Notes under the pieces: generated by a model
Told to the model about the DNA's origin: nothing
The model's database searches: none
Seen by the model: only the letters and a program-made list of their open reading frames with translations
Position numbers and translations under genes: made by a program
From: a virus
Strand: one strand, 5' to 3'
IMG/VR virus record: IMGVR_UViG_3300009152_000093
Coordinates: 1-38,306 of that record
Length of the DNA stretch: 38,306 nucleotides
In this document: positions 1 through 38,306 of the stretch, piece by piece
Layout: every line of letters starts with the position of its first letter
Position numbering within the stretch: position 1 is the stretch's first letter

Positions 1-273
1 ATGAGCAAGGCTGCCGTGGTCAAGGCGCTCAAGGGTGGCGATCCCTATTTCAGATTGGGAGAGCAACGGGGCAAGCTCAGACCTGGCATCTATCAGCGCA
101 TGGGATCAGGGACGATGCGTCGCTACAAGGTCAAGTCGATCTTGTCATTCAACAAGCTGCCCAACATCCCGAGGCGCTGGCCGATCGAGCGCATCGCCCG
201 CGGCAGCCTCAACGCCAGCTGGACGCCGCTGATCAATCGATACCTGGCCGAGGCACTGCGGACGGCGAAGTGA
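1..273 (+). CDS. C-terminal part of a possible gpZ-like minor tail protein (partial)
   Basis: About 90 residues are visible and the reading frame is open to the left edge, so the methionine at position 1 may be internal. The segment is basic and ends with an amphipathic helix-like stretch (LINRYLAEALRTAK). The pattern of a proline-glycine turn (LRPGIYQRM), then a basic stretch, then RRWPIERIA and a helical end resembles, by eye only, the C-terminus of lambda gpZ, the tail completion protein. No gpZ candidate is visible in the usual place between the head attachment gene and the tail terminator, which makes the reading attractive but does not prove it. If right, this gene has moved to just upstream of the terminase. 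It could also be an HK97 gp10-type or unrelated protein. Confidence 0.4.
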   Translation: MSKAAVVKALKGGDPYFRLGEQRGKLRPGIYQRMGSGTMRRYKVKSILSFNKLPNIPRRWPIERIARGSLNASWTPLINRYLAEALRTAK

Positions 274-422
274 CCAGCCCCCCTGTCGCGGGTCCTCCCC
301 GAGCCCTTTGCCGTGGGTAACTCGAAGGGCGAGCTTTGTGGCCAGCGTCAGGCCTGAGCACCGTTTAACCCAGGCCACGACAGGCAAGTGATCCCCTACC
401 CCCTTAACAACCGTTGCGGCTC

Positions 423-454
423 CTTAAGTTAAGGATGGGGATCCTTAACTTAAG
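423..454. repeat. Perfect 14-bp inverted repeat upstream of terS
   Basis: Two arms, CTTAAGTTAAGGAT (423-436) and its exact complement (441-454), are separated by GGGG, and the right arm ends three bases before the terS start codon. The arms are AT-rich in a GC-rich genome and contain nested CTTAA/TTAAG copies; another CCTTAAC lies at 402-408. There is no T-run, so it does not look like a factor-independent terminator. Its place just before the small terminase gene is where cos or pac signals commonly lie, so a terminase recognition site or an operator are both possible. The rest of 274-457 shows no gene; only a weak GCCCTT/AAGGGC stem is seen near 304-336. Confidence 0.75.
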
Positions 455-457
455 TGA

Positions 458-1015
458 ATGCCACTGGTTACCCAGTCCGAATACGCCAAGCTCCGCGGCT
501 GCAGTGAGGCAGCAGTCAGCGCCGCAAGGAAGAAGCGGATCAAGGCGGCCGAGGTGATCCAGGGCGGCAAGGTGCTGATCGATTCGGAGAAGGCTGATGA
601 CCTGTGGGCCCGCAACAGCAGGCCTCGCCGCGGCGGCAACCTGCCCAAGGCCCCGCAGCCAGCCAAAGCTGAGCCACCACCACCGGCCAGCCTGCCCACC
701 GATGAGCAGTTGCTGGCGCTGGTGCAGGGCCTGCCGGAGGATCAGGTTCCCGACCTGATCGACAGCCAGCGCCGGAAGGAGCACTACCTAGCTGAGCGCG
801 CTAAGGTTGCGGCACTGCGCGAGCGTGAAGAGGTGGGGCCCATCCGCGAGATGGAGCGCGAAGCGTTTGCGCTGGCGAAGTCCGTGCGGGAAGGGATGCT
901 GTCAATCATCCCCAGGATCAGCGCGGACCTTGCCGCCCTGGGCGATGCGTTCGAGGTGGAGCAGCTGCTCGAGGCCGAGGTGATCACGGCGCTGCGGGTG
1001 CTGGCCGATGGCTGA
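458..1015 (+). CDS. terS: Terminase small subunit (Nu1-like)
   Basis: This 185-residue protein should recognise the packaging site on phage DNA and recruit the large terminase. The N-terminal 25 residues (QSEYAKLRGCSEAAVSAARK) form a winged-helix/HTH-like DNA-binding segment of the Nu1 type. A proline-rich linker follows around residues 50-75, and then a helical, charged region (residues 90-140) suited to oligomerisation. The gene is followed by, and overlaps by eight bases (ATGGCTGA), the large-subunit gene, so the two are probably translationally coupled. No good ribosome-binding site precedes the ATG; the space is occupied by the 423-454 inverted repeat. The family call rests on the HTH start, size and position before TerL. 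Confidence 0.85.
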   Translation: MPLVTQSEYAKLRGCSEAAVSAARKKRIKAAEVIQGGKVLIDSEKADDLWARNSRPRRGGNLPKAPQPAKAEPPPPASLPTDEQLLALVQGLPEDQVPDLIDSQRRKEHYLAERAKVAALREREEVGPIREMEREAFALAKSVREGMLSIIPRISADLAALGDAFEVEQLLEAEVITALRVLADG

Positions 1016-2954
1016 CGCGGCAGCGGCCTACCGGCAGGCATTCCTGAATGGACTCAGGCCCGAGAGCCTGGGCACCGTGAGCGAATGGGCCGACCAGTAC
1101 AGAGAGCTGAGCGGCGTGGGCTGCCCGGAGCCTGGCCTGTGGCGCACCAGCCGGACCCCATACCTGCGCGAGCCGATGGACACGCTCAGCGCCAGCAGCC
1201 GATTCCGGCGGGTGGTGCTGGTGTTCGGCAGCCAGCTGGGCAAGACGGAAGCGGGCCTCAACTGGCTGGGCTACGTGATCCACTGGCGGCCGGCGCCAAC
1301 CCTGCTGGTGGTGCCGACCCTGGAGATGGCCAAGCGGTTAAACCGGCAACGGCTGGAGCCGTTCTGCCGTGAGACGCCGGTGATCGCCGAGCGGATCCCA
1401 CCACCGCGCAGCAGGGACAGCGGCAACAGCGCATTTCTGAAGCTCTTCCCAGGCGGACTGTTCGTGCTCACCGGGGCCAACTCAGCAGCGTCGGCCCAGT
1501 CGATGCCGGCGGCCAACCTGTTCGCCGACGAGGTGAGCAGCTACCCCCTGGAGCTCGACGACAAGGGCGACCCGCTGGAGAACTTTGAGAGCAGAACCGC
1601 CAACTTCCCGCGGGGCAAGACGCTGATCACCAGCACCCCGGGCGAAGCCGAAGCGTGCCGGGTGACAAAGGAGTTTGAGACCCGATCCGATCGCCGCCGG
1701 TTTCACCTTCCCTGCCCAGCCTGCGGTGAAATGCAGACCCTGATCTGGCCGCAGTTCAAGTGGGACAAGCCAGACGGTGAGGTGCGGTACGAGTGCATCC
1801 ACTGCAGTGAGCGATTCGAAGAGCGGCACAAGGCGCGGATGCTGCCGGCTGGTGTGTGGGTGCCGACCGCTGCAGGCGATGGCATGACGGCTGGCTTCCA
1901 CCTGCCCGGGTGGTATGCGCCGCTGGGCTGGAAGAGCTGGGGCGAGATCCGCGATGAGTTCCTGAGGGCCAAGGCTGACCGGGTGCTGCTCAAGGGTTGG
2001 GTGAACAAGCGAGCGGCCGAACCCTGGCGCGATGAGATCGAGAACCAGTTCAACGCCGAGGGCCTGGCCAAGCGTCGCCAGGACGCTGAGGCCGGCAACG
2101 GCTATCCCGTCGGCAGCGTGCCCAATGGCGTGCTGGTGATCACCGCTGGCGTGGATACGCAGGGCGGCGGCGGGAGTATGGGTGAGCGACTGGTAGTGAC
2201 CTTCTGGGGCTGGGGCAAGAGCGAAGAAGGCTGGCACCTGGGCCACTTCGAGATCCACGGCGATCCCCAGCAGCAGGAGGTGTGGCAGCAGCTCGACAAC
2301 ATCGCCGCGACCACCTGGCGCCGCGACGACGGCCAGCAGCTGCGCATGGCCCGGGGCGGCATCGATGACGGTGGCCTGGCCACGGTGGCGGTGCGCAATT
2401 TCTGCCGCACCAGGCACGCCACCTGGGTGCCGATGAAGGGCAACGGCGAGAAGGGCAAGACCCTGATCGGCAAGGGCTCAGCGATCGACGTGAACGGGAA
2501 GAACAAGACGGTCCAGAAGCGTGGCCTGCTGCTTTACATCGTCGGCACCGACACCAGCATCACGCACCTCCAGGGCCGGCTACGCAATGAGCAGCCGGGC
2601 CCCGGCTATCTCCACCTCGGCGCGTGCAGCAGTGATCAATTCCTAGACGAGATCTTTCCCTGGAAGCGCAGGGCCAAGGCGGTGAAGGGATTCACCCAGT
2701 ACGAATGGCACCTACCAAACGGCGCGCACGACGAAGCCGGCGACTGCACCCGGATGGCCTATGCCGCCCTGCAGCTGGTGGCCCGTCGCTACAACCGGGC
2801 CACGATGTGGGATCAGTTGGAAGCCCAGCTTGGCGGCCCTGCTCTGCCGCCCCAGGATCAGCCTGCCCAGCCTGATGAGCAGCGCCGCAGCGGCTGGCTG
2901 AACAGCAGCGAAGCCACCAGCAAACCCAGCCGCCGTGGCTGGCTGGCTCGGTAG
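1008..2954 (+). CDS. terL: Terminase large subunit (lambda gpA-like)
   Basis: This 648-residue protein is the packaging ATPase and nuclease that cuts concatemeric DNA and pumps it through the portal. The N-terminal ATPase shows a Walker A motif GSQLGKTE at residues 74-81 and a Walker B-like segment LFADEVSS around 171-178. A Cys4 zinc-binding insertion (CPACG... CIHC) lies at about 235-265, typical of the gpA (GpA_ATPase/GpA_nuclease) family. The C-terminal nuclease begins near GVDTQGGG at about 381. Length matches lambda gpA (641 residues). The C-terminal 40 residues are a Gln/Pro-rich tail holding a copy of the dispersed palindrome (2858-2875), and the TAG stop codon is itself part of the junction motif TAGCCTGAG. 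Confidence 0.96.
   Translation: MADAAAAYRQAFLNGLRPESLGTVSEWADQYRELSGVGCPEPGLWRTSRTPYLREPMDTLSASSRFRRVVLVFGSQLGKTEAGLNWLGYVIHWRPAPTLLVVPTLEMAKRLNRQRLEPFCRETPVIAERIPPPRSRDSGNSAFLKLFPGGLFVLTGANSAASAQSMPAANLFADEVSSYPLELDDKGDPLENFESRTANFPRGKTLITSTPGEAEACRVTKEFETRSDRRRFHLPCPACGEMQTLIWPQFKWDKPDGEVRYECIHCSERFEERHKARMLPAGVWVPTAAGDGMTAGFHLPGWYAPLGWKSWGEIRDEFLRAKADRVLLKGWVNKRAAEPWRDEIENQFNAEGLAKRRQDAEAGNGYPVGSVPNGVLVITAGVDTQGGGGSMGERLVVTFWGWGKSEEGWHLGHFEIHGDPQQQEVWQQLDNIAATTWRRDDGQQLRMARGGIDDGGLATVAVRNFCRTRHATWVPMKGNGEKGKTLIGKGSAIDVNGKNKTVQKRGLLLYIVGTDTSITHLQGRLRNEQPGPGYLHLGACSSDQFLDEIFPWKRRAKAVKGFTQYEWHLPNGAHDEAGDCTRMAYAALQLVARRYNRATMWDQLEAQLGGPALPPQDQPAQPDEQRRSGWLNSSEATSKPSRRGWLAR
2858..2875. repeat. 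Dispersed 18-bp palindrome, copy in terL
   Basis: The sequence TCAGCCTGCCCAGCCTGA matches the family pattern TCAGRCT-N4-AGYCTGA at 13 of 14 arm positions. It differs by one base from the intergenic copy at 10275. Here it encodes a Gln/Pro-rich stretch near the terL C-terminus, in the same codon frame as most other coding copies. Confidence 0.6.
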
Positions 2955-2963
2955 CCTGAGCCT
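2942..2963 (+). promoter_or_regulatory. Junction motif TAGCCTGAG between terL and the gpW-like gene
   Basis: The motif TAGCCTGAG (2952-2960) starts on the terL stop codon and ends three bases before the next ATG at 2964. GGCT/AGCC can pair around CGGT. If TAGCCT served as a -10 box, the transcript would begin at or next to the start codon. A promoter role is inferred from the recurrence of the motif at other junctions. Confidence 0.4.
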
Positions 2964-3170
2964 ATGGCCTACACCTCCACCCAGCTGGCGGATCTGCGCG
3001 CTGCAATCGCCGAGGGCGTGTTGCAGGTGCGGTTCAGTGACGGCCGGCAGCTCACCTATCGCAGCCTTGATGAGATGCGCCGGATCGAGCAGGGCATGGC
3101 CGCCGAACTGGAGCCCACCACGACCGTGCGTCTTCGCCGCACCTACTACGGCATGACGAGGCCCACCTGA
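2964..3170 (+). CDS. Head-tail joining protein (gpW-like)
   Basis: The product is 68 residues, exactly the length of lambda gpW, which plugs the portal after packaging and starts the neck to which the tail attaches. The sequence has the family layout: an N-terminal helix (YTSTQLADLRAAIAEGV), a short beta hairpin (QVRFSDGRQLTYRS) and a second helix (LDEMRRIEQGMAAEL), then a basic tail ending in an aromatic turn. It lies between TerL and portal as W does in lambda, and its TGA overlaps the portal ATG by one base (TGATG), implying coupled translation. The call rests on size, layout and position. Confidence 0.88.
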   Translation: MAYTSTQLADLRAAIAEGVLQVRFSDGRQLTYRSLDEMRRIEQGMAAELEPTTTVRLRRTYYGMTRPT

Positions 3171-4648
3171 TGGGAAAGCGCAGGAAGGCCCGGGATATTG
3201 AAAGCGCCCGGCGCGTGCTGGGCGAGTTCGAGGCGGCCAAGGAAACGCGGCGCACCAGCGGATGGTGGGCCAGCAACAGCGGCCCCAACAGCGACCTGCG
3301 TCAGGCGTGGTACTGGCTGGTGAAGCGCCACCAGGATCTGGCCGATAACGACGCCTACGCCTCCAGGGCCATCGGCGTGATCGTCAACAACTGGATCGGC
3401 GATGGTATTATGTCCACCCCGCAGGGTGCGACCCGCCGGTACAACCTGGCGTGGAAGCGCTGGGCGGACACGCCAGAGTCCGACTTCTACGGCATCCATG
3501 ACTGGTACGGGAACCAGGCCGTTGGCGCCAGGACGACCGCCGTGCGCGGCGCGGCGCTGGTGCGCAAGCGGGTCAACCCTGAACTGTTCGAGCGCTACGG
3601 GATTGCGCCGCTCCAGGTGCAGATGCTGGAGCCCGACTGGCTGGACTTCAACAAAGACAATGGGATCGACATCCTGTTCGGCCAGCAGTTCGACAGCGCC
3701 GGCCGGCTGCAGGGCTATTGGATCCGCGACAATCACCCAGGCGAATCAGTCCTGGCCACAGGCATCAGGGCTCAGAGCAGCTTCGTGCCGAAGGCTGAGA
3801 TCAGCCTGCACTTTGATTCCCGCCGCGCCGGCCAGCGCATGGGCCTGCCGTTTGGCACCGCGGCGATCCTGACCCTGCGCGACATGGGCGACATCAGGGC
3901 CGCCCAGCAGATGAAGGACAAGATCGCCGCTTGTTTCTTTGGCGTCGTCACCGATATGGATGGCGAGCAAGACCCGAACAAGACCGGCATTGCATTCGAC
4001 ACCATTGAACCTGGAGCGGTGGAGCACCTGCCTCCAGGGCGCAACTTCCAGGCGTTCAGCCCACCAAGCTCCGGCGATTTCGTGAGCACGCACCGCGAGT
4101 ACGCCCACGCGGTCGCAGCGGCCTACGAAATCACCTACGAGTCGATGACGGGTGACCTAAGCAACGTCAACTTTTCAAGTTTCCGTGGCGGCTGGCTTGA
4201 GTTCTCCCGCCGAATCGCCTACCTGCGCGGCAAGGTCTCAGTCCCTGGAATGCTCAACCCGGTGTGCCGCTGGCATGACGAGCTGTCGCGGATGACGGGC
4301 CTGCTCAAGGGTCCAATGGAGTGGACCCACACCCCGCCGCGCCGGGAAATGGTCGATCCGCCCCGCGAGATCCCGGCGCTGATCAGTGCGGTGCGGGCCG
4401 GGATCATGAGTCTGTCCGAGGTGCAGCGGTCGTTTGGCTATGTGCCCGAGGAGATCATCACCGAACTGGCCGCCGATATGGACAGAGCCAAGGCCGCCGG
4501 CCTGACCCTGAGCGTAGATGCTGGCCTGGTGTCAGACTCCGGCGTAACCCAGGCGCGGCCGGTGGGGTCGGGCTTCATCAGCTCGGCGCCGGATCCGGGG
4601 AGCGATGCAGAAGACGATACGGTGGAGCTACCACCTGCGGCGCCCTAA
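3170..4648 (+). CDS. Portal protein (lambda gpB family)
   Basis: This 492-residue protein forms the dodecameric ring at one capsid vertex through which DNA enters and leaves. It carries features of the lambda-type portal family. The start is rich in basic residues with RQAWYWLVKRHQDLADNDAY, followed by SRAIGVIVNNWIGDGI. The stem and crown segments follow, and near residue 325 there is the family signature GDLSNVNFSSFRGGWLEF. The last 40 residues are acidic and proline-rich, as often in this family. It starts by one-base overlap with the gpW-like gene and is followed, after about 40 bases, by the protease-capsid gene, as in other lambda-like head operons. Confidence 0.96.
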   Translation: MGKRRKARDIESARRVLGEFEAAKETRRTSGWWASNSGPNSDLRQAWYWLVKRHQDLADNDAYASRAIGVIVNNWIGDGIMSTPQGATRRYNLAWKRWADTPESDFYGIHDWYGNQAVGARTTAVRGAALVRKRVNPELFERYGIAPLQVQMLEPDWLDFNKDNGIDILFGQQFDSAGRLQGYWIRDNHPGESVLATGIRAQSSFVPKAEISLHFDSRRAGQRMGLPFGTAAILTLRDMGDIRAAQQMKDKIAACFFGVVTDMDGEQDPNKTGIAFDTIEPGAVEHLPPGRNFQAFSPPSSGDFVSTHREYAHAVAAAYEITYESMTGDLSNVNFSSFRGGWLEFSRRIAYLRGKVSVPGMLNPVCRWHDELSRMTGLLKGPMEWTHTPPRREMVDPPREIPALISAVRAGIMSLSEVQRSFGYVPEEIITELAADMDRAKAAGLTLSVDAGLVSDSGVTQARPVGSGFISSAPDPGSDAEDDTVELPPAAP

Positions 4649-4652
4649 CACC

Positions 4653-4691
4653 TCACCCTCCGTAGCCTGATCTCAGTGACGATCAGGCAAT
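4653..4691 (+). promoter_or_regulatory. Junction motif and hairpin at the protease-capsid start codon
   Basis: The motif TAGCCTGATCTCAG starts at 4663. Its GCCTGATC (4665-4672) is exactly complementary to GATCAGGC (4681-4688), giving an 8-bp stem with an 8-base loop. The stem ends one base before the ATG at 4690. The only Shine-Dalgarno-like AGG (4685-4687) lies in the 3' arm, so the folded RNA would mask it. Translational control is inferred; the pairing itself is directly visible. Confidence 0.5.
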
Positions 4692-6756
4692 GACTCTCGG
4701 CGTGACGGTGAAAGCGGCGATTACCGCCCCGGTCCTGCAGCTCTATGGAGATGTGGGCATTGACGTGCTGGCCGCCGATGTGGCCCGGGCCCTGGAGCAG
4801 ACCGGCGGCCGGGACGTGACGATCAACCTGTTCAGCTATGGCGGCGACGCCGGGGAGGGCCTGGCCATCCACGACATCCTCGCCCGCTATCCCGGCAAGA
4901 AGACTGTGATCATCGATGGCGTCGCGGCCTCGGCTGGCTCAATGGTGGCAATGGCTGGCGATCGGGTGGTGATGCCCGACAACGCCCTGATGATGATTCA
5001 CAACTGCTGGAGCCTGGCAGCCGGCGACGCCGAATCGCTGCGCACTTCGGCCAACCTGCTCGACACCTACAGCGCCAGCTACCGGCAGACCTACGCCCGC
5101 AAGTCCGGCGCATCCGAGGCCCAGGTAGATGAGTGGATGGCCGCCGGCGCTGGCGCCGGGACGTGCTTCACCGCAGCCGCCGCAGTTGAAGCAGGCCTGG
5201 CCGATGAGGTGGTGGCCCCGGTGGATGTGCGCGCCAGCGTGCCGCGGTTCCCGGCCGGTCGCTTCACCAATGCCCAGGCCGCCCTGCTAAGGGGCTGGGC
5301 CGCACTTCCTAGTCTGAGTCCAGAGGAAAACCCCAATCCCTCCCTGAATCCAATGACTTCGCAATCTCAGGCCGGGGGCGCACCGGCCGCGACCACTGAG
5401 GTGCAGCCCGTGGCAGCCGCCGCGACTGAGGCTGTGACCGTCCAGGCTCAGGCTCCCCAGCCCGTGGCCGCCTCCACCGAATCCGCCACCATCGCCGGCC
5501 TCCGCCGGGAAGCCGACATCCGCCGCTGTGCCGCCTCGGCCGGCCTGGCCGCTGATGTGGTGCAAGCCATGGTTGACGGCGGCAAGCCGTTTGCCCAGGT
5601 CGCCATGGACATCGTGACCGCGCACGCCCAGGTGATCGAAGGCCGGGCTGGTGCTGCTGGCCACCCTGCCCGTATCCAGGTCACCCGCGACGCTGGTGAT
5701 TCGGTGATGGCTGGCATCGGTGAGATGCTGGAAGCCCGCATCAACCCCGGCGCCAAGATCGGCGACGCTGGCAAGCAATATCGCGGCTACTCCCTGATGG
5801 AGTGCGTGCGGATCTTCGCTGAGAGCCGCGGCATCAATACCGCCGGCCGCTCTAAGAGCGATCTGGTGGCGATGGCCATGCACAGCACGTCGGACTTCCC
5901 GCTGCTGTTCAGCAACCTGGCCGGCAAGACCCTGACCGCTGCCTATGAGGAAGAGCCCCACACCTGGAAGCCCCTCGCCCGTCAGCAGAATCTCCCGGAT
6001 TTCAAGCAAAGCACGGATCTGATTCTGGCCGCGGACCTGGCCCCACTGGCCCTGCTTGAAGGCGGTGAATACCAGAAAGGCACACTTACGGAGGCGCAAG
6101 CTACTTGGAAACTCGCTACTTATGCTCGCAAAGTAACGATTTCGAGGCAAGCGATAATTAACGATGATCTGTCCGCCCTGGAGCGCACGCCTGAGTATCT
6201 GGGTCGCGGCTTCCGCCGCCTTGAGTCCAACCTGATCTGGGCCCAGATCACCAGCAACGCCACCGTCTCCGTTGACGGTCAGGCCCTGTTTGCCGCTGGC
6301 CACAACAACACCGGCACCGGCGCGATTGGCATCGCTGGTGTCAACGCCGCGAAGAAGGCCATGCGCAAGCAAACGGACATCTCGGGTGTCACCGTCAACC
6401 TGACCCCCGACTACCTGATCGTTCCCACCGATCTGGAAGCGACTGCCCTGCAGTTCCTCTATCCCACCGGCTACGCCCCTGCAGCGCTGACCGGAGCAGC
6501 CGGCCCCAACGTTTATGCCGGTGCCATGCAGCTGATCGTCGAGCCCCGCCTTGATGGTTCCGCCACCCAGTGGTACGCCGCTTCTGCCCCCAGCAAAGTG
6601 GAAGGCCTGGTGTACGGCTACCTGGCTGACGAGCCCGGCCCGACCATCACCCCCGTGACTGAGCGGGATCCTGATGGCCTGACCCTGCTGGCCCGCTTCG
6701 ACTTCGGCTGCGCAGTGAAGGACTACCGATTCATCTACCGCTCCACCGGCGCCTGA
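4690..6756 (+). CDS. ClpP-like prohead protease fused to major capsid protein
   Basis: This 688-residue protein joins two head functions in one frame. Residues 10-180 are a ClpP/S14-type serine protease that would mature the prohead. The nucleophile motif is GVAASAGS with Ser81, the catalytic histidine is His104 in MIHNCW, and the preceding beta-alpha fold (INLFSYGGDAGEGLAIHD) is clear. Residues 200-390 are an Ala/Gln/Glu-rich, scaffold-like linker. Residues 390-688 resemble the Mu gpT-type capsid protein (LEGGEYQKGTLTEAQ, SRQAIINDDLSALE, DGQALFAAGHNN). Similar protease-capsid fusions are annotated in other phages. An in-frame ATG at 5353 (Met222) with a purine-rich lead could give a separate scaffold-capsid product, as Nu3 arises within lambda C. 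Codons 460-494 use unusually many A/T-ending codons compared with the rest. Confidence 0.93.
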   Translation: MTLGVTVKAAITAPVLQLYGDVGIDVLAADVARALEQTGGRDVTINLFSYGGDAGEGLAIHDILARYPGKKTVIIDGVAASAGSMVAMAGDRVVMPDNALMMIHNCWSLAAGDAESLRTSANLLDTYSASYRQTYARKSGASEAQVDEWMAAGAGAGTCFTAAAAVEAGLADEVVAPVDVRASVPRFPAGRFTNAQAALLRGWAALPSLSPEENPNPSLNPMTSQSQAGGAPAATTEVQPVAAAATEAVTVQAQAPQPVAASTESATIAGLRREADIRRCAASAGLAADVVQAMVDGGKPFAQVAMDIVTAHAQVIEGRAGAAGHPARIQVTRDAGDSVMAGIGEMLEARINPGAKIGDAGKQYRGYSLMECVRIFAESRGINTAGRSKSDLVAMAMHSTSDFPLLFSNLAGKTLTAAYEEEPHTWKPLARQQNLPDFKQSTDLILAADLAPLALLEGGEYQKGTLTEAQATWKLATYARKVTISRQAIINDDLSALERTPEYLGRGFRRLESNLIWAQITSNATVSVDGQALFAAGHNNTGTGAIGIAGVNAAKKAMRKQTDISGVTVNLTPDYLIVPTDLEATALQFLYPTGYAPAALTGAAGPNVYAGAMQLIVEPRLDGSATQWYAASAPSKVEGLVYGYLADEPGPTITPVTERDPDGLTLLARFDFGCAVKDYRFIYRSTGA
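5308..5355 (+). promoter_or_regulatory. Internal start region for a scaffold-capsid product
   Basis: Inside the fused gene, exactly between the protease domain and the scaffold-like linker, lies the junction motif CCTAGTCTGAGTCCAG (5309-5324). The Shine-Dalgarno-like AGAGGA (5322-5327) overlaps its end. A downstream ATG at 5353 is in frame and would start a 467-residue scaffold plus capsid protein. The purine stretch is 25 bases from the ATG, so spacing is long. An internal start or promoter is inferred from the motif and position. Confidence 0.4.
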
Positions 6757-6768
6757 TCTTGACCTTCT

Positions 6769-6798
6769 GGGCCGGCAACCCCGGCCCTTCCTTCATTC
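6769..6798 (+). terminator. Attenuator-like stem-loop after the capsid gene
   Basis: GGGCCGG (6769-6775) pairs perfectly with CCGGCCC (6781-6787) around a five-base loop, followed by TTCCTTCATT rather than a pure T-run. A leaky terminator here would set the ratio of head transcripts to downstream transcripts. The weak T-tract makes it a partial terminator at best. Confidence 0.45.
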
Positions 6799-6818
6799 AA
6801 CCCCCGAGGTAATCACCC

Positions 6819-7145
6819 GTGAAGAACTCCATCCAAGACGGCGACGTTCTCGCCCTTGCCGCCCCCTACGCAGTCGCCTCCGGCGGTGGGGCCCTGATTG
6901 GCTCCATCTTTGGTGTCGCCGTCACCGCCCTGGCCAACGCCGAGGTCGGCAGCTTCCAGTTGAAAGGCGTCTACAACCTGCCCAAGGCCACTGGCGCCGC
7001 CACCCTTGGCGCCAAGGCGTACTGGAACGACACCAACAAAAACGTGACCGCCACCTCGACCAGCAACACGCTGATCGGTGTGTTCGTGGCCGCCTACGCT
7101 TCCGGCGACACCAGCGCCAACGTCCGCCTTAACGGCTCCTTCTGA
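6819..7145 (+). CDS. DUF2190-family capsid decoration protein
   Basis: This 108-residue protein starts with GTG, preceded by a well placed GAGGT (6806-6810). It shows the DUF2190 layout: IQDGDVLALAAPYAVASGGGALIGSIFGVAVTAL, then a beta-rich core with LKGVYNLPK, GAKAYWND and TSNTLIGVFVAAYASG, ending in VRLNGSF. Members of this family lie directly after major capsid genes and are thought to be capsid cement or decoration proteins, taking the place of lambda gpD. It follows the stem-loop at 6769 and overlaps the next gene by one base (TGATG). The family match is by eye but the motif order is characteristic. Confidence 0.88.
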   Translation: MKNSIQDGDVLALAAPYAVASGGGALIGSIFGVAVTALANAEVGSFQLKGVYNLPKATGAATLGAKAYWNDTNKNVTATSTSNTLIGVFVAAYASGDTSANVRLNGSF

Positions 7146-7546
7146 TGGGTTGGGTCACCCTATCGGCAGCAGCCAATCGGGTGGCCTTCAACCGCCTGGG
7201 CAGCGTCAGCGTTGTGGCTGGCGCTGTCACCGGGCAAGGCTTTCTCTCTCAAAACTCCGAGATGATCCTCGGCGGCGAGATCACGATCATCGATTATTTG
7301 CTGACCGTCCCCACCAGCACCTTCGGCAGCCTGAGCTATGGCGACCTGGTGACGGTTGATGGCACCAGCTACAAGTGCGAAACCCAGCCGCAGCGCTTCG
7401 ACGACGGCAGCTTCTGCCGGGTGCCGCTGGTGAAATTGACAGCAGAAGAAGCTATGGCCTACATCCTTGACGGTGGCGCGGCGCCAACACCGACCACCCC
7501 AACTCCGGCCCCGGTTGATTTCATCTACGACGGTGGCCACGCATGA
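7145..7546 (+). CDS. Head-tail attachment protein (gpFII-like)
   Basis: This 133-residue protein occupies the position of lambda FII, which completes the head connector so that a tail can join. It has a short N-terminal helix (SAAANRVAFNRLG) and then a beta-rich domain (SEMILGGEITIIDYLLTVPTS, SYGDLVTVDGTSYKCETQP, FCRVPLVKL) that fits the small barrel of the FII family. A proline/threonine-rich tail follows (APTPTTPTPAP). It is joined to the decoration gene by TGATG and overlaps the fibre gene by four bases (ATGA), so the head operon runs directly into the fibre cassette. The call is from position, size and fold pattern; the sequence similarity is weak. Confidence 0.7.
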   Translation: MGWVTLSAAANRVAFNRLGSVSVVAGAVTGQGFLSQNSEMILGGEITIIDYLLTVPTSTFGSLSYGDLVTVDGTSYKCETQPQRFDDGSFCRVPLVKLTAEEAMAYILDGGAAPTPTTPTPAPVDFIYDGGHA

Positions 7547-8709
7547 CCACTCAAACCATCCCGGCACGGATTGTCTTTAGGCGCGACACGGCGGCAGCGT
7601 GGACTGCTGCCAATCCCGTGCTGCTCAATGGCGAACTGGGCCTTGAGACTGACACCCGAAAGCTGAAGATGGGCGACGGTGCCAGCACCTGGGGCTCGCT
7701 TGCTTACTACTCCACCAGCAGCGGCGGCAGCGGCAACACCATCCTGAGCGGCAGCGGCGCCCCCAGCGGCGCCCTGGGCGTCAACGGCGACATCTATCTG
7801 GACACGGCAGCCACGCGCCTGTATGGCCCCAAGGCGGCCGGCGCGTGGGGCTCTGGCGTTGCGCTGATCGGCGCGCCAGGCGCCAACGGAACCAACGGCA
7901 CAAACGGCACCGCTGGCACCAACGGCACCGCCGCAACCGTCAGCGTTGGCACCGTCACCACTGGAGCGGCAGGCAGCTCGGCCAGTGTCACGAACACCGG
8001 CACCAGCGGCGCCGCCGTGCTGGCGTTCACCATCCCTCGCGGCGACGCCGGGACCAACGGCACCAACGGAACCGCTGGCACGAACGGCACAGCTGCAACG
8101 GTGGCGGTCGGCACGGTCACCACCGGCGCCGCTGGCAGCTCTGCATCCGTTACCAACTCAGGCACCAGCAGCGCGGCCACGCTGAATTTCACGATTCCCC
8201 GAGGCGACGCAGGGACGAACGGAACCAACGGGACGAACGGGACCAACGGCACAGCCGCCACGATCTCTGTTGGGACCGTCACCACCGGCGCCGCTGGCAC
8301 CTCCGCCAGCGTCACGAACACCGGCACCAGTTCGGCTGCCATTTTCAACTTCACGATCCCCCGAGGCGATACCGGCGCCGGTGGTGGTGGCAGCGGCACA
8401 ATTCCAACCCAATCACTGGCATACAGCGCCAGTATCGAGCTAGATCTAGCAACGCTCACCGGAACGCATCAACTACTCACCTTAACCGGAGCGGTTTCGT
8501 TCACAGCAATCAACCTTTCACTGGGAAGATGGGTGACCATTTTTATAGAACCTGGCGCAGCTAATCGAACGTTGACATTCCCGGCAGGGTGGGTATTCCT
8601 GAGTAACAAGCCCGCCACGCAGACTGCAAATAAGTCGGCAGTGCTGACCATTAAGGCCAATGGCGCTTCGTCAGCGGACATTCGTGCCGCCTGGAAGGAA
8701 TCGCCATGA
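7543..8709 (+). CDS. Tail fibre with Mtd-N-like head and collagen-like repeats
   Basis: This 388-residue protein begins with an N-terminal domain of the major tropism determinant type (ARIVFRRDTAAAWTAANPVL, LNGELGLETDTRKLKMGDG, WGSLAYY), used by many fibres to dock onto the phage baseplate. Residues about 110-285 hold three 54-residue units. Each has a Gly-Thr-Asn-rich collagen-like run and a beta segment (VGTVTTGAAGSSASVTNTGT, then FTIPRGDAG). The C-terminal 100 residues form a beta-rich domain (LTGTHQLLTLTGAVSFTAIN) that may bind receptor, and its base composition is more AT-rich than the repeats. It overlaps the genes before and after by four bases each. No reverse transcriptase or template repeat accompanies it, so the Mtd-N domain does not imply a diversity-generating system here. 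Confidence 0.85.
   Translation: MTTQTIPARIVFRRDTAAAWTAANPVLLNGELGLETDTRKLKMGDGASTWGSLAYYSTSSGGSGNTILSGSGAPSGALGVNGDIYLDTAATRLYGPKAAGAWGSGVALIGAPGANGTNGTNGTAGTNGTAATVSVGTVTTGAAGSSASVTNTGTSGAAVLAFTIPRGDAGTNGTNGTAGTNGTAATVAVGTVTTGAAGSSASVTNSGTSSAATLNFTIPRGDAGTNGTNGTNGTNGTAATISVGTVTTGAAGTSASVTNTGTSSAAIFNFTIPRGDTGAGGGGSGTIPTQSLAYSASIELDLATLTGTHQLLTLTGAVSFTAINLSLGRWVTIFIEPGAANRTLTFPAGWVFLSNKPATQTANKSAVLTIKANGASSADIRAAWKESP
7930..8391 (+). repeat. Three 162-bp tandem units in the fibre gene
   Basis: Units begin near 7930, 8092 and 8254 and encode 54 residues each; the third is cut short at its GTN-rich end. The Gly-Thr-Asn triplets and the VGTVTTGAAG core are nearly invariant while silent sites differ. 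This suggests old duplications with room for length change by recombination. Confidence 0.75.
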
Positions 8710-9608
8710 ACACATTTTCGTTTGATGACCTGGCATTTTTGGCGAGCCTCGACGCTGGCGGCGTGGTGGCTAATGGTGGCAACACTGTTCTGGATGTCGG
8801 CGGCTACCGAGTCCACATTTTTACGACAGTAGGTACATCTACTTTTGTAGTTACAACTGGCGGCAATGTTGAGTATTTGGGCATTGGCGGCGGCGGCGGC
8901 GGTGGTGGAAGCAGCGGAAGCGGGTACCCCGGCAGCGGTGGCGGCAGTGGCGGTTATCGCTGCTCAGTCGTGGGGGAGTCCAGCGGTGGTGGCGCTGCTG
9001 CGGAACCAGTAATCGCCGTCACGCCCCAGACCTATTCAGTCGTGGTCGGCGCCGGAGGCAATGGCGGCGTTCAGGCAACTGGCAGCAATGGCGGCAATTC
9101 ATCGTTTGCCGGTATCGTCGCACTGGGCGGAGGCGGAGGTGGCACCCAGGCCATTGGATCTACAGGCGGGTCTAGCGGCGGATCGTGCGACTCCACCACG
9201 AGGAGGGCCGGGACCACCGGCCAGGGCTTTGGCGGTGGAAACGACGGTTCATTGGGCTATGCCGCTGGCGGAGGCGGTGGAGCGGGCGGCCCTGGTGGCG
9301 ACGTTTTTGTGGGCGCGGGCGGCGACTCAACCAACACCAGCAGAGGCGGCGATGGTGGTGTTGGTGTCACGTCGTCAATCACTGGAACTGCTGTCGCCAG
9401 AGGAGGCGGAGGAGGAGGCTCTGACTTCAACACCGTGGGCGGAGCTGGAGCCGCAACCGCTGGCGGCGGCGCTGGAGGCTCTGGGAATAGCGCGTCTGGT
9501 GCGCCAGGTGCAGCTAATACGGGCGGAGGTGGCGGCGGCGTTGCAGGTTTCAGCCGTACCGGAAACAACGGTGGCTCTGGCATTTGGATTATCCGCTACC
9601 CGATCTAA
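8706..9608 (+). CDS. Glycine-rich adhesin-like tail protein
   Basis: This 300-residue protein is about one third glycine. After a short beta-sandwich start (YRVHIFTTVGTSTFVVTTGG) that is typical of the phage glycine-rich domain (Gly_rich_2 type), residues 60-290 consist of GGGGG-rich runs broken by short beta strands (YSVVVGAGGNGG). Such regions can pack as polyglycine-II bundles, as in adhesins at fibre tips. It ends with SGIWIIRYPI, the usual closing strand of this domain. The start ATG overlaps the fibre stop by four bases, and the fibre-assembly-like gene follows after six bases. It probably forms the tip of, or works with, the upstream fibre. Confidence 0.75.
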   Translation: MNTFSFDDLAFLASLDAGGVVANGGNTVLDVGGYRVHIFTTVGTSTFVVTTGGNVEYLGIGGGGGGGGSSGSGYPGSGGGSGGYRCSVVGESSGGGAAAEPVIAVTPQTYSVVVGAGGNGGVQATGSNGGNSSFAGIVALGGGGGGTQAIGSTGGSSGGSCDSTTRRAGTTGQGFGGGNDGSLGYAAGGGGGAGGPGGDVFVGAGGDSTNTSRGGDGGVGVTSSITGTAVARGGGGGGSDFNTVGGAGAATAGGGAGGSGNSASGAPGAANTGGGGGGVAGFSRTGNNGGSGIWIIRYPI

Positions 9609-9614
9609 CCAACC

Positions 9615-10262
9615 ATGAACATCATCCGCCTGCGCAACACAATCCCCCAGTATCCCTATTCGGTGATGCAGTTCCGCGTCGACGAGCCGCAACTGTCGAT
9701 TTCCAGCGACCCGCATCCCGGCGAGTTGGCCACCTACGCCACTCTCGACCCACCAATCCTGGTGTACGCAGTGGCTAAGGTTGAGCCACCCACCATCAAC
9801 ACCAGGACTCAACGCCTGCTTCCTGTTGAGGCCGAGTTGGTCGATGGCGCCTGGCGACAAGTCTGGCCTATTCGTGATGCCTCAGAGCATGAAATTGCGG
9901 ACTATGACGCGGCAAACGCTCCGCCGCCGGACTGGCCGGGCTTTCAAACCCAACTCCTGCAATCAGAAGCCTTTGCAGCAGCTCGAATAGAGGCGCGGCA
10001 AGTCCTTGAGGCTGAGCTGCCAACCGCTGAGGGGGTCCGGCGGCAGCGACTGCTCAGGGCCGCAACTGCGCTGTCCGACCTCGGCGCCATAGTGCTGGCG
10101 GCGGCGTCACAAAACGATCCGAGCCTGTTCATCGGCGCTTGGCTAATCCTGCGCCAGGCCAATTTGGTGAGCCCCGAGGTAGCCGCTGGCATGGCCCAGA
10201 TCGCCACTGGCTACCACCTACCGGCCGACCTGATCCGCAGCTTGGGGGCGCCTGAGCAGTAG
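9615..10262 (+). CDS. Fibre-assembly-like protein, copy 1
   Basis: This 215-residue protein is related to the product of 14500-15138. Both share the layout of a short N-terminal strand region (LRNTIPQYPYSVMQFR), a TRTQRL motif, a strand block ending in W-RQVWPIRDASEHEIADYD, and APPPDWPGF before a helical C-terminal half. The W...V-R-A..EIA-YD block resembles N-terminal parts of phage tail-fibre assembly chaperones. Each copy directly follows receptor-binding genes, which fits a role as chaperone or baseplate-side cap of fibres. The C-terminal half (QTQLLQSEAFAAARIEAR... GYHLPADLIRSLG) is helical. Function is inferred from position and layout; no catalytic motif is visible. Confidence 0.6.
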   Translation: MNIIRLRNTIPQYPYSVMQFRVDEPQLSISSDPHPGELATYATLDPPILVYAVAKVEPPTINTRTQRLLPVEAELVDGAWRQVWPIRDASEHEIADYDAANAPPPDWPGFQTQLLQSEAFAAARIEARQVLEAELPTAEGVRRQRLLRAATALSDLGAIVLAAASQNDPSLFIGAWLILRQANLVSPEVAAGMAQIATGYHLPADLIRSLGAPEQ

Positions 10263-10365
10263 GGCGCCAAAGGTTCAGCCTGCCTAGCCTGAGCACAGTT
10301 CATCGCCATGATGTGGCCGCGATCAACGGCACGACTGATCACGCTCTGACTTTCTAGCCTGAACC
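10263..10365 (+). promoter_or_regulatory. Double junction motif ahead of the large spike gene
   Basis: This 103-base gap holds two copies of the motif. The first, TCAGCCTGCCTAGCCTGA (10275-10292), continues as GCACAG and precedes a 13-codon ORF (10308-10349). The second, TCTGACTTTCTAGCCTGA (10345-10362), ends three bases before the spike ATG at 10366. If TAGCCT is a -10 box, the second would give a nearly leaderless mRNA. There is no clear -35 or Shine-Dalgarno sequence. Confidence 0.45.
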
Positions 10366-13300
10366 ATGGCCGACATCACAATTTCAGGGCTACCCAATGC
10401 AACGATCCTGACGGGCTCGGAGCGGGTGCCGATGGATCAGGGCGCGACCACCGTTGACGCGAGCACGCAGGCAATCGCCAACCTGGCGACCAAGACCACG
10501 GTGGGCCTCGGCAGTGTCGATAACACCAGCGACGCCGATAAACCGCTCAGCTCAGCCACCCTGGCGGCGCTGAGCAACAAGGTGTCAACGAGCGACGCCT
10601 CAGTGAGCAACGCACGCGAATGGACCGCCGCGACAGCCACGGAGGTGGAGGCCAGGGCTGGCACTGGCACCACGCGCCGGGCGTGGACAGCGCAGGCCGT
10701 TCGCTGGAATGTGCTGGAGGCGCTGACCGCGTTTCGTGACGCGAATCGGGTTTACGTCTCCCCCAGCGGCAACGATGCCAACAACGGCACCAGCCCGGGT
10801 GAACCGCTTCGCACGCTGGCCGCAGCCGCTGCAGCGGCGCAACCTGGCAACCTGGTGGTGGTTGGCTCTGGCACTTACACAGAAGCGGCGCTGCCGATCC
10901 GTTGGAAGCGAAACATTGGCCTGCTGTGCTCCGGCCTGCGCAACACCACCGTAGGGCCTGCCGCAGGGCAGGAAATGAAAGATATCTTCAAGGTGGATTC
11001 GGGATTCTGGTGCTGGGGCCTGGAGTTCGCTGGCCACCAGGCGAACAGCGCCACCGGGGACCTGTCCTGGGCCATCAGCTTCAACGAACTGGCAGATAAC
11101 CGGGGCATCGGCGCAGTTGGGCTGGGCGCCTACATCCTCAAGTCCCCCTACATCCAGAACTGCAGCAGTATCACCGCAGAGGATGACAGCGGCACGGCCG
11201 GCTCCGTTTCCACTGGTGACACCGGCGGCGGCATCCTGGTGGACGGCAGCAAGTGCGCCGCCAACTCCCCCATCCGTTCGATGGTGGTGGACAGCTACAC
11301 GCAGGTGAACCTAGGCGGCCCCGGCTGCCTGGTCACCAACGACGGCTATGCCCAACTGGTGTCGTTCTTCGGCACGTTCTGTCAATACCACGTCAAGACC
11401 CTGACCGGTGGGCAGGTCAACCTGTCGGGCGGTGGAACCAGCGACTTCGGCATCTATGGCCTAGTGGCTGATGGCTACAGCCCGCGACCGGTGTTTACAG
11501 GTAAGTCGAGGGTGAGCAAGTTTGGGGCGGCTCGGATTGAGAAAGCCGTCACGATCAACGACACCACCAACACATTCACCTGCACCGCTCACGGGCTGAG
11601 CGCCAATGATCAGGTGGTGTTCCAGGCCAGCATGGGAACGCTGCCGGCACCGCTGGCGACAGGCGCCGTCTACTTCGTGCGCAGCGCCAGCCTGACGGCC
11701 GACACGTTCACCATCTCGGCTACCTCTGGCGGCTCGATTCTCGACATCACAGAGCCTGGTGTCGGCACCTATGCGGTGATCCGGCAGGGTGTGACTGAGG
11801 TTGATGTAATCGGCTTCAGCGCCAACCGCCTGGGCCGCCAGATCAAGTACCCAACCGCCGGCAGCCTGGGTGCTAGTGGCCGGCCGGTCACGATCTCGGC
11901 GGCATCTGGCACCACGTTCGCAATCACGCTGGACACCAGCGCGATCGCCCATGAGTACGTGGGCGGTGGCACGGTGACGGTCGGCGGCACCAGTTACGAC
12001 GTGGTGGCCGCCACCTACAACAACACCACCGGCGCTACGACCGTGAGGGCCACAGGCTACACGCCAACCGTGGGAGCCAGTGTGACGCTGGCTGGGTTGT
12101 CGTTCATCTGCAACAGCAGCAGCCGGCCAAACGCGGGGCAGTTGATGTTCCCACAGCTGGTGTTCCCCAGGAACGCCAGCACGGGTGCAGCCGAATCGAA
12201 GACATTCACTTACACCAGGACCAGCGTCTACACCTTTACCTACACCGAGGCCGCATCCCCCAGCGGTCCTGATCACGAATACGTGAGCGGCGGCACGGTG
12301 GCGATCGGCGGCACCGACTACGGCGTGGCCGGTGCTGTCTACGACAAGACCAGCGGCCTGACCACGATTACCACCGTGACGGCCCTGCCTGGTGCCAGCA
12401 CCGGATCGGTCACCGTCAACGGCCTGGCGTTCATCTGCCCGACTAGCGGTTACATCGTGACCAGCAGCGTGCCGATCGACGCGAGCGGCAACACGGTGGC
12501 CAATGACTCCAACAGTCGGGCGGGCTACCGGGTGCAGTTCTTCTCCGGCACCAATGGGGGCCTGAAGAACTCGCTGGCTGTTGATCAGACGCTGGACTTC
12601 AGGCAGCGCTCGCAGATTTCGGCCCCCAGCCACACCTTCGAGTACGTGGGCTCCGGCACCAACTACAACGCCTTGCCCTGGAATGGCGGAGTTCCGATCC
12701 CGGCGAACAAGATTGTCGAAACGAACAACGGCAGGGTCTATTCATCAAACACCGATGAACTGGGCAATTTTGCGGTCGGGACTCAGTTCACCGTTGACGG
12801 CACCAGCGGCACCGTCACGATCAACACCGATCAGTTCAATCTTTCAGGCCTGAACTTCATCGGACCATTTAGCCGTAACGGAGGCATCAGCACCGTGGGC
12901 GAGCAGCTGCGGGAGGTGAGCAATAACACCAGCCTGTACGCGAGCACGGGAGCCGCTGATGGCAACACGGCACCGACGCAGTTCGCAGTCAAGACCTACG
13001 CCGATAACAAGTTCCTGCAGGCGGTCACAACAACAGCCGGTCAGCCGATCAGCGTTTCCGACACCTCAACCGTTGACGCCCAGGGCTTCCAGACGCGCAA
13101 CCGGAATATCACGCTGAGCCTGAATGTCGCCAACGGCCTGGTCCGGTTGGATGGCAGCGCCCTGGTGCCGGTCGCGCTGCTGCCGGCCGCCACCACCCTC
13201 GCGGCGGGTGCTATGTCCAGCTCGGATAAGGCCAAGCTCGACGGCATCGCCAGCGGCGCCACGGGGTTCTCTGAGGCCCAGGTGCGCAGCACCGTGCTGA

Positions 13301-13737
13301 CGGGGTACGCCAGCGGCGCTGGGACGATCACGGCGGCCGATTCGGTGCTGAGCGCCATTCAGAAGCTGAACGGGAATGTCGCCCAGGCAACACAGTGGAA
13401 TCTTCGCCAGACCGTCACGGCGGCATCCGGCACCTACGCCTTGGATGTCACAGCCGCCAGTGAGTTCGTGACGGCTGCCGCCATCGCTGGCACCACCACA
13501 ATCAACCTGAGCAACCTGGCCAGCATCCCCACCAACTACGTGTGGCGAGGTGTGCTGTCGTTCAGCTACACCAGCGGCACCATCAACTGGTTTGCGGGCA
13601 ACTCTGGCTACAGCGTGAGATGGGACGGTGGATCAGCGATCGCCCCAACGGCCAGCGAGGTTGAGAAGGTCGTGATTGAAGTCGTGGGAGGCAGCACAGT
13701 TATTGAGGTTGCCGCACTCAAGGGGAGGGCTGCGTAA
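10366..13737 (+). CDS. Large tail spike/fibre with beta-helix domain
   Basis: This 1123-residue protein has a baseplate-docking start found in many fibres (DITISGLPNATILTGSERVP, then VGLGSVDNTSDADKPLS). Residues 125-480 look like a right-handed beta-helix of the pectate-lyase type. It opens with VYVSPSGNDANNGTSPGEPL and PGNLVVVGSGTYTEAALPI, and later rungs carry a LVTNDGYAQLVSFFGTF strand. Residues 520-790 contain two similar beta modules (HEYVGGGTVTVGGTSYDVV; HEYVSGGTVAIGGTDYGVA). The final part has DKAKLDGIASGATGFSEAQV, usual in fibre shafts, and a terminal beta domain. No intramolecular chaperone or clear catalytic triad is visible, so glycan binding or depolymerase activity cannot be separated. 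It ends by TAATG overlap with the propeller gene. Confidence 0.83.
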   Translation: MADITISGLPNATILTGSERVPMDQGATTVDASTQAIANLATKTTVGLGSVDNTSDADKPLSSATLAALSNKVSTSDASVSNAREWTAATATEVEARAGTGTTRRAWTAQAVRWNVLEALTAFRDANRVYVSPSGNDANNGTSPGEPLRTLAAAAAAAQPGNLVVVGSGTYTEAALPIRWKRNIGLLCSGLRNTTVGPAAGQEMKDIFKVDSGFWCWGLEFAGHQANSATGDLSWAISFNELADNRGIGAVGLGAYILKSPYIQNCSSITAEDDSGTAGSVSTGDTGGGILVDGSKCAANSPIRSMVVDSYTQVNLGGPGCLVTNDGYAQLVSFFGTFCQYHVKTLTGGQVNLSGGGTSDFGIYGLVADGYSPRPVFTGKSRVSKFGAARIEKAVTINDTTNTFTCTAHGLSANDQVVFQASMGTLPAPLATGAVYFVRSASLTADTFTISATSGGSILDITEPGVGTYAVIRQGVTEVDVIGFSANRLGRQIKYPTAGSLGASGRPVTISAASGTTFAITLDTSAIAHEYVGGGTVTVGGTSYDVVAATYNNTTGATTVRATGYTPTVGASVTLAGLSFICNSSSRPNAGQLMFPQLVFPRNASTGAAESKTFTYTRTSVYTFTYTEAASPSGPDHEYVSGGTVAIGGTDYGVAGAVYDKTSGLTTITTVTALPGASTGSVTVNGLAFICPTSGYIVTSSVPIDASGNTVANDSNSRAGYRVQFFSGTNGGLKNSLAVDQTLDFRQRSQISAPSHTFEYVGSGTNYNALPWNGGVPIPANKIVETNNGRVYSSNTDELGNFAVGTQFTVDGTSGTVTINTDQFNLSGLNFIGPFSRNGGISTVGEQLREVSNNTSLYASTGAADGNTAPTQFAVKTYADNKFLQAVTTTAGQPISVSDTSTVDAQGFQTRNRNITLSLNVANGLVRLDGSALVPVALLPAATTLAAGAMSSSDKAKLDGIASGATGFSEAQVRSTVLTGYASGAGTITAADSVLSAIQKLNGNVAQATQWNLRQTVTAASGTYALDVTAASEFVTAAAIAGTTTINLSNLASIPTNYVWRGVLSFSYTSGTINWFAGNSGYSVRWDGGSAIAPTASEVEKVVIEVVGGSTVIEVAALKGRAA

Positions 13738-14489
13738 TGCTGAGGCGTAGGGCTTTGTTGGCGGCGACGAATCGTGGTTCGGGGTTGGGTAACTTCGTGG
13801 GCACGGGCCAGACGACTTTGAACTGGGTTGACATGACAACGCGAGGCAGCGATGTTTACTGCTGTGTGTACAGCGGCGACATCTACAAACAGACGGGGGG
13901 GACTGGCAATTTCGTGGCTTTGGGGCAGGCGACTAGGCTCTGGCAAGGACTGACAACGCTAGGCAGCGATATTTATTGCTGTGTTGTCGGCGGCGACATC
14001 TACAAACAGACGGGGGGGACTGGCAATTTCGTGGCTTTGGGGCAGACGGCTAGGCCCTGGAATGGAATGACAACGCTAGGCAGCGATGTTTATTGCTGTG
14101 TTGGCGGCGGCGACATCTACAAGCAGACGGGAGGAACTGGCAATTTCGTGGCTTTGGGCCAGACGAGTAGGGGGTGGAATGGAATGACAACGCTAGGCAG
14201 CGATGTTTATTGCTGTGTGTACGACGGCGACATCTACAAACAGACGGGGGGGACTGGCAATTTCGTGGCTTTGGGGCAGACGGCTAGGACATGGTGGCGC
14301 ATGACAACGCTAGGCAGCGATATTTATTGCAGTCATTACAGCGGCGACATCTACAAACGGACGGGGGGGACTGGCAATTTTTTGCCTCTAGGCCAGGTGA
14401 ATAGATCCTGGACTGGCATGACAACGCTAGGCAGCGATGTTTACTGCAGTGTTAGCTTCGGCGACATCTACAAGGCCAGTTCCATGTAA
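13737..14489 (+). CDS. Six-repeat propeller lectin-like protein
   Basis: After about 16 basic residues this 250-residue protein consists of six copies of a 39-residue unit. The consensus is GGTGNFVALGQ, then x-x-R-x-W-x-x-MTTLGSDVYCCV, then x-x-GDIYKQT. The pattern of strands, the GDIY/SDVY turns and the number six match tectonin-like beta-propeller lectins that bind sugars at blade junctions. Residues that vary are grouped: unit positions 12-13, 15, 17-18 and 31-32 change while the frame stays nearly fixed at the DNA level. The gene starts within the stop of the large spike gene (TAATG), so it likely forms a receptor-binding tip or soluble decoration. No signal peptide is seen. Sugar binding is inferred, not shown. 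Confidence 0.7.
   Translation: MLRRRALLAATNRGSGLGNFVGTGQTTLNWVDMTTRGSDVYCCVYSGDIYKQTGGTGNFVALGQATRLWQGLTTLGSDIYCCVVGGDIYKQTGGTGNFVALGQTARPWNGMTTLGSDVYCCVGGGDIYKQTGGTGNFVALGQTSRGWNGMTTLGSDVYCCVYDGDIYKQTGGTGNFVALGQTARTWWRMTTLGSDIYCSHYSGDIYKRTGGTGNFLPLGQVNRSWTGMTTLGSDVYCSVSFGDIYKASSM
13896..14480 (+). repeat. 117-bp tandem repeats encoding propeller blades
   Basis: Near-identical 117-bp units start at 13896, 14013, 14130, 14247 and 14364, preceded by a more diverged first unit. Four of the five carry a seven-G run at their start; the unit at 14130 has GGGAGGAACT instead. Differences concentrate in the codons for the presumed binding loops. Confidence 0.9.
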
Positions 14490-14499
14490 CCACTAACCC

Positions 14500-15138
14500 A
14501 TGACCATCCTCAACCTCCTCACCAACGCCTACCCCGTCAGCCTCTACGAGGTGCGCCAGGCCAATCCGAACGTTTCCTTTCCCGCTGAGCCCACCGACGA
14601 GGACCTGGCCCCGTTCGGCCACGTCAACGTCCACCCCACGCCGCAGCCCGGTTGCGACCCGCGCACGCAGCGCATCGAGGGGCCAACTGCAGCCCGTGAC
14701 GCCGAGGGCGTCTACCGCCAGCAGTGGGTCGTCAGGGATGCAGCGGATGATGAGATCGCGGCCTATGACGAGGCAAACCCGCCTGCCCCGGACTGGGCAA
14801 CATTCAAGGGCGGCCTACTGATTAACGAATCTGTCGCGCAAATCATGGCGACTGCTCGCGCTGCCGGGCGCGAAATTGCCGTGACCAATCTGCCTGTAGC
14901 GCTGGAGAAGGCCACCAGCGGACAGCCCGCTGAGTTTGCCGCCTGCTGGGCCGTGGTCGCCGCCGCTGGTGCTGCCGAGCCCGAGGCCCTGGCGGCGCTG
15001 ACTGCAGCGGCCCAGGATTGCCACCTGCCGGCGGAGTTCGTGGCGACACTGGAGCCCAACCGCGAACGCGCCCACGACGAGCAGGGCCGATTCATCGCTG
15101 ACGATCCAGCAACGCCGCAGGACGAGGCGTGGGTATAG
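14500..15138 (+). CDS. Fibre-assembly-like protein, copy 2
   Basis: This 212-residue protein is a diverged relative of the 9615-10262 product. Shared elements are an N-terminal strand region, the motif DPRTQRIEGP, the block YRQQWVVRDAADDEIAAYDE and PPAPDWATFKGGL. A helical half and the phrase CHLPAEFVATL (GYHLPADLIRSLG in copy 1) follow. It lies directly after the spike and propeller genes, as copy 1 follows the first fibre and the glycine-rich adhesin. Each adhesin group thus has its own partner protein. A chaperone or trimerisation-helper role is the likeliest reading. Its C-terminal tail is acidic and hydrophilic. The stop codon TAG is followed by two partial copies of the junction motif. 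Confidence 0.6.
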   Translation: MTILNLLTNAYPVSLYEVRQANPNVSFPAEPTDEDLAPFGHVNVHPTPQPGCDPRTQRIEGPTAARDAEGVYRQQWVVRDAADDEIAAYDEANPPAPDWATFKGGLLINESVAQIMATARAAGREIAVTNLPVALEKATSGQPAEFAACWAVVAAAGAAEPEALAALTAAAQDCHLPAEFVATLEPNRERAHDEQGRFIADDPATPQDEAWV

Positions 15139-15157
15139 GCAGACTGAGAGCAGCCTG
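15131..15157 (+). promoter_or_regulatory. Variant junction motif before the holin-like gene
   Basis: CAGACT and CAGCCTGATG flank GAGAG in the 19-base gap between the assembly-like gene and the next start. The spacing between arms is longer than in the standard palindrome, so this is a degenerate copy. Confidence 0.3.
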
Positions 15158-15454
15158 ATGAGCCCCATGGCGCCGGAAGACGTTTCGCACCGCGAGATCT
15201 ACGTTCGCCTGGCAGAGCTGGGCGCCAAGATCGATTCAATCCTGGCGATTATGGCCGAGCGGAAGGAAGACATGGTGCGGATCAATGGAGACCTCAACAG
15301 CCTGCTTGTCCGCCAGCGCGCGCTGGAGAGCCGCATGGCTCAGGTCGTGATCCTTGGCGCCGTCCTTGCAATGCTCCTCCCGGTCGTGGGCAGCTGGATC
15401 ACGCTCAGGCTTGTGATCCCGGTTGCCATTGAGCAACGGGAGGTGAAGCCATGA
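15158..15454 (+). CDS. Small membrane protein with coiled coil (holin- or XhlA-like)
   Basis: This 98-residue protein has an N-terminal helical, heptad-like region (REIYVRLAELGAKIDSILAIMAERK to residue 60) and one hydrophobic segment (VVILGAVLAMLLPVVGSWITL, about 64-84). A short charged tail ends it. That layout resembles XhlA-type proteins and other small phage membrane proteins that assist lysis. It lies upstream of another small protein and the tail terminator rather than beside a lysin gene, so a lysis role is uncertain. A structural or superinfection role is equally open. The gene overlaps the next by four bases (ATGA). Confidence 0.6.
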   Translation: MSPMAPEDVSHREIYVRLAELGAKIDSILAIMAERKEDMVRINGDLNSLLVRQRALESRMAQVVILGAVLAMLLPVVGSWITLRLVIPVAIEQREVKP

Positions 15455-15663
15455 ACTGGGCCGCATTTGCATTGGTGGCTGCTTACATCGGAGTCTGCGA
15501 GTACCGGGCCCCCAATCCCTGGGCGGCCTGTGACGCGCGCTGGAACGTGGCGCTGGCTGTATTTGTGCCCTCGCCGCTGCAGGGCGCCATCCCTGCCGCT
15601 GGTCGGATGCTGGGCATCGGTCGCCGTCGGCGGCCTGAGACTGATGTGGAGCCGAAGCCGTGA
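15451..15663 (+). CDS. Small hypothetical protein with hydrophobic N-terminus
   Basis: This 70-residue protein begins with a hydrophobic segment (NWAAFALVAAYIGVCEY). A central part contains two cysteines (Cys16 and Cys27) and a second moderately hydrophobic stretch (VALAVFVPSPLQGAIPAAG). The tail is strongly basic, then acidic (GRRRRPETDVEPKP). It overlaps both neighbours by four bases (ATGA before, GTGA after), so it belongs to the same transcript. It is not recognised. Paired with the preceding small membrane protein it could form a two-component holin or spanin-like pair, but nothing in the sequence proves this. Confidence 0.5.
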   Translation: MNWAAFALVAAYIGVCEYRAPNPWAACDARWNVALAVFVPSPLQGAIPAAGRMLGIGRRRRPETDVEPKP

Positions 15664-16079
15664 CGCTGAGCAAGTCTGAGCGGATCCTGGCGGCGATCGC
15701 CACAGCCCTCGCCCCCACGGCTGGCATCAGCTCCCGGGTGTTCCGGGATCGCTGGGAAGCCCAGGCCCGCAACGAGATGCCTTGCATCTCCCTGGATCCA
15801 ATCGGCGAAGAGCCCGGCGTCGTCTCCATCCCCTTCACCGACTACACCCTGACCGTTGCGGTAGACATCCTGATCAGCGGATCACCGCTGTCGGCCCTGG
15901 CTGATCCGATCCGGGTGGATGCCCACGCCCGCCTAATGGCTGATCGCACCCTCGGCGGCCTCACCCACTCGATCGACCAAGGCCCCACGGAATGGAGGGG
16001 CGAGCCTGGCGAGATCGGCATCCTTAGCCTGAGCTACAACGTCCGATTCAGGACCCGCACCGAAGATCTGACCCAATGA
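15660..16079 (+). CDS. Tail terminator / minor tail protein U-like
   Basis: This 139-residue protein starts at GTG, overlapping the previous stop. Its size and position fit lambda gpU (131 residues), which caps the tail tube and meets the head connector. The fold pattern is an N-terminal helix (KSERILAAIATALA), strands with a PCISLDP segment, IPFTDYTLTVAVDILISG, a long helix (ADPIRVDAHARLMAD) and the final strand pair EIGILSLSYNVRFRTR, typical of tail terminators. It overlaps the next small ORF by four bases. Assignment is from pattern and location. Confidence 0.75.
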   Translation: MTLSKSERILAAIATALAPTAGISSRVFRDRWEAQARNEMPCISLDPIGEEPGVVSIPFTDYTLTVAVDILISGSPLSALADPIRVDAHARLMADRTLGGLTHSIDQGPTEWRGEPGEIGILSLSYNVRFRTRTEDLTQ

Positions 16080-16249
16080 AGGTTCCTAGCCTGATCACAG
16101 ATGAGTTCGACGGACAGGGCGGGGAATACCTGCTCGACCCGAAGACCGGCCAGCGGACGTTGATCGCCCGCACCGCTCCTGCTCCCAACCCCAACGAGCC
16201 GACCGATGCCCTTCCTGACGAGAAAGCGGACCATCCTGATCAAGGCTGA
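16076..16249 (+). CDS. 57-residue hypothetical protein overlapping the tail tube start
   Basis: An ATG inside the gpU stop (ATGA) opens a 57-codon frame that runs 44 bases into the tail tube gene in another frame. The product begins MKVPSLITDEFDGQGGEYLL, contains DPKTGQRTLIART, and has a proline/asparagine-rich acidic tail. Without it there would be an unexplained gap of about 125 bases in an otherwise tightly packed operon, which supports its being real. The junction motif CCTAGCCTGATCACAG (16085-16100) lies within its first codons. It is not recognised; a small connector or regulatory peptide is possible. Confidence 0.55.
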   Translation: MKVPSLITDEFDGQGGEYLLDPKTGQRTLIARTAPAPNPNEPTDALPDEKADHPDQG

Positions 16250-17141
16250 GTCCGTCTATGGCACCGATTCGGTGCCGACCGGCGCAGCTGATGCCCTGAC
16301 CGTCCGCAGCATCGACGTGTCGCCGATTGACGCGGATTTGGTGAGCCGTGATCTGATCCGCCCATACCTGGGCAACTCCCCCCAGCTGCTCACGAACCTG
16401 AAGGTTCAATGCAACTTTGAGGTGGAGTTGGCTGGCAGCGGCGCCGCTGGCACTGCCCCTCGCTGGGGCGCCGCCATGCTGGCCTGCGGGACTGCTGCCA
16501 CCACCGTGGCGTCCACCTCCGTGACCTATGCGCCGGTGAGCTCCAGCTTCGGCAGCGCGACGATCTATTACTTCGCCGATGGCATCCGGCACGCTGTCAC
16601 CGGCTGGCGCGGCACCTTTGAGATCAGGGGTGAAGTGGGCCAGATCCCGGTTATCGCCTTCAGCGGCATGGGCGTCTACAACGCCCCCACCGATACTGCA
16701 GTGGGCGCCGTGACCTACGGCGGCCAGGCCGACCCGCTGGCCTTCACCCAGGGCAACACCACGTCGTTCAGTCTGTTCAGCTACTCCGGCTGTCTGTCGT
16801 CGTTCTCGTTTGCCCTGGCCAATGAGATGGTCTACCGCGAGCTGATCGGCTGCACGAGAGAGATCCTGATCACCGACCGCAAGCCCGCCGGCCAGGTGAT
16901 GATCGAATCCGTGCCGATCGCCACCAAGGATTACTTCACCGCCGCCAACAACTCCGCCACCGGCAACCTGACCTTCACCCATGGCACCACCGCCGGTAAC
17001 CGCGTGGTGTTCACCGCTGCTCAGGCTGACCTGAATAACCCGACCTACGGGGATTCCGACGGCGTGATGATGCTCAATCTCCCCTACGTCGCGTTGCCCA
17101 CCACGGCCGGCAACAACGAGTTCAGCCTTGCGCTGACTTGA
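16206..17141 (+). CDS. Major tail tube protein
   Basis: This 311-residue protein is the likely tube subunit, polymerising around the tape measure. It begins MPFLTRKRTILIKAESVYGT, a start pattern frequent in siphophage tube proteins (a basic strand, then KAESVYGTDS-P). It continues with beta-rich segments: SIDVSPIDADLVSRDLIRPY, QCNFEVELAGSG and a middle domain with WRGTFEIRGEVGQIPVIAF. The C-terminal block (NLTFTHGTTAGNRVVFTAAQ, MMLNLPYVALPTTAGNNEFSLAL) is typical of tube proteins of this class. It sits between the tail terminator and the G/T chaperone pair, where lambda V lies. No clear ribosome-binding site precedes it; translation may depend on the overlapping small ORF. Confidence 0.88.
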   Translation: MPFLTRKRTILIKAESVYGTDSVPTGAADALTVRSIDVSPIDADLVSRDLIRPYLGNSPQLLTNLKVQCNFEVELAGSGAAGTAPRWGAAMLACGTAATTVASTSVTYAPVSSSFGSATIYYFADGIRHAVTGWRGTFEIRGEVGQIPVIAFSGMGVYNAPTDTAVGAVTYGGQADPLAFTQGNTTSFSLFSYSGCLSSFSFALANEMVYRELIGCTREILITDRKPAGQVMIESVPIATKDYFTAANNSATGNLTFTHGTTAGNRVVFTAAQADLNNPTYGDSDGVMMLNLPYVALPTTAGNNEFSLALT

Positions 17142-17162
17142 TCAGACTCCCGAGCCTGAACC
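17142..17162 (+). promoter_or_regulatory. Palindromic junction motif between tube and G genes
   Basis: TCAGACTCCCGAGCCTGA (17142-17159) starts one base after the tube stop codon and lies 18 bases before the G start. The same 18 bases, together with three flanking bases, recur on the opposite strand at 31638-31655 near the start of a leftward gene. The copies read in the same direction relative to the genes they touch. A 21-base identity in unrelated genes is far beyond chance. Confidence 0.6.
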
Positions 17163-17177
17163 ACCACACCGCCACCC

Positions 17178-17525
17178 ATGCCCCTCCAGCTCCGCAGCCA
17201 ATCCCCCAGCTACCGCTGGCCCGTCGTCGTCGAGTTTCCGGTTGACGGCGGCAAGTTCGACAAGGAAACCTTTGATGCCGAGTTCAAGCGGCTCCCGCAG
17301 GACCGCCTTCGCGAGATCGGCGAGAAGATCGAAGGTGGCGCCATCTCTGATCTGGAGCTGCTCGACCAGGTGCTGACCGGCTGGGGCGGCATCCTTGATG
17401 AGGCCGGCGCCGAGGTGCCGTTCAGCGAAAACAGCCGCCAGCGGATCCTTAACGTCCCCCTGGTGGCCTCGGCCATCGTGGCGGCCTGGCTGGAATCGCT
17501 GGCGAAGGGCAAGCGAAAAAACTGA
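17178..17525 (+). CDS. Tail assembly chaperone G
   Basis: This 115-residue protein has the position, size and fold pattern of lambda gpG, which coats the tape measure during tail assembly. It starts with PLQLRSQSPSYRWPVVVEFPVDGGKFDKE and then has helices (KETFDAEFKRLPQDRLREIG, LELLDQVLTGWGGILD), ending AIVAAWLESLAKGKRKN. The final codons contain the slippery run A-AAA-AAC in phase directly before the TGA. A fraction of ribosomes should therefore slip -1 and continue into the T frame, producing a 222-residue GT protein. The preceding gap carries the palindromic junction motif. Confidence 0.9.
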   Translation: MPLQLRSQSPSYRWPVVVEFPVDGGKFDKETFDAEFKRLPQDRLREIGEKIEGGAISDLELLDQVLTGWGGILDEAGAEVPFSENSRQRILNVPLVASAIVAAWLESLAKGKRKN

Positions 17526-17558
17526 TCGAGGCCGCCGAGTTGTGGGTGACCGGCGGCC
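17516..17558 (+). promoter_or_regulatory. Programmed -1 ribosomal frameshift site for G/GT
   Basis: The heptamer A-AAA-AAC (17516-17522) is in the zero frame and is followed at once by the G stop TGA. Seven bases downstream, GGCCGCCG (17530-17537) pairs exactly with CGGCGGCC (17551-17558) around a 13-base loop. Slippage by -1 opens the frame that codes for T. Slippery heptamer, spacer and stem follow the classical design, and G/GT frameshifting is conserved in long-tailed phages. Confidence 0.9.
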
Positions 17559-17845
17559 GGCAGGAAGGCCCAGACCCCGTGGAAGCCGCAGCGCTGGGGG
17601 TGATCGTGCCTGAGCCTGAGGTGCAGATTTTCGACATCCACCCAGACGCAGAGAAGGGGGTCCGAATGTTCCTGAAGTGCTGCACCCAATGGCGCGTCAG
17701 CGATGGCCAGCGGATCGGCCTGGATTATGGCGTTGTGCTCAGCCTTCTTAGTCTGGAGCAAGAGCCCAACCCAACCGAAGTGCTGGAGGACGTTCAGGTG
17801 ATGGAAGACGCAGCACTGGCCAAGCTGGCGGAGCTTGCGAGCTGA
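17522..17845 (+). CDS. T extension of the GT tail assembly chaperone
   Basis: This frame gives 107 residues after the -1 slip (LIEAAELWVTGGRQEG to KLAELAS). It has only a TTG (17540) as a conventional start. The sequence contains PDPVEAAALGVIVPEPEV, a segment with EKGVRMFLKCCTQWRVSDGQ that resembles DUF1799/gpT-type domains, and a helical end. In lambda the T part binds the tube protein and links it to the tape measure during assembly. The end overlaps the tape-measure start by one base (TGATG). It also contains a degenerate copy of the dispersed palindrome at 17739-17756. It is best read as part of GT rather than as a free protein. Confidence 0.85.
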   Translation: MIEAAELWVTGGRQEGPDPVEAAALGVIVPEPEVQIFDIHPDAEKGVRMFLKCCTQWRVSDGQRIGLDYGVVLSLLSLEQEPNPTEVLEDVQVMEDAALAKLAELAS

Positions 17846-20800
17846 TGGCGAACCTTGACGCTCTGCTGAGAATCAAGACCGACGTTCAAGGTGCCAACAG
17901 CATCGTTGCGCTGAATCGCGGCCTGCAGGGCGTGCAGCAGACGGCCACTGGGGCGAGTGTGGCGATGCGGGGCATGGCTGGGTCGTCGGCCCTGCTGACC
18001 AGCTCCCTAGGCGCCCTGCTGCCGCTGATGAGCGCGGCCGGACTCGTGGGCCTGGTGAAAGGCGCCATTGATGCGGGCGACGCGATGAACGACCTGAGCC
18101 AGCGCACCGGCGTGAGCGTCGAGGCCCTGGCGAAATTCAAGAAGGCAGCGGCCACGTCGGGCACCGACATCGACAACGTAGCCAAGAGCCTGGGCCGGCT
18201 CAGCAAGGGCATGTTTGAAGCGGCCACCACCGGCAAGGGGAAGGCGGCCGATGCACTGAATGCCCTGGGGATCAGCGCCAAGGATGCGGCCGGCAACATC
18301 AAAAGCGCCGACGCGGTGACCCTGGAGGTTGCCAACCGGTTCAAGGCCATGCCGGACGGCGTGACGAAGACGGCCCTGGCGATGGCCCTGTTCGGCAAGA
18401 GCGGGGCCGAGATGATCCCGATGCTCAATATGGGCGGCGCGGCGATCGATTCGCTCAGCGTCAAGATGACCAAGGCCTTTGCGGAGAAGGCCGACGAGTA
18501 CAGGGACAAGCTGGCGATTCTCAGCGGCAAGGTCAGCGCGCTGGGCATGGATCTCACCATTGCCCTGCTCCCTGCCCTGAACGCCGTCACCGACGCCGTG
18601 ACCGCAGCGGTCGCCGGGTTTAACAGCCTGCCGCCAGGGCTCCAGCAGGGCACCGTTGCCGCGGCTGCGCTGGCCATTGCGTGGGGGCCGCTGACCAGCG
18701 CCGTGAAGCTGGGCGGCGTGGCGATCAAAAGCGCTGGCGCCGCCATGGAGATCATGCGTTACCAGGCCGCGCTGGCTGGTGGCGTGATGCCCCTGCTGGC
18801 CGGCGGCCTTGACGCGGTGAAGGTGGCCATCCTGGGGATCCCCGGTTGGGGCTGGGCGCTGGCAGGCGTCGCCGCGCTGACGAGCCTGACGGCTTACGTC
18901 TACTCCACCAACGACGCCTTTCGTGATTTCGTCGGCAATCTCGGCGACGTGATCAGCGGTGATTTCAAGAGCGCCATGGAGGTCATGGGCAACCTCGCCG
19001 CCGGGGCTGGCCGCTTCATCAACGGCACCTGGAGCAAGCTGGTCGGCTTCGCTCAGCAGATGGGATCCGGCATCGCCCAGGCGTTCTCCGGCCCGTTCGG
19101 CTTCATCGCTGACGCGGCGCGCACCGCCATGGGGCTGGTGTCAGGCGCTATTCAGAACATGGTGAACGCCATCCCCAAGCCGATCCGCGACAAGCTCGGC
19201 ATGGCGGTGGGGCAAGCCGCCACCGGTGCGCTGTTCGGCCCGATCGGCTCCTATGCCATCGGTGCGGTGGGTCGTGCCATGTCCATGGGTCCACGTGCTG
19301 GCGGCGCCCAGGGCGGCAGATCGCCCGCCATCCCCGCACCAGCCATGAGCGCACTGGACCTGAGCGGCTATGGCGGCGCCGGTGGCAGGAGCACTGGGGC
19401 AGGCAGGGCCGCCGGGGATGGCGGGCGATCTGCCGGAGCCAGAGGCCAGAGCGCAGCCGCCCAGATCGCCAACGCCCTGAAGTCTGCGCTGGGCCTGACC
19501 GATGCCCAGGCCGCCGGCATCGTCGGCAACCTGATTCGCGAATCGGGCCTGAATCCCCGGGTGAACGAAGGCGGAGCCGTTGGCCTGCCCCGCGGAGTCG
19601 GCGGCTATGGCCTCGCCCAGTGGACCGGCAGCCGCCAGACCGACTTGGTGCGCTTCGCTGGTGGTCGCGGCCAGGCCGGGGACATGGCCACCCAGCTGCG
19701 CTTCCTGGTTTCGGAAATGATGGGGCCCGAAGCCGCATCCCTGAACAAGCTCAAGACCGCTCAATCCCCTGAGCAGGCGGCCTACCTGTTCGACAAGTAT
19801 TACGAGCGCTCCGGCGTCAAGGCCATGGGCGAGCGTCAGGCCAATGCGCGCAGGGTGTTCGGCGAGATCGCCGGCGGCGGCCCCGGCGCGGGCGTGGCGG
19901 ACTACGGGCAGCAGCTGCAGGATCAGGCCAAGGAAGCTGCCAAGGCAGCCGAGGAAACCCAGAAGCAACTCACCGCCGCACGCGACCTGCTGAGCACCAG
20001 CGAGGCTCGGTTGCAGGTGGCAGCGGCGATGGATCCACTTGAGAAAGCGCAGGTCGAATACGACCAGGCGCGAACCGAGCGGATGCGGGAGTACGCCGAG
20101 AAGTACGCCAACGTCCGCAGCGCCCAGGAGGGTGAGCTACTGGTGGCGGCTCAGATCAACGATTGGGCCCTGCAGAAGCTGGAGCTCGACAAGAAGATGG
20201 CGGAGATCGCCGATCAGCAGTTGATCACCGAGCGCCAGCGAGCCGAGGCCCTGGCCGACTCCATGGCCTACATGCAGGAGATGAGCAGCCGCACCAGCGT
20301 GGGCGCCGGGCTACAGCAGGGCCTGCAGGGCTATGTCGAGTCGGTCGGCACCATGCGCGATGCCGTGGGCCAGCTCACCACCGACAGCATCGGCGGCCTT
20401 GAGAACAGCCTGGCCGAGTTGGCCACCACTGGCACCACCAACTTCAAAGCATTTGCCGCATCGGTGCTGGCTGACACCAGCCGAATGATCATCCGGCAGA
20501 TGGTGCTGAAGACGATCATGTCGCTGATTGGCGGGATCGGCGGCGGCGTTGGCCGCAGCTTTGAGATGCCCGGCCAGGCCTTCATCCCCTCGGGCGGCTA
20601 CAGCTTCGCCGGCGGCGGCTACACCGGCGACGGCGCCAGGTCCGGCGGCCTCGACGGCCAGGGCGGCTTCATGGCGATGCTGCACCCCAGGGAAACGGTG
20701 ATCGATCACACCCGGGGCACCCCCCGGACCGCCACCGCCAGCAGCAACAACATCACCATCAACGTGGACGCCAGCGGCACGAAGGCCGAAGGCAATGCCG

Positions 20801-20892
20801 GCACCGGCGCAGCCCTGGCCCGCGACCTGGCCCGGGTCGTCGATGACCGCCTGATCCACCACCGCCGCCCTGGCGGACTCCTCGCCGCCTGA
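17845..20892 (+). CDS. Tape measure protein with embedded tail lysozyme domain
   Basis: This 1015-residue protein sets tail length and probably helps the phage cross the cell wall. The N-terminal 250 residues follow the usual tape-measure layout (DVQGANSIVALNRGLQGVQQ, GMAGSSALLTSSLGALLPLM). Hydrophobic, membrane-prone segments follow around 275-360 (WGWALAGVAALTSLTAYVYS). Residues about 535-670 match a phage tail lysozyme domain (LTDAQAAGIVGNLIRESGLN, GYGLAQWTGSRQTDLVRFA), with Glu in the NLIRESG motif as likely catalytic acid. A coiled-coil stretch follows (690-830), then the lambda-type C-terminal domain (TNFKAFAASVLADTSRMIIR). The length would predict a tail of roughly 150 nm using the usual 1.5 angstrom per residue rule. 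Confidence 0.95.
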   Translation: MANLDALLRIKTDVQGANSIVALNRGLQGVQQTATGASVAMRGMAGSSALLTSSLGALLPLMSAAGLVGLVKGAIDAGDAMNDLSQRTGVSVEALAKFKKAAATSGTDIDNVAKSLGRLSKGMFEAATTGKGKAADALNALGISAKDAAGNIKSADAVTLEVANRFKAMPDGVTKTALAMALFGKSGAEMIPMLNMGGAAIDSLSVKMTKAFAEKADEYRDKLAILSGKVSALGMDLTIALLPALNAVTDAVTAAVAGFNSLPPGLQQGTVAAAALAIAWGPLTSAVKLGGVAIKSAGAAMEIMRYQAALAGGVMPLLAGGLDAVKVAILGIPGWGWALAGVAALTSLTAYVYSTNDAFRDFVGNLGDVISGDFKSAMEVMGNLAAGAGRFINGTWSKLVGFAQQMGSGIAQAFSGPFGFIADAARTAMGLVSGAIQNMVNAIPKPIRDKLGMAVGQAATGALFGPIGSYAIGAVGRAMSMGPRAGGAQGGRSPAIPAPAMSALDLSGYGGAGGRSTGAGRAAGDGGRSAGARGQSAAAQIANALKSALGLTDAQAAGIVGNLIRESGLNPRVNEGGAVGLPRGVGGYGLAQWTGSRQTDLVRFAGGRGQAGDMATQLRFLVSEMMGPEAASLNKLKTAQSPEQAAYLFDKYYERSGVKAMGERQANARRVFGEIAGGGPGAGVADYGQQLQDQAKEAAKAAEETQKQLTAARDLLSTSEARLQVAAAMDPLEKAQVEYDQARTERMREYAEKYANVRSAQEGELLVAAQINDWALQKLELDKKMAEIADQQLITERQRAEALADSMAYMQEMSSRTSVGAGLQQGLQGYVESVGTMRDAVGQLTTDSIGGLENSLAELATTGTTNFKAFAASVLADTSRMIIRQMVLKTIMSLIGGIGGGVGRSFEMPGQAFIPSGGYSFAGGGYTGDGARSGGLDGQGGFMAMLHPRETVIDHTRGTPRTATASSNNITINVDASGTKAEGNAGTGAALARDLARVVDDRLIHHRRPGGLLAA

Positions 20893-20894
20893 TC

Positions 20895-21323
20895 ATGGCC
20901 ACCTTCACCTGGATCCCATCGTTCGACTCGGCAGAGTCGAGCCAGCCGCGAGTGCTTAAGACCGCGCTGGGCGATGGCTATGAGCAACGCATCAGGATGG
21001 GCCTGAACTCAGACCCCAAGACCTGGGATCTGCAGTTCAACAACCGCGACGACGCCGAGCGCGATCAGATCCGCACCTTCCTGGAGGCCCGCGCTGGCGT
21101 CGAGTCGTTCAACTGGACAACGCCATGGAATCAGACCAACAAGAGCTGGGTGTGCGAGGAATGGAACATTGACCCCACCAACTGCAACAACAATCAGATC
21201 AGGGCAAAGTTTCGGCAGGTCTACGACTTTGCGCCGCCGGATCCAACCTACAGCAATATCGTGACATTAGCCGGCCTGCGGCTTGTGACATCCAGCGGCG
21301 ACTACATCGTGGCCAGGAGCTGA
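20895..21323 (+). CDS. Minor tail protein M-like
   Basis: This 142-residue protein belongs to the lambda gpM/distal tail family (Phage_min_tail). Diagnostic parts are FTWIPSFDSAESSQPRVLKT and LGDGYEQRIRMGLNSDPKTW near the start, FNNRDDAERDQIRTFLEARA in the middle, and FNWTTPW...AKFRQVYDF near the end. gpM forms part of the distal tail hub where the tip complex assembles around the tape measure. It follows the tape measure after two bases and precedes L, exactly the lambda order. The final 25 residues extend a little beyond lambda gpM. Confidence 0.92.
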   Translation: MATFTWIPSFDSAESSQPRVLKTALGDGYEQRIRMGLNSDPKTWDLQFNNRDDAERDQIRTFLEARAGVESFNWTTPWNQTNKSWVCEEWNIDPTNCNNNQIRAKFRQVYDFAPPDPTYSNIVTLAGLRLVTSSGDYIVARS

Positions 21324-21324
21324 T

Positions 21325-22005
21325 ATGCCCATCCCTTTCTCTGAAGCCCAGCTACCCGCCCCCTCGGCGCTGATTGAGCTGTTTGAGCTGGAGCTGATCG
21401 CCGCCATTCATGGCACCAATGCCGTCTACCGCTTCCACGCCGGCATCAATGCCAAGGGAGCGGGGGACGTTGTTTGGGCTGGCAACAGCTACTTAGCCTT
21501 CCCTGTTGATGCCGATGGCTTCAGCTACTCCGGCAACGGCCAGCTTCCCAGGCCGACCCTGCGGGTGGCCAACGTTGCAGGCGCTATCACCACTCTGCTG
21601 CTGACTCTCCCGGCAGGGCTGGAAGGCGCCAAGGTGACACGCATCCGCACCCATGCCCGCTACCTGGATGCGATGAATTTCCCTGACAACGTCAATCCCT
21701 ACGGCACTCCCGACCCCTCGGCCGAATACCCCCGCGAGGTCTACTTCATTGATCGCCGCCGCAGCGAATCCCGCGAGGTGGTGGAGTTTGAGCTTGCTGC
21801 AGCGTTTGACCTGGCCGGCGTGCGAGCCCCAAAACGGCAGGTGATCGCATCAATCTGCACATGGGTCTACAGGTCCGCCGAATGCGGCTACAGCGGCGGC
21901 CTGCCCAGCTGCACCAAAAGCCTGGCCGACTGCCGCGCCCACTTCGGCGCGAACTCTGAGCTGCCGTTCGGTGGCTTCCCTGGCGCTGGAGCGTATTCCT
22001 CGTGA
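21325..22005 (+). CDS. Minor tail protein L-like (Fe-S cluster type)
   Basis: This 226-residue protein matches the lambda gpL family. The N-terminal half is beta-rich (SALIELFELELIAAIHGTNA, VVWAGNSYLAFPVDADGFSY, LPRPTLRVANVAG). The C-terminal third has the family's four-cysteine region: ICTWVYRSAECGY, then PSCTKSLADCRAHFG, and ends with ELPFGGFPG. In lambda gpL these cysteines bind an iron-sulfur cluster, and all four are present here (Cys in SICTW, AECGY, PSCTK and ADCRA). It forms part of the tail-tip baseplate hub with M, K, I and J. Its TGA overlaps the GTG start of the K gene. Confidence 0.95.
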   Translation: MPIPFSEAQLPAPSALIELFELELIAAIHGTNAVYRFHAGINAKGAGDVVWAGNSYLAFPVDADGFSYSGNGQLPRPTLRVANVAGAITTLLLTLPAGLEGAKVTRIRTHARYLDAMNFPDNVNPYGTPDPSAEYPREVYFIDRRRSESREVVEFELAAAFDLAGVRAPKRQVIASICTWVYRSAECGYSGGLPSCTKSLADCRAHFGANSELPFGGFPGAGAYSS

Positions 22006-22715
22006 TTCAGATCGACGACACCATTAGGGGCCAAGCCCTGGCCCATGCCCAGCAGGACGACCCCCGCGAGGCCTGCGGGCTGGTGCTGGTGGTCACGGGG
22101 CGGCAGGTCTACCGGCCCTGCCGCAACATCGCTGAGGAGCCGGGGGACATGTTCACCATTGATCCCGACGACTACCGCCAGGCCGAAGACGACGGGGAGG
22201 TGCTGGCGGTGGTTCACTCGCACCCGATCACCCCGCCCGAGCCATCGCCTGCGGATCGCTCCGCGTGCGAGGTATCAGGCCTGCCGTGGCTGATCTGCAA
22301 CCCGAAGACCCAGGCGTGGGCCGAGCTGGAACCCTGCGGTTATAAGGCCCCGCTGATCGGCCGGGAATGGGTCTGGGGTGCGCAGGACTGCTGGACGCTG
22401 GTACGCGACTGGTACGCCGAGCAGGGCACCACCCTGCCGGACTGGCAGCGGCCTGCCAGGCCCGACGACTTCGAGGCGGCGCCGATGTTTGAGGCCCTAT
22501 GGCAAGAGGCTGGGTTCCAGCAGATCGACCCGGCCGACATGCAGGAGGGCGACGCCGTGCTGATGGCAATCAGCAACGCCAGGCTCAATCACGTCGGCGT
22601 TTACGTCGGTGATCAGCTGCTGCTGCATCACCTTCGGGGCAGGTTGTCGAGCAGGGACGTGTACGGCGGCTGGCTGCAGAAGTGCACCGGCTGGGTCGGC
22701 AGACTGAGGCCATGA
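22002..22715 (+). CDS. Tail tip assembly protease/peptidoglycan hydrolase K-like
   Basis: This 237-residue protein starts at GTG and has two domains as in lambda gpK. Residues 1-105 are a JAB1/MPN-type metalloprotease-like domain with HSHP at about 72-75 and SPADRSACE as the remaining metal-site motif; Glu in DPREACGLVL completes it. Residues 118-237 are NlpC/P60-like, with catalytic Cys in AQDCWTLVRDWY (about 130) and His in NHVGVYV (about 196). The K-I pair helps assemble the tip and may cut peptidoglycan crosslinks during DNA entry. It overlaps L and I by four bases each. Confidence 0.95.
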   Translation: MIQIDDTIRGQALAHAQQDDPREACGLVLVVTGRQVYRPCRNIAEEPGDMFTIDPDDYRQAEDDGEVLAVVHSHPITPPEPSPADRSACEVSGLPWLICNPKTQAWAELEPCGYKAPLIGREWVWGAQDCWTLVRDWYAEQGTTLPDWQRPARPDDFEAAPMFEALWQEAGFQQIDPADMQEGDAVLMAISNARLNHVGVYVGDQLLLHHLRGRLSSRDVYGGWLQKCTGWVGRLRP

Positions 22716-23317
22716 GGACCATCCGCATTTACGGCCGGCTGGCGAAGTTCCTGAAGCGCCGCACGTTCCGCGCTGAGGTGGCCAGCGCTGCCGAGGCCGT
22801 GCGATTCCTGCTGGCCAACTTCCCCCAGGTGGAGAAGCACATGGCGGATCAGCACTATCGCGTGAGCATCGGTGCTCGGGCTCTTGACGCTGAGGAGCTG
22901 CACGAACCGGCCGGCGGCTCAGACATTGCCATCGTGCCGGTGATCGGCGGTGCTGGCGCCGTGGGGCGGATCGTGGCCGGGGTGGCGTTGGTGGCGGCTG
23001 CCTTCGTCATCGGTCAGCCTTGGCTGGGGCCGCTCGCCTTCTCCCTGATCACCGGCGTCGGCGCCAGCCTGGCCCTCGGCGGCGTGGCCCAGCTGCTCAC
23101 CCCCGTGCCGCGCATAGCAGGCCCAGGCGCAACAGCGGCCATGGCCAGCGCAAACGCTGCCAGGCCAGACGAGAACGACCCGCGTAAAAACTTCAGCTTC
23201 TCAGGTATTCAAAACACAAGCCGCCAAGGGCTGCCGGTTCCCGTGATATTTGGCGAAGTGATCGTGGGCTCTGTGGTCATCTCCGCCGCAATCGACGTGG
23301 ATCAGGTGGCGGCATGA
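22712..23317 (+). CDS. Tail tip assembly protein I-like
   Basis: The start at 22712 is chosen because it overlaps the K stop (ATGA) and gives the family N-terminus TIRIYGRLAKFLKRRTFRAE. An earlier in-frame ATG at 22682 would only add ten residues that overlap K. The 201-residue product has the ubiquitin-like N-terminal domain (LANFPQVEKHMADQHYRVSI). A glycine/alanine-rich hydrophobic middle of about 60 residues (VGRIVAGVALVAAAFVIGQP, ALGGVAQLLTP) follows. The C-terminal part (FSFSGIQNTSRQGLPVPVIF) is typical of lambda gpI. It acts with J, K and L in building the tail tip, and overlaps the J gene by four bases. Confidence 0.93.
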   Translation: MRTIRIYGRLAKFLKRRTFRAEVASAAEAVRFLLANFPQVEKHMADQHYRVSIGARALDAEELHEPAGGSDIAIVPVIGGAGAVGRIVAGVALVAAAFVIGQPWLGPLAFSLITGVGASLALGGVAQLLTPVPRIAGPGATAAMASANAARPDENDPRKNFSFSGIQNTSRQGLPVPVIFGEVIVGSVVISAAIDVDQVAA

Positions 23318-26300
23318 TCAGCGGATCAGGCGGACGCAGAACGCAGCAGTCGCAGCAGGCAGTGGTGCAGCAGGTGGCGGCGCAGCCTGCGCAGTACATC
23401 CCCACTGAGACAACCAACAATCTATTCTCAACCAGCTATGCCAAGACTCTTGACCTGATCGGCGAGGGTGAGATTGATGGACTGGTAAATGGCCTGCAAT
23501 CGATTTACTTCGAGGGCACGCCCATCCAAGGCCCTGATGGCAGCCTAAACTTTAATGGCGTCACGGTTGAGACGCGCAACGGCACGCAGAGCCAGAGCTA
23601 CATTCCCGGCTTTGACGAGGTAGCCAGTGAGACGGCTGTGGGTGTGGTCGTCACCGCCTCGGCTCCAGTGACGCGGACCATTGCTGCAGCGGCTGATTAT
23701 GTGCGGGTGACCGTGACGCTGCCGGCGCTGCAGGAATACACCGACAAAGGCGACATTTTTGGTTCAGATGTAAACCTCTACATTGACGTTCAGAACAACG
23801 GTGGCGGCTATTACACGGCCATCAACGACACAATCAGCGGTCGAACATCGCAGCAGTATCAGAGGCAGTACCTGGTCAAGCTCTACGGTCCATTCCCTGT
23901 TGATATTCGGGTGCGCCGGATCACCCCAGACAGCACCAGTTCCAAGGTTGCGAACGCCTTTAGTTGGGCGAGCTATTCGACGATCACTTACGCCAAGCTC
24001 ACATACCCCAACTCGGCGCTGGTTGGCTTGAGGTTTGACGCCGAGCAATTCAACGCCATCCCCGCCCGCAGCTACCGGGTGCGGGGGCTCAAGGTACTGA
24101 TCCCCAACAATGCCACGGTGGACAACGCCACCGGGCGGCTGATCTATTCCGGCGTGTGGAATGGTGCCTTTGCCGCTGCGCAGTGGACGAGCGATCCCGC
24201 CTGGTGCCTGTGGGCATTGCTCACTGATAGCCGCTTTGGGCTTGGCGATCACCTGGACGCCAACAACCTGGACCGCTGGGCGTTCTATTCCGGCTCCCAG
24301 TACGCCTCTGCCCTGGTGCCCGATGGGTTCGGCGGCTACGAGCCGCGGTTCAGCTGCAACGCCAACATTCAGACACTTGACGGAGCCTATCGGCTGATCA
24401 ACGATCTGTGCTCCACTTTGCGGGTGATGCCTTTCTGGGCGGCCGGTGCGCTCACGATCAGCCAAGACCGGCCGGCTGATCAATCGTTCCTGTTCACCCT
24501 GGCCAACGTCGGTCAGGAAGGATTCAGCTACTCCAACAGCAGCGTCAAATCACGGCCCACCGTGGCGGTGGTGCGCTATCAAGACCTGGATCTTCGGGAC
24601 GCCGCCTTTGAGATTGTCGAGGACGCTGCAGGCATTGCCCGCTATGGCGCGATCAAAGCTGAAATTGACGCCTTCGCCTGCACCAGCCGGGGCCAAGCGA
24701 ATCGGCTCGGGAAATGGTTGCTCTACTCGGAACAGAACGAGGGCGAGACGTGCAGCTTCACCAGCAACCTGGCCGCCAGTGTGGCCGTGCGCCCCGGGCA
24801 GATCATCGGCGTGGCCGATCCCATGCGCAGCGGCTCCCGCCGGGGTGGTGCCATCGCAGCAGCCACCTCCACCGCGATCACCACCGACGACGCGACCGGC
24901 CTCACCATGGCCAACAGCCCAACCCTCTCAGTGATCCTGACCGATGGCACGGTGCAGACCCGGCCGGTGGTTTCGATCGCCGGCAACGTCGTCACCGTCT
25001 CGCCGGGCTTCACATCAGCGCCGCAGCCTGACAGCATTTGGATCTACGAAACGTCCAACATCCAGGCATCCCTGTGGCGCGTCCTGGCGGTCGAGGAGCG
25101 CGACGGCGTGGGCTGCGCGGTCACTGCGCTGTCCTACAACCCCAGCAAATACAACTACATCGAACAGGGTTGGGCGCTGACCAAGCGGGATGTGACCGAC
25201 CTAGACATTGTTCCCGACGCACCGCAGAACCTGAGCGGTGTGGAAGTGCTTTATGAGGCGGGCAGTCGGGCGCTGGCTAAGTTGCAACTGAGCTGGAGCC
25301 TGGTGCCAGGGGTCAGCAGCTACCGGGTGAGCTACCGCCGGGGGAACGACAACTGGCAGCAAACCACCGTCAGCGGCCCATCCGCTGAGATCCTGGACAC
25401 GCAAGAGGGCAGATACGAGGTGCTGATGGCATCCGTGAAGAATGCCATCATCCTCAGCAAGCCGGCCAGGCTGTGGTTCAACTGCGTGGGGAAGACGGCG
25501 CCGCCGGCCAGCGTTACCGGCGCGTCGCTGATGCCGATCGACGGGGCCAGCGCCATCCTGAGTTGGGATCAGGCTCCCGACCTTGACGTGCGCCTTGGCG
25601 GGCGTGTCTTGATCAGGCACAGCACGCGCCTCGACACCCCGGCATGGGGTGACTCGATCAGCATCATCCAGGCAGCCGGCGGCAACCAAGTTCAAAAGCA
25701 GGTGCCGCTCCTGGAGGGCAGCTACCTGCTGAGGTTTGAAGATGACGGCGGGCGCCAGTCCGCCGAGGTGACCTACGTGGTCACCGACCTGCCACAGCCG
25801 CAGCCGCGCCTGCTGGTCAAGGAATACTCAGAGGATCAGGAGAGCCCGCCGTTCAATGGCAACGGAATTGACATGTTCTATAGCACTTATTTCGATGCGC
25901 TTGTTTTGGGCAGTGGTGTTTTAATCAGTTCACACGCCAGCATTGCAGCCCTGTCGTCAATCGCCGGTGCAGACACCTCGCTAACGCAGCCGGTAGTGGC
26001 AAAGGGTGAATACGAGTTTGGTTCCACCTATGACATGGGCGGCGTGTTTGACGTGAACATACAGCGGCGGTTTGTCAGCTTCACCTTCAATCAGCTCGAT
26101 CTGATCGCCGGTAGGCCGGGCCTGGTCAGCAGCTGGTCGTCAATCGTGGGTGCCGATGCTGGCGACGTTGACGCCGCGCTCCTGGTCCGTTCAACGCCAA
26201 CGGATCCAAATGTGGCCCCTCAGTGGTCGGACTGGAACGAGCTGGCTAATGGGATCGTGCGCGGTCGTGCCTTTCAGTTCAAGGTCATCGCCAGCAGCTA

Positions 26301-26607
26301 CGACCTGGCGCAGAACATCATCATCCAAGAGCTCGGCGCCGTGCTGGAGCTACAGCAGCGCATCGAGCAATCCGGCACCATCTCAGCTACCGCCAGCACC
26401 TATGCGGTCACATTCGCTGAGCGCTTTTACGACGTGCCGAACATCGGTGTCACGGCCTACAGCATGAACGCGGGTGACTACTGGGTGATCGACCCCGCAA
26501 GCATCACCCGATCCGGGTTTAGCGTGACCTTCAGCAACAGCAGTGGCGCAGCTGTCGCCAGACAATTTAACTATACTGCGATTGGATTTGGCCGGGAGGT
26601 CACTTAA
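23314..26607 (+). CDS. J: Central tail fibre / host specificity protein J-like
   Basis: This 1097-residue protein is the tip fibre that contacts the host receptor; lambda J has 1132 residues. The N-terminal 620 residues form the conserved hub (NLFSTSYAKTLDLIGEGEID, then GLVNGLQSIYFEGTPIQ, DPAWCLWALLTDSRFGLGDH, QANRLGKWLLYSEQNEGETC, VRPGQIIGVADP). Two fibronectin type III-like domains follow at about 635-735 and 735-825. The C-terminal 270 residues are beta-rich and variable, ending FNYTAIGFGREVT. A stretch from about 25855 to 26010 is clearly more AT-rich than the hub, as expected if the receptor-facing part was exchanged. A dispersed palindrome-like copy lies at 25569-25586. The stop overlaps the next fibre start by one base. 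Confidence 0.95.
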   Translation: MISGSGGRRTQQSQQAVVQQVAAQPAQYIPTETTNNLFSTSYAKTLDLIGEGEIDGLVNGLQSIYFEGTPIQGPDGSLNFNGVTVETRNGTQSQSYIPGFDEVASETAVGVVVTASAPVTRTIAAAADYVRVTVTLPALQEYTDKGDIFGSDVNLYIDVQNNGGGYYTAINDTISGRTSQQYQRQYLVKLYGPFPVDIRVRRITPDSTSSKVANAFSWASYSTITYAKLTYPNSALVGLRFDAEQFNAIPARSYRVRGLKVLIPNNATVDNATGRLIYSGVWNGAFAAAQWTSDPAWCLWALLTDSRFGLGDHLDANNLDRWAFYSGSQYASALVPDGFGGYEPRFSCNANIQTLDGAYRLINDLCSTLRVMPFWAAGALTISQDRPADQSFLFTLANVGQEGFSYSNSSVKSRPTVAVVRYQDLDLRDAAFEIVEDAAGIARYGAIKAEIDAFACTSRGQANRLGKWLLYSEQNEGETCSFTSNLAASVAVRPGQIIGVADPMRSGSRRGGAIAAATSTAITTDDATGLTMANSPTLSVILTDGTVQTRPVVSIAGNVVTVSPGFTSAPQPDSIWIYETSNIQASLWRVLAVEERDGVGCAVTALSYNPSKYNYIEQGWALTKRDVTDLDIVPDAPQNLSGVEVLYEAGSRALAKLQLSWSLVPGVSSYRVSYRRGNDNWQQTTVSGPSAEILDTQEGRYEVLMASVKNAIILSKPARLWFNCVGKTAPPASVTGASLMPIDGASAILSWDQAPDLDVRLGGRVLIRHSTRLDTPAWGDSISIIQAAGGNQVQKQVPLLEGSYLLRFEDDGGRQSAEVTYVVTDLPQPQPRLLVKEYSEDQESPPFNGNGIDMFYSTYFDALVLGSGVLISSHASIAALSSIAGADTSLTQPVVAKGEYEFGSTYDMGGVFDVNIQRRFVSFTFNQLDLIAGRPGLVSSWSSIVGADAGDVDAALLVRSTPTDPNVAPQWSDWNELANGIVRGRAFQFKVIASSYDLAQNIIIQELGAVLELQQRIEQSGTISATASTYAVTFAERFYDVPNIGVTAYSMNAGDYWVIDPASITRSGFSVTFSNSSGAAVARQFNYTAIGFGREVT

Positions 26608-27551
26608 TGGCGCAACACGACTATTCCATTAGCGACGCATCTGGTTCGGCATTTTTGGCTGATCTGAACAATGCGCTGGCCGCAATCGTCAGCAACAACA
26701 GCGGCGCGGCGGCGCCCAGCACGACGTACCCCTATCAACCTTGGGCAGACACCGGCTCGACGCCGCCCACCCTCCGGCAGCGCAACGCGGCCAACAATGC
26801 CTGGGTCCCCATTGGCGAGCTTGGCGTGGCCAACCTGGGCAACCTGTCGCCAGCGAGCAGCGGCACGCGCAACGCGCTGATCAACGCCAACCCGATCATC
26901 AATCAGCGGGCCTACGTTTCCGGGACAGCTACTACGACAGCCAACCAGTACACCCTTGACCGCTGGCGGGTTGTCACATCAGGGCAATCGGTCACCTGGT
27001 CCGACAGCGGCAACGTCCGCACGATCAACGCGCCAGCCGGCGGGATCGAGCAGGTAATTGAGGGAAGCAGCTTGATCACCGGCACCTATGCGCTGAGCTG
27101 GGCCGGCACCGCTGCGGCCACTGTTGCAGGCGTCGCTGTCACCAAAGGCGGCAGCGTCACCCTGACCGGCGGAGTAGACACCACAGTTCGATTCAGCGGA
27201 GGCACGTTCTCGCTGCCGCAGCTGGAGCCAGGGGCCAACGCGACGCAGTTTGAGCGACGGAGTTGCGCTGCAGAGTTGGCGATGTGTCAGAGGTATTTTT
27301 ACGCCCCTGGCGCCAATATCTTCTATCAAAGCAATGCACCTTCGGCAGGTTTAAGCATTACCGCCTCTTTCTCTCTTCCTGTCACCATGAGGGCGACCCC
27401 AACTTTCACCGGCGGATGGACTGCCGGGACCAACGCAGCAGCAGGCGGCTACTCTCCGTCCCCCTGGGGCCTGGTTGCATCCCTCACCGCCACTGGGGCG
27501 GGCATCTTTCAGGCAACTCTTTCCGTCACGTCGTTTAGCGCCGAGCTGTAA
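26607..27551 (+). CDS. Distal tail fibre protein
   Basis: This 314-residue protein begins by TAATG overlap with J. Residues 1-75 have a short docking domain (SISDASGSAFLADLNNALAA, APSTTYPYQPWADTGSTPPT, LRQRNAANNAWVPIG). This kind of start links small fibres to the tail tip. The central part (NANPIINQRAYVSGT, QYTLDRWRV) and the segment FSLPQLEPGANATQFERRSC with AELAMCQRYFY are typical of phage fibres with carbohydrate-binding-like beta sandwiches. The last 80 residues are variable, and 27290-27380 is AT-shifted against its surroundings. It follows J as lambda side-fibre genes do. It is the only fibre gene in the canonical place in this genome. Confidence 0.8.
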   Translation: MAQHDYSISDASGSAFLADLNNALAAIVSNNSGAAAPSTTYPYQPWADTGSTPPTLRQRNAANNAWVPIGELGVANLGNLSPASSGTRNALINANPIINQRAYVSGTATTTANQYTLDRWRVVTSGQSVTWSDSGNVRTINAPAGGIEQVIEGSSLITGTYALSWAGTAAATVAGVAVTKGGSVTLTGGVDTTVRFSGGTFSLPQLEPGANATQFERRSCAAELAMCQRYFYAPGANIFYQSNAPSAGLSITASFSLPVTMRATPTFTGGWTAGTNAAAGGYSPSPWGLVASLTATGAGIFQATLSVTSFSAEL

Positions 27552-27554
27552 TCG

Positions 27555-28301
27555 ATGGCCTCCCCCACCCTCGCCTCAGTCCGCGACGCCGCCCAGGAGG
27601 TGGCCAAGCGTGGCCAGTTGCTCCCCCATCAGCTGGCCGCTTTCTCCGCCTTGGATCAGGCTCTCACGCCTGAGCAGCGGCGGGCGTTCACGATCGACTG
27701 GAGAGCCGCCGGCAGCCCGGCCGCGGCGCCCCCGGCACCATCCAGCCCGATCAAACCGCCACCGGCGGCCGAGCCCCAACGGGTTGGGATGGTGGGACCA
27801 AAGCGGCGGCCAGATCTCAAGCCCGGCGACCACCACCTGGTCGTGGATGACCGGGCCGAGACGATCGCCGCGTTCGACCACAAGGGGCGGCAGATCTGGC
27901 GGGTGGCAGCGCTGGCCCGGGGCCAGTCAACCGAGACCGACTGGCGATCCCGCAACAGCGATACCCCGCCGGGGCTCTATCAGATCGGCGCCATATACCG
28001 GGATTACGAGGACGACCCCAGCACCACGTTCAGCGCGGATCGCCGGGCCTACGGGTGGTTCTCGTTTGACCTGCTCGGCCTTGAGGGGCAGGAGGGGCCA
28101 GGTAGTCGGGACGGCCGCGACGGGATCATGATCCACGGCGGCGGCAGTGCCTGCGGCTGGCCTGGTGCCTGGCTGCCGCTGCAGCCGCTGCACCCCACGC
28201 TCGGCTGCATCCGGATGCACAACCGGGACCTCAGGGATCTGCTGCTCCCCCTGACCGAACTGGGGACCGTCTACGTCTCGGTCTGGCAGGAAAGCAGATG
28301 A
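27555..28301 (+). CDS. L,D-transpeptidase (YkuD)-like protein
   Basis: This 248-residue protein has a helical N-terminal segment (residues 5-55, with ALDQALTPEQRRAFTIDW). A proline/alanine linker follows, then a YkuD-type domain from about 75 to 245. Catalytic landmarks are visible: MIHGGG with His around 193 and TLGCIRMHN with the nucleophilic Cys around 218, plus TPPGLYQIGAIYR. YkuD enzymes form or remodel 3-3 peptidoglycan crosslinks. In a phage just after the tail fibre genes it might serve as a lysis enzyme, a cell-wall modifier or a virion-associated activity; none is proven. There is no signal peptide. A full dispersed palindrome lies in the N-terminal part (27656-27673). It overlaps the next gene by four bases. 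Confidence 0.85.
   Translation: MASPTLASVRDAAQEVAKRGQLLPHQLAAFSALDQALTPEQRRAFTIDWRAAGSPAAAPPAPSSPIKPPPAAEPQRVGMVGPKRRPDLKPGDHHLVVDDRAETIAAFDHKGRQIWRVAALARGQSTETDWRSRNSDTPPGLYQIGAIYRDYEDDPSTTFSADRRAYGWFSFDLLGLEGQEGPGSRDGRDGIMIHGGGSACGWPGAWLPLQPLHPTLGCIRMHNRDLRDLLLPLTELGTVYVSVWQESR
27656..27673. repeat. Dispersed 18-bp palindrome, copy in the transpeptidase gene
   Basis: TCAGGCTCTCACGCCTGA matches 13 of 14 arm bases of the family. It encodes Gln-Ala-Leu-Thr-Pro-Glu in the shared codon frame. Confidence 0.55.
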
Positions 28302-29449
28302 GCGAGCGCACCTGGCAGTGTCGGCGTAACAAGGCTTGTCGGGCCTGGCTGCCAGAGAGCGCGATTGAATGGCAAGACGAGACGGGCACGCGCCGGCCGT
28401 TCTGCGCTCCGGGCATGTGCCCCAATGGCAAGCGCAGCGACACCAGCGACGAGCTACTGGCGCTGCAGCTGGAGCTCCGCAAGGCCAAGGAGCTGGCCAG
28501 ATCTGCCGAGCGCGATCGGGACCGCGCCCTGGCGGAGCTGGCCAACACGATGGATTCGCTCAGCACGGCCCTGGACATCCGAGAGATTGAGCAGCCCGAG
28601 CCGCTGAGCGATCGCCACCATGGCCCCAGGTCCGAATCGGTCCCGATCCTGTTGTGCTCTGACTGGCACTGCGGCGCCGTGGTGCGCGCGGAATCGGTGA
28701 ACCAACTGAACGCCTACGACGTTGACGAGTTTCACCGGCGAGCCCGGGCCCTGTTCGTCAATGCCCTGAAGGTGATCCGCATGGTGCGGAGCAGCTGCGA
28801 CGTTCGGCAGATGGTGCTCTGGCTGGGCGGGGATCTGATCGACAACTGGTTGCACCCCGAGCAGGCCCAGACCCAAGAGCTATCGCCCACCCAGCAGATC
28901 ATCGAATGCGAGCGCGCCATTGTGGCCGGCATCGATCACCTGCTGGAGCACGGCGCATTTGATCGCATCGTGATCCCCTGCAGCTACGGCAACCACGGGC
29001 GCACCACCCCCAAGGTGCAGGCCGACAACGCCCACGCCACCAGCTACGAGTGGCTGATGTATCAGAGCCTGCGGCGCCATTACAGGCATGAGCCGCGCAT
29101 CGAATGGCATATCAGCGACGGCAACATTCTCTATGTCGAGGTCCTCGGCCGGCTGCTGCGCTTTCACCATGGCGATGCCATCCGCTATCAGGGCGGCATT
29201 GGCGGGCTGACCGTGCCGCTGACGAAATGGCAGCTCCGGCAGGATCAGGGCATCGCCGCAGATCATTCATTCTTCGGCCACTTCCACCAGCTCACCATGG
29301 GCACCGGCTGGTCGGTGAATGGCTCGCTGATCGGCCCCACCGCCTATGGCCTCAAGCTGGGCTTCGCGCCGGAGCGCCCCCAGCAGCTACTCAGGTTCCT
29401 CGACAGCGAGCGCGGCTGGACCGGAGCCTTTCCCGTCCTGACGGACTGA
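28298..29449 (+). CDS. Metallophosphoesterase (calcineurin-like)
   Basis: This 383-residue protein carries all five metal-site motifs of calcineurin-like phosphoesterases: SDWHCG (about 121), GGDLID (about 177), GNHGR (about 231), FHHGD (about 289) and GHFHQ (about 327). The fold therefore looks active. The N-terminus adds a four-cysteine, zinc-finger-like segment (CRRNKACRAW... FCAPGMC) and a coiled coil (residues 50-85). Related proteins occur in cyanophages and other phages, where they are annotated as phosphoesterases or DNA repair exonucleases. Substrate is unknown: nucleic acid ends, a cyclic nucleotide or a protein phosphate are all possible. The ATG overlaps the transpeptidase stop, so the two are coexpressed. 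The 3' end overlaps a leftward small ORF. Confidence 0.88.
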   Translation: MSERTWQCRRNKACRAWLPESAIEWQDETGTRRPFCAPGMCPNGKRSDTSDELLALQLELRKAKELARSAERDRDRALAELANTMDSLSTALDIREIEQPEPLSDRHHGPRSESVPILLCSDWHCGAVVRAESVNQLNAYDVDEFHRRARALFVNALKVIRMVRSSCDVRQMVLWLGGDLIDNWLHPEQAQTQELSPTQQIIECERAIVAGIDHLLEHGAFDRIVIPCSYGNHGRTTPKVQADNAHATSYEWLMYQSLRRHYRHEPRIEWHISDGNILYVEVLGRLLRFHHGDAIRYQGGIGGLTVPLTKWQLRQDQGIAADHSFFGHFHQLTMGTGWSVNGSLIGPTAYGLKLGFAPERPQQLLRFLDSERGWTGAFPVLTD

Positions 29450-29593
29450 CCACCGGCGCAACAGCTCCGCCCGGCTGCGGTCCCGCAGGCACTCCCCGCC
29501 GCCGCAGATCTCCCAGCAGCAGCCGCCATCGGCATCGACTGAGGCCCGCAGGGTGCCTTCATCAGACTGGGGACTCTGATCGTGCTCGGTCAT
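29387..29593 (-). CDS. Small cysteine-rich hypothetical protein
   Basis: On the lower strand an ATG at 29593 opens a 68-codon frame with strongly GC-biased third positions, as in neighbouring genes. The product has CCWEICGGGECLRDRS, four cysteines that could bind metal, followed by RAELLRRWSVRQ. It lies downstream of the sigma factor gene in the same direction and could be the last gene of that operon. The first bases overlap the start of the rightward gene at 29592, and the 3' end overlaps the phosphoesterase gene by 63 bases. Without it the 142 bases between the two rightward genes would be empty. It is not recognised, and its reality is uncertain. Confidence 0.4.
   Translation of the reverse strand: MTEHDQSPQSDEGTLRASVDADGGCCWEICGGGECLRDRSRAELLRRWSVRQDGKGSGPAALAVEEPE
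29562..29579. repeat. Dispersed palindrome, variant copy at 29562
   Basis: TCAGACTGGGGACTCTGA matches the family pattern with one arm mismatch. The run continues as TCGTGC and lies 12 bases before the rightward ATG at 29592, as junction copies do elsewhere. Confidence 0.5.
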
Positions 29594-29825
29594 GGACGGC
29601 TGGCGGATGGATCCGAATCTCAGTCTGAGCAGGCAGCTGGAGTTGGAGCGCGCACGCCGGGAGATCCCCCGGCTCCACCGCCACGACCTGGAGGCCCGGC
29701 TGGATTCGGCGCTGGTCCATCTGACCACCATGGATCACTTGCTCCGCCAGGCCCTGGCGCGGGTGCAGGAGTTGGAAATCAAAGAAGCCTTAGCTGAACC
29801 GTATGCACCGAGGCACGAGGAATAG
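29592..29825 (+). CDS. Small helical hypothetical protein
   Basis: This 77-residue protein is nearly all helix. After MDGWRMDPNLSLSRQLELER comes a charged amphipathic helix (RARREIPRLHRHDLEARLDS) and a second one (TTMDHLLRQALARVQELEIK). Met6 (29607) is an alternative start. The last 47 bases overlap the 3' end of the sigma factor gene on the other strand, so the two transcripts converge. A variant junction motif lies just upstream, and another (CAGTCTGAG, 29621-29629) inside the first codons. It is the last gene of the rightward late operon. No function can be assigned; a coiled-coil adaptor is plausible. Confidence 0.55.
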   Translation: MDGWRMDPNLSLSRQLELERARREIPRLHRHDLEARLDSALVHLTTMDHLLRQALARVQELEIKEALAEPYAPRHEE

Positions 29826-30729
29826 GCCCGGGAGTTGCTGGCAGAACTGCGGCCAGGCCAGTCTCACTAGGGCGCTCCTTGCGCAGCTTGCCCATGGCAT
29901 TGGCCAGCATCTTCCGGACCTCCCCGACAGAAATGGCCTCCTGAGAGGCCAGCTGGGCAAGGGTGCGGGGCGGGCCATCCAGCCCCCAGCGGCCCGTAAT
30001 CAGCCGCTGCTCAATGGGGTCCAGTGCCGCCATCCGCTCCCGCAGTTCGTCGGCTTCGGGGTCTGGCTCTAGCTCTGCGGCTGCCGTCAGATCGCCCAAT
30101 GTCGAGGGGCTGCCATCACGATCGCCAGGCAGTGAAGCGTCAAGCGAATGGCAGCCGGCTGACACCAGCAGCAGGTGATCGAGATCGGCCTGGTTTACGT
30201 CAAGCACAATCGCCAGCTCTGCCCGGGTAGGGGCACGGCCGATCTCGGCGGCCAAGGCCGCGGCGGTCCTCCGTGCCCTGGACAGCAACTCAGTTTTTCC
30301 GGTCGAAACGCGGATGGTGCGACCGTGCCAGTCAACGTGACGGCTCAGCCCCTGGCGGATCCACCAGTAACAAAAGGTTGAGAACCTGTATCCCCGGGCC
30401 GGGTCGAACTTCTCCGCCCCGCGCTGGAGGCCGATCGCACCGGCCTGGAGCAGGTCGGGCAGATCGGCGTCGGGAATGTGCACCCCCAGGCCCGGCCGAG
30501 CCTTGCGGGTGACGTGGACCACCAGCCGCAGATTGGCCATGACCATCCGATCCCTAGCCCGCAGGCCCCGCCTGCGGACCGCTGGCGGGGCCTTGCCAGG
30601 CGCGGGCTCCCAGTCCTGCCAGACCCGCACCAGGCCGCCGAGGTGGATCTCCTCGGCCGGCGTCAGCATCGGAACCCGACCGGCCTGCCCCAACCAGTGG
30701 GTCACCATGTCGCCGCCGGTGGCTGCCAT
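29779..30729 (-). CDS. Phage-encoded sigma-70 family factor (cyanobacterial type)
   Basis: This 316-residue protein has all main sigma regions. Region 1.2 spans residues 8-38 (THWLGQAGRVPMLTPAEEIH). Region 2 spans 57-132, with NLRLVVHVTRKARPG, the RNA-polymerase-binding LPDLLQAGAIGL, and the -10 and melting segment GYRFSTFCYWWIRQGLSRHV. Region 3 spans about 135-200. Region 4 spans 228-284 with an altered HTH (RTLAQLASQEAISVGEVRKM). The region 1.2 wording is close to that of cyanobacterial group 1/2 sigma factors. It would redirect host RNA polymerase to phage promoters. It is near the end of the leftward early-type operon, three bases after a small membrane protein gene, suiting an early product that turns on late genes. 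The repeated CTAGCCTGA motif is a candidate target, by inference. Confidence 0.93.
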   Translation of the reverse strand: MAATGGDMVTHWLGQAGRVPMLTPAEEIHLGGLVRVWQDWEPAPGKAPPAVRRRGLRARDRMVMANLRLVVHVTRKARPGLGVHIPDADLPDLLQAGAIGLQRGAEKFDPARGYRFSTFCYWWIRQGLSRHVDWHGRTIRVSTGKTELLSRARRTAAALAAEIGRAPTRAELAIVLDVNQADLDHLLLVSAGCHSLDASLPGDRDGSPSTLGDLTAAAELEPDPEADELRERMAALDPIEQRLITGRWGLDGPPRTLAQLASQEAISVGEVRKMLANAMGKLRKERPSETGLAAVLPATPGPIPRASVHTVQLRLL

Positions 30730-30732
30730 GGG

Positions 30733-30885
30733 TTACGGCGGCGAGGGGCAGGTGATCACCGCCATTAGGCCCAGCGACAGGGCAACCGCCCAGATCACCG
30801 GATAGGGCGGGAGCATCAGGGCCACCACTAGCGCAGTGACGGCCAGCAGGATACTGAGCGCTACCTGAGCGGCAAAGGAGCTCAT
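30733..30885 (-). CDS. 50-residue membrane protein
   Basis: A 50-codon frame starts inside the stop of the SSB-like gene (ATGA) and ends three bases before the sigma factor start. The product has two hydrophobic segments: VALSILLAVTALVVALMLPP and VIWAVALSLGLMAVITC, joined by a PPYPVIW turn. This is a helical hairpin in the membrane. Its tight fit between two genes makes it likely to be real. Small two-helix phage membrane proteins include holins, antiholins, superinfection-exclusion proteins and anti-sigma-like factors. Coupling to a sigma factor gene makes the last idea worth testing, but nothing in the sequence decides. Confidence 0.65.
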   Translation of the reverse strand: MSSFAAQVALSILLAVTALVVALMLPPYPVIWAVALSLGLMAVITCPSPP

Positions 30886-31451
30886 CAGAAGGGGGCCTCC
30901 TCATCGCTGGCGAACTCATCGACGTAGCCGGAGGGCTGGGCCACGCTGTAGCCCTCTTGCTCCTCAAAGCCTTCGGCGACTTGCTCGCCAGCGTCTTCCC
31001 GGGGAACGTAGTTGACCACCTGGCACGCTTTGGGCAGCAGGGAAATACCAGCGCCGTCGTCGGTCCAGTCGCGGATTGTGAAGCCCACGATCATCTCGGA
31101 ACCGTTGCCGATTTCCTGGCCGTTCCAGGGTTGCTTCTTCGCGTCAACCAGCCGGGGCCCCTTGCTGAAGGTTCCATCGGAGTTCTCGAATCGACGCGTC
31201 TTGAACCTGACGCGGGTCTTGCCTTCGCCAAGGCTGTCCCACGGCTCGCCACCTTTGGCGCGCTCACGCTTGGCACCATGCAGCGCCACGAACTCCGCCT
31301 CAAGCCTGGCCAGGAACGCTTTGTGACTGGGGTTGGCGTCGTCAAGGATCAATTCGACGCTGTAGTTCCACTTATCTTTGTAGAGGTCAGCGGTGATCAG
31401 GTGCGCATAACGCACGGGCGCTTTGGGGCTGTAGAAGGTTTCGGATGCCAT
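30885..31451 (-). CDS. Single-stranded DNA-binding-like protein (gp2.5/DUF2815 type)
   Basis: The start at 31451 gives 188 residues beginning MASETFYSPKAPVRYAHLIT. An upstream in-frame ATG would overlap the preceding gene. The pattern SPKAPVRYAHLITAD, KWNYSVELILDDANPSHKAF, then a basic beta-rich core (KTRVRFKTRRFENSDGTF) and IVGFTIRDWTDDGAGISLLP resembles phage OB-fold SSB proteins of the T7 gp2.5/DUF2815 kind. The C-terminal 35 residues are strongly acidic and end EFASDEEAPF, the usual protein-recruiting tail of SSBs. It would protect single-stranded phage DNA in replication or recombination. The replication genes themselves are not in the window. Confidence 0.75.
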   Translation of the reverse strand: MASETFYSPKAPVRYAHLITADLYKDKWNYSVELILDDANPSHKAFLARLEAEFVALHGAKRERAKGGEPWDSLGEGKTRVRFKTRRFENSDGTFSKGPRLVDAKKQPWNGQEIGNGSEMIVGFTIRDWTDDGAGISLLPKACQVVNYVPREDAGEQVAEGFEEQEGYSVAQPSGYVDEFASDEEAPF

Positions 31452-31458
31452 GGGTGAT

Positions 31459-31662
31459 TCAGATAAGGGGATCAAGGCCCGCACCAAGGCGAACCAGGTG
31501 ATGAACGGCGCCGGAGGCGCTGAGGTTGTGCTGCTTCATGGCCTGACGGACGGCCTGCTCTGAGTCGTCGCGCAGCTTGGTTTGGACTTTCCAGCCGGAT
31601 GGGACGGCAGGCCGGCGCCCATAGGGGCGGAACCGCTCAGGCTCGGGAGTCTGATCAGCCAT
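31459..31662 (-). CDS. Small putative ribbon-helix-helix protein
   Basis: The ATG at 31662 overlaps the previous stop by eight bases; a GTG at 31668 is an alternative. The 67-residue product is basic and ends with EQAVRQAMKQHNLSASGAVH and HLVRLGAGLDPLI. This resembles the helix-turn-helix part of Arc-type ribbon-helix-helix repressors, preceded by a possible beta strand (GWKVQTKLRDDS). If so it would bind DNA as a dimer. Its first codons contain the dispersed palindrome, in the same orientation as the copy at 17142. It lies seven bases before the SSB-like gene in one operon. The fold call is tentative. Confidence 0.5.
   Translation of the reverse strand: MADQTPEPERFRPYGRRPAVPSGWKVQTKLRDDSEQAVRQAMKQHNLSASGAVHHLVRLGAGLDPLI
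31638..31655. repeat. Dispersed palindrome copy at 31638
   Basis: TCAGGCTCGGGAGTCTGA is the exact complement of the intergenic copy at 17142-17159, with three further matching bases on one side. Here it encodes Gln-Thr-Pro-Glu-Pro at the start of a leftward small gene. Confidence 0.6.
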
Positions 31663-31858
31663 CGACACGCCAATTCCAGGGGGTGGCCGGGTGAGCGTGA
31701 AGGGTCACGGGGATCAACTGGCAGGACTCCAGGTCAATCCCAAGCTGGCGCACCCTGGCGGTCGCCGCAGCGGCATCAAGCGGCCACCACGCCCATTCCA
31801 GGCGGGTCGCCCATAGACCGTTTTGATCCAGGAACTTCCCGTCCAGCCGCTGAACCAC
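31655..31858 (-). CDS. Small hypothetical protein (tryptophan-rich)
   Basis: The well-formed part of this frame runs from about 31870 to 31655. A GTG at 31858 would start a 67-residue protein containing VQRLDGKFLDQNGLWATRLE and WAWWPLDAAAATARVRQLGI. The frame is open further upstream, but that part is the shadow of the preceding gene. It overlaps the 3' end of the preceding gene by 83 bases in the +1 frame, so a ribosomal or mutational frameshift joining the two is an alternative. The end overlaps the next start by eight bases. It is not recognised; the aromatic and basic content suggests a compact nucleic-acid or protein-binding domain. Confidence 0.5.
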   Translation of the reverse strand: MVQRLDGKFLDQNGLWATRLEWAWWPLDAAAATARVRQLGIDLESCQLIPVTLHAHPATPWNWRVDG

Positions 31859-32069
31859 CCAGACGCGGCGGCTGATCGAGCAGGCACTGGAGATCGGCAG
31901 AACAGGACTCGATGGTGTCAACGGTGCGGCTGATCTGGAGCAGCTGGCCGATGCCATCGGACCTGATACCCAGGCTGGCCAGGTTGTTGAGTTCGTGCTG
32001 CTGGTCATCGGAGACGAGTTGCAAAAGGTCAATGGCGCGTTGAACGCGCTCGCGGTTGTGCGGGGTCAC
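31776..32069 (-). CDS. Small helical hypothetical protein
   Basis: The start overlaps the previous gene's stop by four bases (ATGA). The 97-residue product has a convincing helical first part (NRERVQRAIDLLQLVSDDQQ, HELNNLASLGIRSDGIGQLL, VDTIESCSADLQCLLDQ). The last 30 residues are low-complexity (GGSAAGREVPGSKRSMGDPP) and lie where another frame looks better as protein. The gene may truly end near 31860, either with a frameshift into the 31655-31858 frame or with this tail as a harmless read-on. It is not recognised. Confidence 0.5.
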   Translation of the reverse strand: MTPHNRERVQRAIDLLQLVSDDQQHELNNLASLGIRSDGIGQLLQISRTVDTIESCSADLQCLLDQPPRLGGSAAGREVPGSKRSMGDPPGMGVVAA

Positions 32070-32737
32070 GGCGCCACACCCCCGGCGGCCTCGATGCTCC
32101 AGCGGTCACAGAACTGCAGATGGCGCAGTTCAGTGATCACGGGGGCGATCGCTTTGATCGACCGCTCGACCCGGAACGCATCACGAAACGAGATCGTGAA
32201 CGCCTGGCGCTGGTCGGCAGAGAGCGCCTTGATCATGTTCACTGCCACCGCCTTCTGCTCAGCGGTGAGTGGCGTGGTGGGGTCCGACTCGGGATCGGCC
32301 ACCGGTTCAGCCACGACCACACCAGAGGTGGCGGCGGCCAGGGACTCGGCAGCGGCCTGGACCACCTCGGCATTGGCCGCCGGCTCCGGCTCCGCGTGTT
32401 CGCTGGGCGACATTATGCGCAAACTGCATTTTTCTTCAGGCTCGGCAGCCTGAGCCTCCTGCGGCCAGACAAGGCCCAGCAAGCCGGCCAACAGTTCAGC
32501 GACAGAGGATCCCTCTGCAACTGAATCAGCGCCGTCCTTGTGGCGCAGCCGGACCTCAACAAAGCCGGGCTCAGACGGACGGCTGAACCAGCAGAAGCCG
32601 TGGGCCGCGGCCTGGCGCGCGGCTTGGATGGGGTGGATCCCCTCAGTGATCGTGGCCTGGAACTCGGCCAGCGCCGCGGAGAACGAGGCATCAGCCTCGA
32701 ACGATCGCAGTGCCAGCTCAGCGGACATGGGGTGCAT
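32066..32737 (-). CDS. Hypothetical early protein
   Basis: This 223-residue protein opens the leftward operon. Residues 1-90 look globular, with helices and a beta pair (ALRSFEADASFSAALAEFQA, GFCWFSRPSEPGFVEVRLRH). Residues 95-150 are an acidic, alanine/glutamate-rich linker that contains a perfect dispersed palindrome at DNA level. The C-terminal 70 residues are helical and include IKALSADQRQAFTISFRDAF. That closely parallels QALTPEQRRAFTIDWRAAG at the start of the L,D-transpeptidase-like protein. Met4 (32728) is an alternative start. No family is recognised; the shared helical element may bind a common partner. Confidence 0.6.
   Translation of the reverse strand: MHPMSAELALRSFEADASFSAALAEFQATITEGIHPIQAARQAAAHGFCWFSRPSEPGFVEVRLRHKDGADSVAEGSSVAELLAGLLGLVWPQEAQAAEPEEKCSLRIMSPSEHAEPEPAANAEVVQAAAESLAAATSGVVVAEPVADPESDPTTPLTAEQKAVAVNMIKALSADQRQAFTISFRDAFRVERSIKAIAPVITELRHLQFCDRWSIEAAGGVAP
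32436..32453. repeat. Perfect dispersed palindrome copy at 32436
   Basis: TCAGGCTCGGCAGCCTGA is a perfect 7-bp inverted repeat around CGGC and is identical to the copy at 37981-37998. Both encode Gln-Ala-Ala-Glu-Pro on the lower strand in otherwise unrelated genes. Confidence 0.7.
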
Positions 32738-32763
32738 GTGGTGTGAAAGTGCTGCACCGTTGA

Positions 32764-32793
32764 AGCATACCGGATCGGTACGCCGATCCGCAA
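32764..32793 (-). promoter_or_regulatory. Early leftward promoter with operator palindrome
   Basis: On the lower strand TTGCGG (32793-32788) and TATGCT (32769-32764) are spaced by 18 bases, a good -35/-10 pair upstream of the 32737 gene. Between them lies the perfect palindrome CGGATCGG-TACG-CCGATCCG (32771-32790), placed where a bound repressor would block polymerase. Its core GGCGTACC recurs in the promoter of the XRE-like gene. Promoter function is predicted. Confidence 0.65.
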
Positions 32794-32796
32794 CGC

Positions 32797-33525
32797 TCAG
32801 AACGCCACAGGCTCAAAACTCACCCCCCCCCCAGGTTCGGCCGGGATCAGGGACTCGCGCCATGCGGCCAACCACTGGGAGGGGCGCCATTCCGAGGCCT
32901 CGGGATCCCACTGGTCAGCCAGCTCCTGCGGGGAGAAGCTGTCGATCCCCAGCAGCACGCCTGACCACCGCTGGCGCAGCCGCGGCGGCGCGAACCCACC
33001 GGCCGCGATCAGGCCAGCCGGTCCGGAATCGGCGGCCCGGGCGGACTCCCTCGCCTGATCGGCCCAGCTGGTGCAGAGCTCGGCAGCCTGGTCATCCGTG
33101 AGCACAGGGGCAGGGCTGGCGGCTGGTGCGCGCAAGGCCGCCGGTGGCAAGAGGAGGCCCGCATGGCAGGCCCAGAACTCCTTGGGCCCCCAGGGCTCAC
33201 CGGCCTCGTCGCAGATGGCCGTGGAGCCCTTCAGTTGGCCGAGCAGGTCGCGGCTGCGGACCCCCTTGAACTCCCCCTGGTGGACCAGGGCGTTCAAGTT
33301 GGCGAGGCTCAGGAACACCACCGACCGCGGGGACTTGGTGATGCCGCGCTCCAACTCGCTCAGGCCGCTATGCCTGACCACCTCCCCCAGGCCGGCCTCA
33401 GATGCCCACCGCTTCGCTGTGTACTGCGTCCATCCGTTGGACTTGCGCCACCGGCGCAGCAGCCGGCCGAACTCCGTGGCGGCCTCGTCCTGCTGCTGTT
33501 TGATCAGGCTGTAAGTGGTGGCCAT
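32797..33525 (-). CDS. XRE-like putative phage repressor
   Basis: The ATG at 33525 is chosen because a promoter lies just upstream and the frame further left codes implausible sequence. The 242-residue protein has a helix-turn-helix-like N-terminal domain (about residues 15-80: AATEFGRLLRRWRKSNGWTQ, GLGEVVRHSGLSELERGITK, VVFLSLANLNALV), an XRE/Cro-type layout. The C-terminal half is helical and tryptophan-rich (FWACHAGLLLPPAALRAP, AELCTSWADQARESAR, WRPSQWLAAWRESLIP). It has no visible S24 peptidase motif, so induction would not follow the LexA/CI cleavage route. It sits between the integrase and the early operon, the expected place of the lysogeny regulator. Repression is inferred. Confidence 0.65.
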   Translation of the reverse strand: MATTYSLIKQQQDEAATEFGRLLRRWRKSNGWTQYTAKRWASEAGLGEVVRHSGLSELERGITKSPRSVVFLSLANLNALVHQGEFKGVRSRDLLGQLKGSTAICDEAGEPWGPKEFWACHAGLLLPPAALRAPAASPAPVLTDDQAAELCTSWADQARESARAADSGPAGLIAAGGFAPPRLRQRWSGVLLGIDSFSPQELADQWDPEASEWRPSQWLAAWRESLIPAEPGGGVSFEPVAF

Positions 33526-33551
33526 GGTGAGTTGTGAGCGGTCATACCCAG

Positions 33552-33581
33552 AAGGTACGCCCCGCAGACGCTGGCTGACAA
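33552..33581 (-). promoter_or_regulatory. Putative promoter of the XRE-like gene
   Basis: On the lower strand TTGTCA (33581-33576) and TACCTT (33557-33552) are 18 bases apart, about 25 bases before the 33525 ATG. The octamer GGTACGCC (33554-33561), shared with the core of the operator at 32777-32784, overlaps the -10 box, which suggests autoregulation. The remaining 33582-33712 holds nothing recognisable. Confidence 0.5.
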
Positions 33582-33712
33582 CTGGGATTCGCTCATCTGC
33601 TGCAGCTCGGCAGCGGAACTCTGAGGGTTGACGCATCAGCGGGGCGGGGCTCAGAGTGTCGAGCATGAGCAGGCCCCAGCCGTGACCCTCCGCGAAGCCA
33701 TCTACAGCAGGC

Positions 33713-35023
33713 TCACCAGCTACGCGGCCGAGCGTGGACTGCCCCAGCCGCCTCCACCACCAGGCTTTCCAGCACTGCTGCAAACATCGTGCGTTGCTCC
33801 TGAGGCGTCGCCCCAGCAAAGAACTCGGGATCTCTCAGCTGCACGGTGAGGCCATCGAGCTCCGGCGCCACCCTGGGCCGGCGGCTCAGACTCTCGATCT
33901 CCAGCCGTAGCATGTCGGCTGCTGGTGCCAATGCCGGGTTCCGCCGCGCCAGCCCCTCCAGCTGCTCGAGGTCACGACGCTTGGCGGCTACCGCCGGATC
34001 CTCGTCGGCCGGCATGGCATAGGCAGCCGCCAGGCGGTCAGCCGCCTCGACGCAGGCGGCCACCGCCAGCGGCAGCGCAGCGGCTTCCTTGATCACGGCA
34101 TGGTCGCCGCACAGGCGATGCCGACAGCGCCACCAGCCGGTCGAGCCGGAGGCGTTGCGGCGCAGGGTGTGGCCGCAGGCGCCGCACCGCAGCAGCCCGG
34201 TGAGGGCATGGCGGGCCTCGCCACCGTTGGAGCGGGTTAAGAACTGATTGGTCGGCCGCCTGAGGTGGCTGGCAAGTTCCTGCCATTCAGCCTCGCCGAT
34301 CAGGGCCGGGTGCTGGTCGTAGTGGATCTCACCCCACCGCTGGCCCCAACTCTTCCCTGATGTCTTATCGAGCTTGTGGCCGATGTGGCCGCGAATCACC
34401 GGATTGATAAACCAGGCCAGCAGGTTGCCGCCCCCGGGTGTCCACTCGCACCAGCTGGGCAGATCACGGATCACCTTCGAGAAGCTGCCCAGCTCACGCA
34501 GCCGCTCCAGCACTTTCAGCGCTTGGGGCCACTGTTCAGGGTGCGGCTCCAGCTTGTGGCCTGGGCCATTGCGGTAGCCAAAGGGTTTCCGGCGGCGCAG
34601 GTGGCGCCCCTGGGCCCGGTACTGGTCAAACTGGCTGCGAAGTCGCAGGCTCAGCATCCGGCTCTCAACCTCGGCCATGGTGGTGAGCAGCCGAGCCTGC
34701 AAAAATCCCTGAGGCGTGGCCGCTTCGATGGTGCCACCATCCAAGGCCACGACCTTCACCCCATGGATCGCACAAAGGGCCAGCAGCTCATCGGCAAACG
34801 CGGCATTCCGGCCCAGCCGATCGGCCCGGGTGATGGTCAACTCGCTGACCTTGCCGGTGCGCACTTGGGCCATCACCTCCGCCAGGCCCGGGCGGTCGTC
34901 GTTGCGTCCGCTCTCCATCTCCTGAACGATCCGATCGCAGCCGGCCGCTTGGAGCCTGGCCACCTGGGCCGGCAGGGAATCGGCCTGCTCTTCCTTGCTG
35001 ACGCGGGCGTAGCCGAGCTTCAT
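33713..35023 (-). CDS. Large serine recombinase / integrase (XisF-like)
   Basis: This 436-residue protein begins with the serine recombinase catalytic domain: YARVSKEEQADSLPAQVARL with nucleophile Ser9, then MESGRNDDRPGLAEVMAQVR and TRADRLGRN (about 65-73) with the conserved arginines. A recombinase domain follows (RRRKPFGYRNGPG, NPVIRGHIGHK). A zinc ribbon has Cys280, Cys283, Cys300 and Cys305 (CGACGHTLRRN... WRCRHRLCG), and then comes a coiled-coil helix. The layout resembles cyanobacterial XisF-type recombinases that excise DNA elements. It would integrate and excise the phage at att sites. A 14-bp inverted repeat 33-74 bases upstream of the start is a candidate target. A separate excision factor is not obvious. 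Confidence 0.93.
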   Translation of the reverse strand: MKLGYARVSKEEQADSLPAQVARLQAAGCDRIVQEMESGRNDDRPGLAEVMAQVRTGKVSELTITRADRLGRNAAFADELLALCAIHGVKVVALDGGTIEAATPQGFLQARLLTTMAEVESRMLSLRLRSQFDQYRAQGRHLRRRKPFGYRNGPGHKLEPHPEQWPQALKVLERLRELGSFSKVIRDLPSWCEWTPGGGNLLAWFINPVIRGHIGHKLDKTSGKSWGQRWGEIHYDQHPALIGEAEWQELASHLRRPTNQFLTRSNGGEARHALTGLLRCGACGHTLRRNASGSTGWWRCRHRLCGDHAVIKEAAALPLAVAACVEAADRLAAAYAMPADEDPAVAAKRRDLEQLEGLARRNPALAPAADMLRLEIESLSRRPRVAPELDGLTVQLRDPEFFAGATPQEQRTMFAAVLESLVVEAAGAVHARPRSW

Positions 35024-35055
35024 GGGTAGCCTCAGGGCCAGTGCTCACGAGGCTA

Positions 35056-35097
35056 GTGCTCTTTTGACGTTTTCTTTAGATAGCGTCAAAAGAGCAC
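35056..35097. repeat. Perfect 14-bp inverted repeat upstream of the integrase
   Basis: GTGCTCTTTTGACG (35056-35069) and its exact complement (35084-35097) flank 14 bases rich in A/T. Further GTGCTC half-copies lie at 35041 and 35113. Each arm contains TTGACG, a -35-like hexamer, pointing inward. It may be an attachment or recombinase-binding site, or an operator controlling both the leftward integrase and the rightward small genes. Confidence 0.75.
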
Positions 35098-35174
35098 AGC
35101 ATCTGTAGTAGGGTGCTCCCATCAACCAGGCGCGGTCGCTGACCCCTGGCTGATCACCCACAGCATTCATCACC

Positions 35175-35351
35175 ATGACCACCGTCACCTGGGCCCTGGC
35201 CCTGCTGCTCATCCCTGTCTTGCTGCTCGCCTGGATCCTCGAAACCGACCGCGACCGTGCCCGCCGCTGGAGGCGCCAGGGGCTCAGCCAGCAGCGCATC
35301 GCCGATCAGATCGGCTGCTCCCGCTGGAGGGTGCGGCAGATGCTGACGTAA
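35175..35351 (+). CDS. 58-residue protein with membrane helix and HTH
   Basis: The product starts MTTVTWALALLLIPVLLLAW, one clear transmembrane helix, continues with a highly charged stretch (ETDRDRARRWRR) and ends with QGLSQQRIADQIGCSRWRVR. That end reads as a helix-turn-helix of the resolvase/transposase HTH kind. A membrane-anchored DNA-binding peptide of this size is unusual. It is the first rightward gene after the divergent integrase, so it may take part in the lysogeny or excision switch, for example as a recombination directionality factor. That role is a guess; the domains are visible. After the stop, CGTAAC (35347-35352) and GTTACG (35359-35364) form a small inverted repeat. Confidence 0.65.
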   Translation: MTTVTWALALLLIPVLLLAWILETDRDRARRWRRQGLSQQRIADQIGCSRWRVRQMLT

Positions 35352-35397
35352 CGGGCGTGTTACGCCTTGTGAACTGGCTGGGCTGACCTTTGCTATC

Positions 35398-35441
35398 CCG
35401 TCACAGATGCGCTAAGGTATGTGCATCGGGGGGAGAGATCC
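35398..35441 (+). promoter_or_regulatory. Promoter/leader element, copy A
   Basis: This 44-base element is 38/44 identical to copy B at 36208. It contains CCGTCAC, GCGC, a TANNNT box TAAGGT (35413-35418) and the invariant CGGGGGGAGAGATCC (35427-35441). The ATG of the next gene lies 26 bases after its end. A promoter plus purine-rich 5' leader is the simplest reading, with TTGCTA (35390-35395) as a weak -35, 17 bases upstream. Confidence 0.65.
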
Positions 35442-35466
35442 ACCGGTTCCCATCGCACTCCAATCC

Positions 35467-35613
35467 ATGACCAAGACTCAAGCCATCTCCGCTCTGATCC
35501 TCGCCCGCGTCTCCGAAGGCGCCACCGTCAAAGAAGCATTTGAGATCGTTATCGGGCCTGGCTCCTTTGAGCAGCTGGCTGGTGAAGTCTGGGAAGCCAT
35601 GCAAGCCGCCTGA
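35467..35613 (+). CDS. 48-residue hypothetical protein
   Basis: The ATG at 35467 is preferred because it follows the promoter/leader copy A; an earlier in-frame ATG at 35419 falls inside that element. The 48-residue product is acidic and helical (TKTQAISALILARVSEGATV, KEAFEIVIGPGSFEQLAGEV, WEAMQAA). It reads like a small three-helix domain. It is not recognised. Its own promoter, shared in sequence with that of 36273, suggests it is switched on together with that gene. Confidence 0.6.
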   Translation: MTKTQAISALILARVSEGATVKEAFEIVIGPGSFEQLAGEVWEAMQAA

Positions 35614-35668
35614 CCCCCACGGCCGGCCGGGAGCCCATCCCGGCGACCCATCCCACTGCATCACCCTG

Positions 35669-35965
35669 ATGGCCACCCTGCGATGCCCATGCGGAAAGCT
35701 GCTGAACAATCACGCAGACAACAACGAAACACAGGGCTACTTGCTAACCGAGCAAGACGTTCTTGAGCATGAATACAGCCGTAATGAAGACGCAACTGAA
35801 TGGGCGCTCGAAGCTGGTCGCGGAGTCTGGGAATGCAAAAGCTGTGGCCGGCTGGCCTTCAACTGGCCGTTTCGCAGCATGAGCGACGTGAAGTGGTACG
35901 CGCCCGAAGACGGTCAGCCCGGACGACTCATGGCGCAAACCCGCTACGAGATCAACAATGCCTGA
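35669..35965 (+). CDS. Small zinc-ribbon-like hypothetical protein
   Basis: The ATG at 35669 gives 98 residues beginning MATLRCPCGKLLNNHAD. The first cysteine pair (CPC) and a later CKSCGRLAFNW could form a zinc ribbon around a helical insert (QDVLEHEYSRNEDATEWALE). The C-terminal end is hydrophilic with a WYAPEDGQPG turn. A longer in-frame start (35540) would overlap the previous gene and lacks protein-like sequence. The last eight bases overlap the next gene (ATGCCTGA). No function is recognised; small zinc ribbons in phage early regions often bind host proteins or nucleic acid. Confidence 0.6.
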   Translation: MATLRCPCGKLLNNHADNNETQGYLLTEQDVLEHEYSRNEDATEWALEAGRGVWECKSCGRLAFNWPFRSMSDVKWYAPEDGQPGRLMAQTRYEINNA

Positions 35966-36182
35966 CCCCACCGCCGCCGACCGCAGCCGCCGCTACCGCG
36001 AGCGCCAGGCCGGGCGGCTGCCGCCAGCGCAGCGGCCAACATGCCAAGCCTGCGGGATCCTGCACACCGGCGCCCGTGGGCTGCTGTGCTCCAGGTGCTG
36101 GACCCGCCTGACCCCAGAAGGCCGAGCCGATCGAGCGGACCGGGTGCGGCGAGCACAGAAGCGCAGGCGTGACGGATTGTGA
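35958..36182 (+). CDS. Small basic zinc-finger-like protein
   Basis: This 74-residue protein is very basic. It starts with TAADRSRRYRERQAGR, a helix common to small phage DNA-binding proteins, followed by CQACGILHTGARGLLCSRCW, a CxxC...CxxC metal site, and an arginine-rich C-terminal helix (GRADRADRVRRAQKRRRDG). It probably binds DNA or RNA. It overlaps the preceding zinc-ribbon gene by eight bases, so the two are coexpressed. It is not recognised beyond these features. Confidence 0.65.
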   Translation: MPDPTAADRSRRYRERQAGRLPPAQRPTCQACGILHTGARGLLCSRCWTRLTPEGRADRADRVRRAQKRRRDGL

Positions 36183-36207
36183 AGTGGTCAGCCGTTGGCC
36201 TGCCATG

Positions 36208-36251
36208 CCGTCACGGGTGCGCTAAGATAAGTTCACCGGGGGGAGAGATCC
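36208..36251 (+). promoter_or_regulatory. Promoter/leader element, copy B
   Basis: This is the second copy of the 44-base element, with TAAGAT (36223-36228) as TANNNT box and the invariant CGGGGGGAGAGATCC (36237-36251). The next ATG is 22 bases after its end. Differences from copy A are confined to six positions around the -10 box. The purine-rich block is too far from the ATG for ordinary ribosome binding, so it may be an operator or an RNA element. Confidence 0.65.
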
Positions 36252-36272
36252 CGCCACCACCCACCACCAGCC

Positions 36273-36500
36273 ATGACCGCTTTCATTACTGAGCACCGCT
36301 ATCCCTGCCTTGCCGCCCAAGAGGCTTGCGGTTCAAGCGCCTATCACGGTTGGATGAAGCCCGCAGGCTTTAACGCTTCATGGCGTGCCGCTAAAGCTGA
36401 ATCAGAAGGTGATGCGTCAAGGGCCGAGCGTGAGCACGCCAGCCGCATCGCGCTTGTGCCTTACCCCTGGGCCGGGATCTACAAAGCTTTCAGCCTCTGA
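36273..36500 (+). CDS. 75-residue hypothetical protein
   Basis: This 75-residue protein starts MTAFITEHRYPCLAAQEACG and contains SAYHGWMKPAGFNASWRAAK, a helical charged middle (AESEGDASRAEREHASRIAL) and the end VPYPWAGIYKAFSL. Its codons include more T-ending ones than neighbours. It is preceded by promoter copy B and followed eight bases after its stop by a strong terminator, so it is a single-gene transcription unit (with possible read-in from the left). It is not recognised. Confidence 0.55.
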   Translation: MTAFITEHRYPCLAAQEACGSSAYHGWMKPAGFNASWRAAKAESEGDASRAEREHASRIALVPYPWAGIYKAFSL

Positions 36501-36508
36501 CCCCCACC

Positions 36509-36533
36509 GCCCCCGGTCACCCGGGGGCTTTTT
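36509..36533 (+). terminator. Strong rightward terminator
   Basis: GCCCCCGG (36509-36516) pairs perfectly with CCGGGGGC (36521-36528) around TCAC, followed by TTTTT. It closes the rightward small-gene group. Confidence 0.92.
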
Positions 36534-36587
36534 CATGCCCTACCCTGCCCCTGGCGTCGGGTCGGCCCACACCGCAAGGAGGGAGCC

Positions 36588-36647
36588 GTGATCGCTTTCG
36601 TTGGGGGCGGTCTGAAACGGTATCGAAGGCCAGGCGCCACCACATGA
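36588..36647 (+). other. 19-codon ORF with a strong ribosome-binding site
   Basis: A GTG at 36588 preceded by AAGGAGGGAG (36576-36585) opens 19 codons (MIAFVGGGLKRYRRPGATT). The Shine-Dalgarno match is better than that of any long gene in the window. It lies between two convergent terminators, so no obvious promoter serves it. It may be a remnant of a longer gene or a real micropeptide. Confidence 0.3.
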
Positions 36648-36676
36648 AAAACCCCCAGCCCATAACAGGCCGGGGG
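36647..36676 (-). terminator. Leftward terminator after the coiled-coil gene
   Basis: On the lower strand CCCCCGGCCT (36676-36667) pairs with GGGCTGGGGG (36661-36652), with two G-T wobbles, and is followed by TTTTT. It lies 18 bases after the 36694 stop and is nearly the same sequence as the terminator at 37102. Confidence 0.88.
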
Positions 36677-36693
36677 CATCGCAGAAGCGCAGA

Positions 36694-36984
36694 TCAGGCA
36701 GGGATCTCGACGGAATCGAGCAGCGCGGTGATCGCGGCATTCTGTCCGGTGTGGGCATCGACGAGACCCTGGAGCTCGGCAGCCTTGGCGGCGGCAGCTT
36801 CGTGGGCTGCGTGGGCGGCGGCGGCGTCAGCCTGGGCCTGAGCGATGGTCTCGGCGTCGGCGGCGTCGCTGCCCAGGGCAACAGCCAGGGCTTCCTTGGT
36901 GGCGGCAAGTTCGGCGGTCAGGGCCACCTTGTCATTCTGGAAATACTCGATGACGAACTGGATACGGGCAACGAGATCGGTCAT
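36694..36984 (-). CDS. Coiled-coil hypothetical protein
   Basis: The ATG at 36984 yields 96 residues. Longer in-frame starts (ATG 37050, TTG 37065) would add an unusual leader-like stretch (MDFRFFEFCQGLQRSILTLS). The product begins MTDLVARIQFVIEYFQNDKV and then forms a long alanine-rich coiled coil (TAELAATKEALAVALGSDAA, QADAAAAHAAHEAAAAKAAE), ending with TALLDSVEIPA. Such proteins are often small structural or scaffold-like virion parts. It is a single-gene unit: a terminator lies upstream (37102) and another downstream (36647), with the CTAGCCTGATCAC motif between the upstream terminator and the gene. This makes that motif the best promoter candidate here. Confidence 0.65.
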   Translation of the reverse strand: MTDLVARIQFVIEYFQNDKVALTAELAATKEALAVALGSDAADAETIAQAQADAAAAHAAHEAAAAKAAELQGLVDAHTGQNAAITALLDSVEIPA

Positions 36985-37065
36985 TTTTCTGGAGAGCGTG
37001 AGGATGGAGCGCTGGAGTCCCTGACAGAACTCGAAGAATCGAAAATCCATAAGGGTGACGACCAA

Positions 37066-37100
37066 CGTGATCAGGCTAGGAATCCTGGCCGCCCACCCAA
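37066..37100 (-). promoter_or_regulatory. Candidate promoter carrying the junction motif
   Basis: On the lower strand CCTAGCCTGATCACG (37080-37066) follows a terminator and precedes the coiled-coil gene. TAGCCT (37078-37073) has TTGGGT 16 bases upstream (37100-37095). Because transcription from upstream should stop at 37102, some promoter is needed here and this is the only candidate seen. It differs from the 16085 copy by one base over 14. Confidence 0.55.
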
Positions 37101-37101
37101 C

Positions 37102-37129
37102 AAAAAACCCGACCCATCACAGGCCGGGG
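37102..37129 (-). terminator. Leftward terminator after the HTH/zinc gene
   Basis: On the lower strand CCCCGGCCT and GGGTCGGG pair with one wobble around a short loop and are followed by TTTTTT. It ends the operon running from 38306 and shares most of its stem with the terminator at 36647. Confidence 0.88.
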
Positions 37130-37155
37130 CAGAACCACACCATCACCAGTTCAGG

Positions 37156-37620
37156 CTAGGAAGCGCGGTGGAAGGCGCCGCAGCCGCGGGCCCATGTCTG
37201 GGTTTCCGTGGCTTCCTCAATCCCCAGGTGGCAGCGGCCATAGCGATGCTCGCGGCCGGTGCCGGACGGTGGCACCCATTGCACACAGGCATGACAGCGG
37301 CGGCCGGATTCCTCGGCGGTCATCCGCTCCAGCTCCGGCAGCACGTCGGGCCAGATCAAACCCAGCCGGATCCGGCGCACCGTATCCCGGTTGATCCCGG
37401 TGAGCTCGCTGATCTCGGCAAGGCTGAGATCAGGCGGCTGGCTGAGTACCGCGCGCACTGTCGCTTCGCGGGTGGGCCTGCGCTCGTCCTGGTGCGTCTT
37501 TCCGGTCCTGATCTTCGAGACGGTCTGCCGGGCGATGTCGAATCGCCTGGCGAGGGCGGCGCCGGTTTCAGGGCTGCTGCGGATGAAGGCCACCACCTCG
37601 GGGGACAGGTGAGCAGTCAC
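37156..37620 (-). CDS. HTH and zinc-site regulatory-like protein
   Basis: This 154-residue protein has two helix-turn-helix segments. One spans residues 12-40 (SSPETGAALARRFDIARQTV, then SKIRTGK) and the second 62-90 (DLSLAEISELTGINRDTVRR). The C-terminal 45 residues hold RRCHACVQWVPPSG and GRCHLGIEEATE...ARGCGAF, a Cys/His cluster likely to bind zinc. The layout suggests a DNA-binding regulator of phage or host genes. It begins inside the stop of the preceding gene (ATGA). Its TAG stop forms the core of a junction motif, TTCCTAGCCTGAAC, immediately before the terminator at 37102. Confidence 0.65.
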   Translation of the reverse strand: MTAHLSPEVVAFIRSSPETGAALARRFDIARQTVSKIRTGKTHQDERRPTREATVRAVLSQPPDLSLAEISELTGINRDTVRRIRLGLIWPDVLPELERMTAEESGRRCHACVQWVPPSGTGREHRYGRCHLGIEEATETQTWARGCGAFHRAS

Positions 37621-38072
37621 GACGCCAGCACCTCAAAGGGATAGAGCCGATCGATCTCCGCCATTGATGGCGGCACCGGCAGCGCGTCAGGCTCCGGCCA
37701 GCAGCTGCAGGTCAGCAGGCGCTGCTGCAACCGCTCGCGCTGCTCGGGGGTGAGCAGGTGGCGCAACGGCTCAAGCACCACCGCCTCGGGGCCGGCATTC
37801 CAATCCGGCCAGCGGTCGCAGCCGAAGGACCAGACCCCGCCATCCGGTGCCGTGGCGGCCCAGAGGCGGGCGAGCTCCGGCCCTGGGTGCCACCACAGGC
37901 TCAGCCGCCATCCACTGGCCAGATCGATCCGCTGAGCACCGCCAGCGGGGTTGGCGGGGTGATCAGCCAGTAGCGCACAGTCAGGCTCGGCAGCCTGAAC
38001 CAACACGGCCGCCAGGGCGGCGCGGCTGGGTGGGGCGGGTGGCTCGTTGGGGTCACGAAGATGGTCAGACAT
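37617..38072 (-). CDS. Hypothetical protein, 151 residues
   Basis: The ATG at 38072 overlaps the stop of the small membrane protein gene by eight bases, which favours it over an upstream start at 38117. The product begins MSDHLRDPNEPPAPPSRAAL and has a central tryptophan-rich beta part (GWRLSLWWHPGPELARLWAA, GVWSFGCDRWPDWNAGPEAV). A helical stretch (LEPLRHLLTPEQRERLQQRL) and a C-terminal MAEIDRLYPFEVLAS follow. A perfect dispersed palindrome lies within its first third. It is not recognised. Together with its operon neighbours it looks like accessory or host-takeover material. Confidence 0.6.
   Translation of the reverse strand: MSDHLRDPNEPPAPPSRAALAAVLVQAAEPDCALLADHPANPAGGAQRIDLASGWRLSLWWHPGPELARLWAATAPDGGVWSFGCDRWPDWNAGPEAVVLEPLRHLLTPEQRERLQQRLLTCSCWPEPDALPVPPSMAEIDRLYPFEVLAS
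37981..37998. repeat. Perfect dispersed palindrome copy at 37981
   Basis: TCAGGCTCGGCAGCCTGA is identical to the copy at 32436-32453 and perfectly symmetrical in its arms. Confidence 0.7.
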
Positions 38073-38202
38073 CTGCGTCCACAAACCACGCGGAATAAAT
38101 GAACGTAGCCGCCGCAAACATCCCCAGGAGCCCAGGATGAAAGACGTTTGCCGCGGAAAACATGATCACTCCGCACGGAAAAAAGAACTGTTTGCTGTTC
38201 AT
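38065..38202 (-). CDS. 45-residue membrane protein
   Basis: The ATG at 38202 follows a strong purine-rich ribosome-binding region (GGGGGAGGTGGAGGG on the lower strand). It overlaps the stop of the preceding partial gene by two bases and the next start by eight. The product (starts MNSKQFFFPCGVIMFSAAN) has two short hydrophobic segments, FFFPCGVIMFSAANVF and LLGMFAAATFIYSAWFV, and an acidic end DADV. Its tight place in the operon supports it. No function is recognised. Confidence 0.6.
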   Translation of the reverse strand: MNSKQFFFPCGVIMFSAANVFHPGLLGMFAAATFIYSAWFVDADV

Positions 38203-38306
38203 CCCTCCACCTCCCCCGCCTCCGGCGCTGGCGGCGTGACGGGGCGGCCCCAGCGGGCGAGGGCGGCGGTGATCATGTCGTGCAAAATCTCAATTGATTC
38301 GCCGTC
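38199..38306 (-). CDS. C-terminal end of an unknown protein (partial)
   Basis: The last 35 residues of a leftward gene are visible at the window edge (ESIEILHDMITAALARWGRP followed by a Pro/Glu-rich tail ending EVEG). Its TGA overlaps the start of the 45-residue membrane protein gene, so it belongs to the same operon. Too little is present to name it. Confidence 0.6.
   Translation of the reverse strand, partial: DGESIEILHDMITAALARWGRPVTPPAPEAGEVEG

Follow-up and report, generated by a model that had tools for sequence, protein, structure and literature searches.

Multi-copy promoter/leader elements are already known as a type in phages, and the element described here adds another form. The nearest described system is the promoter early stem-loops (PeSLs) of T4-type phages (Arbiol 2010; Comeau 2014; both as cited in PMC4503421). 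As far as that citation describes them, PeSLs resemble our element in being multi-copy promoter and stem-loop units between small unrelated phage ORFs, but they are titled promoter-terminator composites, whereas our hairpin is instead predicted to open the transcript. Here too, small variable genes are preceded by promoter copies (1–5 per record, 65 families); a stem-loop serving as terminator was not found among 99 elements. Start-associated sequences (SAS/ESAS) of Cluster K mycobacteriophages, whose function is unknown (PMC3203893), are likewise short conserved multi-copy phage motifs that precede many families and are rare or absent in hosts. However, SAS is a fixed 13-mer at the start codon, while our element is variable in sequence and has a hairpin tied to a promoter. 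The leader hairpins seen here differ in sequence from the 13-bp SAS GGGATAGGAGCCC and are not at the translation start but about 20 nt ahead of the ATG.

The ompA and papA mRNAs have 5′-terminal stabilising stem-loops, and hairpins at the mRNA 5′ end impede RppH and stabilise mRNA (reviewed in PMC3997798). As in that type, the hairpin of our element lies a few nucleotides from the (predicted) 5′ end; a distance of at most about 4 nt fits if the RNA starts at the conserved A, as predicted. Unlike that type, the element appears to bring a conserved promoter along and occurs before many genes. In lambda antitermination, the N protein binds boxB. Our element is similar in combining a small purine-loop leader hairpin with a small Arg-rich protein from the same region; this protein, g3, is encoded nearby and co-occurs with the element, and an RNA-binding role is putative. 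It is dissimilar in that there is no conserved boxA, the hairpin is at +4, g3 has a zinc ribbon, and the island in the window is closed by a terminator and convergent genes.

Results

The window (the whole stretch of 38,306 nucleotides analysed, IMG/VR virus record IMGVR_UViG_3300009152_000093) encodes a terminase 54–55% identical to those of Synechococcus phages S-CBS3 and S-CBS1 and 45% identical to that of S-LBS1. It also encodes a sigma factor (29779–30729) and a serine integrase (33713–35023), both on the minus strand. A perfect 14-bp inverted repeat (GTGCTCTTTTGACG-N14-CGTCAAAAGAGCAC, 35056–35097) just 5′ of the integrase start is a candidate attP or integrase operator. Both element copies lie within a short plus-strand island of small genes (35175–36500), which is flanked by genes on the opposite strand and closed by an intrinsic terminator (36509–36533, plus strand; GCCCCCGGTCACCCGGGGGC then TTTTT). 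The island starts with a 58-aa protein with a hydrophobic N-terminus and a sigma-r4-like helix-turn-helix (HTH; 35175–35351), which in relatives is often directly 5′ of element 1. The 48-aa ORF behind element 1 (g1, 35467–35613) has no PHROG or Pfam match and belongs to no known family. It is followed by g2 (98 aa, 35669–35965), g3 (74 aa, 35958–36182, between both copies) and, behind element 2, g4 (75 aa, 36273–36500); g2 and g4 also belong to no known family.

The 15-mer CGGGGGGAGAGATCC occurs exactly at 35427–35441 and 36237–36251, both on the plus strand, and no further site with up to two mismatches was found in the window. A first-pass annotation had described a promoter-like element shared at 38 of 44 positions before two unrelated genes, and this is borne out: 35398–35441 and 36208–36251 agree at 38/44, and g1 and g4 were assigned to different families. 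The repeat is longer than described (43/51 identical between 35391–35441 and 36201–36251), and an ungapped match of this quality is expected by chance about 2e-8 times; exact repeated 15-mers are not rare (1–11 per shuffled window). Similarity between the copies extends further 5′ to GTGAACTGGCT (35369–35379) and GTGAAGTGGTC (36179–36189), which belong to a motif conserved in relatives, and begins as far 5′ as GTGAACTGG. The 15-mer follows a −10 hexamer in both copies, as annotated (TAAGGT at 35413–35418 and TAAGAT at 36223–36228), and from its 3′ end it is 25 nt to the ATG at 35467 and 21 nt to that at 36273.

Element 1 (plus strand) has upstream boxes GTTACG and GTGAACTGGCT in 10-bp phase (35359–35379), which align with GTGACG-N4-GTGAACTGGCC of relatives. 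Its core promoter (35390–35418), supported by an information profile over 100 non-redundant elements and scored at 67.2 bits by sequence model R1, consists of a weak −35 (TTGCTA, 35390–35395), the box CCGTCACA (35398–35405) and the −10. The predicted start A35425 and 5′-terminal hairpin (35425–35447, including the 15-mer) are based on the fold, the positional minimum free energy (MFE) peak and compensatory pairs in relatives. Element 2 (plus strand) has upstream boxes GTGACG and GTGAAGTGGTC (36169–36189) overlapping the 3′ terminus of g3, including its stop codon, a core promoter (36208–36228, box CCGTCACG at 36208–36215; same profile and model R1, 70.8 bits), and a predicted start A36235 with a 5′-terminal hairpin (36235–36255; −11.6 kcal/mol). 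This hairpin (36238–36255) has a GAGA loop, and the 15-mer at 36237–36251 is part of it. The window allele is GGGGGGA-GAGA-TCC, and its 3′ arm runs past the block with one mismatch. In element 1 the predicted stem is interrupted by unpaired bases, and this fold has a low probability within its ensemble, so this copy alone is no proof of a hairpin.

Scanning IMG/VR with the 15-mer returned 42 stretches, over a third of which had the entire upstream pattern; many matches were unrelated chance matches or other hairpins (e.g., L005, L018, and L027). A scan with the upstream boxes alone, leaving out the block, returned 17 viral stretches and a second one 68, and the spacing within them is nearly constant. 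Model R1 located the element in 41/45 records, with 1–5 copies each on a single strand within a record, and did not find it in S-LBS1, S-CBS1, S-CBS3, or KBS-S-2A. The earlier proposal of a small regulon next to the integrase is supported, with two sites in the window and one to five in relatives. The consensus is GTGAC-N5-GTGAACTGGCC-N20-GTNACG-N5-TANNNT; among 100 non-redundant elements, GTGACG starts at about −66, GTGAACTGGCC at about −56 and CCGTNACG at about −27. The GTNAC repeats are spaced by 10 and 31 bp, which places the boxes on one helix face.

This anatomy is promoter-like. The −10 has the sigma-70 form TANNNT with a start purine 6–9 nt downstream, although the hexamer also anchored the alignment, and a conserved A (1.5 bits over the 100 elements) is at the expected start 7 nt after it. 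Where a −35 TTGACA would lie, at 16–18 nt, the elements show only weak similarity to CTGCCA (at most 0.6 bits), and a promoter scanner found no −35. The ATG is a median of 49 nt from the start of the −10. Downstream of the hairpin the leader is A/C-rich and lacks a Shine-Dalgarno-like 4-mer in 88 of 93 cases, in agreement with the earlier view that the block is not a ribosome-binding site. No strongly conserved or boxA-like block was found in the 20 nt 3′ of the hairpin (100 elements), and no Rfam covariance model matched the window at E up to 1. Behind 93 of the 100 elements are 65 ORF families, mostly tiny (median 71 aa). Judged from its sequence, the element is a widespread switch of about 95 bp in cyanobacterial viruses, a putative promoter with a small hairpin at the start of the RNA. 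We found no account of it in the literature searched, which is not proof of absence; as far as could be found, it is previously undescribed.

The 15-mer itself had been called invariant, but it is exact in only 10 of 100 non-redundant relatives, and on this comparison it is just one allele of the element. The blocks of relatives usually differ and still fold back on themselves (GGAGGG-GAGG-CCCTCC, GGAGGC-GAGA-GCTTCC, GGAGCC-GAAA-GGTTCC, GGGAGG-GAGA-CCTCCC). Own arms pair at −11.28 kcal/mol, compared to −9.00 ± 0.16 for swapped arms (0/200); in a first set of 54 the values were −10.75 and about −8.5 kcal/mol. In a fixed alignment of 24 sequences, whose rows were picked mostly for pairing in that register, 95.8% of cells were paired, compared to 40–65% when slid; in the unselected fixed register, 78% were paired and 31–64% when slid. 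Four of six stem pairs changed on both sides, and the covariation score was reached in 0/500 shuffles. MFE peaks at the leader start (−11.3; windows that do not overlap it reach −2 to −7). The hairpin starts at +4, three bases after the conserved A, and is locked to the −10 in 71/100 elements; the start codon position is looser. These comparisons demonstrate selection at the RNA level on the predicted 5′-proximal hairpin.

The loop is kept as GARR while the stem sequence varies. Among 39 distinct stems, loops were GAGA in 13, GAGG in nine and GAAA in five, position 2 was A in 82%, and no UUCG loop was found. The first-pass annotation had named absence of the block before homologous genes as grounds for rejection, and for the 15-mer as a sequence such absence was found: a 94% identical homologue of g1 lies behind an element of contig L049 with another hairpin allele, GGAGGG-GAGG-CCCTCC, in place of CGGGGGGAGAGATCC. 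Its proposed place in the RNA leader is supported, but reading it as an invariant, regulator-binding block is too restrictive, because what is conserved is the hairpin, its loop and upstream promoter boxes that had not been listed. An intrinsic terminator was rejected as the function of the hairpin, as 0/99 leader hairpins are followed by a T run; a terminator lies 5′ of the element in only 7/99. A perfect hairpin formed by GGGGGGAGAGATCCCCCC follows GTGTGACAATCCGCAAGGTGTCACAG in another phage group, where it lacks the promoter pattern (L008:5078–5092; also L010, L012, and L034). Beside the element island of L061 (2441–2510), two short GC-rich hairpin repeats 50 bp apart (TTCCCCGCAAGCGCGGGGA and TTCCCTGCACACGCGGGGA) resemble type I-E CRISPR repeats.

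The most widely shared gene around the element is g3 (19 contigs, compared to 13 for the next real gene family). It is present in 25/26 element-bearing records and in 0/4 element-less cyanophages. When contigs were fetched through g3 alone, 39 of 46 new ones had an element within 3 kb, always on the g3 strand, and some of the remainder show diverged elements; a reversed-sequence control gave none. Element 2 often overlaps the g3 stop codon. The protein has an invariant CxxC..CxxCW motif; its N-terminal helix is rich in Arg and its C-terminal helix is basic, and it weakly resembles zinc-type ribosomal protein S14 (E 0.03); Foldseek and VIA gave no significant fold match, the zinc ribbon being too small to judge. 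Neither g3 nor the DNA element matched any of 50,697 phage records, and g3 matched none of 72,556 plasmids, so no cultured model was found. The collection scan used the narrower alignment A4, as A3 was too diverse. Its association with the element makes g3 a candidate regulator of the cassette, although linkage in one syntenic island may explain part of this association.

The first genome scan, for the exact 15-mer in promoter context, returned nothing because the block varies. Two scans of 84,980 species genomes found a single locus, where three elements and g3 lie together on an 8-kb contig of the bin Synechococcaceae bacterium WB9_2_112. The element was found in none of 150 other genomes of the host family; g3 has weak matches in four other genomes of that family, none of them near an element. 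This distribution suggests that the element is a phage device. A host regulator of the HLR1/RpaB type (direct repeats, 10-bp period) was considered and set aside, since the boxes occur at chance level in six host-genus genomes (phage-like contig set apart).

Discussion

With moderate confidence, we favor a phage-specific expression cassette in which a 5′-terminal hairpin would shield the mRNA and g3 is the candidate activator. The upstream boxes (GTGAC, GTGAAC, GTNACG) and the −10 would form a promoter whose −35 is weak; transcription is predicted to begin at the conserved A 7 nt after the −10, with the GARR-loop hairpin three bases on and an unstructured A/C-rich leader without Shine-Dalgarno connecting it to the ATG. 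The boxes would be bound by an activator, either g3, the best candidate and itself behind element 1, or another phage factor. Cyanobacteria possess RNase E and RNase J (PMC10989914), and the hairpin may protect the mRNA from their 5′-end-dependent decay. Since cyanobacteria lack close homologues of the RppH proteins of E. coli and B. subtilis, decay would have to take another route. Shielding would allow strong output of tiny accessory or early genes in infection or lysogeny. Conservation of the loop exceeds the needs of a stabiliser, hinting at a specific binder, and recognition of the hairpin by a protein is a realistic possibility.

A less likely alternative is that g3 binds the GARR-loop hairpin, either as lambda N binds boxB or in the manner of a translational operator, and controls translation or elongation of each cassette. 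Conservation of GARR over 39 distinct stems with no UUCG loop, preference for A at position 2 beyond the need of a GNRA fold, co-occurrence of g3, and its helical Arg-rich N-terminus and zinc ribbon with weak S14 resemblance are consistent with this, but GAGG loops are not GNRA, g3 lacks a fold match, no boxA-like block follows the hairpin, and the hairpin is locked to the −10 rather than to the start codon. Antitermination is unlikely because there would be nothing to gain from it in the window, where a terminator and convergent genes follow the island. More broadly, element and g3 could be a two-part system of cyanophages in which g3 reads hairpin or boxes and switches a dispersed ORFan regulon; this would be a new kind of phage regulatory ribonucleoprotein, which we regard as possible but doubtful.

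It is unlikely that the GTNAC boxes are lysogeny repressor sites, which would make the hairpin incidental and place the cassettes under repression as an early regulon. The boxes are phased, multi-copy and next to the integrase in several contigs, and the HTH protein (35175–35351) often adjoins them; that protein, however, is in 13/19 contigs and also in element-less S-CBS3, and the hairpin is clearly under selection. Immunity operators usually diverge, whereas these boxes are near-identical among phages whose shared proteins are just about 45–75% identical. That the promoter is read by the phage-encoded sigma factor (29779–30729) is very improbable: a homologue is present in the window and 10 other element records (11/26, one being a bacterial bin with its own sigma factors), but it was not found in 15/26, some of which are fragments, and it is present in all four element-less cyanophages; its presence therefore does not follow that of the element. 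The distance of 810 bp between the copies might suggest chance or a recent duplication of a single gene-flanking segment, but this is refuted by relatives: the element is conserved before 65 families across dozens of contigs, and its stem shows compensatory changes.

The element offers a handle on ORFan genes of picocyanobacterial phages and a searchable signature for putative promoters, start sites and leaders in uncultured cyanophages. It also defines a regulon of tiny genes that probably act within the host or against it, and singles out a specific protein as candidate regulator. Should the hairpin protect phage mRNA, phages would have in it a response to mRNA decay in the host; should g3 bind the hairpin, the two would form a new regulatory RNA-protein pair.

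Other repeats were seen elsewhere in the window. Six tandem copies spaced by 117 bp (39 codons) at 13671–14555, largely within ORF 13737–14489, represent a repeat protein in the structural region, and three copies spaced by 162 bp (54 codons) lie at 7878–8375 within ORF 7543–8709.
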